NCBI RefSeq assembly: GCF_021648825.1
Contig: NZ_JAKJHS010000003.1
Location: 248,001 to 312,000, forward strand
Direction: 5' to 3'
DNA from: Rhizobium halophilum
GTDB taxonomy: Bacteria > Pseudomonadota > Alphaproteobacteria > Rhizobiales > Rhizobiaceae
Length of the DNA: 64,000 nt
Part shown: positions 1-64,000 of the stretch, piece after piece
Numbering within the stretch: position 1 is the first letter of the stretch
Layout of the letters: every line of letters starts with the position of its first letter
The notes under the pieces: model-generated
Seen by the model: the letters and a program-made list of their open reading frames with translations, nothing else
The model's database searches: none
What the model was told of the DNA's origin: nothing
Position numbers and translations under genes: made by a program

Positions 1-711
1 GACATCTCCTTCCGTGCCGCAGCAGGCGAGACCGTGGCGATCGTCGGACCAACGGGAGCCGGCAAGACGACGCTGGTCAACCTGCTGCAGCGCGTCTACG
101 ACCCGAAGGAGGGCCAGATCCTGATAGACGGCACCGACATCGCCAAGGTGTCGCGACGCTCGCTTCGCCATTCGATCGCAACGGTGTTCCAGGACGCCGG
201 CCTCCTCAACCGGTCTATCAGTGAAAACATCAGCCTCGGCCGCGAGAACGCCAGCGAGGAGGAGATCGTTCAGGCGGCGGAAGCTGCCGCGGCGACTGAT
301 TTCATCGAAAGCCGCTTGACCGGTTACCATACGGCAGTGGGTGAGCGCGGCAACCAGTTATCGGGTGGCGAGCGCCAGCGGATAGCGATCGCCCGCGCGA
401 TCCTCAAAAACGCGCCAATTCTCGTGCTCGACGAAGCCACCAGCGCATTGGACGTTGAAACGGAGGCGCGGGTCAAAGCGGCAATAGACAGGCTGCGGCG
501 AAACCGTACGACGTTCATCATAGCGCACCGTCTCTCAACGATACGAGATGCGCACAAAGTGATCTTCCTCGACAATGGCCGCGTCACGGAGATGGGTTCG
601 TTTGACGAACTGAGCAAGAGCGGTGGACGCTTTACGGCGCTTCTGAAGGCGAGTGGCATCCTGGCGGAGAGCGACGCATCCAAAGATGCGCCGCCCGAAC
701 CGGTTGTTTGA
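1..711 (+). CDS. ndvA: Beta-(1->2)-glucan export ATP-binding/permease protein NdvA/ChvA (3' part)
   Basis: The 5' part lies outside the window; the reading frame is open from base 1 and ends at TGA 709-711, leaving about 236 residues. They form a complete ABC ATPase module: Walker A GPTGAGKTTL just after the left edge, signature LSGGERQR, Walker B ILVLDEATSALD and H-loop IIAHRLST. This pattern is that of half-size exporters with a fused N-terminal membrane domain. Identification as NdvA/ChvA, which moves cyclic beta-1,2-glucan across the inner membrane, rests mainly on the convergent neighbour ndvB, the arrangement known in Agrobacterium (chvA/chvB) and Sinorhizobium. The ATPase domain alone would not separate it from other lipid or glucan exporters. 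The acidic tail after the ATPase core is family-typical variation. Confidence 0.88.
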   Translation, partial: DISFRAAAGETVAIVGPTGAGKTTLVNLLQRVYDPKEGQILIDGTDIAKVSRRSLRHSIATVFQDAGLLNRSISENISLGRENASEEEIVQAAEAAAATDFIESRLTGYHTAVGERGNQLSGGERQRIAIARAILKNAPILVLDEATSALDVETEARVKAAIDRLRRNRTTFIIAHRLSTIRDAHKVIFLDNGRVTEMGSFDELSKSGGRFTALLKASGILAESDASKDAPPEPVV

Positions 712-718
712 CCTGGAC

Positions 719-766
719 CCTCACCGGCGAAAGGCCGCTACAGCGTTCCCTTCGTCGGCGAGGTTA
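719..766. terminator. Imperfect inverted repeat between convergent ndvA and ndvB
   Basis: A stretch starting CTCACCGGCGAAAGG (about 720-734) is imperfectly complementary to CCCTTCGTCGGCGAG (about 748-762), with two mismatches and one G-U pair. It sits exactly between the two convergent stop codons, so a shared bidirectional terminator is likely. No strong T-tract follows. Confidence 0.35.
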
Positions 767-771
767 CCTTA

Positions 772-3700
772 TCAAAGATCGGCGGCCTCCAGAACCGGAC
801 GAGACGGCGCTGCCTCCAAGGTGAAGCCTGAAATTCCGACCCGCTGTCCGTTTACGGTCACGACAGGCTCGCCCGCATCCCTTTTGACCTCGATTTGATG
901 GGGTACGCCATCAATCGCCATCTCTGCTTTGAAGCCGGTCCACTCCGAAGGCAAGGCCGGTCGAACCCACAGCCGATTGCCTTCCTTGCGGATGCCGAAA
1001 ATGCCTTCGACAGCGGCGCGGTAGAGCCAGCCGGCGGACCCGGTATACCAAGTCCAGCCTCCCCGCCCGGTCAGACTGCCGGCACCGTAAACATCTGCAG
1101 CCACCACGTAGGGTTCGACTCGGTAACGCTCGGCGGCCAAGGCATCGAGGCTGTGATTGATCGGATTGAGCATCTGGAAGCAGCGCCATGCTTCATCGGC
1201 GCGTCCGAGCCGCGCCAGTGCCAGGACCACCCAGGTTGCGGCATGGGTGTATTGACCGCCATTTTCCCGAACTCCCGGCGGATAGGCCTTGATATACCCG
1301 GGGTCGAGCGGCGTGCTGGAGAGGGGTGGCGTGAAGAGGCGAATAATCTGCGCCTGCTCATCCACGAGTTCCGAAACAACCGCGTCCATGGCCTGGCCGG
1401 ACCGCGTCTCGCTGCCGATACCGGAGAGCACGCTCCACGACTGAGACAGGGAATCGATGCGGCACTCCTTGTTCTGCTCGGAACCGAGAGGCGAACCATC
1501 GTCGAAATATCCCCGGCGATAATAGTTGCCATCCCAACCCGCGCTTTCCAGCGCCTGCTTCAGCTTTTCGACATGCGCCGACCACCGGTCGAGACGCGTC
1601 GCGTCCCCGCGTCGGCTGGCGTGGTCCTTGAACGCCTCCAGCGTCCCTGCCAAAAACCAGCCCAGCCAAACGCTCGTTCCACGGCCTCCGATCCCGACCC
1701 GGTTCATTCCATCGTTCCAGTCGCCGCCGAGCATCAGGGGCAGATCCTGTTCCCCCGTCCGCTCGATCGCTAGATCGAGAGCCCTCGCGGCATGCTCATA
1801 GAGACTCGCGGTCTCACTCGAGACCTGCGGCTCAAAGAACGCGTCGTGTTGCTTTGCCTCCACAACGGGTCCCACGAGGAAGGGCAGTTGTTCGTCCAGA
1901 AGAGTATCATCGCCGGTCGTGCGGATGTACTCGTCAATCGCGTGAGCCAGCCAAACGACATCGTCGGAGATCCTAGTCCGGACGCCGGCGCCCGTGTCCG
2001 GCAGCCACCAGTGTTGAACATCGCCTTCAGGGAACTGTCGCGCTGCAGCGTTGATGATCTGTCGACGTGCTAGTGACGGCTCCTGCGCAAGAAAGGCGAG
2101 CGTGTCCTGCAATTGATCTCGGAAACCATAGGCGCCGCTAGCTTGATAGAAGGCGCTGCGGGCAGTAAGCCGGCAGGCCAGCGCCTGATAGGGCAGCCAA
2201 TGATTGACAAGGTAGTCGGCACCTTTATCAGGAGTCTCAACCTTGAGTTGGCCAGTCAGTCTGCGCCAGTGGTCCTGTGTTTCATGAAGAATAGCGGTGG
2301 CGTTCTCCGATTTGACGCTCTCGATCAAATCGACAGCTTCATCACGATTCGCTGCATCGCCAAGGAAGAAGGTAACCACCTTTTCTTCACCCGGCGCCAG
2401 CTCGATATCACAAGCAAGTGCCGCGCAGGGGTCACCATCAAGCCCGACTGTTTCTGCGAGGCTCCCGGCTCCGACGATGGCGGAGGGTGTTGCTATCGAT
2501 CCAAAGCGTCCAATGAAATCGCGACGGCTGGCGGTGAAACTCGACACCGGCTCGCTTGCGGCAAGAAAGGCGACGCGTTGGTGACTGGTGCTGTACCGGT
2601 TGCTCGCCAGGACCGCATCTGCTTGCTTGTCATGACCGGTTATAATGTAGGGAAGCGATCGATAGGCGTTGTTCCCAAGCAGCAGCTCTACGTAGCCGTA
2701 GACGCGCAAGTGGCGGGGCTGATCGCTCTCGTTCCGCACCTTCAGAATGGACAACTTGACCGGACGTTGCCGATCCACCGTCAGCGTCAATGAAACCGCC
2801 AGCCCACCGTCACAGGTTGAAAAGGTGGAATAGCCGAGCCCGTGGCGCACTTCGAATATGGCCGGAGAGGCGGGAGACAGCGCCGCGAATGGCTTGATGA
2901 TCTGTCCCGATTCCCGGTCTGCGATATAGAAAGCCTCGACTGGCCGGTTGATGACCGGGTCGTTGCTCCAAGGGCTCAGTTGGTAGTCTCGGGAGTTCCG
3001 TGCCCAGGTATATCCGCCACCCTCAGCCGCGACATGGAAGCCGAAGCGCTCGTTGGCGATCACATTGATCCACGGCTGAGGCGTGGCTTGTCCGCCCTGC
3101 AGCCGGACAACATACTCCGACCCCTTCTTGTCGAAGCCGCCGTATCCGTTCCAGAATTCCAGCCCGAGGCCATCAGCAGCACGTTCAACTTCGAAGGCCT
3201 CCCCCCCGAGTAAGGGGCGTACGTACGCGGAAGCGTCGATCGGGACGGCAAACAGGGACACGGCGCGATGGATCTGGTCGATGAGCTTGCCGTTGCGGGC
3301 GTGAAGCACTACCCGCGCTGCGGAGATGATCGCATCGAACGTGACATCATCTATCAGATCGCGGCGCAACGCGAAGACATGCGGTCGTCCTGATTCCGTT
3401 TGCCCTGTCCGACGCTGCTTCTCGCAGAGCCCCTCCAGTGCGTGCTGCATCTCCTGAACGTAGGAAGACGCTTTCTCGTTGATGATCACGAAATCCGCGA
3501 TGACGCCCCGCGAGCGGAGGTATTCTTGCGCACTCAGTGCCTCCCTTGCGACCCCGAGATCTATTTCGTCGTTTATCCGCAGCACGAAGATCGGAAAGTC
3601 ACCCGAGATCGACATCGGCCACAACATCGACTGCGGCTGTAGCCCACTCTGCAGGGTTTCTGGGTCGGCACGCAGGTGCGTATCGGGATAGATGAGGTAG

Positions 3701-6700
3701 CGTGCCAAATGCTGGAAAGCGGCCGCCTGCTGAGACGTGACCCCTAGATGGCGCATCTGGACTTGCGTCCGCGTCCAAACCTGGACCAGTTCATGAGCGA
3801 ACGCATCCGCATGACGATACCGCTCGATCGCTTGATCAAGCTCGTCGCGCTTTGGCGCCGCAATGGTCCAGAAGATCACGCTCACCTTCTTGCCGGCAGG
3901 CACACGCACAACACGCCTCAAGGCCATGATAGGATCGAGCGTGAAGCCGTCGGTACCTGACAGGGCCGCATCCGGATCGAACGCCGCCGCTTCTGACAGG
4001 CTGCGTCCGCGGCCGAGGAATTTCCGTCGGTCCGTCTCGAATTCAGTCGGCCGCGCGGAGCCGGCATTGTCGGCCGCGAGGTGCGCCACCATCATGTCCG
4101 GATCGGACGGATTCCGCTTGTTTCGCCACGCTCGGATGACGTCGCCACGGCGGCCGATCTCTGTGCCTATGAACATCCGTGAAAACAGCGGATGGGCATT
4201 ATCATCGTCTTCCAGCGCCAGAACCGGCTCGAGATAGGAGGTGATCTCAACGAAGCGATCCTCGCTGCCCATGTTGAGCAGCGTCACGCGACGTCCTTCA
4301 GCATCGTGTTCCGTTGCTACAAGGCACTCCACGACACTCGTCAGGCTACCGACCGTCTTGTGGAATTCTACCTTGTCATCGCCAAAAAGGGTTTTGGTGA
4401 TTTCTCCCGGGGCGCGCCGCGGCTCGGCTGTCGCCGACCACCAGTCCCCGGTAGCGGTGTCGCGCAGGAAGATGAATTGACCCCAGCGATCCTCCGTTGC
4501 ATCCGGCTTCCACCTTGCGACCACCTGCCCGTTCCAGCGCGAATAACCTGCGCCAGTCGCCGTCAGCATGACGGAATAGTGGCCGTTGGAAAGGAGTGCA
4601 ATCTCGCGGTCTCTATAGGCGGGATTCTCAATCGTGCGAACCTCCGCGCGAAGCAGTTCCGCCTGGCCTTTGCCAGGTGTCTCCTCATGCCTTGCACTCA
4701 TCACTGGCACATCGCGCGGCGCCTTTTCCTGCAACAGCAACTCGGCCGCCTCGATGACCGGATCGGCATGGAAGAGTTCGCGCAGATAGCCGTTGAACAC
4801 GACGTTGGCGACGGCCGCGATCGACATGCCATGGTGATGGGCATAGTAGTTGTAGACAATTGCACAACGGGAACCGGCGGGAACACGAGTCGGGGTAAAG
4901 TCGACCGCGTCATGGAACCCATACCGGCCAAGTGCTCCCAGCGCTTCCAGCTTCTCTAGGTTCTCAATGGCCGCCAGCGGATCGTACTGGCTCGCCAGGA
5001 TCGAAGCGTAAGGTGCAATCACCGCGTTCTGCCCGAGCCCGCGCTTGAGGCCGAGCGTAGGAACGCCAAAATTGGTATACTGGTAGTTGAGGAGATGGTC
5101 GCGGGCATTGAATGCGGCTTCCGATATGCCCCAAGGCGTCCCCAACCGGCGGCCATGGGCGATCTGCTCCTTGACCACCAGGTTGTTTGTCTGGTTCAGG
5201 ATGCCACCCTGACGTTCCTGCATGATGAGCGGCGGCATCAGATACTCGAACATCGAACCCGACCAGGAGACAAGGGCGCCCTGAGCACCGATCGGAACAA
5301 CCTGTCGACCGAGACGGTACCAGTGCTCGTTCGGCAGGTCACCCTTGGCGATGGCAAACAGGCTGGTCAGGCGGCACTCGGAAGCGAGCAGGTCGTAACA
5401 CGCCTCGTCGAGTTCGTTGCTGTCCACTCGATAGCCGATCGAGAGCAGCCGCCGGTCTTTACGGAACAGGAAGGTGAAATCCATAGAGAAGGCGAGGTCA
5501 CGTGCGCGGTTTCCGAGCGCGATCAGCCGCTTGCGCAACGGCTCGATATTGGAATGGTCGAAAACACTATCCGAAATATGGGCTTCGCAGACCTCAACGA
5601 GTTGAGCCGACCAGTAGATCAGTTCCTCGCTGAGAGGAGAACCGGTTTCGTAGTGCAGATTTGTCGCAAGCTTCTGGATGTCGCGCGCGAGGACTGCAAG
5701 ATTTATGATCCGGATGGAAGCGAATTCGTGCTCACGCTTGACCGCGGCGAGGGCATTGCCGAAGCCGGCAATGCGCTCTACCAGCCGGCGCCGCAGTGGG
5801 CGAACAACCTTCCGGTCGTCTGGCAGACTGCCCATCGTCTCCGACAGGATGCTGACGACGTCCCCGATGCCATCGAGGCTCGCCTGCAGATGGGCCGAAG
5901 GCGCCTCCGCCCAGACCCGGCAAGCCGAGGAAATCGCAATGAGGTGGCCGGCGAGATTGCCACTGTCGACGGCTGAGATGTAGCGTGGGCCAAGTGGCGC
6001 TAGGCTGTCGGTGTGGTACCAGTTGAGCAGATGCCCGCGGTACTTTTCCATCTTGTCGAGTGTGGCGATCGTGTTTTCCAGCCGCTCGATCGTGTCGGCG
6101 AAGCTGATCCAGCCGAATTGACGCGCCGACACGGTCGACAGAAGATAAACGCCGATATTCGTCGGCGAGGTCCGCCGCGCCAGCACGGGCTCTGGCTGCT
6201 CCTGAAAATTATCTGGCGGCAGATGATTGTCGTCAGCGGTCACGAAGGTACCAAAATAACGCCAGGTACGTCGCGATATGGCGCGCAGTTCGGCCGCCGC
6301 CTCGTCGGGAACAAAAAGCCGATCCTCTGTTTCGGCGGACTGGCTCACGTACCAAGCAACAAGCGGCGAGAATATCCACAGCAGCGCGAACGGCAGGCCC
6401 ACGAGAAAGGCGTTGTCACCGGGAATGGACGCAAAAATCAGGCTGAAAATGGCGATAACCGGTGCATGCCACATCTGCCGGTAGTATCCGGCCGGGTTCC
6501 CCTGGGCACTGGATTGGATGCTCGCAGCAGTCTTCCATTCCAGCATCAGCTTTCGGCTAACAAAAAGGCGATAAAGAGAGCGGCCGATGGCGTCGGTCAT
6601 CAGGCAAGCCATATCGGCAATGAAGACGATCCGGAGAGCCACCTGAGCATTGGCCGACTGGATCTCCGACCATACGGAATAGATGTGAGCACGCGGTACG

Positions 6701-9273
6701 ATATCGGTGCTGCGCGGAAGGACGCCGGTGACCAGCGACAAGGTAGGCGCAACGAACAGCAGGAATATCAGGAAGATCTGCCAAACCAGCGCCCCGAGCG
6801 GCTCGAAGAAGTACCAGCCGAGAACGGAGGCGAAAAACCAGGCGATCGGCGTCAGCGAGCGCCTGAGGTTGTCGACCATCTTCCACCGGCCCAGTGCGGT
6901 GACGCCGCGCGCAGGGTCGAAGATATAGGGAAGAAGCTGCCAGTCCCCACGTGCCCACCGATGCTGGCGTGACACCTCCACCTCATAGCGGGTGGGAAAG
7001 TCCTCCACGAGCTCGACATCCGTCACCAGTGCACAGCGGGCAAAGGAGCCTTCGAGCAGGTCGTGGCTGAGAACAGAATTCTCGTCAATCCGCCCCTTGA
7101 TCGACCGCTCAAACGCGTCGACGTGGTAGAGTCCCTTGCCCGTGAAGGTCCCTTCGCCCGTCAGATCCTGATAGACATCGGACACCGTGAACACATAGGG
7201 GTCGAGGCCGCGACCGACGGAAAAGACCCGCTGGAAGACCGAAGCATCCTTGCCGGTCGTCAGCGAAGGCGTCACTCGGGGCTGCAGGATCCCATAGCCT
7301 TCCACCACGCGATTGCTGTCTGCATCATGAACGGGCCGATTGATCGGATGATGCAGCTTACCCACGAGCTTGGTCACCGCGTCGCGCATCAGACGCGTGT
7401 CGGAATCCAGCGTCATCACATATTGAACGCCTTCCGGCACCGCGTTGGCGCCAGGCACATAGCTGGTGTCCTGGTCACCGCGCAGAAGAAGGTTCAGCTC
7501 GTGCAGCTTCCCACGCTTGCGTTCCCAACCCATCCAGGCGCCTTCCCCCGGGTTGAACTGGCGACGGCGGTGAAGAAGGTAGAAGCGCTGCTTGCCGTCG
7601 AAGGCATATTTAGCGCTGAGCGACGCGACCTCCCCCTTGGCATAGTCCAGCACCTCGAGATCGGCGGCAGTTTCCTCGCTGGCGCTGTCCTTCCAGTCGC
7701 TGAGCAGAGCGAAATAGATCTCGCCGCGAGGATTTGCGAGGTAGTGGACTTCCAGGTTTCGCACCAGTTCATCGACGACGTCGCGGCTGGTGATCATGCA
7801 GGGAACGACCAGCAGCGTACGCGCTTCTTCCGGAATGCCATCCTTGAACTCGTAACCGACAAGCCGTGCAGGTTTCACGAAGTAAGTGACAAGCGTGTTG
7901 AACAGACCTGTCGCCCCCTCAGAGGCGGGTAACGCGAACAAGAACAGGAACAAGACGAGAAGCGGAAAACTCATGCCCGCTTCCGTCAGGAACCAGCCGA
8001 CAACAGTCATCGCAAGCAGGGTGAGCAGAATGACCGGCGCAGCGATCGCCATCCATTGCAAGCGCCGCACCTGGCGGATCGAGCGCTGCAGGAAGGGTGC
8101 GCGATATCCGACCTCGGCTTCGAGTTCCCGGCGCCGGCGGCCCACCAGGAAGGCACCAATATCGCTTTCTCCGATATCTGATGCGCCCTCCGGCATGCCT
8201 GCAGCAAGCGCAATCGCCCTGCGTGCCACTTCGATTTCCGTCTGCGCAGAGCGGCGCGCCAGCTGCTCTATCCGGCTGCGATAACTGTTGCGGGAGCCAA
8301 AATCGAGTTCGGCATAGTCGGAATGCTCGCGCAGGATCCGGTCAACATGCGACACGTCCTCGAACCAGACGCTCCACTCCGTGTCGTCGATTTCACGCAG
8401 GCTCTTGATGATATTGCCCATCGTGACATTGCCGGAGGCGAGGCGGTTATGTTCCGCCATCATCACCTCTTCGGCGTCGGTACCGCCTTTCTGGAGGCGC
8501 TCCTCGAGCCATGCGACGGCGAAATTCGACGACTGGGATGCATTACGCAGGCGGTAGAAGAACTGGGTGGTGAAGGTAGGATCCGCCGCGAGCGGCTCCA
8601 TGTCCTTCAAGACACCTGCGCTTGCCGCCTCGTCATTAAGGCGGATCATCGTGTCGGCCAGATCGTTCGCCTTGATGCGCATACGGCGGGAGCGATCCAC
8701 GCGAACGGCGATACGGCGCAGGTTCTCGATCAGGACAAAACGCAGAATGGAAGGCAGCGCCCAAAGCTCGCCGATCTGAAGCGGATCCGTCTCCTGGAAC
8801 CCCTCCACCATTGCGGCGAGAGAATCTTTGGAGATCGTGCTGTGAGTGTGCGCCACGTAAAGCCACGCAAGTGCCACGACGCGCGGCATCGAATGGGTTC
8901 CGACCTTCACCCAAGGCAGTTGCCGGTAGAAGCGCTTCGGAAAGTCGCGGCGAACCTCCTGGATGGCCTCTTCCACGATGTAGTGGTTGTCCAGCAGCCA
9001 TTCGGCAGCTGGCGTGATGGCAGCACCCGCCTCGACATCCGCCGCGACCGCCCGGTAAACACGAAGGATCTCCTTGTCGTTCGACCGGTGCCGGGCGAAA
9101 AACTCGAATTCCACGAACTCCGGCAAGCTCTGCAGTCCGTCGCGTCCAAACGTCCGCCCAAGCTCCCTCAGCTCGTCATTGGCAAGGTAGCGTGCCCGGA
9201 TCGTGTCATTGTGATCGACCTGCTTGGTCTCAAGATCGCGGGGCTGGGTAGACGGCGTGCTGTGGAATGACAT
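772..9273 (-). CDS. ndvB: Cyclic beta-1,2-glucan synthase NdvB/ChvB
   Basis: A 2833-residue inner-membrane enzyme that makes cyclic beta-1,2-glucans from UDP-glucose. These periplasmic osmoregulated glucans are needed for hypo-osmotic adaptation and host interaction in rhizobia, agrobacteria and Brucella. Length matches the family (about 2830). The N-terminal half is the GT84 glycosyltransferase: membrane segments near 405-455, 803-850 and 928-975, a DSD motif at 623-625, and QHRW at 770-773 (the QxxRW motif of processive glycosyltransferases). The C-terminal half is the GH94 phosphorylase-like region with DWNDG at about 2518-2522, proposed in the family to control ring size. It is convergent with ndvA. 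The ATG has only a weak Shine-Dalgarno sequence. The reading frame is intact throughout. Confidence 0.97.
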   Translation of the reverse strand: MSFHSTPSTQPRDLETKQVDHNDTIRARYLANDELRELGRTFGRDGLQSLPEFVEFEFFARHRSNDKEILRVYRAVAADVEAGAAITPAAEWLLDNHYIVEEAIQEVRRDFPKRFYRQLPWVKVGTHSMPRVVALAWLYVAHTHSTISKDSLAAMVEGFQETDPLQIGELWALPSILRFVLIENLRRIAVRVDRSRRMRIKANDLADTMIRLNDEAASAGVLKDMEPLAADPTFTTQFFYRLRNASQSSNFAVAWLEERLQKGGTDAEEVMMAEHNRLASGNVTMGNIIKSLREIDDTEWSVWFEDVSHVDRILREHSDYAELDFGSRNSYRSRIEQLARRSAQTEIEVARRAIALAAGMPEGASDIGESDIGAFLVGRRRRELEAEVGYRAPFLQRSIRQVRRLQWMAIAAPVILLTLLAMTVVGWFLTEAGMSFPLLVLFLFLFALPASEGATGLFNTLVTYFVKPARLVGYEFKDGIPEEARTLLVVPCMITSRDVVDELVRNLEVHYLANPRGEIYFALLSDWKDSASEETAADLEVLDYAKGEVASLSAKYAFDGKQRFYLLHRRRQFNPGEGAWMGWERKRGKLHELNLLLRGDQDTSYVPGANAVPEGVQYVMTLDSDTRLMRDAVTKLVGKLHHPINRPVHDADSNRVVEGYGILQPRVTPSLTTGKDASVFQRVFSVGRGLDPYVFTVSDVYQDLTGEGTFTGKGLYHVDAFERSIKGRIDENSVLSHDLLEGSFARCALVTDVELVEDFPTRYEVEVSRQHRWARGDWQLLPYIFDPARGVTALGRWKMVDNLRRSLTPIAWFFASVLGWYFFEPLGALVWQIFLIFLLFVAPTLSLVTGVLPRSTDIVPRAHIYSVWSEIQSANAQVALRIVFIADMACLMTDAIGRSLYRLFVSRKLMLEWKTAASIQSSAQGNPAGYYRQMWHAPVIAIFSLIFASIPGDNAFLVGLPFALLWIFSPLVAWYVSQSAETEDRLFVPDEAAAELRAISRRTWRYFGTFVTADDNHLPPDNFQEQPEPVLARRTSPTNIGVYLLSTVSARQFGWISFADTIERLENTIATLDKMEKYRGHLLNWYHTDSLAPLGPRYISAVDSGNLAGHLIAISSACRVWAEAPSAHLQASLDGIGDVVSILSETMGSLPDDRKVVRPLRRRLVERIAGFGNALAAVKREHEFASIRIINLAVLARDIQKLATNLHYETGSPLSEELIYWSAQLVEVCEAHISDSVFDHSNIEPLRKRLIALGNRARDLAFSMDFTFLFRKDRRLLSIGYRVDSNELDEACYDLLASECRLTSLFAIAKGDLPNEHWYRLGRQVVPIGAQGALVSWSGSMFEYLMPPLIMQERQGGILNQTNNLVVKEQIAHGRRLGTPWGISEAAFNARDHLLNYQYTNFGVPTLGLKRGLGQNAVIAPYASILASQYDPLAAIENLEKLEALGALGRYGFHDAVDFTPTRVPAGSRCAIVYNYYAHHHGMSIAAVANVVFNGYLRELFHADPVIEAAELLLQEKAPRDVPVMSARHEETPGKGQAELLRAEVRTIENPAYRDREIALLSNGHYSVMLTATGAGYSRWNGQVVARWKPDATEDRWGQFIFLRDTATGDWWSATAEPRRAPGEITKTLFGDDKVEFHKTVGSLTSVVECLVATEHDAEGRRVTLLNMGSEDRFVEITSYLEPVLALEDDDNAHPLFSRMFIGTEIGRRGDVIRAWRNKRNPSDPDMMVAHLAADNAGSARPTEFETDRRKFLGRGRSLSEAAAFDPDAALSGTDGFTLDPIMALRRVVRVPAGKKVSVIFWTIAAPKRDELDQAIERYRHADAFAHELVQVWTRTQVQMRHLGVTSQQAAAFQHLARYLIYPDTHLRADPETLQSGLQPQSMLWPMSISGDFPIFVLRINDEIDLGVAREALSAQEYLRSRGVIADFVIINEKASSYVQEMQHALEGLCEKQRRTGQTESGRPHVFALRRDLIDDVTFDAIISAARVVLHARNGKLIDQIHRAVSLFAVPIDASAYVRPLLGGEAFEVERAADGLGLEFWNGYGGFDKKGSEYVVRLQGGQATPQPWINVIANERFGFHVAAEGGGYTWARNSRDYQLSPWSNDPVINRPVEAFYIADRESGQIIKPFAALSPASPAIFEVRHGLGYSTFSTCDGGLAVSLTLTVDRQRPVKLSILKVRNESDQPRHLRVYGYVELLLGNNAYRSLPYIITGHDKQADAVLASNRYSTSHQRVAFLAASEPVSSFTASRRDFIGRFGSIATPSAIVGAGSLAETVGLDGDPCAALACDIELAPGEEKVVTFFLGDAANRDEAVDLIESVKSENATAILHETQDHWRRLTGQLKVETPDKGADYLVNHWLPYQALACRLTARSAFYQASGAYGFRDQLQDTLAFLAQEPSLARRQIINAAARQFPEGDVQHWWLPDTGAGVRTRISDDVVWLAHAIDEYIRTTGDDTLLDEQLPFLVGPVVEAKQHDAFFEPQVSSETASLYEHAARALDLAIERTGEQDLPLMLGGDWNDGMNRVGIGGRGTSVWLGWFLAGTLEAFKDHASRRGDATRLDRWSAHVEKLKQALESAGWDGNYYRRGYFDDGSPLGSEQNKECRIDSLSQSWSVLSGIGSETRSGQAMDAVVSELVDEQAQIIRLFTPPLSSTPLDPGYIKAYPPGVRENGGQYTHAATWVVLALARLGRADEAWRCFQMLNPINHSLDALAAERYRVEPYVVAADVYGAGSLTGRGGWTWYTGSAGWLYRAAVEGIFGIRKEGNRLWVRPALPSEWTGFKAEMAIDGVPHQIEVKRDAGEPVVTVNGQRVGISGFTLEAAPSRPVLEAADL

Positions 9274-9594
9274 GGGTTCAGCTTCTGGCTTGGACTGGCG
9301 TCGGGGCTGGCTTAGGCGATCTCTTCAGGGACAGCCCGTTCATCCTTGTGCTGATTCAAACGTTGAGAGGCCGGCAGGCTTCGCGACAAGATGAAGTAGA
9401 GGGAAGTACGGATTTTGCAAACACTCAGGCCCAGGCGATGACGGAAAATGCCAATCTTCGCGCTTATCCTGTCGACTCTGAATAACAGCTGAACGGATTT
9501 GCACAATTCTCGGCGGCGATCTTACGTCCTGAAGCACCGGTTGCTATGGATGGCCTCACGTCGCAAGAGCCCGCTTCACCACAAGGCGCACCAC
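9274..9594. other. Divergent intergenic region, ndvB / M20 amidohydrolase
   Basis: This 321-bp region separates two divergent genes and must hold both promoters. I find no convincing -35/-10 pair, no long inverted repeat and no supported small gene. Short open frames here lack ribosome sites and family resemblance. Confidence 0.5.
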
Positions 9595-10755
9595 ATGACC
9601 ATACAAGTATCCAATCACATGCCCGAACTCACGGCCATCCGCCACCACCTCCACCAGCATCCGGAACTGGGTCTCTCGGAGGTAAAAACCTCCGAGTTTG
9701 TCGCGCAAAAGCTGGTGGCAATGGGGTATGAGGTCACACGGGGCCTGGGCAAGACCGGTCTGGTCGCCACGCTCCAGAACGGGACGGGTGAGCGGTCGAT
9801 CGGCATTCGGGCGGATATGGACGCCTTGCCCATCCATGAAGAAACCGGCGCCGTGTATGCCAGCCTTACGCCGGGCCTTATGCATGCCTGCGGCCACGAC
9901 GGCCACACGACCATGCTGCTAGGCGCGGCGAAGCTGCTCGCTGAACGTCGCAACTTCGACGGCACGATCCATCTCATCTTTCAGCCGGCGGAGGAGAATT
10001 TCGGCGGAGCGCGACTGATGATCGAGGACGGGCTGTTCGAACGCTTCCCCTGCGATGCCGTCTTCGCCCTTCACAATGATCCAAGTCTCCCGTTCGGAGA
10101 GATCTATGTCCGAGAAGGGCCGGTCATGGCAGCTGTCGATGAATGCCGTATCACCGTCAACGGCCGCGGTGGGCACGGGGCAGAGCCCCAAGAGACCGCC
10201 GACCCGATCGTTGCCGGTGCAAGCATCATCATGGCCCTGCAGACCGTTGTGTCGCGCAATCTGCACCCGGTGGATTCGGCCGTCGTGACCGTCGGCGCAT
10301 TTCACGCGGGACAGGCAAGCAACGTCATCCCGGAACGAGCGGAGATGCTGCTGACGATCCGTTCTTTCGATCCCGAGGTGCGGGACCTCCTGGAGAAGCG
10401 GATCCATACGCTGGCCGAAGGGCAGGCTGCAAGCTACGGCATGTCCGTCACCCTTGACTACGAACGGGGTTACGAGCCTACCGTCAATCATGCAGCCGAA
10501 ACGGAGTTCATCCGGAAAATCGCGGCACGTGTTGTCGGTGAAAGAAAGGTTCACGACCTCCCTCGCCCGATGATGGGAAGTGAGGATTTCGCTTATATGC
10601 TCGCAGAGCGTCCGGGCAGCTATTTCTATCTCGGGACGCGGAGATCGGACCGCGACCCGCCGCTTCACCACCCGCGCTTCGACTTCAATGACGACGTGCT
10701 GCCGATCGGTGTAAATCTCTGGGTGGAACTGGCCGAGGCTTGGTTGGCGCAGTAA
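9595..10755 (+). CDS. M20 family metallo-amidohydrolase (hippurate hydrolase/HipO-like)
   Basis: A 386-residue cytosolic M20D amidohydrolase, the family that removes acyl groups from amino acids (hippurate, N-acetyl-amino acid or IAA-amino acid conjugates). Visible signatures are HACGHDGH at 97-104, supplying metal ligands; the FQPAEE motif with Glu133/Glu134; a GRGGHGAEP lid motif in the middle; and GSEDFAYM near 328-335. I chose the ATG at 9595 (MTIQVSNHM...), because alignment with the family begins there; an upstream in-frame ATG would add 32 Arg/Lys-rich residues. Only a weak AAGG precedes it. It is monocistronic, with a hairpin immediately downstream. The exact substrate cannot be read from sequence. 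Confidence 0.9.
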   Translation: MTIQVSNHMPELTAIRHHLHQHPELGLSEVKTSEFVAQKLVAMGYEVTRGLGKTGLVATLQNGTGERSIGIRADMDALPIHEETGAVYASLTPGLMHACGHDGHTTMLLGAAKLLAERRNFDGTIHLIFQPAEENFGGARLMIEDGLFERFPCDAVFALHNDPSLPFGEIYVREGPVMAAVDECRITVNGRGGHGAEPQETADPIVAGASIIMALQTVVSRNLHPVDSAVVTVGAFHAGQASNVIPERAEMLLTIRSFDPEVRDLLEKRIHTLAEGQAASYGMSVTLDYERGYEPTVNHAAETEFIRKIAARVVGERKVHDLPRPMMGSEDFAYMLAERPGSYFYLGTRRSDRDPPLHHPRFDFNDDVLPIGVNLWVELAEAWLAQ

Positions 10756-10775
10756 GAGCCTTCCGTCAGAAGGGG

Positions 10776-10805
10776 TCGGCCTGCGAAGTTACCCAAGCAG
10801 GCCGA
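10776..10805. terminator. Terminator hairpin after the amidohydrolase
   Basis: A perfect 9-bp stem, TCGGCCTGC (10776-10784) with GCAGGCCGA (10797-10805), and a 12-nt loop. It lies just past the amidohydrolase stop and overlaps the last codons of the opposing small gene, so it may end transcription from both sides. No clear T-tract is present. Confidence 0.6.
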
Positions 10806-11001
10806 ATGTCACGGCTGCGAGAAAGGTGAAGGCAAGTACAACGAGCGCGGCTTGGCCAAAAAATGCCAACCGGCGGGAGGCGGCGGATCGTGGGAAGGTT
10901 ACCCGCTGATCGTATAGGCTGAGCCTCATGCTTTCTTCCTGAGCAACAACATCTCGATCTTCAACGTAATCGATCTCTGCCAAACCGGTAGAGATGAACA
11001 T
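10789..11001 (-). CDS. Hypothetical small single-pass membrane protein
   Basis: A 70-residue protein I do not recognise. The N-terminal half is polar and acidic (around EIDYVEDRDVV), followed by RSAASRRLAFF and a hydrophobic C-terminal helix of about 22 residues (ALVVLAFTFLAAVTFGLLG), suggesting a tail-anchored or type II inner-membrane protein. The start used is ATG 11001; a longer version from 11043 is possible but begins with an Arg-rich stretch. AAGAAG precedes the ATG. It lies downstream of the dehydratase gene on the opposite strand from the amidohydrolase. Composition is consistent with coding, but the gene rests on the membrane segment and position only. Confidence 0.5.
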   Translation of the reverse strand: MFISTGLAEIDYVEDRDVVAQEESMRLSLYDQRVTFPRSAASRRLAFFGQAALVVLAFTFLAAVTFGLLG

Positions 11002-11075
11002 TCTTCTTGGCGGGCGGCGGTGAAAAATCCTACCAGAAATCAAACGCTCCTCCCGAAGATCAGGACAGGAGCCTG

Positions 11076-12047
11076 CTAAGGGTTCTGGCGCAGTGCTTCA
11101 GCAAAGACGTCGCTGTCGACATTGCCGCCGGACACCACCGCAATGACAGTATCCCCCAGCGCCTCGCCCCGCGAAAGTGCAGCAGCCAGCGCAACGGCGC
11201 CGCCGGGTTCAACGACGATCTTCAGCCTCTGAAACGCAAGCGCCACCGCCCGGAGAGCCTCCCGGTCGGTAACGACCCGTCCCGGGCCACAGAGGCGAGA
11301 GAGAATGGGGAAGGTAAGATTGCCGGGCTGAGGTGTGACGATGGCATCACAGATCGAACCCGTCTGGCTCGAATTCCGTTCGATCCTTCCAGCAGCAAGA
11401 GACCGTGCAACGTCATCGAAGCCTTCCGGCTCACAGGTTCGCACCCGAAGTCCCGGCGCCTTTGCCTCAAGCGCCAGAGCGATGCCAGAGGCAAAACCAC
11501 CGCCACCCGTAGGCACGATCACATCGGCCGCATCCACACCCTCTTCTGCAGCTTGCTCAACAATCTCGAGGCCTACCGTACCCTGACCGGCGATCACCAG
11601 CGGATCGTCAAATGGTCGGACAAGTGTCAGCCCCCGTTCCTGAGAGATCCTTCCACCGATGGCATCGCGATCTTCCGTCGCTCGATCGTAGAGAACGACT
11701 TCTGCTCCGTAAGCGCGGGTGTTTTCGACTTTGATGCGCGGCGCGTCTGCGGGCATCACGATGACACTGGGGATGCCGTGGAGCTTCGCCGCAAGCGCCA
11801 CGCCCTGTGCATGGTTTCCCGATGAGAAGGCGATGACGCCGCGTGAACGGACGTCAGGCGCGATATGAGATATGGCCGACCACGCCCCCCGAAACTTGAA
11901 AGAGCCGGTGTGCTGCAGGCATTCGGGCTTTACCAAAACCCGTCGTCCCGCAAGTCCGTCCAAAAAAGGCGAAGAGAGCAGCGGAGTGCGCCGCACCCGA
12001 CCCACCAGGCGGTCGCGTGCGGCTTCGATCATTTCAATGCTAGCCAT
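11076..12047 (-). CDS. Threonine/serine dehydratase-like PLP enzyme (fold type II)
   Basis: A 323-residue enzyme of the tryptophan-synthase-beta fold, most like the short catabolic threonine/serine dehydratases that deaminate Thr or Ser to a 2-oxo acid. The PLP Lys is in GSFKFRG (Lys51), the substrate loop is SSGNHAQG (75-82), and the phosphate-binding loop GGGG is at about 181-184. It has no C-terminal ACT regulatory domain, so it is not the allosteric biosynthetic IlvA. GAGGG lies 6 nt before the ATG at 12047 but abuts another ATG at 12053, so 12047 is preferred. It is 40 bp downstream of the aldehyde dehydrogenase gene and probably cotranscribed with it. Serine racemase or hydroxyaspartate dehydratase activity is also possible. 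Confidence 0.88.
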   Translation of the reverse strand: MASIEMIEAARDRLVGRVRRTPLLSSPFLDGLAGRRVLVKPECLQHTGSFKFRGAWSAISHIAPDVRSRGVIAFSSGNHAQGVALAAKLHGIPSVIVMPADAPRIKVENTRAYGAEVVLYDRATEDRDAIGGRISQERGLTLVRPFDDPLVIAGQGTVGLEIVEQAAEEGVDAADVIVPTGGGGFASGIALALEAKAPGLRVRTCEPEGFDDVARSLAAGRIERNSSQTGSICDAIVTPQPGNLTFPILSRLCGPGRVVTDREALRAVALAFQRLKIVVEPGGAVALAAALSRGEALGDTVIAVVSGGNVDSDVFAEALRQNP

Positions 12048-12087
12048 CGGCATCCCTCGTCAGGCGCCGACAACCGCCGCCTCTCGT

Positions 12088-13521
12088 TTACGGCAACGTA
12101 TAGGCAGTCTTCACGACAGTGAAGAATTCGGCCGCATATTTCCCCTGCTCACGCGGACCAAAGGAGGAAGCCTTGCGGCCACCGAACGGAACGTGGAAAT
12201 CAACACCCGCGGTCGGCAGGTTGACCATGACCATGCCGGCTTCGGAGTTGCGCTTGAAGTGGGTCGCATACTTGAGGCTGGTGGTTGCGATACCGGCGGA
12301 AAGACCGAACGGCGTGTCATTCGCGACCGCCAGGGCCTCATCGTAATCCTTCACGCGGATGACACTTGCCACCGGGCCGAAGATTTCCTCGCGGGAAATC
12401 CGCATCTGGTTGGTGGCTTCCGTAAACAGCGTCGGCTGCAGGTAGAAGCCAGGTGTCTCGCGTTCGATGCGTTCGCCCCCGAAGGCAAGCTTGGCGCCTT
12501 CCTTCTTGCCGATCTCAATATAGTCCATGTCCTGCTGAAGCTGCTTTTCGTCGACGACCGGACCGATATGCGTGCCCTGCTTCAGTGCGTTGTCGACCGT
12601 CAGCGTCTTCAGTTTGTCGGTGAGGGCAGCGACGAACTTGTCGTGGATCCCTTCGGTTACGATCAGACGTGAGGAGGCCGTGCAGCGCTGGCCGGTGGAG
12701 AAGAAGCCGGAATTGGCCGCCGCTTCGACGGCAACGCTCAGATCCGCGTCGTCGAGCACGACCATTGGGTTCTTGCCGCCCATTTCCAGCTGGAACTTGC
12801 GGTTATGCTCGACGGAGGCCAGAGCGACCCGCTTGCCGGTGCCGGTGGAACCAGTGAAGGTAATGCCGGCCAAATCCGGGCTGTCTAGCATGGCTTGGCC
12901 CACTACGGAGCCACGCCCCATCACGAGATTCAGCACACCCTTCGGCAGGCCGGCGCGTTGCAGGATGTCGACGATGGCCCATGCGCAGCCCGGAACAAGG
13001 TCGGCAGGTTTAAATACCACGGTGTTCCCGTAGCAGAGAGCCGGTGCGATCTTCCAGGCCGGAATGGCAATCGGGAAATTCCAAGGCGTGATAATACCGA
13101 TCACGCCAAGCGGCTCGCGGGTGATCTCGACGCCGATGCCCGGTCGCGCAGACGGCACGACCTCGCCGGTTAGCCGAAGTGCTTCGCCAGCGAAGAAATC
13201 AAAGATTTGGGCGGCGCGAAGCGTTTCACCGATTGCTTCCGGAAGCGTCTTGCCCTCTTCGCGGGCGAGAAGCTTGCCGAGTTCTTCCTTGCGCGCGACG
13301 ATCTCGTCTGCCGCCTTCTTCAGGATCGCGTGGCGCTCCATGATGCCGGAGCGCGACCAGGCCGGGAACGCTGCCTTTGCGGCGGCGATGGCTTGCTTGG
13401 CATCGTCAGCACTACCTTGTGCGTAGGTACCAACGACGTCATTGGTGTCCGATGGGCTGATATTGTTGGAGGCGTCGCTACCCACCCATTCTCCGGCGAT
13501 GAGGTTTTGGTAGATGGTCAT
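12088..13521 (-). CDS. NAD(P)-dependent aldehyde dehydrogenase (2,5-dioxovalerate dehydrogenase-like)
   Basis: A 477-residue class I/II-like aldehyde dehydrogenase. It has the oxyanion Asn148 in PWNFP, the dinucleotide loop FTGSTGTG (222-229), the general base Glu246 in LEMGGK and the nucleophile Cys280 in GQRCTASS. Full length and all catalytic residues suggest an active enzyme. The sequence style (GERIERETPGFYLQPTLF, PFGGRKASSFGPREQG) resembles alpha-ketoglutaric semialdehyde dehydrogenases of sugar-acid and hydroxyproline catabolism, but succinate-semialdehyde or general aldehyde oxidation cannot be excluded. The start at 13521 is fixed by a strong GAGGAG about 7 nt upstream. It lies 69 bp downstream of the EEP gene and 40 bp upstream of the dehydratase, possibly one transcript. 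Confidence 0.93.
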   Translation of the reverse strand: MTIYQNLIAGEWVGSDASNNISPSDTNDVVGTYAQGSADDAKQAIAAAKAAFPAWSRSGIMERHAILKKAADEIVARKEELGKLLAREEGKTLPEAIGETLRAAQIFDFFAGEALRLTGEVVPSARPGIGVEITREPLGVIGIITPWNFPIAIPAWKIAPALCYGNTVVFKPADLVPGCAWAIVDILQRAGLPKGVLNLVMGRGSVVGQAMLDSPDLAGITFTGSTGTGKRVALASVEHNRKFQLEMGGKNPMVVLDDADLSVAVEAAANSGFFSTGQRCTASSRLIVTEGIHDKFVAALTDKLKTLTVDNALKQGTHIGPVVDEKQLQQDMDYIEIGKKEGAKLAFGGERIERETPGFYLQPTLFTEATNQMRISREEIFGPVASVIRVKDYDEALAVANDTPFGLSAGIATTSLKYATHFKRNSEAGMVMVNLPTAGVDFHVPFGGRKASSFGPREQGKYAAEFFTVVKTAYTLP

Positions 13522-13590
13522 GGTGAGCTCCTCTTGGTGTTCGGTCGGCCCATGCCTTACGACGTCGGCCATCCCGGTTCAATAGTATGA

Positions 13591-14430
13591 TTAAATATCT
13601 TGGCCCGGATCCCCGACGGCAGCTGCCGCGTCGAGGCGAACGCGCGCCTTGATCGGCAGGTGGTCGGAGGCTAGCCGTGCCAAGGCGGAATCGTGAACCG
13701 CGACCGGCCCCAGGATGTCCGGCCGGTTGGACATGATCCGGTCGAGTGCCAGCACCGGCAGGCGGGAGGGGAAGCTCGGCACTGCGCTGGGCAGACCAAA
13801 AACCGGCGCCAGCGTGTTGAGCGACGAACGATCGCCCAGCCGCCATTCGTTCAGGTCGCCCAGAAGAATAGTCGGCTGGTCCGCCCGCGACCGAAGCAGA
13901 TCGATGATCATCCGCGCCTGCTGGTGGCGCGAACGGTGTAGCAGTCCAAGATGTGCGGCGATGACGCGAAGCGCGCCACCGCCTTTCAGTTCCAGTTCGG
14001 AAATAAGAGCGCCCCTTGGCTCCAGCCCGGGAAGCTTGACCTGATGGACGTCCCGTACCAAGCCTTCGCGAAAGAGGATGACATTGCCGTGCCAACCATG
14101 GGCCTTGGCAATGCCTGCCACTGGCACGGGCGAAAGCCCCGTCTCTCGCTCAAGCCACTCCAGATCCAGAAGGCCGCGGCGCTCGCCAAAGCGTGTATCG
14201 GCTTCCTGCAGTGCAAGAACGTCTGCTCCGATTTCTCGGATCACCTCCTTCGTCCGGTACGGGTCGAACTTGCCGTCGATCCCGACGCATTTGTGGACGT
14301 TGTACGAGGCGATGACGAAGCCCTCTTCGGACACCTCGGACGGCACATTATGCACTGCGCCGCCACGTCTGCGATGTTCGCGGATGGATGCCATGATGCT
14401 AGCCGAAAGCTTCTCGCGTCTTGTCCTCAT
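13591..14430 (-). CDS. Endonuclease/exonuclease/phosphatase (EEP) family protein
   Basis: A 279-residue EEP-fold metal-dependent phosphodiesterase/phosphatase. Key positions are Asn44 in SYNVHKC, Glu76 in ALQEADTR, GDLNEW near 190-195 and SDHLPIK near 257-263, the usual Asn/Glu/Asp/His set of the DNase I-like family. It sits 64 bp downstream of the cardiolipin synthase gene on the same strand. The pairing recalls E. coli clsB with ybhP, also an EEP protein, suggesting a phospholipid-related rather than a nucleic acid role. The first ~35 residues are basic and there is no signal peptide. Start used is ATG 14430, with GAGG very close; an internal ATG at 14394 is an alternative. Confidence 0.85.
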   Translation of the reverse strand: MRTRREKLSASIMASIREHRRRGGAVHNVPSEVSEEGFVIASYNVHKCVGIDGKFDPYRTKEVIREIGADVLALQEADTRFGERRGLLDLEWLERETGLSPVPVAGIAKAHGWHGNVILFREGLVRDVHQVKLPGLEPRGALISELELKGGGALRVIAAHLGLLHRSRHQQARMIIDLLRSRADQPTILLGDLNEWRLGDRSSLNTLAPVFGLPSAVPSFPSRLPVLALDRIMSNRPDILGPVAVHDSALARLASDHLPIKARVRLDAAAAVGDPGQDI

Positions 14431-14494
14431 GGTCCTCTGGCAACAGTTCTACAAAACATGGCATGGGCAAATCTGAGGCAAATCTGGTCCTCAT

Positions 14495-15952
14495 TCAAAG
14501 ATAGGGCGAACCCAGCCAGAGCACACGGTCGAGAAGTCGGGCTGCGAAGGGCCTGTCCCGCAGACGCTCCAGCGTGACCTGCGTGGAGGAGGAAATGGCA
14601 AGATCGATTCTTCGTTCCAGTTCCTTGGCGAAAGAAACGTCCATCACCTCAAGATCGACCTCGAAATTCAGCCGCAGTGACCGCGGATCCAGGTTGGAGG
14701 ACCCGACGAAGGCCCAACGACCATCGATGGCCATCAACTTGGAATGGTTGAAGGCGCCCGGTGACCGCCAGATCCGGCAGTAGTTCTTCAGCAATTGGTC
14801 GAACTGACCTGTCATCGCTCGGTCGACCAGCGTCAGGTTGTTGGCCTCCGGCACGACCACATCGACCTCGACCCCGCGCCTGGCGGCGGTGATCAGCGAC
14901 GTGATCAGCTCGCGGTCGGGAAGGAAGTAGGGAGACGCGATTCGGATGGAGCGACCTGCCACTGAGAAGGCGCCCATCAGCATCTTGTGGTTTGTCTCGA
15001 CGCTGCGGTCCGGTCCGGATGCGACCGCGCGGATTGCGACAGGTTGGCCCGGCTCGCTCTCGGGAGACACGATCTGCCATGCCTCTCCCTGCAGGTCCTC
15101 TCCCGTGGCGAACCGCCAGTCGGAAGCCGCAATGGCGAATAGATCCGCCACCACAGGGCCTTTGATCTGAAAGTGCGTATCAACCGCACAATTGGCACCG
15201 AAGAGCTCCCCCGAGAAGCCCTCGCGGATGTTAATGCCACCGGTAAATGCGGTTCGACCGTCCACCACGAGGATCTTCCGGTGGGTGCGCAGGTTGGCAT
15301 AGGGCAACCTCAAGCCCGTGATCACGTTCCCGTTGAACACATCAACGGGAACCCCGCCGTCCTGCAGCATGCCCAGCACGCTTGGCACCGAATAACGTGC
15401 GCCAACGGCGTCGATCAGCACGCGTACAGCCACACCACGTTGGGCAGCTCCCGTCAAAGCCTCGACAAAGCGGCGACCGACCCGGTCGCGATCAAAAATA
15501 TAGGTTTCCAGCAGGATCGAACGCTCGGCTTTATTGATGGCAGTCAACATCGCCCGATAAGCGTCATCACCCGTCGTCAACAAGTCGATGCTGTTGCCGG
15601 TGGTGATGTCATGTTCCGTGACGCGATCGCCTAGCACTTTCATCGCCGCGTACCGTTCGCCAAAACGCTCGGCGACCATCTCGCTCGTCGCGTCATATGC
15701 CTCGAAGTGGTCGCGAACATGCCCAAGCATGAAGCGTCGGTCGGAGATGGCGCTCCTGCGGATGCGGTTGATCCCGGCCATGAAGTAGAGGAGCGCGCCG
15801 ATGATGGGTGACAGGATGATGATACCCACCCAGCCGATGGCAGAACGGACTTCCTCCTTCGTCATGGCTGCGTGAATGGCCGCCGTCGCTCCTAGCAGAA
15901 GCGAAAGGACAAAGAGGACATGGGGCCAGTACGGCTCGATCAACATCAGCAT
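14495..15952 (-). CDS. cls: Cardiolipin synthase (phospholipase D family)
   Basis: A 485-residue inner-membrane phospholipase D-type cardiolipin synthase, which joins two phosphatidylglycerols into cardiolipin and glycerol. Two N-terminal hydrophobic helices (about 10-30 and 40-58) are followed by two catalytic HKD motifs, HRKILVVDG near residue 224 and HSKLMAIDG near 402, each continuing with the expected GGINI or GSSNLD. Length matches bacterial ClsA-type enzymes. The downstream EEP gene follows after 64 bp and is probably in the same operon. All catalytic residues are present, so an active enzyme is expected. Confidence 0.95.
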   Translation of the reverse strand: MLMLIEPYWPHVLFVLSLLLGATAAIHAAMTKEEVRSAIGWVGIIILSPIIGALLYFMAGINRIRRSAISDRRFMLGHVRDHFEAYDATSEMVAERFGERYAAMKVLGDRVTEHDITTGNSIDLLTTGDDAYRAMLTAINKAERSILLETYIFDRDRVGRRFVEALTGAAQRGVAVRVLIDAVGARYSVPSVLGMLQDGGVPVDVFNGNVITGLRLPYANLRTHRKILVVDGRTAFTGGINIREGFSGELFGANCAVDTHFQIKGPVVADLFAIAASDWRFATGEDLQGEAWQIVSPESEPGQPVAIRAVASGPDRSVETNHKMLMGAFSVAGRSIRIASPYFLPDRELITSLITAARRGVEVDVVVPEANNLTLVDRAMTGQFDQLLKNYCRIWRSPGAFNHSKLMAIDGRWAFVGSSNLDPRSLRLNFEVDLEVMDVSFAKELERRIDLAISSSTQVTLERLRDRPFAARLLDRVLWLGSPYL

Positions 15953-16023
15953 CGCGCGAGATATAGGTCCCCGGTTGCTCCCAGCAATCAGCCGCGATCA
16001 TACCGCGGCAGATGCGTTCAATG

Positions 16024-17382
16024 TCAGCCCTGATTGAGCTGCGCCTGGAAGGCATCCAGCGACGCTTCGAAGCTGTCGAAGATCGTGTTGATCTGCTCTT
16101 CGGTGACGATCAGCGGCGGGCAAAGCGCGACACTGTCGCCGATCGCACGCCCGATCACTCCCTTGTCGAGCATCAGGGCCGCAAACTTCGGACCGAGTTG
16201 TCCGGTGGCAAAGCCTTCCCGCGGCTTCAACTCCAAGGCACCGATCAGGCCGATACCGCGGGCCTCGGTGGCCAGCGGATGCCCCTCGAGCGCCTTCAGC
16301 CGCTTCAAGAACAGCGGGCTAAGACCCCTGACATTGCCGACAAGATCCCGCTCTTCAATGATTGCAAGGTTCTCCAGTGCAACGGCAGCAGCCACCGGAT
16401 GTCCGCTGGCTGTAAAGCCATGCCCGAAGGTGCCGATCTTGTTGGATTCATCCGCCAGCGGCCCATAGACCCGCTCGTTGATCAGCAGCGCCGAGATCGG
16501 CTGGTAGGACGAGGACAACTGCTTCGATACGGTCATGATGTCCGGCTGCAGGCTGAAGGTCGTCGTGCCGAACATCTCGCCCGTGCGACCAAAGCCACAG
16601 ATCACCTCGTCGGCGATCAGCAGGACGTCGTACTTGCGCAGCACCGCCTGGATGGCTTCCCAATAGCCATTTGGCGGTACGATGACGCCGCCGGCACCCA
16701 TGACAGGCTCACCAATGAAAGCGGCAACCGTCTGAGGACCTTCTGCAAGGATCAGGTCCTCCAGGTCCTGCGCGCAACGAATGACAAAGGCCTCCTCCGT
16801 TTCCCCCTCCTGCTTGAAGACACGATAGTGGGGGCACGTGGTATGGAGGATGTTGGCGAGCGGCAGATCGAAGGAACGGTGGTTGTTCGGCAGGCCGGTG
16901 AGGCTAGCGCTGGCAATGGTGACGCCGTGGTATCCCTTCACCCGCGAGATGACCTTCTTCTTCTCTGGCTTGCCGAGCGCGTTCGACCGGTACCAGACCA
17001 TCTTCAGGGCCGTATCGTTGGCCTCCGAGCCCGAATTGGTGAAATAAACCTTCGACATCGGCACAGGGGCCATCTGGATCAGCTTCTCTGCCAGGTCGAC
17101 CGAAGGCCCGTGCGTGCGTCCGGTGAAAGTATGGTAATATGGAAGCTTCGCCATCTGCCGCGTGGCGGCATCGATCAGGCGCTGCTCGCCGAAGCCGACC
17201 GCCACGCTCCAGAGCCCCGACATCGCCTCGATATACTGCTTGCCGTTGTTGTCGTAGACATGGACGCCCTCGCCCCGCTCGATCACCAGCGCACCATCAC
17301 GCTCAAGGGCGCGGGCATTGGTGTATGAGTGCAGCTGATAGGCTTGGTCGCGAGCTTCTACGGAATTGGGCTGAACGGTCAC
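16024..17382 (-). CDS. Class III PLP-dependent aminotransferase (omega-amino acid:pyruvate type)
   Basis: A 452-residue class III (fold type I) aminotransferase. It has TNSGSEAND at 115-123, the PLP-ring Asp258 in IADEVICGFGRTG, and the Schiff-base Lys287 in TVSKQLSSSYQPISA. Such enzymes move the amino group of an omega-amino acid, polyamine or beta-alanine to pyruvate or 2-oxoglutarate. The start is GTG 17382, supported by AAGGAG 8 nt upstream. The gene ends 71 bp before the cls start and follows the AbgB-like amidohydrolase by 89 bp on the same strand, so an amidohydrolase-aminotransferase catabolic unit is plausible. The true amino donor is unknown. Confidence 0.92.
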   Translation of the reverse strand: MTVQPNSVEARDQAYQLHSYTNARALERDGALVIERGEGVHVYDNNGKQYIEAMSGLWSVAVGFGEQRLIDAATRQMAKLPYYHTFTGRTHGPSVDLAEKLIQMAPVPMSKVYFTNSGSEANDTALKMVWYRSNALGKPEKKKVISRVKGYHGVTIASASLTGLPNNHRSFDLPLANILHTTCPHYRVFKQEGETEEAFVIRCAQDLEDLILAEGPQTVAAFIGEPVMGAGGVIVPPNGYWEAIQAVLRKYDVLLIADEVICGFGRTGEMFGTTTFSLQPDIMTVSKQLSSSYQPISALLINERVYGPLADESNKIGTFGHGFTASGHPVAAAVALENLAIIEERDLVGNVRGLSPLFLKRLKALEGHPLATEARGIGLIGALELKPREGFATGQLGPKFAALMLDKGVIGRAIGDSVALCPPLIVTEEQINTIFDSFEASLDAFQAQLNQG

Positions 17383-17471
17383 GGTAGTCTCCTTGTGGAA
17401 TTCGCCGCGCAGTGATAGCCGGGCGCGCGCTCGGCGTCAGCTTCCGATTGCGGCGGAAGATGATCTTGCGG

Positions 17472-18905
17472 CTACTTCGAGGACATGGCGGCGATGGGAG
17501 GCTCGGCTCCCTCCGGAATCGGGCTTTGATAGATCTGCCCCTTGTGACGGCGCTTCAGATCCGCCCAGGCCGCCTCGCGCAGTTCCGGGCTTTGCAGCGC
17601 GGCGAGCCCTGTTGCCGCCATCACCTTGGCTGTTGCGGCCATGCCCTTATGCGCCAGCGGGCTTTGGCCCTGCGCCACCACCTGCCAGGTGTGCAGCTGA
17701 GTGCCCACAGCGAGCGTTGGACCATAGGCCTGCACCGTCGGGACGACCCAGCTGACGTCGCCGACGTCCGTCGAGCCACCCATCTGGCGAACCTCATTGT
17801 GCGGCGGCAGGATGAAGTCGGCCAGCGGAATGTCCCTCTGCTCCAGTCTCTCCTGGTTCCAGCTGGCAGCGATATCCTCCGGTGTGAGGGTGGCGCGGAT
17901 GCTCTCGGCAAAAGCGATGTCGCTGTCGTCATATGTTGGCGGGCCAAGGCTCTCCCAGATGCCCTGCATCGTGTCCATCAAGGGCGTGTTGACGATGAGA
18001 TTGGAAACACCTGCCAGGATCGTGCTCCTGACGCTTGTTTCCGTCATCAAGGCCGCGCCGTCGGCGACCTTCTTCACCCGCTCGATCAGCGTCAGCAGGC
18101 CGGCAAGATCCGGAGAGCGGACCACATAACGCACCTTCGCATAGGCCTGCACGACGTTGGGCGAAATCCCGCCGGCATCGAGGATGGCGTTGTGAATCCG
18201 GCACTCGGAAGGCATGTGCTCGCGCATGTAGTTTACGCCGACGCTCATCAGTTCGACCGCATCAAGCGCGCTGCGACCCAGTTCCGGCACCGCAGCAGCA
18301 TGGGCCGACCGACCGGTGAACTCGAAATCGATGCGGCAGTTGGCTAGCGACGTTTCACGCTGGACGCCAGCGAAGTTGCTCGGGTGCCAGCTGATCGCAA
18401 TATCGACGTTCTCAAAAGCTCCGGCGCGCACCATGAAGGCCTTGGCCGCACCGCCCTCCTCAGCTGGGCATCCATAGTAGCGGACACGCCCGGGCTTGCC
18501 GGTCTGCTGCAGCCAGTCCTTCACCGCCGTTGCGGCAAGCAGCGAGGCCGAACCGAGAAGATTATGACCGCATCCGTGACCGTTCGCGCCAGCAACAAGC
18601 GGGTCATGCCTCGTTTCTCCTGCCTTCTGGCTGAGACCTGCAAGAGCGTCGTATTCACCCAGGAAGGCAATGATTGGTCCGCCCTCTCCGGACTCGCCGA
18701 TCAACGCTGTCGGAATCCCCGCAACGTTTTCGGTGACCCGGAACCCTTGAGCTTCCAGCATCTGGCGATGGGCCGCTGCGGACTGCGTTTCCATGTAGCA
18801 GGTTTCGGGCGTCTCCCACACGCGGTCGCTGAGTTGGAAGAAGTCCTTCTTCTTAGCATCGACCATGTCCCAGACCGGCGGGTGGTTGGAGTGGTTGTTC
18901 GTCAT
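17472..18905 (-). CDS. M20 family amidohydrolase, AbgB-like (p-aminobenzoyl-glutamate hydrolase subunit B family)
   Basis: A 477-residue M20 metallopeptidase with GEYDAL at 83-88 and the metal-binding NGHGCGHN at 108-115, together with AWHPSNFA-type and GGSTDVGDVSW motifs typical of the AbgB/amidohydrolase branch. AbgB cleaves p-aminobenzoyl-glutamate, a folate breakdown product, but relatives hydrolyse other N-acyl or aminoacyl amides. No AbgA partner is adjacent. Start chosen is ATG 18905, about 10 nt after AAAGGG; an in-frame ATG 9 bases upstream is too close to that site. It is divergent from dppA across a 499-bp region, and the proximity to the peptide importer suggests a role in using imported amides or peptides. 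Confidence 0.88.
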   Translation of the reverse strand: MTNNHSNHPPVWDMVDAKKKDFFQLSDRVWETPETCYMETQSAAAHRQMLEAQGFRVTENVAGIPTALIGESGEGGPIIAFLGEYDALAGLSQKAGETRHDPLVAGANGHGCGHNLLGSASLLAATAVKDWLQQTGKPGRVRYYGCPAEEGGAAKAFMVRAGAFENVDIAISWHPSNFAGVQRETSLANCRIDFEFTGRSAHAAAVPELGRSALDAVELMSVGVNYMREHMPSECRIHNAILDAGGISPNVVQAYAKVRYVVRSPDLAGLLTLIERVKKVADGAALMTETSVRSTILAGVSNLIVNTPLMDTMQGIWESLGPPTYDDSDIAFAESIRATLTPEDIAASWNQERLEQRDIPLADFILPPHNEVRQMGGSTDVGDVSWVVPTVQAYGPTLAVGTQLHTWQVVAQGQSPLAHKGMAATAKVMAATGLAALQSPELREAAWADLKRRHKGQIYQSPIPEGAEPPIAAMSSK

Positions 18906-19404
18906 GAAAGCCATGCCCTTTGTGCAACGCATTAGAGTTGACCGTAATCACATTCACGCGGCGCCGCAAAGGGGCATGTTTCCTCGAGCTGCAAGAGCGC
19001 CATAGCCGCAGTACCGAGGCGCCTAACCTTCCTGAACCGCCGGATTCAAGGTCTCTCGACAAGTGCGATCTAATCGCTATGCTTCGCCGCCGCTGCCTGA
19101 GCACAATTTCCGTGAAATGACGTCTGCGCGACAAATTTCCGAGAGTTGGGACGCATCTTGAGGTTTTTCTTCTAAGATGCATAGCATAGGCAGAATGTGC
19201 GACCGTCCGCGGTCGGAAATGCTGATCTAGGGGCGGCAACGGCAAGTCCGAAACCGATCCCGGGAACGGCTGCTCGGTGTGCGACGGGATCTTCTGCCGC
19301 ACAATCGAGAGGTTGAAGGACAAAACGGTATGGGCCCTTGGCACGTATCGGCATAGTAGCGGTCGGCCAGGTAACATCCAGGCCGCCTAACTGGGAGAAA
19401 GCCC
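18906..19404. other. Divergent regulatory region, AbgB-like gene / dppA
   Basis: This 499-bp region has no supported gene. It must contain promoters for both directions. A GGGAGA Shine-Dalgarno sequence at 19393-19398 precedes the dppA GTG. I cannot name a promoter or operator with confidence; several TTG-containing hexamers lack a well-placed partner. Confidence 0.5.
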
Positions 19405-21000
19405 GTGAAACATAAACTTGTTCTGGCCGCAGCCTTGCTGTCGGCAACGTTCTTCGCAAGCGCGGCAAGCGCCAAGACCTTCGTGTATTGCTCTGAAGGT
19501 TCTCCGGAAGGTTTCGACCCTGGCATGTACACCGCCGGAACGACCTTCGACGCCTCGGCGCACCCGATCTACAGCCGCTTGATGGAGTTCAAGCCCGGCA
19601 CGACCGAAGCTGAGGCTGGTCTGGCCGAGAGCTATGAGGTCAACGAAGACGGCACCGTCTACACATTCAAGCTGCGTCCGGGCGTGAAGTTCCACACCAC
19701 GGAGTTCTTCACTCCTAGCCGCGAACTGAACGCAGACGATGTTGTGTTCTCGCTCGAACGCCAGATCAACGCCGAGCACCCGTGGAACCAGTACGTGGCG
19801 GGCACTTCTTGGGAATATGCCGCCGGTATGGGCTTCCCCGAGTTGATCAAGTCGATCGAGAAGGTCGATGACATGACCGTGAAGATCACGCTCAACCGGC
19901 CGGAAGCGCCTTTCCTGGCAAACCTCGCAATGCCGTTCGCTTCGATCGTATCGAAGGAATATGCTGACAAGCTCGAAGCCGAAGGCAAGAAGGAGCAACT
20001 CAACCAGATGCCCGTCGGCACCGGGCCGTTCTCCTTCGTCGGCTATCAGCAGGACGCGGTCATCCGCTACAAGAAGAACGCCGACTACTGGGGTGGCGCG
20101 CCGAAGATCGATGATCTGGTCTTCGCGATCACGACCGATGCAGCCGTTCGCTATCAGAAGCTGAAGGCAGGCGAGTGCCACCTGATGCCATTCCCGAACG
20201 CTGCCGATGTCGAGGCAATGCGTTCTGACGAGAGCCTGACGATCCTTGAGCAGGAAGGCCTCAACGTTGCCTACCTCGCCTACAATACGACCCAGGCTCC
20301 ATTCGACAAGGTCGAGGTTCGCAAGGCGCTCAACAAGGCGATCAACAAGCGAGCGATCGTTGATGCCGTGTTCCAGGGCATGGCAACGCCGGCCAAGAAC
20401 CCGATCCCGCCGACCATGTGGTCCTACAATGACGCCGTCGAGGAAGATGAGTACGATCTCGAGGCCGCAAAGAAGATGCTTCAGGACGCAGGCGTTGAGA
20501 ATCTGTCGATGAAGATCTGGGCAATGCCGGTTTCGCGCCCGTACATGCTCAATGCCCGTCGCGCTGCCGAAATCATCCAGGACGACTTCGCCAAGATTGG
20601 CGTCGACGTTGAAATCGTCTCCTATGAGTGGGCCGAATACCTCGACCGCTCGAAGGCAAAGGACCGCGACGGCGCTGTCATGCTCGGCTGGACCGGCGAC
20701 AACGGCGATCCGGACAACTTCCTCGACACACTGCTTGGCTGCAACGCCGTGGGCGGCAACAACCGCGCCCAGTGGTGCAACGAGGAGTTCAACGAGCTCG
20801 TGACGAAGGCAAAGACCATCTCCGACCAGGACGAGCGTGCGAAGCTCTACGAGCAGGCACAGGTCGTGTTTAAGCGTGAAGCTCCTTGGGCCACCATCGA
20901 CCACTCGCTGTCGATCGTTCCGATGCGCAAGGAAGTAACCGGCTTCGTGCAGAGCCCCCTTGGTGATTTCACGTTCGAGAACGTCGATATCGCCGAGTAA
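19405..21000 (+). CDS. dppA: Dipeptide ABC transporter, periplasmic binding protein DppA
   Basis: A 531-residue periplasmic solute-binding protein of family SBP_bac_5. A Sec signal peptide (MKHKLVLAAALLSATFF) has a probable cleavage after ASA at residue 23. The mature part begins KTFVYCSEGSPEGFDPG and contains ELNADDVVFS, NRPEAPFLANLAM and GWTGDNGDPDNF, which I recognise as close to E. coli DppA, so dipeptide specificity (possibly also haem or 5-aminolevulinate, as in E. coli) is likely. The start is GTG 19405 with GGGAGA upstream. It is the first gene of dppABCDF, and a hairpin separates it from dppB. Confidence 0.94.
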   Translation: MKHKLVLAAALLSATFFASAASAKTFVYCSEGSPEGFDPGMYTAGTTFDASAHPIYSRLMEFKPGTTEAEAGLAESYEVNEDGTVYTFKLRPGVKFHTTEFFTPSRELNADDVVFSLERQINAEHPWNQYVAGTSWEYAAGMGFPELIKSIEKVDDMTVKITLNRPEAPFLANLAMPFASIVSKEYADKLEAEGKKEQLNQMPVGTGPFSFVGYQQDAVIRYKKNADYWGGAPKIDDLVFAITTDAAVRYQKLKAGECHLMPFPNAADVEAMRSDESLTILEQEGLNVAYLAYNTTQAPFDKVEVRKALNKAINKRAIVDAVFQGMATPAKNPIPPTMWSYNDAVEEDEYDLEAAKKMLQDAGVENLSMKIWAMPVSRPYMLNARRAAEIIQDDFAKIGVDVEIVSYEWAEYLDRSKAKDRDGAVMLGWTGDNGDPDNFLDTLLGCNAVGGNNRAQWCNEEFNELVTKAKTISDQDERAKLYEQAQVVFKREAPWATIDHSLSIVPMRKEVTGFVQSPLGDFTFENVDIAE

Positions 21001-21021
21001 CGGCACCTGATCGATAAAATC

Positions 21022-21052
21022 TGCCGCGGGATACATTGCGTTTCCCGCGGCA
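21022..21052 (+). terminator. Intercistronic hairpin between dppA and dppB
   Basis: A perfect 10-bp stem, TGCCGCGGGA (21022-21031) with TCCCGCGGCA (21043-21052), and an 11-nt loop, followed by TTTGCTTTA. It is placed 22 bp after the dppA stop and 100 bp before dppB. Such hairpins after binding-protein genes usually attenuate read-through and protect the upstream mRNA, giving excess binding protein over permease. Confidence 0.7.
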
Positions 21053-21151
21053 TTTGCTTTATGAGCGCCAGAAAAAATGAAGTGAAACCACTTCAAGCGC
21101 CATGAGCGGGGTCCAAAACCTGCCTTGGCTCAAGGGACAAAAAGGTTTCCT

Positions 21152-22156
21152 ATGTTCGGCTTTCTCCTGCGGCGTTTCGCCGTTCTGATCCCGACCTTCA
21201 TCGGGGTCTCGATCATCGCTTTCTCGTTCATCCGGCTTCTGCCCGGAGATCCGGTCGCGCTGCTCTCGGGCGAGCGCGTCATGTCGCCCGAGCGTCATGC
21301 GCAGATCAGCGCGCAACTCGGCCTCGACCGCCCAGTGGTGATCCAGTATTTCGACTACCTTGGCGGTGTCGTGACCGGTGACTTCGGGTCGTCCATTGTC
21401 TCAAAGACACCGATCCTTGACCAGTTCCTGGCGCTTTTCCCAGCAACGGTGGAACTGTCGCTCTGTGCCATCATCCTCGCCGTCCTGATCGGCATCCCGG
21501 CGGGCGTAATCGCGGCGATCAAGCGTGGCTCGATCTTCGACCAGTCGCTGATGGGCATTGCCCTTGTCGGCTATTCGATGCCGATCTTCTGGTGGGGATT
21601 GCTGCTGATCATCCTGTTCTCCGGCATCCTCCAGTGGACACCGGTCTCCGGTCGAATTTCGCTGATGTTCTTCTTCCCGCCGGTCACGGGTTTCATGCTG
21701 ATCGACTCGCTTCTGTCCGGTCAGAAGGGCGCCTTCATGTCTGCGCTCAGCCACCTCGCGCTGCCGTCCATCGTTCTGGCCACGATCCCGCTCGCGGTGA
21801 TCGCCCGCCAGACGCGCTCGGCAATGCTTGAAGTGCTGTCGGAAGATTATGTCCGTACCGCTCGCGCCAAAGGCCTTTCGCCGTTCCGCGTCGTCGGCAT
21901 TCACGCGCTGCGCAACGCCATGATCCCGGTCATCACCACCATCGGTCTCCAGATCGGCGTAATGCTGGCAGGCGCCATCCTGACGGAGACGATCTTCTCC
22001 TGGCCGGGCATCGGCAAATGGATGGTCGACAGCGTCTTTAGGCGCGACTATCCGGTCATCCAGGGCGGCCTGCTGCTGATCGCGGCGATCATCATGTTCG
22101 TCAACCTCATCGTTGATCTGCTCTACGGCCTGATCAACCCGCGTATCCGGCACTAA
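21152..22156 (+). CDS. dppB: Dipeptide ABC transporter permease DppB
   Basis: A 334-residue inner-membrane permease of the DppB/OppB family. It has the family N-terminus (FLLRRFAVLIPTFIGVS), about six transmembrane helices, and the EAA coupling loop near EDYVRTARAKGLSPFRVV that docks on the ATPases. The motifs GYSMPIFWWG and LTETIFSWPGIG and the C-terminus LLYGLINPRIRH closely match E. coli DppB. The start is ATG 21152 with AAAGG 6-7 nt upstream; an upstream in-frame TTG at 21125 is rejected. It is followed after 12 bp by dppC. Confidence 0.95.
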   Translation: MFGFLLRRFAVLIPTFIGVSIIAFSFIRLLPGDPVALLSGERVMSPERHAQISAQLGLDRPVVIQYFDYLGGVVTGDFGSSIVSKTPILDQFLALFPATVELSLCAIILAVLIGIPAGVIAAIKRGSIFDQSLMGIALVGYSMPIFWWGLLLIILFSGILQWTPVSGRISLMFFFPPVTGFMLIDSLLSGQKGAFMSALSHLALPSIVLATIPLAVIARQTRSAMLEVLSEDYVRTARAKGLSPFRVVGIHALRNAMIPVITTIGLQIGVMLAGAILTETIFSWPGIGKWMVDSVFRRDYPVIQGGLLLIAAIIMFVNLIVDLLYGLINPRIRH

Positions 22157-22168
22157 GAGGATAATCCC

Positions 22169-23092
22169 ATGGCCGATACTATCACCGATATCGACAACTC
22201 CCCGGAAGCACTGTCGAGCGCAGCCCTGCGCCGCAAGATGCTCAAGGAGTTCTGGTTCTACTTCTCTGAAAACCGCGGCGCCGTCATCGGGCTCTATGTC
22301 TTCGTGGCACTGGTGCTGATCGCGATCTTCGCGCCGCTCGTCGCCCCGCATTCGCCGTTCGAGCAGTACCGCGATGCTATCCTTCTCCCGCCGGCATGGC
22401 TGGACGGCGGCAATGTCAGCTACCTCCTGGGCACAGATCCCGTCGGTCGAGACATCCTGTCCCGCCTCATCTATGGCGCCCAGTATTCGCTGTTCATCGG
22501 CGTCTTCGTCACCACGCTGTCGCTGACGAGCGGTATCCTCATCGGCGTCATCGCCGGCTACTACCGCGGCTGGCTCGACACCGCGATCATGCGCCTGATG
22601 GACATCATCCTGGCCTTCCCGTCGCTGCTCCTGGCGCTGGTGTTGGTTGCCATCCTCGGCCCCGGCCTGATCAATGGCATGATCGCCATCGCGCTTGTAC
22701 TGCAGCCGCACTTCGTGCGCCTGACCCGTGCTGCCGTCATGACGGAAAAGACCCGCGACTACGTCACGGCCTCCCGCCTTGCCGGCGCCGGGCCCTTTCG
22801 CCTGATGTTCCGCACGATCCTGCCGAACTGCACGGCACCGTTGATCGTGCAGGCGACGCTCTCCTTTTCGAACGCCATCCTCGACGCCGCGGCCCTCGGT
22901 TTCCTCGGTATGGGCGCTCAGCCGCCGGCTCCTGAATGGGGCACCATGCTCGCCGAAGCCCGCGAGTTCATCCTGCGCGCCTGGTGGGTCGTGACCTTCC
23001 CTGGTCTTGCGATCCTGATCACGGTTCTTGCCATCAACCTGATGGGTGACGGCCTGCGCGATGCGCTCGATCCGAAACTGAAGAGGTCCTGA
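22169..23092 (+). CDS. dppC: Dipeptide ABC transporter permease DppC
   Basis: A 307-residue inner-membrane permease partner of DppB. After a cytoplasmic N-terminus comes a first helix (AVIGLYVFVALVLIAIFAPL), then a periplasmic stretch with LLGTDPVGRDILSRLIYG, five further helices and the EAA loop near YVTASRLAGAGPFRLMF. GMGAQPPAPEWGTML and MGDGLRDALDPKL are standard DppC/OppC C-terminal motifs. A good AAGAGGA precedes the ATG. Only 2 bp separate its stop from dppD, so the two are translationally coupled. Confidence 0.95.
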   Translation: MADTITDIDNSPEALSSAALRRKMLKEFWFYFSENRGAVIGLYVFVALVLIAIFAPLVAPHSPFEQYRDAILLPPAWLDGGNVSYLLGTDPVGRDILSRLIYGAQYSLFIGVFVTTLSLTSGILIGVIAGYYRGWLDTAIMRLMDIILAFPSLLLALVLVAILGPGLINGMIAIALVLQPHFVRLTRAAVMTEKTRDYVTASRLAGAGPFRLMFRTILPNCTAPLIVQATLSFSNAILDAAALGFLGMGAQPPAPEWGTMLAEAREFILRAWWVVTFPGLAILITVLAINLMGDGLRDALDPKLKRS

Positions 23093-23094
23093 TT

Positions 23095-23949
23095 ATGGCG
23101 CTTCTGCAAATCGATAACCTCACCGTCGAATTCGAGACAGCTTCCGGCTGGTTTCGCGCCGTGGACGGCGTCTCCATGTCGGTCAATTCCGGCGAAGTGC
23201 TGGCGATCGTCGGCGAATCCGGCTCCGGCAAGTCGGTGGCCATGCTGGCCGTCATGGGCCTCCTGCCGTGGACCGCAAAGATCACCGCGGACCGCATGCT
23301 CTTTGAAGGTCGTGACATCCAGAACATCGGCGCGTCCGAACGGCGCAAGCTGATCGGCAAGGAAATCGCGATGATCTTCCAGGAGCCGATCGCGAGCCTC
23401 AACCCCTGCTTCACCGTCGGCTTCCAAATTGAGGAGGTGCTGCGTATCCACCTCGGGCTGGACAAGAAGGCACGGCGCGAGCGGGCGATCGAGCTGTTCA
23501 GACAGGTCGGTCTTCCCAATCCGGAAGAGCGGCTCAACCACTTCCCGCACCAGATGTCCGGCGGTCAGTGCCAGCGCGTGATGATCGCAATCGCTATCGC
23601 GTGTGACCCAAAACTTCTCATTGCGGACGAGCCGACAACGGCGCTGGACGTCACCATCCAGAAGCAGATCCTCGACCTCCTGATGTCGCTGCAAGCCAAG
23701 AATGGAATGGGCCTCATCATGATTACCCACGACATGGGCGTGGTGGCCGAGACTGCCGACCGGGTGGTCGTACAGTACAAGGGCAAGAAGATGGAAGAGG
23801 CCGACGTGCTTTCCCTCTTTGAGAACCCCAAGAGCAATTACACCAAGGCCCTGCTTGCGGCATTGCCAGAGAATGCGACTGGAGATCGCCTCACGACGGT
23901 CTCTCAGTATTTTGACGGCACGCACGAGCCTGCGGGAACAAGCGCATGA
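23095..23949 (+). CDS. dppD: Dipeptide ABC transporter ATPase DppD
   Basis: A 284-residue cytosolic ATPase of the peptide/nickel importer family. Walker A GESGSGKS is near residue 41, the Q-loop lies in [14 protein letters not shown], the signature is MSGGQCQR and Walker B is [12 protein letters not shown], followed by the H-loop ITHDMGVV. It is somewhat shorter than E. coli DppD (327) at the C-terminal end, where these proteins carry a cysteine-rich [4Fe-4S]-like oligopeptide-transporter tail; no such Cys cluster is visible here. It overlaps dppF by 4 bases (ATGA). Confidence 0.94.
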
Positions 23950-24800
23950 CCGACATCAAGAAAAGCAACACCATGCTTGAAGTGCGCGACATCAAGCGCG
24001 ACTACGAGCTTCCCGGCGGGCTGTTCAAGCCGAAGAAGATCATCCATGCGGTCAAGGGCGTGTCCTTCTCGCTTGAACGCGGCAAGACGCTTGCCATCGT
24101 CGGCGAATCCGGCTGCGGCAAGTCGACCCTTGCTCGCATGCTTACTTTCATCGACGAGCCCACCTCCGGGGATCTCATCATTGATGGGGAGAAGACCGAC
24201 ACCCGTCCCGGTCATCTGACGCCCGAGATGCGCCAGAAGGTGCAGATCGTCTTCCAGAACCCCTATGGCTCGCTGAACCCACGCCAGAAGATCGGCGATG
24301 TCCTTGGCGAGCCCCTGCTGATCAACACCAAGTTCTCGGCCGCGGAACGCCGCGAGCGCGCCAACGAGATGCTGGTGAAGGTCGGGCTGGGCCCGGAGCA
24401 CTACAACCGCTATCCGCACATGTTCTCCGGCGGGCAGCGTCAGCGCATCGCGATCGCGCGCGCCCTGATGATGAACCCGAAGCTTCTGGTCCTGGACGAG
24501 CCGGTGTCTGCGCTCGACCTTTCGGTCCAGGCGCAGGTTCTTAACCTGCTCGCAGACCTGCAGGACGAGTTCGGCCTGACCTACGTGTTCATCAGCCACG
24601 ACCTTTCGGTCGTCCGATACATCGCCGACGAGGTCATGGTGATGTACTTCGGCGAGGCTGTGGAATACGGCACCCGCGATGAGGTCTTTTCCGACCCGAA
24701 GCACGAATACACGCGCACGCTTTTTGCGGCGACGCCACGGGCGGATGTTGAATCCATCCGGGCACGCGTGGCTCGCAAGAAGACTGCGAGCGCTGCTTGA
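23946..24800 (+). CDS. dppF: Dipeptide ABC transporter ATPase DppF
   Basis: A 284-residue second ATPase of the importer. It opens with the DppF-type region DYELPGGLFKPKK before the catalytic core, then Walker A GESGCGKST, signature FSGGQRQR, Walker B LLVLDEPVSALD and H-loop ISHDLSVV. Its start overlaps the end of dppD by 4 bases, ensuring equal synthesis of the heterodimeric ATPase. Like DppD it is short at the C-terminus compared with the E. coli protein. It is the last gene of the operon, with a strong hairpin beginning 8 bases after the stop. Confidence 0.94.
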   Translation: MTDIKKSNTMLEVRDIKRDYELPGGLFKPKKIIHAVKGVSFSLERGKTLAIVGESGCGKSTLARMLTFIDEPTSGDLIIDGEKTDTRPGHLTPEMRQKVQIVFQNPYGSLNPRQKIGDVLGEPLLINTKFSAAERRERANEMLVKVGLGPEHYNRYPHMFSGGQRQRIAIARALMMNPKLLVLDEPVSALDLSVQAQVLNLLADLQDEFGLTYVFISHDLSVVRYIADEVMVMYFGEAVEYGTRDEVFSDPKHEYTRTLFAATPRADVESIRARVARKKTASAA

Positions 24801-24807
24801 TAAATGA

Positions 24808-24841
24808 TTGCAAGCCGGCGACCGCTATCGCCGGCTTGCAA
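24808..24841. terminator. Bidirectional terminator between dppF and gamma-glutamyltransferase
   Basis: A perfect 14-bp stem, TTGCAAGCCGGCGA (24808-24821) with TCGCCGGCTTGCAA (24828-24841), around a 6-nt loop. It lies between two convergent genes, 8 bp after dppF and 28 bp from the end of the opposite gene, and can serve both. Confidence 0.85.
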
Positions 24842-24868
24842 GGCACCGGGTGATCGATCCCCCGGGGA

Positions 24869-26461
24869 TCAGATGCCGAGCGCCAAGCCGTCCTTGCGCG
24901 TATCGGAACCGCCAAGCAAAACACCCCTCTCCCAATCGATCCATATCGCCTGCGCGCCACCCATCGCCGACTCCGGCGTCCGCAGTTCGAAGCCGCGACG
25001 AACGAGTTCTTCGCCAATGCTTTCGCGCAGCCGCTCCTCGATATCCACCTGCTTCGTACCGGGCAGCGGAAAGAGCCGCGGCAGCTCGATCGCCGTCTGG
25101 AGATCGAGTCCGTAATCGAACACTTTCGACAGCAGATGGGCATGACCCATGGCCTGGTAATGTCCGCCCATCACGCCGAACGGCATCACTGCGCGACCAC
25201 CCTGTGTCACCATCCCCGGAATGATCGTGTGCATCGGCCGCTTGCCTGGTGCCAGTTCGTTCGGATGCCCTGCCTCGAGCGAGAAGCTCTGGCCGCGGTT
25301 GTGGAAGAGGACGCCGCTCTTCGGCGCCATGATGCCGCTGCCATAGGGCGAGAAGATCGAATTGATGAAGCTCACGGCATTCCGGTCTTCATCGACGACA
25401 CAGATATAGACCGTGTCCGTGTGCGCCTTCTCGTTAAACTGTGGGAGATCTTCAATGGCACGGTCGAGATCAATTTTTGCCGCTAGCTCCTTCGCAAGCC
25501 TATCCGACAGCAGGTAGTCGACGGGCACCTCTGCCTTGGCCGGATCCACAAGAAGCTGCTGCCGCGCAGCGTAGGCCAGCCTCGTCGCTTCGATCTCGAC
25601 GTGAAGACGGTTGACGTTGAGCGGATCTCCGGAGCCTGGAAAATGAGAAAGGATGTTGAGGATCATCAGGGCGATGATGCCCTGTCCGTTCGGCGGGCAT
25701 TCGTGAATATCATAGCCGCGGAAGCTGGTCTTGATGGTCTCGACATACTCCCCTTCGGCTGCCGCGAAATCGTCGAGCGAATGCATGCCTCCGGCTGCAC
25801 GAAGGCGCTCTACCATGTCCTCCGCCACCCAGCCCCGGTAAAAGCCGTCGCGCCCATCTCGGCCGATCGCCTCCAGCGTCTCTGCAAGGCGCGGCTGATG
25901 CTGGATGGCCCCAACCTTGGGCGCTTCACCGTCAACGAGAAAGGTGGCGCGTGTCGAAGCATCCCGTCCGACGGTCGCATGCTGTGCCGCCAGATCGTGC
26001 GCAACGCGCGGCGAGACGGGATAGCCGCCGCGTGCAAGCTCGATGGCCGGCGCAAGGACATCCGCCATGCTCAGCCGTCCGTGGTCGGCAACAAGGCGGG
26101 TCCAGGCATCGACAGCGCCGGGGACGGTCACCGCATGGGGTGACCATCGCTCGATCGCCGTCAGGCCTTGGGAGCGCAGCCGTTCCGCAGATGCCGCCGC
26201 CGGCGCGCGTCCGGAGCCGTTATATGCAACGATCTTGTCACTGCCCCCGATGGAGAGCAGGGCAAAGCAATCGCCGCCAACGCCGGTGGAGCCTGCTTCG
26301 ACCACGCACTGTACCGCGCAGGCCGCAACTGCGGCATCGATCGCATTGCCGCCCTGCCTGATGATATCAATGGCCGTCAATGTGGAAGCCGGATGAGACG
26401 TGGCGGCCATCCCTTTTCGGCCGACGGCGAGCGAACGGCCCGGCAGGGAAAAATCTCTCAT
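24869..26461 (-). CDS. Gamma-glutamyltransferase family protein (Ntn hydrolase)
   Basis: A 530-residue gamma-glutamyltransferase homologue, an autoprocessing enzyme that removes the gamma-glutamyl group from glutathione or gamma-glutamyl amides. The expected cleavage point is before Thr350 in HTDTVYICVVDEDRN, aligning with the TTH(Y/F)SVVD motif of E. coli GGT; NSIFSPYGSG, the nearby glycine-rich motifs and PFGVMGGHYQ follow as in the family. ATG 26461 is preferred because AGGAG lies 9 nt upstream of it but abuts the earlier ATG at 26470. There is no signal peptide, unlike periplasmic E. coli GGT, so a cytosolic enzyme acting on imported peptides is inferred. It is convergent with dppABCDF. 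Confidence 0.92.
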   Translation of the reverse strand: MRDFSLPGRSLAVGRKGMAATSHPASTLTAIDIIRQGGNAIDAAVAACAVQCVVEAGSTGVGGDCFALLSIGGSDKIVAYNGSGRAPAAASAERLRSQGLTAIERWSPHAVTVPGAVDAWTRLVADHGRLSMADVLAPAIELARGGYPVSPRVAHDLAAQHATVGRDASTRATFLVDGEAPKVGAIQHQPRLAETLEAIGRDGRDGFYRGWVAEDMVERLRAAGGMHSLDDFAAAEGEYVETIKTSFRGYDIHECPPNGQGIIALMILNILSHFPGSGDPLNVNRLHVEIEATRLAYAARQQLLVDPAKAEVPVDYLLSDRLAKELAAKIDLDRAIEDLPQFNEKAHTDTVYICVVDEDRNAVSFINSIFSPYGSGIMAPKSGVLFHNRGQSFSLEAGHPNELAPGKRPMHTIIPGMVTQGGRAVMPFGVMGGHYQAMGHAHLLSKVFDYGLDLQTAIELPRLFPLPGTKQVDIEERLRESIGEELVRRGFELRTPESAMGGAQAIWIDWERGVLLGGSDTRKDGLALGI

Positions 26462-26523
26462 TGTCGTCATCTCCTGAGGGAAGCGCTGGGCGGGACCCGC
26501 GCAATCTGTGACGCCAGAGACTG

Positions 26524-26565
26524 GGGGTCAATGGTGGAGGCGCCATCTCTGCATCCGTTGACCCC
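26524..26565. repeat. Inverted repeat upstream of the gamma-glutamyltransferase gene
   Basis: GGGGTCAA (26524-26531) and TTGACCCC (26558-26565) form a perfect 8-bp dyad with 26 bases between, about 60-105 bp upstream of the GGT start. The spacer contains GGCGCC, itself palindromic. It could be an operator or a leader hairpin; no regulator can be assigned. Confidence 0.35.
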
Positions 26566-26639
26566 TGAGGCGCTCTCCAGTAGAACGCGCCATTCGGCCT
26601 TGACACGATCAGGGCTTAGATGCTCCGGAGTTGCAACGG

Positions 26640-27047
26640 ATGGCGATTTTTCCGCCGACATTGCGGATAACCGCCGAAAACAGGAGGCTGAGCCCCGCCT
26701 TCCTGCCATGGCTTGCGCTCGGCCTGTTTTTTGCCGCGTTCTTAGGCGTGATTACCGATGCGACGCGGGACACCGCACTGAAGATCGGCGCTCTGGCCGC
26801 CGAAAACAGTTCGGACGTGCCTCACCTGTCCAAGCGCGAACCGGTGCGCTTCCTGACTCCGGACATCCGTCGCGATGGCACGGCCTCGACCGCCTGGTCC
26901 GGCGGAAAAAGCTTCATGCCAGCCATGGGCGCTGTCGCCGCTATCGTCTTCAGCTCGGCTGTGTGCTTCGACGGACCCCGAAACGCCAGTCCTGCCGGCT
27001 CCCTGGCCCTCGCCTACCGTTCGAGAGCACCGCCGCTGGCCGCCTGA
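26640..27047 (+). CDS. Hypothetical membrane-anchored protein upstream of secDF
   Basis: A possible 135-residue protein I do not recognise. After about 20 residues it has one hydrophobic helix (AFLPWLALGLFFAAFLGVI), then a polar region, then a weaker hydrophobic stretch (MPAMGAVAAIVFSSAV) and a basic tail. GGAG lies 10 nt upstream of the ATG at 26640. It points in the same direction as secDF, 86 bp upstream. It fills most of an otherwise empty 0.66-kb gap, which favours a real gene, but there is no family match and codon evidence is only moderate. Confidence 0.45.
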   Translation: MAIFPPTLRITAENRRLSPAFLPWLALGLFFAAFLGVITDATRDTALKIGALAAENSSDVPHLSKREPVRFLTPDIRRDGTASTAWSGGKSFMPAMGAVAAIVFSSAVCFDGPRNASPAGSLALAYRSRAPPLAA

Positions 27048-27133
27048 GAACAGGACGCCTTGCCGTCCGCAGCGCCAACAACTTAGTGCCCCGGCCCGGT
27101 CAACGTGCCGCTTGGCTCAGCAGGAACAGTCAT

Positions 27134-29665
27134 ATGAGAACTTCCCCTTGGGTGGTGGCGAGCTACGCCTTCATCATCTTCATCGGCATACTGATCGCCT
27201 TGCCGAACGTGCTTCCGCAGTCAACGCTCGACCGGATGCCGTCCTGGCTCCCACACAGCCGGGTCTCCCTAGGTCTCGACCTTCGCGGCGGATCACACCT
27301 CGTGCTCGAGGTTGATCATGCTGATCTGCTCAACGAACGCCTTCAGAACCTGTTACAGGACAGCCGACGCGTGCTGCGGGACAACGGCATCGAACCGTCC
27401 GGCGTGCGGCGCAGCGGCGATGTGGTGACAGTGACGCTGCGCGATCCGGCGCAACGTGGCGACGCGGTGGACCAACTTGAGACGCTCGCAAGCCCCGTAG
27501 GCTTCGGCACCAGTGTCGGGCAATCAGACCTAAACGTAGGGACGCCGACACCCAACACCATTACGCTTGCCTATACCGAGGCTGGGATCGAATCTCATGC
27601 GAGCGCCGCGGTTGAGCAGAGCCTCGAGATCATACGCCAGCGCGTCGATCAGGTTGGCGTCGCCGAACCGACGATCCAGCGTGTCGGCTCCGACCGCGTT
27701 CTGGTGCAGCTACCGGGCGAGCAGGATCCATCTCGCCTCCGGCAGTTGTTGGGCTCGACGGCGAAGATGAGCTTTCACCTGCTTGGAAACCAGGGGGAAC
27801 CCGGCGTCACCATGCTGCCCGATGAACAAGGACAGCAATACCCAGTACAAGATCGCGTTGAACTTTCGGGTGACCGACTGACGGATGCACGCGCCGCCTT
27901 CGATCCGCAGACGAACGAACCAATTGTAAACTTCCGGTTCGACACAGCCGGTGCGAGCCGCTTCGCCCAAATCACTCAGGCCAATGTTGGGCGTCCCTTC
28001 GCCATCGTTCTTGACAACAAGGTCCTCAGCGCTCCGGTCATCCGTCAACCCATCACGGGAGGCTCCGGGCAGATCTCCGGCGGCTTCACCGTGGAGGAAG
28101 CCAACACCCTTTCCGCTCTTCTGCGTGCCGGTGCGCTGCCCGCGAAGCTGACAGTCATCGAAGAGCGTACCGTCGGTGCCGATCTGGGATCCGATGCCAT
28201 CGAGATGGGCGTGTTCACGGGCCTTATCGGCTTCCTGCTTGTCGTAGGATTCCTGATCCTGCTCTATGGTGGGTGGGGCGTCGTCGCCAACGTGGCGCTT
28301 TTCATCAATATCATTCTGACGTTTGCGGCGCTGACAATGATCGGAGCAACGCTGACGCTACCGGGCATTGCCGGTATCGTCCTCGGCATCGGTATTGCGG
28401 TTGACGCCAACGTTCTGATCAACGAGCGCATCAAGGAGGAAACGCGCAAGGGCCGCAGTGCGTTCGGTGCCATCGATGCAGGCTTCAAACGTGCTTATTC
28501 CACGATCGTCGACAGTAACGTCACGACCCTGATCGCGACTGTGCTCCTCTTCTGGTTCGGGTCCGGGCCGGTGCGCGGCTTTGCGGTGACCATGGGCTTC
28601 GGCATCATCATCTCCATGTTTACGGCCGTTGCGATCGTCCGGGTTGCGATGATCTGGCTGACAGGCCGCATGAAGCTCAAGAAGATCGAGATCCGTCCGC
28701 TGCTACCGATCAAGCTCGTGCCGGATGGCACGCAGATCCGATTCATGAAGGCGCGGTTTTTCGGAATTGGAATTTCGCTCTTCCTGTCTGCAGCCTCCAT
28801 CATCCTGTTCTTCACTCCCGGCCTCAACTATGGCGTTGACTTCAGGGGCGGTATTCAGATGGAGGTCGTGACGGAAGGCGCTGCCGATATCGCAGCCTTC
28901 CGCAGTCATCTCGACGGGCTGGGCTTGGGAGATGTGGCGCTTCAGGAATTCGGCAGCCCCAATCATCTTCTTGTTCGCGTCGAGCGGCAGCAAGGGGGTG
29001 AAGAGGCCCAGACGGCAGCGGTTCAGAGCCTGCGCGCAGCAGTTGTCGAGATCGATCCAACGGCTGAGGTGGAGAGAACCGAGGTTGTAGGCCCGAAGGT
29101 CAGTGGAGAACTGGCCACCGCCGGCATTCTCTCCGTGGTTCTAGCCTCGATCGCCATGCTCATCTATATCTGGGTGCGCTTCGAATGGCCGTTTGCGGTC
29201 GGTGCGATCGCGACCCTGGTGCTCGACGTGACGAAGACGATCGGCTTCTTCGCCATAACCGGCTTGGACTTCAATCTAACAGCCATCGCCGCCGTGCTGA
29301 CGCTGGTTGGCTATTCGGTCAACGACAAGGTGGTGGTGTATGACCGCATGCGCGAAAACATGCGGCTCTACAAGAAGATGCCGCTCCGCGAGTTGATCGA
29401 CCGATCGATTAACGAGACGCTGGCACGAAGCCTCTACACCTCGGCAACGACTTTCCTGGCTATGCTACCTATGGCGATCTGGGGCGGCAGCGCCGTCTCT
29501 AGTTTTGCGATTCCGATGGTGTTCGGGATCGTGATCGCGACGTCGTCCTCGGTCTTCATCGCGGCCCCGATCCTGCTCTTCCTTGGCGACTGGCGCACGC
29601 GCCGCGCGAAGAAAGCGGCAGCAGATGCCCTGGTCGAGGACGGTGAAGAAGCGCGACCTACCTGA
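27134..29665 (+). CDS. secDF: Protein translocase SecDF (SecD-SecF fusion)
   Basis: An 843-residue inner-membrane protein that uses the proton gradient to pull preproteins across the SecYEG channel. It is one chain instead of separate SecD and SecF, as in several rhizobia. The SecD half begins with a helix at 8-25 and SLGLDLRGGSHLVLEVD (45-61), followed by the large periplasmic P1 domain and five helices including GIGIAVDANVLINERIKEE. The SecF half starts near 538 with the same plan (LNYGVDFRGGIQMEV, TLVGYSVNDKVVVYDRMRE). About 12 helices in total. The start is ATG 27134 with AGGAA 7 nt upstream. The frame stays open for almost 1 kb upstream, but that extension has no family similarity. Confidence 0.97.
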   Translation: MRTSPWVVASYAFIIFIGILIALPNVLPQSTLDRMPSWLPHSRVSLGLDLRGGSHLVLEVDHADLLNERLQNLLQDSRRVLRDNGIEPSGVRRSGDVVTVTLRDPAQRGDAVDQLETLASPVGFGTSVGQSDLNVGTPTPNTITLAYTEAGIESHASAAVEQSLEIIRQRVDQVGVAEPTIQRVGSDRVLVQLPGEQDPSRLRQLLGSTAKMSFHLLGNQGEPGVTMLPDEQGQQYPVQDRVELSGDRLTDARAAFDPQTNEPIVNFRFDTAGASRFAQITQANVGRPFAIVLDNKVLSAPVIRQPITGGSGQISGGFTVEEANTLSALLRAGALPAKLTVIEERTVGADLGSDAIEMGVFTGLIGFLLVVGFLILLYGGWGVVANVALFINIILTFAALTMIGATLTLPGIAGIVLGIGIAVDANVLINERIKEETRKGRSAFGAIDAGFKRAYSTIVDSNVTTLIATVLLFWFGSGPVRGFAVTMGFGIIISMFTAVAIVRVAMIWLTGRMKLKKIEIRPLLPIKLVPDGTQIRFMKARFFGIGISLFLSAASIILFFTPGLNYGVDFRGGIQMEVVTEGAADIAAFRSHLDGLGLGDVALQEFGSPNHLLVRVERQQGGEEAQTAAVQSLRAAVVEIDPTAEVERTEVVGPKVSGELATAGILSVVLASIAMLIYIWVRFEWPFAVGAIATLVLDVTKTIGFFAITGLDFNLTAIAAVLTLVGYSVNDKVVVYDRMRENMRLYKKMPLRELIDRSINETLARSLYTSATTFLAMLPMAIWGGSAVSSFAIPMVFGIVIATSSSVFIAAPILLFLGDWRTRRAKKAAADALVEDGEEARPT

Positions 29666-29681
29666 GCCGAAACTCACTGCC

Positions 29682-29708
29682 GAAGAGGGCGGCAAACCCG
29701 CCCTCTTC
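29682..29708 (+). terminator. Hairpin between secDF and the YqaA-like gene
   Basis: A perfect 11-bp stem, GAAGAGGGCGG (29682-29692) with CCGCCCTCTTC (29698-29708), and a 5-nt loop (CAAAC). It starts 17 bp after the secDF stop and ends 18 bp before the next start. It looks like a terminator or attenuator; the T-rich tail is short. Confidence 0.65.
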
Positions 29709-29726
29709 CTTCCGGAGATGGCCCTC

Positions 29727-30164
29727 GTGCTGGACATTGGGATCTACGTCGGCCTTTTCACCGCCGCCTTTCTCGCCGCCACGGTTCTACCGATGCAGTC
29801 GGAGGCGCTTCTGGTCGGCCTCATTCTCTCTGGCCATCATCCAGTTTGGACTCTCGTCAGCGTTGCAGCTGTCGGCAACACTCTCGGTGCTGTCGTTAAC
29901 TGGATGCTGGGCCGCGGCATCGAGCGTTTTAGGCACAGCCGCTGGTTTCCGGCCTCTGACCGGCAGCTGGAAAAGGCGGAGCGCTGGTACCACAGGTTCG
30001 GCAGATGGTCCCTTCTCCTAAGTTGGCTGCCTGTGGGAGGAGATGCGCTGACTGTGATAGCCGGTGTCCTGAAGGAGCCGCTGCCGAACTTTCTTCTGCT
30101 TGTCTTTGTTGGCAAAACAGCGCGTTACATCGTTCTAGCCGCAGCTACTCAAGGCGTTCTTTGA
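29727..30164 (+). CDS. YqaA/DedA-like (SNARE-associated, VTT domain) membrane protein
   Basis: A 145-residue integral membrane protein resembling the YqaA branch of the DedA/VTT superfamily. The family-typical beginning LDIGIYVGLFTAAFLAATVLPMQSE leads into the central AAVGNTLGAVVNWMLGRG and a C-terminal WLPVGGDALTVIAG segment, with about four hydrophobic segments. Relatives are implicated in lipid scrambling or membrane homeostasis. The start is uncertain: GGAG at 29714-29717 abuts the ATG at 29718 but is 9 nt from the in-frame GTG at 29727, so GTG is chosen. A hairpin separates it from secDF. It is convergent with the alcohol dehydrogenase gene, 19 bp away. Confidence 0.82.
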   Translation: MLDIGIYVGLFTAAFLAATVLPMQSEALLVGLILSGHHPVWTLVSVAAVGNTLGAVVNWMLGRGIERFRHSRWFPASDRQLEKAERWYHRFGRWSLLLSWLPVGGDALTVIAGVLKEPLPNFLLLVFVGKTARYIVLAAATQGVL

Positions 30165-30183
30165 GGATGCCGCAACAGCTGCG

Positions 30184-31344
30184 CTACCACGCGCTCCGGT
30201 AGATGGCCAAGGCGTCCTGCTCGGTGACGTCCCGGGGATTGTTGACGAGGAGGCGTGTCTGTTTCAGCGCGTCCCGAGCCATCTTTGACAGATCATCCTC
30301 GCTGATGCCAACATCCCGCAAGCGCTGCGGCAGGCCGAGCCTCAGCGGTAAGACGGCAAGCGCTTCAATGAAGGCTGACGTGCGTGCACTCTCGTCTTGC
30401 TCCCGCTCAAGATCGGGAAAGGCGTCCGCCGCGATCTCTGCATAAAGAGACGAGACGGTGGCAGCATTAAAGCGCAGCACATGAGGGAGAACCAGCGCAT
30501 TCGACAATCCGTGAGGAACGTGAAAGCTGCCGCCGATGGGGTAGGCAAGCGCATGCACTGCCGCAACGGGAGAGTTGGCGAAAGCCTGTCCTGCTAGCAT
30601 TGAACCAAGCAGCATGCCGCTGCGCGCAACAAGATCATGTCCGCTGAACACTGCACGTTCGATGTTCTGTCCCAGGAGCCGCAGCGCCTGGCGCGCGAGC
30701 ATCTTCGACAGCGGGTTATTGTTGGCACTGGCGGAGGTATAGGCCTCGATGGCATGAACCATTGCATCGATCCCAGTGGCGGCGGTTGTCTGTGGCGGCA
30801 GGCCAAGCGTAAGTCTGGGATCAAGAATCGCGATGTCCGGCAGGATGAGCGGCGATGAGACGCCCTTCTTCTCTGTTCCCCCAACAGTGATGATCGCCAC
30901 CGGTGTCACTTCGGATCCAGTTCCGGCGGTTGTGGGGATAAGGACCAGCGGCAGGCGGGGACCAAGGGCATTGCCCACCCCCCATGCCCGCTCGATGTCC
31001 TGCGCCGAACCGAGAAGCAAGGCAGCAACTTTCGCAACGTCCAGCGAGGAGCCACCGCCAAAACCGATCACACCCGTGGCTCCTGCTCGTCTCCCAGTCT
31101 CGACGGCATCGGTCACGGTATCAAGCGATGGGTCCGCCTCTACCGCATCGAAGACGATGACCTGCGTACCGGCTGCCGTCATGGATGCGATGGCGGGTTC
31201 AAGCAAACCCAGCCGGCGGATGCCGACGTCGGTTATAACCAGAACCAGGTCTCCGACCACGCCTCCGGCAATCGCGGCAACGTCCGCGACCGCTCCAGAC
31301 CTGAAGATAATCTGGGGCGTGGTGTTGAACACGAATGGCTGCAT
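30184..31344 (-). CDS. Iron-containing alcohol dehydrogenase
   Basis: A 386-residue group III (Fe-dependent) alcohol dehydrogenase, likely NAD-linked. The dinucleotide motif is GFGGGSSLDVAK (94-105). Metal ligands fit the family pattern: Asp193 and His197 in GIDAMVHAIEAY, His264 in VHALAYPIGG and His278 in VPHGL. Substrates in this family range from ethanol and 1,3-propanediol to maleylacetate and cannot be told from sequence. The start at 31344 (MQPFVFNTTP) is fixed by a near-perfect GGGAGGAAG 4-5 nt upstream. It lies 82 bp downstream of putA on the same strand, so read-through from putA is possible. Confidence 0.93.
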   Translation of the reverse strand: MQPFVFNTTPQIIFRSGAVADVAAIAGGVVGDLVLVITDVGIRRLGLLEPAIASMTAAGTQVIVFDAVEADPSLDTVTDAVETGRRAGATGVIGFGGGSSLDVAKVAALLLGSAQDIERAWGVGNALGPRLPLVLIPTTAGTGSEVTPVAIITVGGTEKKGVSSPLILPDIAILDPRLTLGLPPQTTAATGIDAMVHAIEAYTSASANNNPLSKMLARQALRLLGQNIERAVFSGHDLVARSGMLLGSMLAGQAFANSPVAAVHALAYPIGGSFHVPHGLSNALVLPHVLRFNAATVSSLYAEIAADAFPDLEREQDESARTSAFIEALAVLPLRLGLPQRLRDVGISEDDLSKMARDALKQTRLLVNNPRDVTEQDALAIYRSAW

Positions 31345-31426
31345 GCACTTCCTCCCGAGTTCCGGCAGGGCTGCAGCCGGACACGTCATGAAAGACGCAT
31401 GTCTAGCCATGGCAAGTCAAGAACGC

Positions 31427-34400
31427 TTATCCGATTGCCATCAGGCTTGCGTTGCCACCCGCTGCCGCGGTGTTGATGGAGACGGATACCTCCTCAAGCA
31501 GCCAGCTAAGGCAGTAGGCGTCCGGTCGGGCTATGTCTTGAGTAGACGCCGACTGGATCAGCACCAAAGGCCCCGGCAGATTCGCAATCTTCTGCGCCAT
31601 TGCCCGAACCCGCTCCTCCTCTCCCTCGATCAATGCGCCGGCATAGGGTCCATCGGCAGCCCAGTCCGACGACCAGGCGGTCCTTGAGGCAACGGAAGCC
31701 GGAAGCTCATGAAGTGGAGCTCCTAGCGCCTGTCCTGGAGCAATTACAGCGGTATTGCCGGTGGCCAGCACCGCTGCCAACTGATGGTGAAGCCCCGCCT
31801 CGGTTGCCGGCAAGAGCAGGATCTGGCCCCGTGGGTGTAGGGAGTAGCGATTGCTCTCGCCGACCGGCCCCGGAAGCTGAAGATCCAGCCCAAGCGTCGA
31901 GGTACTGCCCATAGCCGCTGCTACTTCCGCCTCCTCGGCCATCCCACGCGCCTGTAACCAACGCACAAAGTCGAGCAGAGCTGGATCGGTATGAACCGAG
32001 CTATGCTGCGGCGGCACCGGCGCGGTCTCTACGAGGCGCCCAAGGTAAAGCGGTCCGCCGGCCTTGGGTCCTGTTCCTGACAACCCACGCCCCCCGAAAG
32101 GTTGGACGCCGACCACGGCTCCAATGATGTTGCGGTTGACATAAAGGTTGCCCGCCCGAATGCGGCTCGTCACATGCGCAATGGTCTCATCGAGGCGCGT
32201 GTGCAGACCAAAAGTCAGCCCGTAACCCGTGGCGTTGATGTCGTCGATAAGGCGATCTAGCTCATTACGCCTATAGCGAATAACGTGCAGGATCGGCCCG
32301 AATACCTCGCGCTCCAGATCCCTGAGCGAATGCAGCTCGATGATGGTCGGCGGGACGAATGTGCCGGTGACCGTGTGCTCCGGCAGATCGGTCTGGTCGA
32401 CCCTCCGCCCCAGAGCGCGCATCTTTTCGACATGCCCGACGATGGTGGCCTTTGCCTCGGTCGTGATGACCGGTCCGATGTCAACGCTAAGGCGGTCGGT
32501 ACGGCCGATGGCCAACTCCTTCAACGCGCCCTTCAGCATGCCAAGCGTCCGGTCTGCAACCTCCTCCTGTAGGCAAAGAACCCGTAATGCGGAGCAGCGC
32601 TGTCCAGCGCTGTCGAAGGCCGAAGCAATCACATCGCCGACCACCTGCTCGGCCAGGGCAGAGGAGTCGACAATCATTGCGTTCTGGCCCCCGGTCTCCG
32701 CGATCAGGGGGATAGGCTTGCCGCTTGGCAGCAGCCGGTCGGCGAGCTGCGTCTGGATCAGCCGTGCAACCTCGGTGGAGCCTGTGAACATGACGCCGTA
32801 AGTCTCTGGCGCAGCGACGAGCGCAGCACCGATACGTCCTCCGCCGGGGAGGAATTGCAGCGCCGAACGTGGAATGCCTGCTTGATGAAGGATCCGCACA
32901 GCCTCAGCCGCGATCAGCGGGGTTTCTTCCGCAGGCTTTGCGAGAACAGGGTTTCCTCCCACCAGGGCCGCCGCGACCTGTCCTGTGAAGATGGCCAGCG
33001 GGAAATTCCAGGGACTGATGCAGACGATGGGCCCGAGCGGCTTGTGCATTGGTCCAAGCGTACGCCGCGCCTGTTGAGCATAGTAGCGCAGGAAGTCGAC
33101 TGCCTCGCGCACCTCCGCGATCGCATTGAGCGCCGACTTACCAGCCTCCCGCATGATCAACCCGAGCAGGATTGGCATTCGCTCCTGCATCAGGTCCGCC
33201 GCCCTCTCAAGACGAGCGGCTCGCTCCACTGGTGGCACCGCCCCCCATTCACCAGCGGTTTCCTTCGCCGCACGTGCGGCGGCCTGTGCCTCGTTCTCTG
33301 TTGCCTCAGACACGTGACCAACGATATCCGCGTGATCGGCTGGATTGGACACCGGTCGTGCATTTCCGCCCGGTACCACTCCCTCGATCATGGGCGTCGC
33401 CGTCCAATCGATTTCAGCGCTGCGTTGCAACTCGTTCGTCAATCGCGCAAGGACCTGTTCATCTGAAAGGTCCAGTCCTTCAGAGTTGGCTCGACCCGAC
33501 CCGAGGATATCGCGTGGTAGCGCGATCTGCTCATGTCGCGAACCCGGTACCGCCATGGCGCGAATGGTATCTGCCGGATCTGCAATCAGCTCTTCTACGG
33601 AAACGGCGGGATCTGCGATCCGGTTGACGAACGAGGAGTTGGCACCGTTTTCGAGGAGCCGGCGAACGAGATAGGCCAGTAGCGTTTCGTGTGTGCCGAC
33701 GGGGGCATAAATCCGACATGGTCGATTCAGCTTTTTTTCACCCACGACCTCGTCATAGAGGGGCTCTCCCATCCCATGGAGGCACTGAAACTCGTACTTT
33801 CCGACCTCGAAGTCCGGCCCGGCCAGATGGTAGATCGTGGAAAGCGTCTGCGCATTGTGGGTGGCAAACTGCGGGAACACGACCTCGCTTTCCGCCAGAA
33901 GCTTTTTGGCACAGGCGATATAGGAGACGTCCGTGTGCACTTTTCGGGTGAAGATCGGGTAATCCTCCAACCCATCCAGCTGTGCCCGCTTGATCTCGGC
34001 ATCCCAGTAAGCGCCCTTGACCAGACGAACCATGATCCGGTGTCCCGAGCGGCGGGCAAGATCGATGATAAAATCGAGCACCAAAGGGCAACGCTTGCCG
34101 TAAGCCTGGACGACAAAGCCGATCCCGTCCCAGCCATCAAGTGCCGGGTCCAAACAAAGCTCCTCCAGAAGATCGAGCGACAGCTCCAGGCGGTCCGCCT
34201 CTTCGGCATCGATATTGAGGCCGATATCATAGGACTTGGCGACCAAAGCGAGAGCCTTCACCTTAGGAAGCAACTCCTCCATGACCCTGCCCGCTTGCGC
34301 ACGGCTGTAACGGGGATGAAGCGCCGAGAGCTTGATCGAGATGCCAGGCCCCTCATAAACGCCGCGGCCGCCGGAAGCCTTGCCAATGGCATGAATAGCG

Positions 34401-35125
34401 GCCTCGTAATCCCGATAATAGCGTGCAGCGTCACCGGCGGTGGTCGCAGCCTCGCCCAACATATCATAGGAATAGCGAAAGCCGCGCTCTTCCAGAGGCC
34501 GTGCGCGCTTGAGCGCTTCGTCTATGGTCTCGCCTGTGACGAATTGCTCGCCCATCATCCGCATCGCCAGGTCCACGCCGCGACGAATAACCGGCTCCCC
34601 GCACCGCGCAAGGAGTCGCGTCAGAGCGGCGGCAAGGCTCCGGTCATTAACCGTCGACGTCAATTTGCCAGTCACCACTAGTCCCCAAGTGGCGGCATTG
34701 ACGAACAGGGAGCGGTTGCCCCCCAGATGGGATTTCCAGTCACCGTCGGCAATCTTGTCGCGTATTAGGGCGTCACGCGTGGCTGCATCGGGAATTCGAA
34801 GCAGCGCCTCAGCCAGGCACATCAGCGCCACACCTTCTTGACTGGAAAGCGAGTATTCGTGAACCAGTCCCTCGACGCCCGAACCGCGATGTTTTGCCCG
34901 AAGTGCCTCGATGAGCGTCCGTGCCGTCTCCTTCGTTTTGCCGCGGATGTCTTCTGGTAGGGTTGCTGCATCCAGTAGGGACTCGACGCAGGTGATCTCT
35001 GGCGGGCGATAGGCTGACGTGATCTGCTTGCGCAGCGAATTCTGTGGCCGGGCTGGCGGTGCGAAGTCGGCAAAGGGTGGACGGGCCGCTGCAGCGGGCG
35101 TGGCGGGTTCTGGATAGTTGATCAT
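31427..35125 (-). CDS. putA: Bifunctional proline dehydrogenase / L-glutamate gamma-semialdehyde dehydrogenase PutA
   Basis: A 1232-residue bifunctional enzyme that oxidises proline to P5C (FAD) and then P5C to glutamate (NAD). The proline dehydrogenase barrel carries NIDAEEADRLELS, VQAYGKRC and RLVKGAYWD. The aldehyde dehydrogenase domain has SPWNFPLAIFTG, FTGSTEVARL and the catalytic Cys near residue 840 in SAGQRCSALR. The first ~45 residues are Pro/Ala-rich and show no ribbon-helix-helix DNA-binding domain, so this is a non-autoregulating short PutA, consistent with the divergent Lrp-type gene next door. The C-terminal ~200 residues look like a degenerate ALDH-like tail. It acts at the membrane periphery, feeding the respiratory quinone pool. 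Confidence 0.97.
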   Translation of the reverse strand: MINYPEPATPAAAARPPFADFAPPARPQNSLRKQITSAYRPPEITCVESLLDAATLPEDIRGKTKETARTLIEALRAKHRGSGVEGLVHEYSLSSQEGVALMCLAEALLRIPDAATRDALIRDKIADGDWKSHLGGNRSLFVNAATWGLVVTGKLTSTVNDRSLAAALTRLLARCGEPVIRRGVDLAMRMMGEQFVTGETIDEALKRARPLEERGFRYSYDMLGEAATTAGDAARYYRDYEAAIHAIGKASGGRGVYEGPGISIKLSALHPRYSRAQAGRVMEELLPKVKALALVAKSYDIGLNIDAEEADRLELSLDLLEELCLDPALDGWDGIGFVVQAYGKRCPLVLDFIIDLARRSGHRIMVRLVKGAYWDAEIKRAQLDGLEDYPIFTRKVHTDVSYIACAKKLLAESEVVFPQFATHNAQTLSTIYHLAGPDFEVGKYEFQCLHGMGEPLYDEVVGEKKLNRPCRIYAPVGTHETLLAYLVRRLLENGANSSFVNRIADPAVSVEELIADPADTIRAMAVPGSRHEQIALPRDILGSGRANSEGLDLSDEQVLARLTNELQRSAEIDWTATPMIEGVVPGGNARPVSNPADHADIVGHVSEATENEAQAAARAAKETAGEWGAVPPVERAARLERAADLMQERMPILLGLIMREAGKSALNAIAEVREAVDFLRYYAQQARRTLGPMHKPLGPIVCISPWNFPLAIFTGQVAAALVGGNPVLAKPAEETPLIAAEAVRILHQAGIPRSALQFLPGGGRIGAALVAAPETYGVMFTGSTEVARLIQTQLADRLLPSGKPIPLIAETGGQNAMIVDSSALAEQVVGDVIASAFDSAGQRCSALRVLCLQEEVADRTLGMLKGALKELAIGRTDRLSVDIGPVITTEAKATIVGHVEKMRALGRRVDQTDLPEHTVTGTFVPPTIIELHSLRDLEREVFGPILHVIRYRRNELDRLIDDINATGYGLTFGLHTRLDETIAHVTSRIRAGNLYVNRNIIGAVVGVQPFGGRGLSGTGPKAGGPLYLGRLVETAPVPPQHSSVHTDPALLDFVRWLQARGMAEEAEVAAAMGSTSTLGLDLQLPGPVGESNRYSLHPRGQILLLPATEAGLHHQLAAVLATGNTAVIAPGQALGAPLHELPASVASRTAWSSDWAADGPYAGALIEGEEERVRAMAQKIANLPGPLVLIQSASTQDIARPDAYCLSWLLEEVSVSINTAAAGGNASLMAIG

Positions 35126-35246
35126 GTGTCGGAATCCGGAGCGGTGTTGGTTGCAGATAGCTTACTTCACCGCCACACTCGCGCTGGACTTTTTGTTAAA
35201 CCTATCTCAGCTTAAAACTCCTTTTATGGAGCTGTTGCTGGACGTT

Positions 35247-35714
35247 ATGCCTATGAAAGATCCGAAGACCAGCCAAATTGACGGATACGACCGTAAGATC
35301 CTGGAGCTGCTCGCTGCTGACGGGCGTATGCCGGTGACGGAACTTGCTAGCCGGATCGGCTTATCTAAAACGCCTTGCGCTGCACGCCTGAAGCGGCTTG
35401 TCGATGAGGGTTATATTGAAGGCTTTCGGGCCGTTCTCAATCCACAGAAGCTTGGCCTTGATCACGTCGCTTTCGCAGAAGTCACGCTGTCCGACACGCG
35501 GGAGTTGGCCCTTGCAGAGTTCAACAAGGCCGTCAGCAAGATCCGCGAGGTGGAGGAATGCCACATGATCGCCGGTCGCTTCGACTACCTGCTGAAGGTT
35601 CGCACGCCAAATATCCGACGTTACCGGGAGGTCCTGGGGGAGAAGATCTCGAGCCTGCCACACGTCGCAAGCACATCGACGTCGGTGGCAATGCAGTCGG
35701 TGAAGGAGAGGTAG
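35247..35714 (+). CDS. putR: Lrp/AsnC family regulator, probable PutR (activator of putA)
   Basis: A protein of about 155 residues with an N-terminal helix-turn-helix (DRKILELLAADGRMPVTELA, then SRIGLSKTPCAARLKRL) and a C-terminal RAM/AsnC ligand-binding domain ending in HVASTSTSVAMQSVK. It is divergent from putA with about 121 bp between starts. In Agrobacterium and Rhodobacter the corresponding PutR is a proline-responsive activator of putA, so the same role is inferred. The start is uncertain: ATG at 35247 has GGACG 5 nt upstream, ATG 35253 follows two codons later, and an ATG at 35226 also exists. Confidence 0.88.
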   Translation: MPMKDPKTSQIDGYDRKILELLAADGRMPVTELASRIGLSKTPCAARLKRLVDEGYIEGFRAVLNPQKLGLDHVAFAEVTLSDTRELALAEFNKAVSKIREVEECHMIAGRFDYLLKVRTPNIRRYREVLGEKISSLPHVASTSTSVAMQSVKER

Positions 35715-35817
35715 ACACGTCAGGACCAAGGGCGGCAGTGCGGGAAGACTGCGGGCTGCCCGTTCTGCACCTTAGGAGAGTGCTCCGACGGTAAAGCCGC
35801 CGGAGCATAGAATTCAA

Positions 35818-36303
35818 TCACTCAGCAGAATCTGCGGATTCCGCGTTCAGCAATCCGTAGCGCTCCTCGCCGATCTTTCCGAGCAGTTCTAGCTGGGTCT
35901 CAAGGAAGTCGATATGGCCTTCCTCGTCTGCGAGCAGTTCTTCGAAGAGCTTCATGGAAACATAATCGCCTGCGGCATGACAGACGTCACGCGATGCTTT
36001 GTAGGCTGTTCGGGCATCGTATTCGCCGGCAAGATCAGCCTCGAGAACTTCCTTGACGTTCTGGCCGATACGCAGCGGCGCCAGCGTCTGCAGGTTCGGA
36101 TGGCCTTCGAGGAAGATGATGCGATCGATCAGCCGGTCGGCATGATGCATTTCTTCGATCGACTCTTCCCGCTCTTTCTTGGCGAGCTTGGTATAGCCCC
36201 AGTCCGATAGCAGACGGTAGTGAAGCCAGTACTGGTTGACGGCGCCGAGTTCGAGGAACAAAGCCTCGTTAAGCCGCTCGATGACGCTGCTGTCGCCTTT
36301 CAA
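35818..36303 (-). CDS. bfr: Bacterioferritin
   Basis: A 161-residue haem-binding ferritin that oxidises Fe(II) and stores it as a mineral in a 24-mer shell. Ferroxidase ligands are in place: Glu18, Glu51, His54, Glu94 (LAGEYDART), Glu127 and His130 (LADEEGH). The haem-ligating Met52 is in [10 protein letters not shown]. The start is TTG at 36303, with AGGAG 8 nt upstream. It lies inside the end of bfd, so the genes overlap by 35 bases and are translationally coupled. Length is typical (about 158-161). Iron-dependent control is expected, but I found no convincing Irr or RirA box. Confidence 0.96.
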
Positions 36304-36580
36304 TGTCCGCTCTCCTGTTTTCCTCGTGGAACTGTTTCAGGCGGGACATATAATCGATAACGTCAGCGGTCGTCGAGTGCCGCTGCGCGTGATATTCCTC
36401 GGTGGTCTTGATGATGATGTCGACGACGTTGGGGAAGCAGCCACAGCAACGGCCGCGCTTGCTCATCGCGTGGTAGACCTTCGCCGGAACGATCAGCTGC
36501 CAGCAGTCCTGATCCAGGAGCTCGACGATGACGTCGCGGATTTCCTTGTCGGTGATGTAATTGCAGCTGCAGACTAGCAT
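36269..36580 (-). CDS. bfd: Bacterioferritin-associated ferredoxin Bfd-like [2Fe-2S] protein
   Basis: A 103-residue (2Fe-2S)-binding protein of the BFD family. Cluster ligands are Cys4 and Cys6 (LVCSCNYIT) plus Cys45 and Cys48 in RCCGCFPNV, with an additional Cys46. In other bacteria Bfd passes electrons to bacterioferritin so that stored iron can be released. It is longer than the 64-residue E. coli Bfd, with a charged Arg/His-rich C-terminal extension (about 63-103) that overlaps the bfr start by 35 bases. It is the first gene of a bfd-bfr pair. A short dyad GGTCA-N12-TGACC sits just upstream of its ATG. Confidence 0.92.
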
Positions 36581-36717
36581 TCTCGGTCAACCCGTCAAAC
36601 ATGACCAGTAACATCCGCTTTTTGCGAAAGAGGACGGCTCCTGTCAAGAAAAAATGCTGAGCTTTATTAGCACACCCTTGTGATGGTGCCTTGGGCAGGC
36701 CGGGCACGCATTGACGC

Positions 36718-39700
36718 TTACTGGAAATTGCGCCCCTTCGGCATGACCTCCTCCGGTCGGCTACCCAGCGCAAGCTGCGGCTCGCTCGGATCGGAGGGTC
36801 TGATTTCTCCTTCCACCTTCCTCTTGCGATAACTGCCGCATCCTGAGCCCAATGCTTCGTCGGCGCCCGGGCGGGGAGCGCCAAATCGGCGAACTTCCTT
36901 CTGGAGCAGGCCCAGCATAGGCGTAATATCCTCGATATGCTCCACCACCGTATGGATGACGCCATGCGCGCTCTGCAGTTGGCCGCGGATCTTCACCATG
37001 CGTGCGCCCATCACCACCGGTCGGTACTTCTCGAAGACCTTCGGCCAGACGATGGCGTTCGCCACTCCCGTCTCGTCTTCTAGCGTCATGAAGATCACGC
37101 CGCTTGCCGAGCCGGGGCGTTGGCGCACGAGGACCAGCCCGGCGATGGTGACCTTGCGGCCGTTCGGCACCGAAAGAAGGTCGACGCTCCGCGTCACACC
37201 CATGCGGGCAAAATCCTCGCGCAGGAAGGAGGTTGGATGAGCCTTCAGGGAAAGGGTGAGGTGGCGGTAGTCCTCGATGACCTCTTCTCCCGGAAGCATC
37301 AACGGCAGCGCAACCTGATGCTCCGGCCTCAAGTCTGCGTTTCCTGCCGCCTCGAACAGTGGCAGGTTATTCTGAGGCTTCACCTGATCAAGCCCCCGCA
37401 CCGCCCAAAGAGCCTGCCGGCGGCTGAGCCCGATGGAGCCGAAGGCATCCGCATCCGCCAGGCGCTCCAGAGCCCCCCGGTCGAGACCCGACCGCCTCCA
37501 GAGGTCATGGATGGAGCGATAGCCGTCGCCCCTGTTGGCGATCAGCTTCTCCAGCACCTCCTTCTCCGCCATTCCCTTGATCTGGCGAAACCCCAGCCGC
37601 ACCGCATGGCGGCTGCGGATGACGCTCTGCATCTCCCGGTGCCGCGGATCCACGCGGCTCGGACGAAACTCCGCCTCTTCCAGGCTGCTGTCCCAGCTTG
37701 AGAGATTGACGTCCACCGGACGGACCTCGACCCCATGCTCCCTTGCGTCACGCACCAGCTGGGCCGGCGCATAGAACCCCATGGGTTGCGAGTTCAAGAT
37801 CGCGGCGCAGAACACGTCGGGATAATAGGTCTTGATCCAGCAGGAGGTGTAGACCAGGAGGGCAAAGGAGGCGGCATGGCTTTCCGGAAAGCCGTATTCC
37901 GCAAAGCCCTCGATCTGGCTGAAGCAGCGCTCGGCAAATTCCCGGCTGTAGCTGTTCCTGACCATGCCGGAGACGAGCGCCTTCTTGAACTCCACCACCC
38001 GCCCCGACCGCTTGAAGGTCGCCATGGACCGCCGCAGCTTGTCGGCCTCGGATGGCTTGAATCCCGCCGCGGTAATAGCAATCTGCATCACCTGTTCCTG
38101 GAAGAGCGGAACGCCGAGCGTCCGCTCCAGAACAGCCTTCAGCTCCGGCTTCTCGTAATGAATCTCCTCGCCCTTGAGCGCCTTCTCCCTTCGCTTCAGA
38201 TAGGGGTGCACCATATTGCCCTGGATCGGGCCAGGCCGGACGATCGCCACCTCAATGACGAGGTCGTAGAAGCGCCGCGGCTTCAGGCGTGGCAGCATGC
38301 TCATCTGCGCCCGGCTTTCGATTTGGAAGACGCCGATCGTGTCGGCACGGCAGATCATGTCGAAGACGTTCGGATCGTCCCCCTTCGCCATCAGGCTCGC
38401 CAGCGTTTCCGGCTGCTTGTAATGATCCTCTAGGAGCGCCAGGGCGCGTCTCATACAGCTCAACATACCAAGCGCCAAAATATCGATCTTGAGGAGCTTC
38501 AGCGTGTCGAGATCATCCTTGTCCCATTCGATCATGTAGCGACCGGGCATGGCGGTCTTCATGATCGGCACCACTTCGTCGAGCCGGTCGCGCGTGATGA
38601 GAAAGCCGCCGACATGCTGGGTGAGGTGGCGGGGAAAGCCCATCAATTCCTTTGCGTGAGCGATCACCTTCTGGGTCGTGGGATGAGCAAGATCGAGGCC
38701 GGCCACCTTTGCTTCCCGCTCCGACAGGCCTTCTTCCGACCATCCCCAGACGGTGCTTGCCAGCGCTGCCTGCACATCTTCGGACAGGCCGAAGGCCTTG
38801 GCCACTTCACGGCCGGCCATACGAGTGCGATAGCTGGTCACCGCCGCCGTCAGCCCCGCATGGCGAAAGCCGTAATGCCGATAGATGTACTGGATGATCT
38901 CTTCGCGCCGCTCGTGCTCGAAATCCACATCGATGTCCGGCGGCTCGTTTCTTTCGGTGGAAATAAAGCGCTCGAACAGGAGCGTACTATGGACAGGATC
39001 GACCTCCGTGATGCCGAGACAGTAGCAGACGGCCGAATTGGCAGCCGACCCCCGCCCCTGGCAAAGGATTTTCAATTCGTTGCGGGCATGCCAGACGATG
39101 TGGCGCACCGTGAGGAAATAGGGCTCGTACTGCATCTCCTGGATGAGATCGAGTTCGTAGCGGATCAGTTGGGCAACTTTTTCCGGCACGTCGGAAGCAT
39201 AGCGCTCTCGCGCTCCCTCCCAAGTCAGGCGCTCAAGCGTCTGCGCCATCGTCTCACCGGGAACGCTCTCATCCGGGTAATTGTGCTGCAGCTCGTCCAG
39301 AGAAAAATGGAGCCGGCTAAAGAATTTTCCCGTATTCGTCACGGCTTCCGGAAAATCTGCAAAAAGGCGGCTCATCTCCTGCCCTGTTTTCAGGTGCCGC
39401 TCCCCGTTCGGCGCCAACCTGAAGCCAGCCTCAGCGATCTGCACGTGCTCGCGGATTGCGACCACCACATCCGATAGCGACCGCCGTTCCGGGAGATGAA
39501 AAAGGGGTTGGTTGCTGGCCAGAAGCGGGATGTGGTGCGTCGCGGCAACAGCCGCAAAAGTGGCGAAAATGAACCTGTCCTGCCCGTCATAGCTGGGAGA
39601 AAGCGTCAGGTAGACCGCCCTTCCGAATTTCTCCCGAAGCAGTTTCAGAAGCTCGCCGAGTTTTTGCAGATAGGCTTCATCGGGAGCACGGGCAGGATCG

Positions 39701-40140
39701 GGCGTCACGGCCAGCATCATCTCCTGCCCCCATTCCAGAAGATCCCATTCCTCCAGAATGCAGCCGCCCTTCTCCGTCCGCAGGTTTCCCCGGCTGAGGA
39801 GGCGGCAGAGATTGGCCCATCCCCTCCGCTTTATGGGATAGGCAAGGACATCCGGGGTTCCGTCGGCGAAGACGAGTCGGGCACCGGGTTGCATACGACA
39901 AGGGGAAGGAACATCCTTCTCCTCTTCATACCCGTCCTTTCCTCGCTGATGCCGTTCGGCAAGATCCCGCACATGGGCATGGGCACGCACCACTCCGGCC
40001 ACCGAATTGCGGTCTGCAATGCCAAGCCCGGAAAGCCCAAGCAAGGAAGCGGCCAGCACCATCTCGTCCGGCTTCGAAGCACCCTCCAGAAACGAAAAAT
40101 TCGTCCGGGCGCCAATCTCGAAGAAAGCAGCATCCGCCAT
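36718..40140 (-). CDS. dnaE2: Error-prone DNA polymerase III alpha subunit DnaE2 (ImuC)
   Basis: A 1140-residue C-family polymerase acting in SOS-induced translesion synthesis with ImuA and ImuB. The N-terminal PHP domain begins [21 protein letters not shown]. The palm domain has [17 protein letters not shown] and the catalytic aspartates in PPDIDVDFE (Asp402, 404, 406). [18 protein letters not shown] and a C-terminal OB-fold region follow. It is shorter at the C-terminus than DnaE1, and the final residues (VMPKGRNFQ) are typical of DnaE2. Its ATG shares one base with the imuB stop (TGATG), so translation is coupled. A longer open frame to 40284 is rejected because it lies inside imuB. Confidence 0.97.
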
Positions 40141-41750
40141 CACGCGAAGATCCCATGCATGTGCCAGGTGGGTCGGTAGTCGGCACTGTAATGGCCTTGC
40201 CGGTACACCCAGAAGCGATGGCCGGAGGCGACTTCCAGGCGGAAATAATCCCGCTCCTGCGCGGTTTCCTGATCCAGCCACCATTCCGGCGAAATCCGCT
40301 CCGGCCCTTCCGCACGCGCGACATCGTGAAGAACGCGGCGCCAGCGGAAGCGGCTCGGCGGTCCGTCCGGGACGATTGCGGCAAAGGCTTCCACTGGCTC
40401 TGGCCGTGCAAGGAGGCGCAGCGGCCTTTCTCTTTCCGTCATGACTGCCGGGTATGGTTTGCCTCCTGTCTCCGCCTCATGTCCCAGGGCTGGGTGCGCG
40501 AAGACTGCGCGTTCCGGGATATGACTTTCGCGGAGCTGGAATGCCTGGAGCACGTCTTCACCCAGCCTTGCCGAAACACGATCGATGAGATCGGCCAGCG
40601 GCGCCTCACCTTCCGCCTTTCCCAGAAGATTGTCCTGGCTTGCCTCGCATAGATCATGCTGGAGCACGTTGAGCCGGAAAAGCTCGAAGCCGAAACCTGC
40701 ATCCAGTTCGTCATGAACCGACTTCAGCCGCTCGGTAAACAATCCGGCGATCTTCTGCGGATCCCGCAAAGGGCGGGAGGCGCCGGCAGAAATCCGAAAG
40801 ACGCGGCCGTCCACACGGAACAGCACGAGTTCAAAAACCCGCCCGCCCACACCGCGCGCCTCCAGGCTGGCCCGCAAGGAAAGCGCCATGCGCGCCGCCA
40901 GTTCCAGGATTTCCTCCTCCGCCTGGATGGCTTCAGCCAACTTCCTTTCGATCGAAAGCAAGGCTACGGGGCGGCGCGGCGAGATCGGCTCCTCCTCGTG
41001 ACCGAGTGCCTGATCGAGCCGGAGAAGGAGATGGCCGCCAAAGCGCCGCGCCAAGCCAGCGCGCGGCATCGAAAGCAGGTCCCCCACCTGTTTGAGCCCG
41101 AGCTTGTTCAACGCTGCAATGGTTTCTCCGCCAATGCGCAGGGAGGCGACAGGGAGAGACGCAAGCACCTCCTCACCCCCGCCATCCTCGATCACGCCGC
41201 CGTGGCCGAAACGGCAGATGGCCCAGGAGAGACCGGGCGAGCCGGAGATTGCTCCCTGAACCTTAAACCCCATCTGGAACAGGCGCAGCAGAATGTCGTC
41301 GAGCAGGGCCTGTTCCCCGCCGAACAAATGCGTGCAGCCGGTGATGTCGAGAAACAACCCGTCGCTGCCATCGAGTGCCACCAGCGGCGTATAACGGTCG
41401 CACCAGTCGGCGATCGCTTCCAGAAGCGCCCTGTCGGCGGTCGGATCCTCTTCGGCAACATCGATGGCCGGATACATGGCCCGCGCTTCGGCCAGACCCT
41501 GCCCGTGCCGCAATCCCAGTTCGGTCGCCACTTCGTCCAGCGCCGTTAAACGCATGCCGTTGTCGCGCCGGCCCGAACAGAGCAGCGGCGGATGGTCAGG
41601 ACGCCCGGTCAAACGCCAGGAGGCGCCCCAGAGCCGCCGCGCGATCCGATCCGTCGGCAGATGCGGGAAGACGAGGGCCAGAATGCGCTGTTGCATCCCC
41701 GGCAAGGCGAGACGGCTCTGGTTGTCGGGCAGGGCAAAATTGACGGTCAC
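40140..41750 (-). CDS. imuB: ImuB, non-catalytic Y-family polymerase homologue
   Basis: A 536-residue Y-family polymerase-like adaptor of the ImuA-ImuB-DnaE2 mutasome. The N-terminal Asp expected in active Y-polymerases is replaced ([11 protein letters not shown]), and the usual Asp-Glu pair reads SDGLFLDIT, losing the Glu. This fits the known lack of polymerase activity of ImuB, which links the beta clamp to DnaE2. The start is taken as GTG 41750 (GGAG 10 nt upstream); ATG 41696 (MQQRILALV) is an alternative. The GTG version begins with a QSRLAL hexapeptide that loosely resembles a clamp-binding motif (inference). It overlaps imuA by 155 bases and joins dnaE2 by one base. Confidence 0.93.
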
Positions 41751-42516
41751 GGGAATTCCACTCCAGAAGAAAGGAGAGCGGAGCCGGGTTGCGGCTCTTC
41801 TCCAGGGTAAGACGGAAAACTGGGAAGCCTATGCTGCCGCCAAGCATGGTCCCGTTGGGAAGGACCCGCTCGGCAGCGGGTCCGGGTTCGGCATGGAAAC
41901 GGAAGACGGCGCTGCTGGCCTCCTCCTCGCTTGCATGCCGCAGAAGCAAAATCGGGCGCCTCGCCGCTTTTGCTCTCAGACTGAGCCTCCGGCTTTCGGA
42001 CAGACCGAAGGCGGAAGGGTTTCCTCTGATCTCAAGAATGGTCGCAGCCAGGGCACCACTCGCCGCAGCGGTTTCCGCCAGCCATAAGGCATCCTCCAGC
42101 TTCTTGGGAAGCGCGTGGAGGAAGTGCCTGACCTGGAGGCCATATTGAGCAAGCCCAATCGGATAGGGCAGGCCCGCCTCGACATTGGAGAACCTGTCGC
42201 TGATCCACAAAAGGGCGGGAGCCTTGGCCTGTTGCTGGATCAGAGCTGCCAGGGCCAAAACAAACCCACTGCCTGCACCGGCGTTGCGCATGGCACAGGT
42301 GCGGATTTCCGTCATCCCGTCCAGCGGAAGCCCCCCTTCCAGGGCAGCATCCAGCTCGTCGACTCCAAGCGCAATGCGCCGGCTGCCCTTTCCCGTTGCA
42401 GCCATTCTCTCGCCCTGCGGCTCTTCGCTCACCAGCGTCGGGGTCTTGCCTTCCAGTTTGGCAATCGTCTCACGCAGGGCAAAAAGTCTCTCCTGCGCCG
42501 TGGCATGCTTGGCCAT
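41596..42516 (-). CDS. imuA: ImuA, SOS mutagenesis protein
   Basis: A 306-residue RecA/SulA-related protein, first gene of the imuA-imuB-dnaE2 cassette. The region IALGVDELDAALEGGLPLDGMTEI resembles the start of a RecA-like core, but the P-loop Lys is not conserved (MRNAGAGSGFVLAL), so it is probably not an ATPase of the usual type. Middle motifs are ALLWISDRFSNVEAGLPYPIGL and SRRLSLRAKAARRPILLLRH. The last ~51 residues are encoded by the same DNA as the beginning of imuB in another frame. GGAG lies 8 nt before the ATG, and a LexA box is 23-37 bases upstream. Confidence 0.92.
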   Translation of the reverse strand: MAKHATAQERLFALRETIAKLEGKTPTLVSEEPQGERMAATGKGSRRIALGVDELDAALEGGLPLDGMTEIRTCAMRNAGAGSGFVLALAALIQQQAKAPALLWISDRFSNVEAGLPYPIGLAQYGLQVRHFLHALPKKLEDALWLAETAAASGALAATILEIRGNPSAFGLSESRRLSLRAKAARRPILLLRHASEEEASSAVFRFHAEPGPAAERVLPNGTMLGGSIGFPVFRLTLEKSRNPAPLSFLLEWNSRDRQFCPARQPEPSRLAGDATAHSGPRLPASADGSDRAAALGRLLAFDRAS

Positions 42517-42538
42517 GGCGTCAGCTCCATTCCGATAT

Positions 42539-42553
42539 GTTCACTTTATGTTC
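42539..42553. promoter_or_regulatory. LexA (SOS) box upstream of imuA
   Basis: GTTC-N7-GTTC with spacer ACTTTAT is an exact match to the alphaproteobacterial LexA operator (direct repeat GTTCN7GTTC). It lies 23 bp upstream of the imuA start on the minus strand and 131 bp upstream of the divergent zincin gene, so it most likely controls imuA-imuB-dnaE2. Confidence 0.9.
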
Positions 42554-42683
42554 TAATGGATTCCAGAGCTCTCCAGAAGAGTCAACAGCCATTTTAAGAG
42601 AAGAGCCGGCTTCCTCTGGAGCTCTATGAATCCTCTCGAAAATTTCCGGAAATAGATTATATGAGCTCCAACAAGGAGCATCT

Positions 42684-43121
42684 ATGGCCCGTATAGACCA
42701 AACCGACGATTGGCGGGATCGCCACGCGCCGACCATCAGCGCCTTTGAATCGTTGGCCATCGAAGCCTATGGCAACTTGCCGGAAGAATTTCGGGCGCTG
42801 ACCACCAACCTGACCATCGAGATCGAGGATTTCCCGGACGACGAGATCTTCGAGGACATGGCCCTGGAAACGCCATTCGACCTGCTCGGCCTGTTCGAAG
42901 GGCGCGGCATTTCCGAACGCTTTTCCATGGAGACAGGCGAGCTGCCGAACCGCATCCGGCTCTACCGCCGCCCGATCCTGGATTACTGGGCCGAGAACGA
43001 AGAAACGCTGGGCGATATCATCACCCATGTGCTGATCCACGAGATCGGCCACCACTTCGGCCTGAGCGATGATGACATGGAGCGGATCGAGGCGAGCGCC
43101 GAAGAGGCGACGGATCGCTGA
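42684..43121 (+). CDS. Metallopeptidase family protein (zincin-like, DUF1025)
   Basis: A 145-residue small acidic protein with a minigluzincin-type HExxH motif: HEIGHHFGLSDDDM, where His119, Glu120 and His123 would bind zinc, near the C-terminus. Similar proteins are widespread in alphaproteobacteria and actinobacteria and have no settled substrate. There is no signal peptide or membrane segment, so it is cytosolic. AAGGAG sits about 6-8 nt before the ATG. It is divergent from imuA and shares the intergenic region containing the LexA box; whether it is SOS-controlled is open. It is convergent with the DUF1737 gene, 15 bp away. Confidence 0.9.
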   Translation: MARIDQTDDWRDRHAPTISAFESLAIEAYGNLPEEFRALTTNLTIEIEDFPDDEIFEDMALETPFDLLGLFEGRGISERFSMETGELPNRIRLYRRPILDYWAENEETLGDIITHVLIHEIGHHFGLSDDDMERIEASAEEATDR

Positions 43122-43136
43122 TCCGCTCTGCGCCCT

Positions 43137-43343
43137 TTACTGCTCGCCGAGTTTCATGTTGGGATCGTAATCCTTGCCGTGTACCGTCTTCACCACGGCC
43201 TGACCGCAATACATCTTGTTCTCTGCAGCGTTGAAGCTGTGGCTCGGCGAGCCGTGCAGTTCCCACCCCTTGTTCAAGGCATCGGTGACGCGATGGCAGA
43301 AGGAGGAATCGTCGGGGCCAGTGATAAAGCGGTAAACTTTCAT
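43137..43343 (-). CDS. DUF1737 domain-containing protein
   Basis: A 68-residue protein matching the small DUF1737 family: MKVYRFITGPDD at the start, then ALNKGWELHGSPSHSF, and a C-terminal CGQAVVKTVHGKDYDPNMKLGEQ. Its function is unknown; the domain resembles small soluble alpha/beta proteins often found beside metabolic genes. Its ATG overlaps the stop of the upstream CoA-ester lyase gene by 4 bases (ATGA), so the two are translationally coupled and presumably expressed at a fixed ratio. The last residues fit the family, so it is complete. Confidence 0.85.
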   Translation of the reverse strand: MKVYRFITGPDDSSFCHRVTDALNKGWELHGSPSHSFNAAENKMYCGQAVVKTVHGKDYDPNMKLGEQ

Positions 43344-44236
43344 GCCATCGTCTTTCTGAGAGAGATCTGCTGTGCCTTTGCCACAAGCCGCTCGGCCTGT
43401 TCAAGGTGAAGCCGCTCGACCATCTGGCCGTTCATGGTAATCACATTGAGATCGTGTGCTGCCGGATCGGCAAAAGCGGTAATGATCGCCTTCGCTTCGG
43501 CAATTGCCTCGGCAGAGGGACCAAAGGCCTGATTGGCGCCCTCGATCTGCGCCGGATGGATCAGCATCTTGCCGTCAAATCCCATGGCGCGGCCTTGGGC
43601 GCACTCGGCTGCAAACCCGTCTGTATCACGGAAGTCGTTGAAGACACTGTCGATGACATCAAGGCCATGGGCACGAGCCGCCAGCACCACCTGCATGATC
43701 CAGGGCACCAGATAGGTCCGACCATGCTCGGATGGCACGCCAGTGTCCTTGCGCAGGTCGTTGAGGCCGAGCACAAGGCAGTCCAGCCGTGGATCTGACT
43801 TGGCGATCGCGGCAGCGTTAAGCACGCCCCCTGCCGTCTCCATCATTGCCCAAAGCCTTACGTCCGGCGACGTTGCGGCAAGAAGACCCGCAACTTCTCG
43901 AATGTCCTCTGGATCATCCACCTTGGGAAGCAGCACGGCATCCGGCGCAAGCTCCAGGACCAGCTCGATATCCGCTTTTTGAAATTCGGAGCCGCTTGCG
44001 TTGATGCGGATGACTGCTTCTCTCCCCTGAAGCGGCGTCTGCCGAAACAACCGCCGAAGATTGTCCCGCGCCTCGCCTTTCTTCTCCGGGAACACCGAAT
44101 CTTCGAGGTCAAAAATGACCACGTCGCAATCGAGACCGTGCGTCTTGTCTAGGGCCCGCTGATTGATGGCAGGGACGCTGAGACAGGAGCGGCGGATGCG
44201 GGCAGAATGGCTTGTTGGGGAACTTACGGTCGTCAT
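43340..44236 (-). CDS. CoA-ester lyase of the HpcH/HpaI aldolase/citrate lyase beta family
   Basis: A 298-residue Mg-dependent C-C lyase of the CitE/malyl-CoA lyase family. Visible are the N-terminal RIRRSCLSVPAIN, VVIFDLEDSVFPEKK, VIRINASGSEF, VLLPKVDDPEDI with the metal-binding acidic residues, the central AMMETAGGVLNA with the conserved Glu, and DGKMLIHPAQIEGAN. Members cleave malyl-CoA, beta-methylmalyl-CoA, citramalyl-CoA or citryl-CoA; which is acted on here is not clear. The start at 44236 (MTTVSS) is preferred over 44299, because the extra 21 residues are Cys/Arg-rich and unlike the family. It is translationally coupled to the DUF1737 gene. Confidence 0.9.
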   Translation of the reverse strand: MTTVSSPTSHSARIRRSCLSVPAINQRALDKTHGLDCDVVIFDLEDSVFPEKKGEARDNLRRLFRQTPLQGREAVIRINASGSEFQKADIELVLELAPDAVLLPKVDDPEDIREVAGLLAATSPDVRLWAMMETAGGVLNAAAIAKSDPRLDCLVLGLNDLRKDTGVPSEHGRTYLVPWIMQVVLAARAHGLDVIDSVFNDFRDTDGFAAECAQGRAMGFDGKMLIHPAQIEGANQAFGPSAEAIAEAKAIITAFADPAAHDLNVITMNGQMVERLHLEQAERLVAKAQQISLRKTMA

Positions 44237-44345
44237 CGCGATTTTGTGACAAGGTTTTCGGCGCGGCGCAATATCGCAACAGCATGAAAAGCCTTGCAAG
44301 CCATACCGGCAGGGACCACATTCGTGTCACAGAAAGGGTTGTGCC

Positions 44346-44573
44346 ATGCAAAACATCCGTTCGTTCTTCTTCTTCACCACCGGCCTTGCGCTTTTTGCGC
44401 TGGCGGCGTTGCTGACGGCTTCGCTCACTGTTGCCTTCATCGGGGTTCTCGGCGCACTTGCGGCCGGCCGCCTTCTGTCGGCTAAGCTGAAACAGGTCCC
44501 GGTGCAGGCTAAGGTGCGAAAGGACGAGATGCGCGTCTGGAACGACGGCCGCGGCACGATCATCGATCTTTGA
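44346..44573 (+). CDS. Small hypothetical membrane protein
   Basis: A 75-residue protein with a hydrophobic N-terminal half (FFFFTTGLALFALAALLTASLTVAFIGVL, one or two helices) and a basic, soluble C-terminal half ending DEMRVWNDGRGTIIDL. AGAAAGGG lies 6-9 nt before the ATG. I do not recognise a named family, but the clear membrane helix, ribosome site and conserved-looking C-terminus support a real gene. It is divergent from the CoA-ester lyase and 123 bp upstream of leuD. It could be cotranscribed with leuD, but nothing functional links them. Confidence 0.72.
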   Translation: MQNIRSFFFFTTGLALFALAALLTASLTVAFIGVLGALAAGRLLSAKLKQVPVQAKVRKDEMRVWNDGRGTIIDL

Positions 44574-44696
44574 TCCGGCGCTACGCCGAAAGGCTCTGTT
44601 TCCGGCCTTGAGCGTACCGCCCAGGGCCAAAACGGTCCTTCAAATTCGTCGGGATTTGCTTTAAGTGCTTCCGCACAACTCCAGCGGAGGCAGATC

Positions 44697-45302
44697 ATGG
44701 AAAAGTTCACCAAGCTCACCGGCGTTGCAGCGCCGCTTCCGGTTGTCAACGTCGACACGGACATGATCATTCCCAAGGACTACCTCAAGACGATCAAGCG
44801 GACCGGTCTCGGCAAGGGACTTTTTGCCGAAGCCCGCTACCAGGAAGACGGGTCCGAAAACCCGGACTTCGTGCTGAACAAGCCTGCCTATCGCAATGCC
44901 AAGATCCTTGTCGCCGGCGATAACTTCGGCTGCGGCTCGTCCCGCGAGCACGCTCCCTGGGCACTTCTGGACTTCGGCATTCGCTGCGTGATCTCCACCA
45001 GCTTCGCCGATATCTTCTACAACAACTGCTTCAAGAACGGCATCCTGCCGATCGTGGTCGCCCAAGACGATCTCGACAAGCTGATGGATGATGCCTCGCG
45101 CGGCTCCAACGCCGTGCTGACGGTCGACCTGGAGGCTCAGGAAATCACCGGTCCGGATGGCGGCTCCATCACCTTCGACATCGACCCGGCGCGCCGCCAC
45201 ATCCTGCTGGAAGGGCTCGATGATATCGCCAGCACGCTGAAGAGCGAGGCCGTGATCGGCAGCTTCGAGCAAAAGATCAGCGCCGAGCGGCCCTGGCTCT
45301 GA
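44697..45302 (+). CDS. leuD: 3-isopropylmalate dehydratase small subunit LeuD
   Basis: A 201-residue small subunit of isopropylmalate isomerase (with LeuC, not in this window), which converts 2- to 3-isopropylmalate in leucine synthesis. Family motifs are [36 protein letters not shown] and [20 protein letters not shown]. The CGGAGG Shine-Dalgarno sequence lies 7 nt before the ATG. It is followed after 11 bp by the Rid-family gene and then leuB. Length is standard. Confidence 0.96.
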
Positions 45303-45313
45303 ACGGCCGCTCG

Positions 45314-45703
45314 ATGGTACAGCGCATCTCCTCCGGCTCCCCATTTGAAACGCGCATCGGGTATTCGCGTGCAGTGGTCGATCGCGAGATGGTCTATGTC
45401 TCCGGGACCACCGGCTATGACTATGCCAGGATGGAAATGCCGGAGGACGTCGCGGATCAGACCCGCAATGCCCTGGCCACCATCGACAACGCCTTGCGAG
45501 AGGCCGGCAGCAGCCTGAAGGACGTGCTCCGCGTCCGTTACTACATCACCGACATGGCTGACTATGATGCCATCGTGGACGTTTTGGGTGAAACATTCTC
45601 TGAAATTCGGCCCGCCGCCACGATGATCGTCTGCGGCCTGACCACGCCCGAGATGAAGGTGGAGATCGAGGTCACCGCTCGCATCGGCGCCGGTTCATCC
45701 TGA
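45314..45703 (+). CDS. Rid (YjgF/YER057c/UK114) family protein lacking the catalytic Arg
   Basis: A 129-residue trimer-forming Rid-family protein (EIRPAATMIVCGLTTPEMKVEIEVTA region at the C-terminus). RidA proper hydrolyses reactive enamine/imine intermediates, using an Arg in the PARS motif. Here the matching position, residue 102, is Ala (PAAT), so this belongs to one of the Arg-lacking Rid subgroups and probably has another activity or binding role. It lies between leuD (11 bp) and leuB (99 bp) in the same direction. An inverted repeat at 45718-45746 precedes leuB. Confidence 0.88.
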   Translation: MVQRISSGSPFETRIGYSRAVVDREMVYVSGTTGYDYARMEMPEDVADQTRNALATIDNALREAGSSLKDVLRVRYYITDMADYDAIVDVLGETFSEIRPAATMIVCGLTTPEMKVEIEVTARIGAGSS

Positions 45704-45717
45704 AAGTTCTCAATCGG

Positions 45718-45746
45718 CCTTCTCCTATCGGCAGGCTCGGAGGAGG
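45718..45746 (+). terminator. Possible weak terminator/attenuator before leuB
   Basis: CCTTCTCC (45718-45725) and GGAGGAGG (45739-45746) pair as an 8-bp stem with one G-U and a 13-nt loop, just after the Rid-family gene. It may be a partial terminator, or simply an mRNA structure ahead of leuB. Confidence 0.3.
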
Positions 45747-45802
45747 TTAAGACGGCACGACATCGTGCGGAGGGTGAGCCTGTCACCGAGAGGAAATACC
45801 GA

Positions 45803-46912
45803 ATGACCAAGTCTCTCTTCCTGCTTCCCGGCGACGGCATCGGCCCTGAGGCCATGGCTGAGGTTCGCAAGATCATCGCCCACATGAACAGCACGATGAA
45901 TGCCGGCTTCGAGACCGACGAAGGCCTAGTCGGCGGCTGCGCCTATGACGCGCATGGCCAAGCGATCTCGGAAGCCGACATGGCAAAGGCCACGGCGGCG
46001 GACGCCGTGTTGTTTGGTGCCGTCGGCGGGCCGAAGTGGGATGCCGTTCCTTATGAAGTACGTCCTGAAGCCGGCCTGCTGCGGCTGCGCAAGGACCTCG
46101 AGCTTTTTGCCAACCTGCGCCCAGCCATCTGCTACCCGGCACTCGCCAATGCCTCTTCTCTCAAGCCAGAGCTGGTAGAGGGCCTCGACATCCTTATCGT
46201 TCGCGAACTGACCGGCGGTGTCTATTTCGGCGAGCCGAAGGAGATCATCGACCTCGGCAACGGCCAGAAGCGGGGCATCGACACCCAGGTCTACGATACC
46301 TACGAGATCGAGCGGATCGCCAGCGTCGCCTTCGAGCTTGCGCGCACCCGCAAGAACCGCGTCTGCTCGATGGAAAAGCGCAACGTGATGAAGTCTGGGG
46401 TTCTCTGGAACCAAGTGGTGACGGAAACCCACAAGCGCTCCTTCTCCGACGTACAGCTCGAGCACATGCTGGCCGACGCCGGCGGCATGCAGCTTGTCCG
46501 CGCGCCGAAGCAGTTCGATGTCATCGTCACGGACAACCTGTTCGGGGATATGCTTTCCGACGTCGCAGCAATGTTGACCGGCTCGCTCGGAATGCTGCCG
46601 TCGGCCTCACTGGGGGCGCCGGACGGAAAAACCGGCAAGCGCAAGGCGCTCTACGAGCCCGTCCACGGCTCGGCACCGGACATTGCCGGCACCGGTGTTG
46701 CCAACCCGATCGCAATGATCGCCTCCTTCGCCATGTGCCTGCGCTATTCCTTCAACATGGTCGCGGAAGCCGATCGCTTGGAAAGGGCAATCGCCAATGT
46801 GCTCGATCAGGGCATTCGCACCGGCGACATCATGGCCGAAGGCTGCAGGCAGGTAGGAACCGCCGAAATGGGCGACGCCATCCTCAAGGAATTTGGCTCG
46901 CTTTCGGCTTGA
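45803..46912 (+). CDS. leuB: 3-isopropylmalate dehydrogenase LeuB
   Basis: A 369-residue NAD-dependent enzyme oxidising 3-isopropylmalate to 2-isopropyl-3-oxosuccinate, which decarboxylates to 2-oxoisocaproate, in leucine synthesis. It has [12 protein letters not shown] at the start, [11 protein letters not shown], the [12 protein letters not shown] substrate loop, and the metal-binding [16 protein letters not shown] with [14 protein letters not shown] for NAD. Length and residues are typical of an active enzyme. GAGAGGAA precedes the ATG. It is the last leucine gene here, and a strong GC-rich hairpin follows. Confidence 0.97.
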
Positions 46913-46921
46913 GCGATCTGA

Positions 46922-46951
46922 CTGCGGCGCCGAGGAAGAGCGGCGCCGCAG
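46922..46951 (+). terminator. Terminator hairpin after leuB
   Basis: CTGCGGCGCC (46922-46931) pairs perfectly with GGCGCCGCAG (46942-46951), and a further G-C closes the loop. It begins 10 bp after the leuB stop. It has no U-tract, as is common in GC-rich rhizobia. Confidence 0.7.
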
Positions 46952-47003
46952 GGCAAACCTTGGCAGATTCATCACCGTAAGTAGGTAGCGCAAAGCACCG
47001 GCC

Positions 47004-47030
47004 TTGACTCCAAATCAGAATCTTCTAAAC
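47004..47030 (+). promoter_or_regulatory. Candidate promoter of the asd leader transcript
   Basis: TTGACT at 47004-47009 is followed after 15 bases by CTAAAC (47025-47030), which partly matches the rhizobial TTGAC / CTATAT pattern. It would start an RNA about 20 nt before the leader ORF. The spacing is short, so this is tentative. Confidence 0.35.
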
Positions 47031-47056
47031 ACCACCGACGAACGGGAAAGCATCCT

Positions 47057-47176
47057 ATGAACCGCCGCGAGTTCAACATCGCTGCTGATTTCCAGCCGGC
47101 AGGTCTTGCCGGGCTGAGCCGGTGCTTTTCCGCCTCCAACAAAACCACGGCCAAAACGACGACGAAAACCGTCTGA
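47057..47176 (+). CDS. Putative Thr/Lys-rich leader peptide of asd (39 codons)
   Basis: A short ORF, ATG 47057 to TGA 47174-47176. The peptide starts MNRREFNIAADF and ends ASNKTTAKTTTKTV: six Thr and three Lys in the last 11 residues. It sits in the same direction as asd, 113 bp upstream, with GGGAAAG 7-9 nt before the ATG, and is too small to be picked up by most gene callers. A run of codons for the end products of the downstream pathway right before the stop is the hallmark of attenuator leader peptides. Asd supplies the Lys, Thr and Met branches. Function is inferred; I know of no described homologue. The alternative is a chance ORF. Confidence 0.6.
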   Translation: MNRREFNIAADFQPAGLAGLSRCFSASNKTTAKTTTKTV

Positions 47177-47191
47177 CGTCTCTGGCCCACC

Positions 47192-47269
47192 GCTCTCTCC
47201 CCGGTTAGGCCGGGGACAAGGAAAACTGCGGTTTGTCCGCGGGCTTCCCCCTCAACGATCGAGGAGAGA
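47192..47269 (+). promoter_or_regulatory. Candidate attenuator / anti-Shine-Dalgarno structures in the asd leader
   Basis: Just after the leader ORF three pairings compete. Hairpin A joins TCCCCGG (47198-47204) and CCGGGGA (47210-47216). Hairpin B joins GGACAA (47214-47219) and TTGTCC (47233-47238) and shares bases with A. TCTCTCC (47194-47200) can also pair with GGAGAGA (47263-47269) close to the asd start, masking the ribosome site. None has a U-tract. Which one responds to the leader ribosome is inference. Confidence 0.45.
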
Positions 47270-47289
47270 CAGAAAGAGAGCAAAAGATC

Positions 47290-48324
47290 ATGGGTTTCAA
47301 GATTGCAGTCGTCGGAGCAACCGGCAATGTCGGCAGGGAAATGCTGAACATTCTGGCCGAACGCGATTTCCCTGCCGAAGAAGTGGTCGCACTTGCCTCC
47401 GCCCGATCGCAGGGGACGGAAGTGTCCTACGGTGACAAAACCTTGAAGGTCTCCAACCTCGAGAACTACGACTTCTCCGACACAGATATCTGCTTAATGT
47501 CGGCCGGCGGCGAGACCTCGAAGAAGTGGTCGCCGAAGATCGGCGCCCAGGGCTGCGTCGTCATCGATAACTCTTCTGCATGGCGGTACGATCAAGAGGT
47601 TCCGCTCATAGTTCCGGAAGTGAACCCAGACGCGGTCGAAGGCTTCCGCAAGAAGAACATCATTGCCAATCCCAACTGCTCCACCGCGCAGCTGGTTGTG
47701 GCGCTGAAGCCGCTTCACGACTTTGCCAAGATCAAGCGCGTCGTCGTCTCGACCTACCAATCTGTATCTGGCGCCGGCAAGGAGGGCATGGACGAGCTCT
47801 TCACCCAGACCCGCGCCGTCTTCGTGGCCGATCCGGTAGAGTCGAAGAAGTTCACCAAGCGTATCGCCTTCAACGTGATCCCCCATATCGATAGCTTCAT
47901 GGAAGACGGCTACACGAAGGAAGAATGGAAGGTCTTGGCCGAAACGAAGAAGATGCTGGACCCGAAGATCCGTGTGACCTGCACCGCAGTCCGGGTCCCC
48001 GTATTTATCGGTCACTCAGAGTCGGTCAACATAGAGTTCGAGAATGAGATCACTGCCGATCAGGCGCGCGACATCTTGCGTGACGCGCCCGGCTGCCTCG
48101 TCATCGACAAACATGAGAACGGTGGTTACATCACGCCGATCGAATGCGCGGGTGAGGACGCGACCTACATCTCCCGCATCCGCGAAGATGCGACTGTCGA
48201 AAATGGCCTCAACTTGTGGGTCGTATCCGATAACCTACGCAAGGGAGCAGCCTTGAACGCGATCCAGATCGCCGAACTGCTGCTCAACCGCGGCCTCATC
48301 AAGCCGCGCAGACAGACAGCCTGA
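47290..48324 (+). CDS. asd: Aspartate-semialdehyde dehydrogenase Asd
   Basis: A 344-residue NADP-dependent enzyme reducing aspartyl phosphate to aspartate semialdehyde, the branch point to lysine/diaminopimelate, threonine and methionine. It has VVGATGNVGREML at the N-terminus, SAGGETSKKW, the catalytic Cys130 in IANPNCSTAQLV, and GHSESVNIEF with His242. ATG 47290 (MGFKIAVVGAT) is the family start; the frame extends upstream only by chance. A purine-rich GAGGAGAGACAGAAAGAG lies ahead. It is downstream of a Thr/Lys leader ORF, suggesting end-product control, and a hairpin follows the stop. Confidence 0.96.
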   Translation: MGFKIAVVGATGNVGREMLNILAERDFPAEEVVALASARSQGTEVSYGDKTLKVSNLENYDFSDTDICLMSAGGETSKKWSPKIGAQGCVVIDNSSAWRYDQEVPLIVPEVNPDAVEGFRKKNIIANPNCSTAQLVVALKPLHDFAKIKRVVVSTYQSVSGAGKEGMDELFTQTRAVFVADPVESKKFTKRIAFNVIPHIDSFMEDGYTKEEWKVLAETKKMLDPKIRVTCTAVRVPVFIGHSESVNIEFENEITADQARDILRDAPGCLVIDKHENGGYITPIECAGEDATYISRIREDATVENGLNLWVVSDNLRKGAALNAIQIAELLLNRGLIKPRRQTA

Positions 48325-48339
48325 ATCTTGTTGATTGAG

Positions 48340-48361
48340 CCGGCGCCAGCAATGGCGTCGG
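48340..48361 (+). terminator. Terminator hairpin after asd
   Basis: CCGGCGCC (48340-48347) and GGCGTCGG (48354-48361) form an 8-bp stem with one G-U and a 6-nt loop, starting 15 bp after the asd stop and followed by TCGCTTCTCC. Confidence 0.6.
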
Positions 48362-48476
48362 TCGCTTCTCCTCACGAATAATTCAGTCCCTCTGAGTTGA
48401 AGCCCCTGATACGAGTCCCATAAAGCTTCATTTGAACCAGAACCGGGCGTAGCGCCCATTGGAAGCGGATTGTTCT

Positions 48477-49289
48477 ATGTTGAAAACCCTGCGCGCCACG
48501 ACCTTCGTAGCGGCTCTCACCTCCATGGCGGCACCGGTTGCGGCTGCGCAATGCGGCAATGACAGCAGCGGATTCAATGCTTGGATGCAGGCGTTCAAGC
48601 CGCAGGCAGTTGCCAACGGTATCTCGCCGCAAGTTGTCGAGCGGGCGTTTGCCAATGTCTCCTATAACCGCGATACCATTCGCGCGGATCGTGGCCAGAA
48701 GAGCTTCAAGCTTTCCTTCGATCAGTTCATGGAAAAGCGCGGCGGTGCCACCATCATCGCGCGGGGCAAGAAGATGAAGAATACCCATGGCCAGTTGTTG
48801 GCGTCGATCGAACGCCGCTACGGGGTACCAGCCGGTCCGCTGCTCGCAATCTGGGGCATGGAAACCGGCTTTGGCAGCTTCCTCGGCAACCAGAATACAC
48901 TATCTGCGGTCGCAACACTGGCCTATGACTGCCGTCGCTCAGACTACTTCACCGAACAGCTTTACGCCGCGCTGACCCTTGTGCAACGCGGCGACTTGAG
49001 CCCGTCCGACAAGGGCGCGGCACACGGTGAAATCGGCCAGACGCAGTTTCTTCCTGCAAACGTGGTTCGCTACGGCGTCGATGGAGATGGTGATGGTCAC
49101 GTTGATCTCGTCCGATCACGCGCGGACGCCCTCGCATCTACGGCCAACTTCCTCGTCGGCCACGGCTGGCGTGCCGGCGCTGGTTATCAGCCGGGCGAAC
49201 CAAACTATGGTGCGATCCAAGGCTGGAATGCTGCCACCGTCTACCAGCAGGCGATCGCCCATATTGGTGCAGCAATCGACGGCGGCTAA
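48477..49289 (+). CDS. Lytic murein transglycosylase (MltB-like, SLT_2 domain)
   Basis: A 270-residue secreted peptidoglycan lytic transglycosylase. A signal peptide (MLKTLRATTFVAALTSMAAPVAAA) precedes a region starting with CGNDSSGFNAWMQAF. Cys at that place is not in a lipobox, so a soluble periplasmic protein is likely. The catalytic Glu129 is in WGMETGFGSFLGN; HGEIGQTQFLPANVVRYGVDGDGDG is the other SLT_2 hallmark, with a calcium-like DGDGDG loop. It cleaves murein, giving 1,6-anhydro-muropeptides. The start is ATG 48477 with GGAAGCGG upstream. It lacks the C-terminal peptidoglycan-binding domain some relatives have. It is convergent with the carbonic anhydrase gene. Confidence 0.92.
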   Translation: MLKTLRATTFVAALTSMAAPVAAAQCGNDSSGFNAWMQAFKPQAVANGISPQVVERAFANVSYNRDTIRADRGQKSFKLSFDQFMEKRGGATIIARGKKMKNTHGQLLASIERRYGVPAGPLLAIWGMETGFGSFLGNQNTLSAVATLAYDCRRSDYFTEQLYAALTLVQRGDLSPSDKGAAHGEIGQTQFLPANVVRYGVDGDGDGHVDLVRSRADALASTANFLVGHGWRAGAGYQPGEPNYGAIQGWNAATVYQQAIAHIGAAIDGG

Positions 49290-49306
49290 GCCGTCCACCG
49301 CGTTTC

Positions 49307-49984
49307 CTAGGCGGCAGGTTCGGAATCTGCCGCCGCCGGATTGCGATCGGACGGTCTGGCAAAGTCGCCAGTCGCCCCGTCCATCACCCAAAGCTCGCCA
49401 GTTGAGATGTCGAACCAGGCGCCGTGAAGCTGAAGCTTTCCTTGGTCTTCCAGCGCGCGCACGTAAGGGAACGTGCGCAGGTTGCTGAGCGAATTGCGGA
49501 TGGATACACGCTCCAATGCCGTCTGTCGCTCGCTCTGCGTCATCAGGTCGTTGCTCTGTATCTGATCGGCAGCAGGTCGAACCAGTCCCATCCACTTCCC
49601 GATGAAATCACCCGGCGAGAGTGGCTCCATGTTCGGATCCAGCGCTGCCTTGATGCCGCCGCAACGGCCGTGGCCCATGACAACGATGTTTTCGATCTTC
49701 AGCGCCTGCACCGCAAATTCGATTGCAGCCGACGTTGCGTGATATTGGTTGTCCGGCTCATAGGGCGGAACCATGTTGGCCACGTTGCGGACCACGAATA
49801 GTTCTCCGGGACCGCAGTCAAAGATCGTCTCGGGCGCCGCGCGGGAGTCACAGCAGGCGACGACCAGCGTGTGCGGGCTCTGCCCTGCCTCCGCCAAGCT
49901 CCGGTAGCGGTCACGCTCATCCGTATAACGGCCGCTCATGAAGTTGTTGTACCCGTTCAGGAGGCGCTCTGGAAACTGTTGCAT
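49307..49984 (-). CDS. Beta-class carbonic anhydrase
   Basis: A 225-residue beta-carbonic anhydrase interconverting CO2 and bicarbonate in the cytosol. Zinc ligands are Cys44 (in ACCDSRAAP, the CxDxR motif with Asp46/Arg48), His105 and Cys108 (GHGRCGGIKA). VVRNVANMVPPYEP is also typical. Bicarbonate supply supports carboxylases and purine synthesis. ATG 49984 is the family start (MQQFPERLLNGYNNFM). It is 55 bp downstream of the pyridoxal kinase gene on the same strand and may be cotranscribed. No metal-binding residue is missing. Confidence 0.95.
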   Translation of the reverse strand: MQQFPERLLNGYNNFMSGRYTDERDRYRSLAEAGQSPHTLVVACCDSRAAPETIFDCGPGELFVVRNVANMVPPYEPDNQYHATSAAIEFAVQALKIENIVVMGHGRCGGIKAALDPNMEPLSPGDFIGKWMGLVRPAADQIQSNDLMTQSERQTALERVSIRNSLSNLRTFPYVRALEDQGKLQLHGAWFDISTGELWVMDGATGDFARPSDRNPAAADSEPAA

Positions 49985-50039
49985 GGGTTCACTCTTTCCC
50001 TAGGGTTCTCGTACTGACCGGTCGACCAGCTGTCGTCTA

Positions 50040-50906
50040 TCATCGCACACGCTGAAGCGGGTGTATGAGGCGGCGCATCTGCACCATCGCCATCGGTGTT
50101 GTCAGGCTGCTCGCATCGGTCTCGAGCGTAAGCTCGTCGCTTCCGCGCTTTGCGGTGCGGGCAAGAATTTCGTAGACGCTGGCGGTCGCGAGCTGAAGCG
50201 CCCGCTCCTCATCAGCGCCGGTCATCAATCGCGCCAGGAAGAGGGCCGAGAGCAGGTCGCCCAAGCCGTTGGGCGGATTGTCGATCAGCCGGTGTTCGGC
50301 GAGCAGCGCGTGCGTCCCGCTGAGATAGAGATTGCCGGTCCCCCCTGCCATCATAGGCACGGCGGAGGTCACCAGCATCCGCGACGGTCCGAGCGCAAGT
50401 GCGGCTTCCATGATCGCGGTGTTGCTTTCCAGTTCGCTCCCGGCAAGCCAGGCAAGCTCGTAGCGGTTTGGTGTCGCGATATTGGCAAGCGGTATGAGCT
50501 CTTCTCGGATGGCCTCGGCTGTCGCCTGGGGGACGTAGAGGCCGCCCAGATCACCCATCACCGGATCGCAGACATAAAGAAGATCCGGATTGCGCTCCTT
50601 GAGCGCCCTCACCAATCCGGCCACCGCCTTCGGCTGCCGCTCGTTCCCGAAATAGCCGGTCAGCACCGCCTTCACCTCTGCGCCCCATCGGGCGTGGATC
50701 AGGTCGTCAATGACTTTATCGAATTCGTCGGCTGCGAAGGTGAGGCGGGTTGAGGGACCGTGACCAGGATGCCAGGGCAGAACGACCGTCGGCAGCGCCC
50801 AGACCGGAAACCCCAGCGTCTCCAGTGCGAAGACAGCGGCGCGATTGCCAACGGAGCCACGAACGACGTGACTGGAGATGACGATGACGGCGCCGGGAGT
50901 GTCCAT
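50040..50906 (-). CDS. pdxY: Pyridoxal kinase (PdxY-type)
   Basis: A 288-residue ribokinase-superfamily kinase phosphorylating pyridoxal to PLP in the salvage pathway. It contains VIVISSHVVRGSVGNRAAVFALE at the start, the middle YVCDPVMGDLGGLYVP, and the C-terminal catalytic NPPNGLGDLLSALFLARL, where the anion hole usually reads GTGDLFSA. Here GLGDLL carries Leu for Thr but keeps the catalytic Asp, as in PdxY. The length equals E. coli PdxY (287). PLP is needed by several window enzymes (aminotransferase, dehydratase). A TTGACA -35-like hexamer lies about 50 bp upstream. It is divergent from the glutamate dehydrogenase gene. Confidence 0.9.
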   Translation of the reverse strand: MDTPGAVIVISSHVVRGSVGNRAAVFALETLGFPVWALPTVVLPWHPGHGPSTRLTFAADEFDKVIDDLIHARWGAEVKAVLTGYFGNERQPKAVAGLVRALKERNPDLLYVCDPVMGDLGGLYVPQATAEAIREELIPLANIATPNRYELAWLAGSELESNTAIMEAALALGPSRMLVTSAVPMMAGGTGNLYLSGTHALLAEHRLIDNPPNGLGDLLSALFLARLMTGADEERALQLATASVYEILARTAKRGSDELTLETDASSLTTPMAMVQMRRLIHPLQRVR

Positions 50907-50930
50907 GTCTGCGTTTCCGTTTCGGCTCGC

Positions 50931-50959
50931 TTGATGGTTTTTTCACGGTCGCTTGTCAA
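50931..50959 (-). promoter_or_regulatory. Candidate promoter of the pyridoxal kinase gene
   Basis: On the minus strand a perfect TTGACA (50959-50954) is followed after 17 bases by CATCAA (50936-50931), a weak -10 match. It would start transcription about 15-20 bp before the gene. Confidence 0.3.
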
Positions 50960-51081
50960 TAACCCTGCTCCATATGGATAGCTGAAGCAACGGGTCTTAG
51001 GGTCAGGCATTTCCCTGATGACGCGACAGTTGACGGATCGATCACGGCGACATCATGTTGTCGCCGAAGCAGGAGATGGAC

Positions 51082-54000
51082 ATGGCAAGGCAGAACCCCA
51101 AGCGAGACAAGCAGATCGAGAACGCGCGGAAGATTGCAGCCCAGAACTCCAAACCATTCCTCGATCCGTCAGTCCTATTTGGCCGGGCAAGCAACGACGA
51201 CCTGGAAAACTATGCTCCAGATATGCTGGCCGCCGCGGCGGTGTATGCCAGGGAACGGCTCGACAGCTGGACGCGCATTCGCTCTTCGGTGACTCTGGAG
51301 CCCGTGGAAGGCGTCAAGCCAGAGGGTCAGGCGGTGCATGTCCTGACGGTGATCGATCGCAACATGCCTTTTCTCTTCGATTCCGTTATGGGAGAGGTGA
51401 CGGCAAACCATCGGGACCTCGCTCTCGCTGTCCATCCGATCCTGCTCCTTGAGCCGGGGAAGGAGCCCGTCCTGCGGACTGGTGATCATCCGGGTGATCC
51501 GTCTCATCACGTCAGCTTAATCCAGATCCACCTACCTCCGCTTTCGGCGAGCGAAGCCGACAATCTAGTAGCCCGCATCCAATACGTGCTTGACCAGGTG
51601 CATCTCGCGATCACCGATTGGCGCCCGATGCTGGATCTCCTCCAAGGCGCGGCCGACCAGCTTCGGACCTCCGCCAGCAGGAGGAAGAGCGACCGCGACG
51701 AAGCGCTCGCCTTCCTCGAATGGCTGCGAGACGACAATTTTACCTTCCTCGGCATGCGCGAATACATCTATTCCGGCAAGGGGGCGAACGCTACGGTAGA
51801 GCGCAGCAAAGGCAGGGGTCTCGGCATCCTGTCGGATCCGGACGTTCTGGTCCTGCGCCAGGGTAAGGACGCAGTGACCACGACTCCCGAGATTCTCGAG
51901 TTCCTCGACGGTCCGGATTTCCTCATCGTCACCAAGGCGAACGTGAAGTCCGTGGTCCATCGCCGTGCTTACATGGATTATGTCGGCATCAAGCGCTTCG
52001 ACGCTGACGGGAAGGTGACGGGCGAGCTGCGCATAGTCGGGCTCTTCACCGCCACAGCCTACACCCACTCGGTCACCGACATTCCGCTGCTGCGGGCGAA
52101 GACACAGCGGGTGGAGGAACAGTTCGACTTCGACCCGAACAGTCACTCGGGCCGCATGCTCGCCAACACGCTAGAGTCATACCCCCGCGACGACCTCTTC
52201 CAGATCGAGGTCCCGACGCTGGCGCGCTTCTGCGAGCAGATCATGGAGCTCAGCGAACGCCCACGCGTGCGCGCGCTGCCTCGCATCGATCACTTCGACC
52301 GCTTCGTCTCCGTCATCGTCTATGTGCCGCGCGAGGATTACAATTCGCAGGTACGTGAGAAGGTGAGCGATTACCTGGCACAGGTCTATGAGGGCCACCT
52401 CTCTGCCTATTACCCGGCATTTCCCGAAGGCGGCGTTGCCCGGGTCCACATCATCATCGGTCGTCGCGGCGGCCGCACGCCGCGCATTCCCCAAGCGAAA
52501 CTTGAGGAAGCGATCCGCGCCATCTCCACGCCGTGGGAGCAGAGTTTCGCGGCTCTCGCGGACGAGCAGATCAAGCTCTCCGTCAACAAGGCCTTTCAGG
52601 AAGCCTTCGCACCAGAGGAAGCCTATGCAGACCTGCAAAACATCACCGCCTGCGCGAATGGCGAATCCATCCGGATCGCTCTCTACACAAGGCCGGAAGA
52701 CGCCGCAGACACGCTGCGCCTGAAAATCTTCCATCAGCCGGAACACCTCTCGCTGTCGCGACGTGTCCCGCTGCTGGAAAACCTCGGTTTCCGGGTCGTC
52801 AGCGAGCAGACATTCGACATCGAGGTTGAAGGGCAGGACCTGAATCCGGTCGTGCTGCACGACATGGAGCTCCAGTTACGACACCAGTCGCCATTCACGC
52901 TCGAAGACGATGCAGCGCGGCTGCAAGAAGCCTTTCTGGCCGCCTTCAATGGCCTTGCCGACAACGACTCCTTCAACCGGCTCGTCCTTCTCTCGGGCCT
53001 TACCACGCGTGAAGCGACGGTTCTGCGTGCCTATGCCCGCTACCTGAGGCAGGCCGGCATCGTTTATTCACAGGCGCTGATCTCCGATACCCTTGCCAGG
53101 TATCCAGCCATATCGCGCGCCATCTTCCACCTGTTCCAGGAGAGCTTCGATCCGTTGCTGGGTGACAAGGCCCGGGCAAAGAAGATTTCCGGCCGGCACG
53201 AAGAGCTGGAGAAGGCACTGGCTGGCGTCCCGAGCCTCGACGACGACCGGATATTCCGCCGCTACATCAACGCCGTAGATGCCACGCTTCGCACCAACTA
53301 CTTCCAGCGGACCGAAGTCGGCCTCCCACGGGCCAACCTTGCTTTCAAGTTCGATCCGAAACTCCTCGATGGCCTGCCCCAGCCGCGCCCCTTCCGCGAA
53401 ATCTTCGTCTACGGCACTGAAGTCGAGGGCGTCCATCTGCGCTTCGGCAAAGTGGCACGCGGCGGTCTCCGCTGGTCGGACCGTGCGGAGGACTATCGCA
53501 CCGAGGTGCTTGGCCTGGTAAAGGCCCAGCAGGTGAAGAACGCGGTGATCGTGCCGGTTGGCGCCAAGGGCGGCTTCGTTCCGAAAGCTCTGCCGGAAGT
53601 CGGTTCGCGTGAGGAGATCTTCGTCGCGGGCAGGGAAGCCTACAAGACCTTCATCCGGACCCTGCTCTCGATCACGGACAATATCGTGGACGGTGAAGTC
53701 GTCGGACCGGAGAACACGCTTCGCGTCGACGGCGACGACCCATACTTCGTCGTCGCAGCCGACAAAGGTACCGCCACCTTCTCGGACACCGCCAACGCTC
53801 TGGCTCAGGAGGCGGATTTCTGGCTCGATGATGCCTTCGCATCCGGCGGCTCCGCCGGCTATGATCACAAGAAGATGGGCATCACCGCGCGCGGTGCCTG
53901 GGAAGCCGTCAAGCGGCACTTCCGCGAGATGGACATCGACATCCAGACAACGCCGTTCACTGTCGCAGGCGTCGGCGACATGTCCGGAGACGTCTTCGGT

Positions 54001-55857
54001 AACGGCATGCTGCTGTCGCCGCACATCCGCCTCCTGGCAGCCTTCGACCATCGCGATATCTTCATCGACCCGGATCCCGACACGGCCCGTTCCTTTGCCG
54101 AAAGGGAGAGACTCTTTGGCCTGCCGCGTTCCAGCTGGAAGGACTATGACCGCAGCTGCATGTCAGAAGGCGGAATGATTATCTCACGCACAGAAAAATC
54201 CGTGAAACTGACGCCGCAAGCGATGGCTGCAATCGATATCGACAAGGACGTGGCAACGCCGTTTGAAATCATGGCGGCAATCCTCAAGAGCCCGGTCGAC
54301 CTTCTCTGGTTCGGTGGCATCGGGACCTATATCAAGGCCGCGTCTGAGACTGATGCGGAGGTTGGCGATCGGACAAACGACCCGATCCGCGTCATTGCCA
54401 CCGACGTGCGCGCCAAGGTGATTGGCGAGGGTGCCAATCTGGGTGTCACCCAGAAGGGGCGCATCGCCTATGCGCTGACAGGCGGGCGTCTCAATTCGGA
54501 CGCCATTGATAACTCGGCCGGCGTCAATTCGTCTGACGTTGAGGTGAACATCAAGATCGCCTTCAGTTCAGCGATGCGCTCCGGCCGCCTTACTCGCGAG
54601 AAGCGCAACCAGCTTCTTTCGTCGATGACGGACGAAGTTGCCGCCCTCGTTCTGCGCAACAACTATCTCCAGACGCTCGCGATTTCGCTGACGGAGCGGG
54701 AAGGCGTTGCAAACCGTGAGGAACTGTCCCGGGTCATGTCGGTTCTGGAGGCGCAGGGCCACTTGAACCGTACGGTCGAGACGTTGCCGAGCGACATCGA
54801 GCTCGCCGAGCGTTACCAGGCGGGCAAGCCATTGACCCGTCCAGAGATCGGAGTACTTCTTTCTTACGCCAAGATCACGCTGTTCGACGAGATCTTGGAC
54901 AGCAGCCTGCCGGACGACCCTTACTTCGCCGAGGTGCTGAAGAATTACTTCCCCGCCAAGATGCAAAAATCCTTTGCACCCGACATTGAGGGGCATCGGC
55001 TGCACCGTGAGATCGTCGCCACCGTGTTGGCGAACGAAGTGATCAATCGAGGAGGGCCAGGCTTCGTCCAGGCGATGATTGACGTCACCGGGGCATCACC
55101 GGCGGACGTCGTGAAAGCAGCCTATATTGCGCGCGATGGCTTCGAGCTGCCGCATCTCTGGTCAATGACCGACGGCCTTGATGGCAAGATATCCGGCGAG
55201 ACGCAGAACGACCTCTATGCCAGAATCGGCGACATCTTCGCCGACGCCACGCGCCTGGTGTTGAGGACCCACACCGGTACTGCATCGATCGAGAGCAGCA
55301 CCAAGGCTATTAGGGCGGGAAGCAAGAAGCTCAGGAGTGCGCTCTCGGGCCTCGGCCTCGGCTCGGACCTTCGCGAGCTCGCCATGGAGCTTGAAGCGGC
55401 AGGCGTTCCCGCCGATCTCGCGGCAGAGGTAAGCCGCCTGCCGACCCTGGTCCTCGTGCCGGAACTTCTGATGATTGCCGAAAGCACAGGCTGTGACCTC
55501 GGTCACGTCGCACAGACCTATTTCGCAGCCACCGACACCTTCCGCATCGACCGGCTGCTTTCGCTCGGCGAAGCGATCAGCCCGTCGGACCATTACGAAA
55601 GCGTGGCGCTTGACCGGAACCTGGCACAGATGTCGTCAGCCCGTCGGGATATCGTCTGCTCGGCGCTTACCTCGCATGCCAAGGAGAAGAAGCCTTTGGA
55701 AGCCTGGTATGGTGCCAAGCGCCAGCAGGTGAACCGCCTCGTCAACGAACTCCTCGTCCTCAGCGAATCGACGGACTTCAATCTGGCGAGGCTTTCCGTT
55801 GCCGCGGGCCTTCTAGAGGATCTGGCGGCGCCGGTACCTCAAACATCTACGCCATGA
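51082..55857 (+). CDS. NAD-dependent glutamate dehydrogenase, large (GDH-180 / BNAD) type
   Basis: A 1591-residue enzyme oxidatively deaminating glutamate to 2-oxoglutarate with NAD, a catabolic route. Members of this ~180-kDa class have a long N-terminal regulatory region with ACT-like modules (here about 1-700), the catalytic domain in the middle (KVARGGLRWSDR near 790, VPVGAKGGFVPK near 825) and a helical C-terminal region. The NAD-domain motif SPVDLLWFGGIGTYIKA is clear. ATG 51082 is preferred: AGGAG at 51071-51075 is 6 nt upstream, while ATG 51076 abuts it and 51055 has no site. It may work with proline catabolism (PutA yields glutamate). The UMF1 gene follows after 19 bp. Confidence 0.96.
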   Translation: MARQNPKRDKQIENARKIAAQNSKPFLDPSVLFGRASNDDLENYAPDMLAAAAVYARERLDSWTRIRSSVTLEPVEGVKPEGQAVHVLTVIDRNMPFLFDSVMGEVTANHRDLALAVHPILLLEPGKEPVLRTGDHPGDPSHHVSLIQIHLPPLSASEADNLVARIQYVLDQVHLAITDWRPMLDLLQGAADQLRTSASRRKSDRDEALAFLEWLRDDNFTFLGMREYIYSGKGANATVERSKGRGLGILSDPDVLVLRQGKDAVTTTPEILEFLDGPDFLIVTKANVKSVVHRRAYMDYVGIKRFDADGKVTGELRIVGLFTATAYTHSVTDIPLLRAKTQRVEEQFDFDPNSHSGRMLANTLESYPRDDLFQIEVPTLARFCEQIMELSERPRVRALPRIDHFDRFVSVIVYVPREDYNSQVREKVSDYLAQVYEGHLSAYYPAFPEGGVARVHIIIGRRGGRTPRIPQAKLEEAIRAISTPWEQSFAALADEQIKLSVNKAFQEAFAPEEAYADLQNITACANGESIRIALYTRPEDAADTLRLKIFHQPEHLSLSRRVPLLENLGFRVVSEQTFDIEVEGQDLNPVVLHDMELQLRHQSPFTLEDDAARLQEAFLAAFNGLADNDSFNRLVLLSGLTTREATVLRAYARYLRQAGIVYSQALISDTLARYPAISRAIFHLFQESFDPLLGDKARAKKISGRHEELEKALAGVPSLDDDRIFRRYINAVDATLRTNYFQRTEVGLPRANLAFKFDPKLLDGLPQPRPFREIFVYGTEVEGVHLRFGKVARGGLRWSDRAEDYRTEVLGLVKAQQVKNAVIVPVGAKGGFVPKALPEVGSREEIFVAGREAYKTFIRTLLSITDNIVDGEVVGPENTLRVDGDDPYFVVAADKGTATFSDTANALAQEADFWLDDAFASGGSAGYDHKKMGITARGAWEAVKRHFREMDIDIQTTPFTVAGVGDMSGDVFGNGMLLSPHIRLLAAFDHRDIFIDPDPDTARSFAERERLFGLPRSSWKDYDRSCMSEGGMIISRTEKSVKLTPQAMAAIDIDKDVATPFEIMAAILKSPVDLLWFGGIGTYIKAASETDAEVGDRTNDPIRVIATDVRAKVIGEGANLGVTQKGRIAYALTGGRLNSDAIDNSAGVNSSDVEVNIKIAFSSAMRSGRLTREKRNQLLSSMTDEVAALVLRNNYLQTLAISLTEREGVANREELSRVMSVLEAQGHLNRTVETLPSDIELAERYQAGKPLTRPEIGVLLSYAKITLFDEILDSSLPDDPYFAEVLKNYFPAKMQKSFAPDIEGHRLHREIVATVLANEVINRGGPGFVQAMIDVTGASPADVVKAAYIARDGFELPHLWSMTDGLDGKISGETQNDLYARIGDIFADATRLVLRTHTGTASIESSTKAIRAGSKKLRSALSGLGLGSDLRELAMELEAAGVPADLAAEVSRLPTLVLVPELLMIAESTGCDLGHVAQTYFAATDTFRIDRLLSLGEAISPSDHYESVALDRNLAQMSSARRDIVCSALTSHAKEKKPLEAWYGAKRQQVNRLVNELLVLSESTDFNLARLSVAAGLLEDLAAPVPQTSTP

Positions 55858-55876
55858 TCCGCAGGGGGATGCGCCG

Positions 55877-57274
55877 TTGACGATCCTGACTACGCCAGAT
55901 GCCTCGCCAATGGCCGCCCCGCAGCGTGGCATCTGGGGTTGGATGCTGTTTGACTGGGCCGCGCAACCCTTCTTCACGGTCGTCGTCACCTTCGTGTTTG
56001 GCCCCTATTTCGTCGCCCGCCTGACGGAAGACCCAGTTTCCGCCCAGGCGGCCTGGGGCAATATGGCGACGATCTCGTCGATCGTCATTGCGCTTTTGTC
56101 GCCGGTGCTTGGTTCGATCGCCGATCAGTCCGGCCCTCGCAAACCCTGGATTGCTGCCTTTGCCGCCGTGAAGATCGTCTGCCTGTCTCTGCTCTGGCTG
56201 GCTGCTCCTGGATCGCCGATGATCTGGCCGCTCCTGCTGATGATCTTTGCCTCGATCGCCGCGGAGTTCTCCATCGTCTTCAACGATTCGATGATGCCGC
56301 GCCTGATTGGTCCGGATGACGTCGGCAAGGTCTCTAACACCGCCTGGGGACTAGGCTATCTCGGCGGCATGCTGGTGTTGATCCTGGTGGTGACGCTTCT
56401 GGCCGGCAGGCCGGAAACCGGCCTTACCCTGCTCGGCATAGAACCTCTCTTCGGCCTTAACCCGGCGCAAGGTGAAGACGCCCGCATCGCCGGCCCCATT
56501 GCCGCCGGATGGTACTTCCTGTTCATCCTGCCGATGTTCTTCTTCACGCCGGATGCGGCCAAGGGCCTGCCGATGGCGAAGGCAGTGCGTTCCGGTCTGA
56601 CCGAACTTCGCGGCACCCTTGGGGACCTCAGACAGCGCCGGGGAATCTTGAAATTCCTGGTTGCGCGCATGCTCTATCAGGATGGCGTTAACGGCCTGCT
56701 GATCCTGGGCGGCGCCTTTGCGGCCGGCATGTTCGGCTGGGCGACGATCGAGATCGGGGTCTACGGCATTCTCTTGAACGTGGTCGCGATCTTCGGCTGC
56801 TTCATCGCCGGTCGCCTCGACGTAAGGCTGGGTTCGAAGGCCGTGGTGCTGATCAGCCTGATCCTGCTCCTGACGGCAACGGTCGGGATCATCTCCACCG
56901 GTCCGGGCTTCGTCTTCTTCGGCCTGATGCCGCTCGGGCTGGAGGACAGCGGCGGCCTCTTTGGAACGGCTGCCGAAAAGGCCTATGTCCTGTTCGGCCT
57001 GCTGATCGGCATCGCCTTCGGCCCGGTCCAGGCCTCGTCGCGTTCCTACCTCGCGCGCAGCGTCAGCATTGCCGATGCCGGCCGCTACTTCGGCATCTAT
57101 GCACTGTCCGGCCGGGCGACGAGCTTCATGGCCACGCTGCTGTTTTCGCTTGTCACCTATGCCAGCGGCTCTGCCCGCTTCGGCATGGCAACACTCATCC
57201 TGTTCCTGCTGAGCGGCCTTCTGCTTCTGCTGCGCACGCCCTACCCGGCCAACGCTCCGCCAGCCAGGACCTAG
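55877..57274 (+). CDS. MFS transporter, UMF1 family
   Basis: A 465-residue inner-membrane protein of the UMF1 (unknown major facilitator) family with about 12 hydrophobic helices. The N-terminal [26 protein letters not shown] is the family signature, and [15 protein letters not shown] is the MFS loop 2-3 motif. The substrate is unknown; relatives include fungal Atg22-like amino-acid effluxers, which fits the upstream glutamate dehydrogenase. The start is TTG 55877, supported by AGGGGG 8 nt before; the earlier ATG at 55868 runs straight into a TGA. It overlaps the convergent purH by 4 bases. Placing it in an operon with glutamate dehydrogenase is inferred from the 19-bp gap. Confidence 0.9.
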
Positions 57275-58887
57275 TGGCGGAAGTGCCGCATGCCCGTGAA
57301 CACCATGGCCACGCCATGTTCGTTCGCGGCGTCGATCACCTCTTGGTCGCGCATGGAGCCACCCGGCTGGATCACTGCAGTGGCACCTGCAGCAATGGCT
57401 GAGAGAAGCCCGTCGGCGAAGGGGAAGAAAGCTTCGGACGCAACGGCCGAACCTTTGGTCATCGGCTCGGCCCAGCCCATCGCCTTGGCCGCCTCTTCCG
57501 CCTTGATGGCGGCGATGCGGGCAGAATCGATGCGGCTCATCTGTCCGGCACCGATCCCGGCCGTCTGGCCGTCCTTGGCGTAGACGATCGCGTTCGACTT
57601 CACGTGCTTGGCCACCTTGTAGGCAAATTTCATGTCTTCCAGCTCGCGGTCCGTCGGAGCGCGCGCTGTGACCACCCGCAGGTCAATATCCTCGATCATG
57701 CCGTTGTCGCGCGTCTGCACCAGAAGTCCGCCGGCAACCGTCTTGGCCGTGATGCCGCGCGAACGGGGGTCGGGCAGCCCGCCCGTTTCAAGCAGGCGCA
57801 GGTTCGGCTTCTTCGCGATCACGGCCTTCGCCTCTTCCGAAACCTGCGGCGCTATGATCACTTCGGTGAAGAGCTTTACGATCTCCTCCGCCGTCTCCGC
57901 ATCGAGAAGCTGGTTGAACGCAATGATGCCGCCGAAGGCCGACGTCGAGTCACAGGCAAGCGCCCGCAGATAGGCGTCCTTCAGTGTCGGCCCTGTAGCG
58001 ACGCCGCAGGGATTGGCGTGCTTGATAATCGCGCAGGCTGCGCCTTGGTCTGACGAGAACTCGCCAATCAGTTCGAATGCGCCATCGGTATCGTTGATAT
58101 TGTTGTAGGAGAGCTGCTTGCCCTGCAGGAGCTTTGCCGTTGCGACCCCAGGGCGGTTTTCGCCGGTAACATAGAAGCCGGCTCTCTGATGCGGGTTTTC
58201 GCCGTAGCGCATCTCTTCCCTGAGGATACCGCCAATTGTGCGGTAGTGCGGGATCTCGATGTCGAGCGCTTCGGCAAACCAGTTCGAGATTGCCGCATCG
58301 TAGGCCGCCGTGCGCGCATAGGCTTTAGCGGCGAGCTTCTGCCGGAAGGCGTAAGCCGTCTGGCAGTCATTGGTGCGCAGCGCCTCGATCAGGGCCGGGT
58401 AATCCGTAGGATCTACCACCACCGTCACATAGGCGTGGTTTTTCGCCGACGCGCGGATCATTGCCGGACCGCCGATGTCGATGTTCTCCACCGTGGTGGG
58501 ATAATCGCCGCCGGCCGAGCGAACCTCCTCGAAGGGATAGAGATTGATGACGGCAAGATCGATTCCCTCGATCCCATGCGTCTTCATCGCCTCCACGTGG
58601 TCGGCATCATCGCGAATGGCCAGTAGACCGCCATGGACGTTCGGGTGCAGCGTCTTGACGCGACCGTCCATGATCTCCGGGAATCCAGTAACCTCCGAGA
58701 CGTCCGTGACGTCGAGACCTGCAGCAGCGATCGCCTTGTGCGTGCCACCGGTCGAAAGAAGCCGGACGCCTTGCGCCGAAAGAGCCTGTGCCAATTCGAC
58801 GATACCGGTTTTGTCAGAAACTGACAGCAGCGCGGTGCGGATCTTGATCTGGTCAGGGGCGGGAATCTTCTTGGAAACGACGGCCAT
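57271..58887 (-). CDS. purH: Bifunctional AICAR formyltransferase / IMP cyclohydrolase PurH
   Basis: A 538-residue enzyme for the last two steps of IMP synthesis. The N-terminal MGS-like cyclohydrolase domain has [27 protein letters not shown] and [14 protein letters not shown]. The formyltransferase domain has [18 protein letters not shown] residues, [11 protein letters not shown] and FFPFADGL followed by [16 protein letters not shown]. It is intact and of normal length. AAGGAG lies 7 nt before the ATG. It is the 3' neighbour of the heparinase gene in the same direction and overlaps the opposite UMF1 stop by 4 bases, leaving no room for a terminator between them. Confidence 0.97.
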
Positions 58888-58959
58888 CGGATGCTCCTTG
58901 AAACGGTGCGGCAGGGGCTTTGGCGCCGCGTTAGCACAGCTTCCGGAAGGAAGGAACGC

Positions 58960-60639
58960 CTATTCCATCCGCTTCAACATCCAGCGGATCTCGGAAACCT
59001 CCGGCGGCGAGAAGGCGATGACGATTTGCTGGCTGGAGCGGAAGCCGGAGGCATCGGCAAAGAAGATGTCCTCTTCGATCGTGGGCGTTAGGCCAGGAGC
59101 GCTGAAAGTCCAGGCCTCACCGTCGGCCGCCACCATCAGCACCGTCTCCTCGTCCTGCCGGGAAAGAGTGATCGATGGGTGAATGTGAAATCTCGCTACC
59201 GCCTCTACAGGACGCTGCCCGCGCAGCCCTTCCGGCGAAGAAAGCATGTCGTGGCCCTTAATCTTGTTGCCGCTGTTGTTGAGGCCGATTTGCCGTTCGT
59301 GGACATAGCCAAGGCCGCTGAGATAGCCATCGTGAACCGACCTGAGCCAGTCATTGCCGTGCTGGTCATTGGACCGCTCCACCTCGATGACCGTGGCGCC
59401 GGCGAGAATGCTGGCGCGGCAGAAATACGAACGGATCATCCGGCTTGAGGATGTCTCGTCCACCGTGACGGTCGAATGTGCGGCCGTGGACCGCGCGACA
59501 CGGCGGAACTCACGCGCCGCAAACTTTGGCGAACCGCTGTTCACGATGAAGCGATTACGCCCGGAAGACATCTCGAATGAGAGACAGCCGGCATGGGCGC
59601 GCTGGGAGAGCTCGGCTCTCAGCGGAACGCCCGTATCCACAATGATCGTCGTGCCGCTGGCTGAAAGCCGATGATAACGCGCATGGGGAAGCGATTTGGA
59701 CGGCTGACCGCCGGTCTCGTCATACCGTAGCACTGACATCAGTTCGCTTGCCGGCGTCGACGTCGCGCCATTGAAGAGCGCCAGATCTCCGTCCTGATGG
59801 CGGAAGAAGCGAAGGGCGGGATACATCCGGTCGATCGTCGGGATGAGCTTCGACGGCACATCATGACCAAGATTGATATAGGTCTGGCGTAGCGGCAGAA
59901 GATCAAGCAGCAGATCTAGGATGGCGCGCGGATTTCGCGATACATGCGCTCCGTCGGCCAGGATCTGCCGCTCCAGTTCACGATCCAGCCGCTTTCCCTC
60001 GCGCTTGATGAAGGCGTTGCGGGTGGGCATGGAGACCGAGGCCATGGCAAGAGCGATGCGGATCCGCAACCGCGTCTCGTCCTCCGGCAGCCCACGCACA
60101 ATTCGTCGTAGATAGCGCACCTGATACGTTAGGCTCTTCATGAAGCGCCGGTAGAAACCCGCTTCCGCCCCCTGCAGCACGACGGTTGAGTGGGAGAGCC
60201 AGGCAATCACCCGCTCGGCAACCACATTCGGCTCCCAACCCACGCCCCACGGACGACGGCCATGCAGCGCGATCCAACTCGCAACGATGGAGCGGCAACG
60301 GGCACAAGCGGGCTCCGTGCGCTGCGCCCGGATATGGCGGAGCCAAGCGAAGGAATGCAGCCGCTCCGAGAGCGCTCTTGAGGGGTGTTCTACGGCAAAG
60401 GGCGACAGGCCTTGGGTGTCCAAGGAGGTGCCGGCAAGAGGGAAGCGGCCGAAGCCGATTTCTTCGGCGACAAAAGGGTCCACCGCCCGGAGGTCAGACG
60501 GGGCAACCAAAAGCCGATCGGGCACATGGGATGAAAACGGCGTAAGCGCGAGCCGCAGGCCGGCCGTCCGCCGATAAAAGCGACGGCAGGCCTCCCGCAA
60601 GCCGAACGACATCAGTGTTCGGCGATCCGCGAGCTGCAT
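58960..60639 (-). CDS. Heparinase II/III family protein
   Basis: A 559-residue protein of the heparinase II/III-like polysaccharide lyase family (alginate-lyase-like toroid plus beta-sandwich). Characteristic motifs are the N-terminal WLRHIRAQ and GWEPNVVAERVIAWL region, RRIVRGLPEDETRLRIRIALAMA, and the later GYHRLSASGTTIIVD-like and FEMSSGRNRFIVNSGSP segments. No signal peptide is evident. The substrate is unknown; relatives process uronic-acid polysaccharides. The start is uncertain: ATG 60639 gives a family-like N-terminus, ATG 60612 is an alternative, and GTG 60693 has its ribosome site too close. It lies 100 bp downstream of the rRNA methyltransferase gene and 72 bp upstream of purH. Confidence 0.85.
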   Translation of the reverse strand: MQLADRRTLMSFGLREACRRFYRRTAGLRLALTPFSSHVPDRLLVAPSDLRAVDPFVAEEIGFGRFPLAGTSLDTQGLSPFAVEHPSRALSERLHSFAWLRHIRAQRTEPACARCRSIVASWIALHGRRPWGVGWEPNVVAERVIAWLSHSTVVLQGAEAGFYRRFMKSLTYQVRYLRRIVRGLPEDETRLRIRIALAMASVSMPTRNAFIKREGKRLDRELERQILADGAHVSRNPRAILDLLLDLLPLRQTYINLGHDVPSKLIPTIDRMYPALRFFRHQDGDLALFNGATSTPASELMSVLRYDETGGQPSKSLPHARYHRLSASGTTIIVDTGVPLRAELSQRAHAGCLSFEMSSGRNRFIVNSGSPKFAAREFRRVARSTAAHSTVTVDETSSSRMIRSYFCRASILAGATVIEVERSNDQHGNDWLRSVHDGYLSGLGYVHERQIGLNNSGNKIKGHDMLSSPEGLRGQRPVEAVARFHIHPSITLSRQDEETVLMVAADGEAWTFSAPGLTPTIEEDIFFADASGFRSSQQIVIAFSPPEVSEIRWMLKRME

Positions 60640-60739
60640 TGCCAATTTTGGACACTCCGCGGAATTGAACAACCGCCCCACGAGCGGGCTCACCCTTTAG
60701 CCAATTCGAATACAATCGGTTGTCAGGGTAAAGAAATTC

Positions 60740-62140
60740 TTAGCGGCGCCGGAGCACGCAGGCGAAGAAGCCGTCCATGCCACCGGAGAACCCTTCGCTC
60801 GGCGACAGCATAGCCGGCGTTGTTCGGAACTCGCCCTGTGCCGTGATGGCCTGTTCTAGCCCGGGCCAGAGCGCCACATCGACCGGCACCCGCTCGAGAG
60901 TTGGATCCTCCGCTAAGAGGTCTGCCACCAGATCCTCGCCCTCCAGCGGATCGAGCGAGCAGTTGGAGAAGACAATCAGCCCGCCGGATTTCACCAGCGT
61001 CACCGCATGCCGAAGCATCTTGGCCTGCAGCGCTGCAAGCTTAGCGACGTCCTCCGGCCCCTTGGTCCAGAGGACGTCCGGATGTCGCCTCGTCGTGCCG
61101 GTGGACGAGCAGGGTGCATCGAGCAGCACGCCATCGAGCGGGGGGTCCGGCCGGAAATCGAAGAGATCCCCCTGCACCAGCTCCGCCTTCAAGCCGAGCC
61201 GTTCGAGGTTCTCCTTTAGCCGCGTCATGCGGTTCGCGGATTGCTCAACGGCGATCACCTCGGCGCCCGCAGCAATCAGCTGTGCCGTCTTGCCGCCGGG
61301 CGCGGCGCAAAGGTCGGCGATCCGCTTGCCCCTGATATCGCCGAACAGCTTTGCCGGGATACTGGCCGCCACGTCCTGGACCCACCATGCACCCTGGTCG
61401 AAACCGGGCAGGGACGCGACAGATCCCTCAAAGGAGGGCAGGCGAAGGCTGCCCGTCGGCAGACGCCGTGCCCCCATCGCCTCGGCCCACTGCTCCGGGT
61501 CGCCCTTTGTCGTGACGTCGATCGGCGGCGGCGAAAGCTGCGCCTCTGCGATATCGCGTGCATCATCGGCGCCGTAGGCAGCCGTCAGACGCTCCATGTA
61601 CCAGCCTGGAACCGGCGAAACCTGCGCGATCTGCTGCAGAACCGCTTCCTTCTCCCTCACCAGCCGGCGCAACACGGCATTGACCAGCTTGGCGAACCGC
61701 CGATTGCGCGGATCGCGGTTCGCCTGCTCAACGGCCAGGTCGACGGCAGCATGGGAGGGGATGTCGAGGTAGAGGATCTGCCCGGCGGCCACGCAGAGAA
61801 CGTGGTGGAGCGGGCGAGCGCCCTGCGGCAGCGGCGACTCCAGGAGAGACGCAAGCGCCGCTTCAATGCGCGGCAGGTGGCGCAGCACGCTGAGAAGGAT
61901 GGCGCGGGCGAGGGCGCGATCCTGATCGTGCAACTGCTTATAGGCGGGATTGCCATGAACCGGATCGAGGATCCCGTCCAGCGAGATCTTCCTGTCAACC
62001 ACCGCCGCCAGAAGCTTGGCTGCGGTGGCGCGGACCTCAAGCCCGGCCTTGTCGTCGTGAGCGGGTCGGGCAGGGGCCTTCGGTCGTTTGGCGGATGCTG
62101 TGTGCTTGAACGGCTTCTTGTTCTTTTTAACTTGGTTCAA
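60740..62140 (-). CDS. RsmB/NOP family class I SAM-dependent rRNA methyltransferase
   Basis: A 466-residue RNA (cytosine-5) methyltransferase, probably 16S C967 (RsmB type). A lysine-rich tail ([11 protein letters not shown]) precedes an N-terminal NusB-like RNA-binding domain (about 33-165), followed by the Rossmann methyltransferase with the SAM motif [15 protein letters not shown] (274-288), Cys344 in [15 protein letters not shown] and the nucleophile Cys394 in FSNCSLDP. Both essential Cys are present. The start codon is TTG 62140, overlapping the htpX stop by 4 bases (TTGA), a translational-coupling arrangement; GGGACC is the likely ribosome site. Substrate position is inferred from family only. 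Confidence 0.92.
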
Positions 62141-63096
62141 GACCAGGGTCCCTTGCGCGGCTCGGATGGGCCGCGTCCCCAGCCGGTATTAGGAACGGAG
62201 CGCGCGGTGCGCGTGGATTTAGCAGCACGGAAGCCCTGCGTCGACCCGCCGCCGATTTCGCCAGACATCTGCTGCAGGGCGGCGATGCGGTTTTCCGTGT
62301 TTGGATGGGTCGAGAACAGATTATCCATCCGCTCGCCGGACAGCGGATTGATGATGAACATGTGCGCCGTCGCAGGATTGCGCTCCGCGTCATCGTTATG
62401 AATCACCTGCGCGGCACCGGCGATCTTGCCGAGCGCGGAGGCAAGCCACATCGGATTGCCGCAGATTTCCGCGCCCCGCCGGTCGGCGGAGTATTCCCGG
62501 GTCCGGCTGATCGCCATCTGCACAAGCATGGCAGCCAGCGGCGCAACGATCATCGCGACAAGCACGCCGACGAATCCGAGCGGATTGTTGTTGTCGCGAT
62601 TGCCGCCGAAGAAGAAGGCGAAGTTTCCGAGCATGGAGATCGCACCCGCGAGCGTCGCCGTGATCGTCATCGTCAGCGTGTCGCGGTTCTGGATATGCGC
62701 GAGCTCATGCGCCATCACCCCCGCCACCTCCTCCGGCGTCAGCCGCTGGAGAAGTCCCGTGGAGGCCGCGACGGCCGCGTTCTCCGGATTGCGGCCGGTG
62801 GCGAAGGCGTTCGGTTGCGGGTTATCATAGACATAGACCTTCGGCATCGGCAGCCCGGCATTGGCGGAAAGCCGCCGCATCATCTGGTGGAGCTCCGGCG
62901 CATTCGTTTCGTCCACCGGCTGCGCCCGGTAGGCCGACAGCACCATCTTGTCGGAATTCCAGTAGGAGAAGAGGTTCATGCCGGCAGCAAAGACGAGCGC
63001 AATCATCATGCCGGCGCGGCCCCCGATCAGAAATCCGACGCCCATGAACAGGGCCGTCATGAAAGCAAGAAGCATGGCGGTACGAACTGAGTTCAT
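62137..63096 (-). CDS. htpX: Zinc metalloprotease HtpX
   Basis: A 319-residue inner-membrane zinc protease of family M48B for quality control of misfolded membrane proteins. Two N-terminal helices (about 6-24 and 29-46) precede the cytosolic protease domain with HELAH (His130, Glu131, His134) in [14 protein letters not shown]. Two more helices ([32 protein letters not shown]) and [11 protein letters not shown] with the third zinc ligand follow. ATG 63096 is chosen because GGAG is 9 nt upstream; the longer frame to 63159 has no support. It is divergent from the DUF1674 gene and coupled to the downstream methyltransferase through a TTGA overlap. Confidence 0.95.
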
Positions 63097-63192
63097 CGTC
63101 GGTCTCCAAATGGCTTTATTGCCGGAGTTGAACGCCCTATGATGTGGTCTATCGACCATTTCTTTTCAATATTCCGCACGGCGGAGTGAATG

Positions 63193-63411
63193 ATGCAGAA
63201 CCCCGACAACGACAACAGCCACATTGCAGAAGACGAGTCGGCAGCTAAGAAACCGCTTTCGCCGGCGGCCAAACGCGCTCTGGAGGAAGCGGAGCAGCGC
63301 CGGCAGGCCGAAAAGCAACAAGCGATGCCAGCAGAGATAGGAGGTCGCGGCGGCGCCGACCCGGCCCGCTTCGGCGACTGGGAGATCAACGGCCGCGCCA
63401 TCGACTTCTAG
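63193..63411 (+). CDS. DUF1674 protein (SdhAF4-like succinate dehydrogenase assembly factor)
   Basis: A 72-residue protein with a polar, low-complexity N-terminal part (SPAAKRALEEAEQRRQAEK) and the conserved C-terminal motif GGADPARFGDWEINGRAIDF. The eukaryotic homologue SdhAF4 binds flavinated SDHA and promotes complex II assembly. A similar job here is inferred from the motif; no sdh genes are in the window. GGAG at 63183-63186 is 6 nt from ATG 63193 but only 3 nt from ATG 63190, so 63193 is preferred. It is divergent from htpX. Confidence 0.88.
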   Translation: MQNPDNDNSHIAEDESAAKKPLSPAAKRALEEAEQRRQAEKQQAMPAEIGGRGGADPARFGDWEINGRAIDF

Positions 63412-63438
63412 AGGCTGAAAATCCTATTGACTCGTCGC

Positions 63439-63903
63439 ATGAAAAGGAATTTATTCCTCTTCATGCGAATCACGGTCATCCTCATTTCGGTATTTTTCGG
63501 CGCCGGCAATGCGCAAGCCGCCGCACGCGACGAAATCTCCGGTCCCGTAGAGGCCGAAATCCTTCGCGTCATTGACGGCGACACGGTGCTCGTGGAGGCG
63601 CGTCCCTGGCCGCAGCAAAAGGTCGAGGTCTATGTCCGCATTCGCGGCATCGACACGCCGGAGATGAAATCGTCCTGCCAAAGCGAACGCGATGCGGCGC
63701 AGGCGGCGCGTCAGGCGCTGGAGCTTCTCGCAGCGTCATCATCAACCGTGAAGCTCAGCCGAATTAGCGGTGACAAGTATTTTGGTCGCGTCGTGGCGGA
63801 TGTTACTTTGGCCGGAGGCGAGCAGCCGGCAGAGCATTTACTGCTCGCAGGACTTGCAGTGAGCTATGACGGAGGCCGGAAGGCCAAGCAGAACTGCAGA
63901 TAG
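63439..63903 (+). CDS. Secreted thermonuclease family protein (SNase-like)
   Basis: A 154-residue staphylococcal-nuclease-like protein with a signal peptide (MKRNLFLFMRITVILISVFFG, cleavage after AQA near residue 27), so periplasmic or exported. The OB-fold carries VIDGDTV (44-50) and RIRGIDTPEM with Arg69 and Glu75, and YFGRVVAD with Arg117; these correspond to the catalytic Arg, Glu and Arg of SNase. ATG 63439 gives the best signal peptide; TTG 63427 or ATG 63463 are alternatives, and no strong ribosome site marks any. Two Cys (80 and the penultimate Cys153) could form a disulphide. Substrate may be DNA or RNA, unproven. Confidence 0.88.
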   Translation: MKRNLFLFMRITVILISVFFGAGNAQAAARDEISGPVEAEILRVIDGDTVLVEARPWPQQKVEVYVRIRGIDTPEMKSSCQSERDAAQAARQALELLAASSSTVKLSRISGDKYFGRVVADVTLAGGEQPAEHLLLAGLAVSYDGGRKAKQNCR

Positions 63904-63915
63904 CGTGAAGAGATC

Positions 63916-63943
63916 GGGGCCGCCTCCCGTCGGAAGCGGCCCC
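63916..63943. terminator. Terminator hairpin after the thermonuclease gene
   Basis: GGGGCCGCCTCC (63916-63927) pairs with GGAAGCGGCCCC (63932-63943), 11 of 12 pairs, with a 4-nt loop. It lies between two convergent genes and may act on both. Confidence 0.75.
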
Positions 63944-63952
63944 GGAACTCGA

Positions 63953-64000
63953 TCAACCAGCCTTGTTTTGCCGGTTTTCGATCAAGTCGTCGACGACGCC
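63953..64000 (-). CDS. C-terminal fragment, probably acetyl-CoA synthetase
   Basis: Only the last 15 codons and the TGA stop (63955-63953) are in the window, reading GVVDDLIENRQNKAG. This ending resembles the C-termini of alphaproteobacterial acetyl-CoA synthetases (…VVDDLI…NRQ…), so a 3' end of acs is suggested. The fragment is too short for certainty; it could be another C-terminus in the same frame. Confidence 0.4.
   Translation of the reverse strand, partial: GVVDDLIENRQNKAG

Follow-up and report, generated by a model that had tools for sequence, protein, structure and literature searches.

The locus analysed here lies in a 64,000-nt stretch of Rhizobium halophilum DNA (the window) and comprises leuB (45803–46912), a short ORF and asd (47290–48324, + strand), which encodes a 344-aa aspartate-semialdehyde dehydrogenase; the homologue in S. 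meliloti carries the same annotation. The pathways to Lys, Thr, Met, Ile and cell-wall diaminopimelate branch at Asd. The short ORF (47057–47176, + strand) starts with ATG and has 39 codons. Its product, MNRREFNIAADFQPAGLAGLSRCFSASNKTTAKTTTKTV, is, from sequence and comparison, a homologue of the S. meliloti asd leader and ends in KTTAKTTTKTV, that is, with six Thr and three Lys among the 11 C-terminal residues. The stop codon ends at 47176, leaving a gap of 113 nt before the asd ATG at 47290 on the same strand. An earlier note on this DNA had described this ORF, its length, its tail, its strand and its distance from asd, and each of these particulars was confirmed. The proposed sensor within it is the codon cluster AAA ACC ACG GCC AAA ACG ACG ACG AAA ACC (47141–47170, + strand). 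When an 18-base pattern of the cluster, which is a narrow one, was searched for in the whole genome, it matched this leader only, twice and in overlapping positions; the reversed control pattern gave one match per strand.

The leader ORF is preceded by a weak purine-type ribosome site, GGGAAAG (47044–47050, + strand), and by a candidate asd promoter (47004–47031, + strand) made up of TTGACT (47004–47009), a spacer of 16 nt and TAAACA (47026–47031). A strict sigma-70 scan returned no promoter match, and a genus alignment (n = 18) shows CTTGACT to be invariant and a ATCTTCTAA-type block to be largely kept. The asd leader RNA would start at about 47037–47040. The stretch that holds the leader's own ribosome site (47043–47052) is complementary to a central stretch of the leader ORF (47123–47132; inverted repeat I5), and the swap test described below gave this pairing weak support (8/3000, 75 sequences). 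Another inverted repeat, AAAGCACCGGC/GCCGGTGCTTT (46992–47002 and 47118–47128), was set aside because its first arm precedes the inferred RNA start and is not conserved in relatives. A perfect 11-bp GC-rich inverted repeat without a U run is located directly 3′ of leuB (46922–46951). No Rfam family matched the 64-kb window above its gathering score; the best sub-threshold match in 46900–47320 reached 19.6 bits versus 65.3 required.

Within the genus, DNA matching this region and running into asd was recovered from all 36 genomes searched, the window's own included, often only from the leader tail onward. For a wider comparison, 200 asd upstream loci were gathered (30 + 30 + 60 + 80 named), mostly from GTDB Rhizobiaceae, the named loci including one Roseibium and one MAG labelled Arenimonas; removal of 18 duplicates left 182 distinct regions. 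Loss of the tail in close relatives, which the earlier note had named beforehand as the outcome that would speak against its proposal, is not the case: an ORF with at least six Lys or Thr in its last 16 residues is present in 176 of the 182 regions, and in 153 the count is at least eight. These ORFs end 77–125 nt before asd. Among the six regions below the cut, five have short Thr/Lys/Ile tails and one (L085) lacks an ORF in the scanned stretch. A second ORF occurs in 52 of the 182 regions within the stretch scanned, its Lys/Thr count never exceeding four. In control stretches of 250 nt, taken on both strands from 80 of the loci, mostly coding and not matched in composition, a count of at least six was found in 3 of 1438 and a count of at least eight in none of 1438. 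A 3.7-Mb record named pSymB (CP090106.1; L359), which to judge from its size may be a chromosome or carry the wrong label, bears both asd and the leader; there, the leader shares sequence with the annotated frame of a hypothetical protein that begins at TTG. In six regions (L092, L099, L102, L106, L112 and L118) the leader is short and its ATG follows closely after a TTGAC-type box; such leaders may be read from leaderless transcripts.

Beyond the Rhizobiaceae, 120 regions were fetched, of which 111 remained after exclusion of nine without a located asd start. Thr/Lys-tail ORFs were found in 44 of them, 37 with at least eight Lys or Thr. They are concentrated in other families of the same order (40/71, the other 31 having no such ORF within 260 nt of asd), as compared with 4/40 in other orders. 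Throughout, the N-terminal part of the leader is variable and the tail recurs, with insertions in the tail consisting of whole codons. That the conserved Thr/Lys leader of asd is a real feature appears to us nearly certain. Since tail DNA is nearly invariant inside the genus, a conserved regulatory RNA containing the ORF by chance could by itself explain the conservation there. Across the order, however, the DNA differs and the Thr/Lys tail recurs; the whole-codon insertions and the rarity of such tails in the controls (3/1438) also stand against chance, as does the ribosome occupancy reported for the S. meliloti homologue, in another genome than the one studied here (PMC10117765). The probability left to a chance ORF is vanishingly small.

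The S. meliloti asd leader ends RKTTAKTTTKTV and fits the description of SEP5, a comparison made with that description and not with the published SEP5 sequence. According to the accessible text of a 2023 report (Hadjeras et al., PMC10117765), the translation of SEP5 is documented by Ribo-seq and Western evidence; the report terms it 'possibly a leader peptide' of asd, 'conserved only in Sinorhizobium', and names the downstream gene aspartate dehydrogenase. As far as this text goes, the starting idea of an asd leader peptide is already in print for one species, S. meliloti (PMC10117765), and the statement in the earlier note that no example had been described for asd in rhizobia is not supported. 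The same text states that tagged SEP5 was detected in the soluble fraction (PMC10117765), as might be expected if the ORF encoded a small protein with an independent role. Little of the peptide is conserved, however, apart from its tail, and the RNA that follows the tail is conserved as well, which makes a protein function of this kind highly improbable.

The composition of the tail bears on what the leader may sense. Thr, Lys, Ile and Met, which are the amino acids made through Asd, together account for 86.7% of the 1770 residues at positions −11 to −2 of 177 leaders. In the 141 leaders that could be aligned gap-free, position −9 is occupied by Lys (65), Thr (54), Met (16) or another residue (6), the codon being AAG, ACG or ATG in 133 of them, and position −4 by Thr (126), Ile (13) or Val (2). 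Replacement of Thr by Ile is accordingly seen at −4 in 13 of the 141 leaders, and at −10 it is seen in 18. At −8 all 141 leaders have the Ala codon GCC, as the pairing of segment 1 (see below) would need. A role of the leader as a sensor of tRNA charging is, in our estimation, very probable. Given that the tail admits Ile and Met codons, the leader may even read the pool of all four Asd-dependent amino acids; the Ile/Met part of this proposal is suggestive only, because one base change suffices to turn a Thr codon into one for Ile, Met or Lys. Of the earlier proposal of an undescribed Thr/Lys leader sensing two end products, what holds is that asd is preceded by a conserved leader containing Thr and Lys codons; the word 'undescribed' does not hold.

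Alternatively, translation of the leader might be a constitutive enhancer of asd or serve translational coupling only, in which case the Thr and Lys codons would not be sensors. The closeness of leader and asd would be compatible with this, and reinitiation at leader peptides is the topic of a paper (PMC4833913). Against it, the spacing of 77–125 nt is long for coupling, and the N-terminal part varies, the tail retaining Thr, Lys, Ile and Met; we regard this explanation as improbable. Returning to a leader that senses tRNA charging, no similar leader was found before hom, lysC or thrC in the 27 scannable of 36 loci, in which the highest Lys/Thr count was 5. No start was located in the other nine, among them lysC and thrC of the window's own genome; the scan used the most upstream start, so that a leader could hide inside an over-long reading frame. 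This result suggests that asd may integrate the demand for several end products.

The RNA between the codon cluster and asd can be divided into segments with competing complementarities, all on the + strand. Segment 1 (47149–47173, predicted) contains GGCCA (47149–47153), which can pair with UGGCC of segment 2, and encloses an inner hairpin (predicted) formed by GACG (47158–47161) and CGUC (47170–47173). Segment 2 (GUCUCUGGCC, 47178–47187, predicted) follows directly after the leader stop codon and can pair either with segment 1 or with segment 3 (GGCCGGGGAC, 47208–47217), the complementarity of segments 2 and 3 extending over 10 bp including G-U. The loop of the 2:3 helix holds segment A (GCUCUCUCC, 47192–47200), which is complementary to the purine tract of the asd ribosome site. 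The latter region (47263–47281) consists of GGAGAGA (47263–47269; hereafter P) and AGAGAGC (47275–47281), both complementary to A. Hairpin A:3 (47199–47215), in which CCCCGG (47199–47204) pairs with CCGGGG (47210–47215), competes with 2:3. A further hairpin, H2 (47220–47248; GGAA..CUGCGG/CCGCGG..UUCC), is followed by a pyrimidine tail without a U run. Of the pairings computed, 2:3 excludes 1:2, with which it shares segment 2, and A:3, with which it shares segment 3. As an alternative structure, A:P would sequester the asd ribosome site. The last paired base of P lies 14–21 nt before the ATG in 64 of 75 sequences, so that the A:P helix may abut the Shine-Dalgarno sequence without covering it.

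These pairings were assessed by comparison. Alignment A1 comprises 75 sequences derived from the 177 leaders, ten with a spacer below 100 nt having been left out; for the swap tests and the masked folding described below, 13 of 14 short-spacer regions were added by hand, four of which have leaders that do not reach the cut of 5, to give 88 sequences. In the swap test, helix partners were exchanged between the 88 sequences and scored by single-helix stacking, a procedure adopted after a first version based on duplex energies had proved weak (p 0.02). The observed mean was reached by 0/5000 permutations for A:P, 0/3000 for 2:3, 0/3000 for the inner hairpin and 1/3000 for 1:2; with one sequence per helix type the values were 0/5000, 0/3000, 1/3000 and 4/3000, respectively. 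Composition accounts for part of the complementarity between A and P, since 11.7% of base-shuffled segment pairs reach the mean A:P energy. Of the 44 more distant leaders, seven (L238, L254, L251, L300, L333, L318 and L346) were left out, and the other 37, among which 35 belong to other families of the order, were put to the same test: A:P again gave 0/3000, and 2:3 was weaker (21/3000). Examples of co-varied pairs are CCCUCACC:GGUGAGGG in L084, CGCUUCCC:GGGAAGCG in L088, CGAUCUCUCC:GGAGAGAUCG in L091 and GCCUUCC:GGAAGGC in L092.

In A1, positions of 2:3 and A:P are paired in 90.4% of cells, as compared with 40.4–60.3% when the partner is slid, and the covariation score is 0.172 versus at most 0.125. 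Double changes affect eight pairs and 19 cells, which is above shuffled alignments but not above slid ones (up to 9 and 35, respectively), and relatedness inflates such counts. For segment 1, the inner hairpin and A:3 taken together, 92.4% of cells are paired versus at most 53.2% after sliding, and two of the 15 pairs show double changes, no more than the shuffled mean of 2.4. The inner hairpin has changed from G-C to C-G in 18 of 75 sequences through synonymous third positions of Thr codons, both the amino acid and the pair being kept, and these 18 changes may stem from few events. RNAalifold in its default setting predicted only A:3 from A1; with ribosum scoring and a slightly longer alignment it predicted 1:2, the inner hairpin, A:3, H2 and A:P together, a more complete version of the off state. 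The comparison shows that the predicted pairings after the leader, 2:3 and A:P, covary.

The following switch, inferred from the computed structures, could connect these pairings with the codon cluster. When Thr- and Lys-tRNA are charged, the ribosome would reach the stop codon and mask segment 2; hairpin A:3 would then form, A would still be able to pair with the purine tract of the asd ribosome site, and initiation would be hindered. If charged Thr- or Lys-tRNA were short, the ribosome would stall in the codon cluster and cover segment 1, leaving segment 2 free; 2:3 would be the first helix to form on the emerging RNA, with A held in its loop and the asd Shine-Dalgarno sequence open. On a ribosome-free leader 1:2 would form and asd would stay off.

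The stand-alone energies are −20.9 kcal/mol for 2:3, −12.3 kcal/mol for A:3 and −13.6 kcal/mol for 1:2 with the inner hairpin. Nascent folding was modelled by cutting the RNA after segment 3 and applying ribosome masks to the 88 sequences. With a stalled ribosome, 2:3 was obtained in 81 of 88 sequences (codon −4) or 80 of 88 (codon −7), and pairs of the A:3 type were still expected in 55 and 37, respectively. With the ribosome at the stop codon, A:3 was obtained in 88/88, the value of zero for 2:3 being built in by the masking. Leaders free of ribosomes gave 1:2 in 66/88 and 2:3 in 22/88. For 47178–47300, the free fold, in which A is paired to the asd ribosome site, has −49.0 kcal/mol versus −46.4 kcal/mol with 2:3 enforced. 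Enforcing 2:3 would raise the unpaired fraction of the Shine-Dalgarno stretch (47274–47281) from 20% to 67%, lower that of P from 62% to 22% and change that of 47262–47289 overall from 63% to 58%. When enforced 2:3 was compared with the ribosome at the stop codon in 75 sequences, the ribosome region was opened in 57 and closed in four. It might be that A pairs with P while 2:3 stands, a pseudoknot that is beyond scoring by the folds used. The states told apart by nascent folding and by enforced 2:3 were not distinguished by equilibrium folding of whole leaders under the same kind of ribosome masks, in which A:P pairs were expected at a high level throughout; P and the Shine-Dalgarno sequence were more open upon stalling in 3 of 88 sequences and less open in 17 of 88. 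The model therefore needs the order of folding during transcription.

At which level asd would be controlled can be approached from the rarity of terminators. Should 'attenuator' in the earlier note mean a device for transcription termination, the layout of this region speaks more for asd being controlled at translation. No intrinsic terminator was found on the + strand of the window, the scan of the Rhizobiaceae set detected a terminator-like site in one region out of 177 (L114), and the longest T run does not exceed four in 170 of the 177. This rarity favours ribosome-mediated translational attenuation. It is conceivable that the leader instead sets termination before asd, through H2 or A:3, or through Rho acting on the C-rich RNA after the leader when asd is untranslated. 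The pyrimidine tract after H2 is in line with such a mechanism, and so are L114 and the terminator-like hairpins with U-rich tails seen in 3 of the 44 distant leaders (L238 and L254 from other orders, L323 from the same order). Termination would, however, not require A and the asd ribosome-site tract to covary, and it is poorly compatible with the 1/177 count and the short T runs; we consider it a serious though unlikely competitor. A ribosome-mediated attenuator acting mainly on asd translation is the reading that we regard as probable, and such a leader most likely permits Asd synthesis only when Thr or Lys runs short. On this reading, the Thr/Lys leader would be the component that is kept, its output in this order being translation in most cases. 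It is tempting to speculate, tentatively and with less than even confidence, that the leader is a widespread bistable translational attenuator gauging charged tRNA for Thr and Lys and, by codon replacement, for Ile and Met, and so for all four amino acids made through aspartate semialdehyde. Its output would have shifted, with the leader codons remaining constant, between control of translation, as in most of the sampled order, and transcription termination, as in L238 and L254 from other orders and perhaps in L323.

In the literature searched, which for the most part left subscription papers and supplements outside its scope, no other description of an asd leader was found, and term searches within PMC1273637, PMC4117421, PMC2965389 and PMC7298713 yielded no asd leader in the accessible text. 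The same literature contained nothing on how widely the leader is conserved, on an RNA switch, on the replacements by Ile or Met or on relatives with terminator-like hairpins. If true, the arrangement would be an unusual form of amino-acid attenuation that acts on translation, while relatives seem to use termination.

Among known systems, transcription attenuators of the thrL type combine a leader peptide rich in regulatory codons with competing pairings of the 1:2, 2:3 and 3:x kind. The asd leader resembles them in both respects and differs in having Lys besides Thr codons, in the gene, asd, and in lacking a U-tract terminator in the genus. In the ermC and cat leaders a stalled leader ribosome frees a sequestered downstream ribosome site, the signal being a drug; the release of the ribosome site proposed for asd would be alike, whereas its signal would be tRNA charging. 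The LEU element of actinobacterial leuA likewise places regulatory codons before a biosynthetic gene and involves pairing with the Shine-Dalgarno sequence; according to the accessible part of that study, its Shine-Dalgarno partner is the codon run, in contrast with the separate segment A of the asd leader, and mutations in the codons did not behave as in classical attenuation (PMC1262725). SEP5 is closest, sharing with the present leader its position in the asd 5′ UTR and, towards the 3′ end, a set of six Thr and three Lys codons (PMC10117765). The accessible text of that report describes it as restricted to Sinorhizobium and presents no RNA mechanism (PMC10117765), whereas the comparison made here points to a widely distributed tail followed by a covarying, putative switch.
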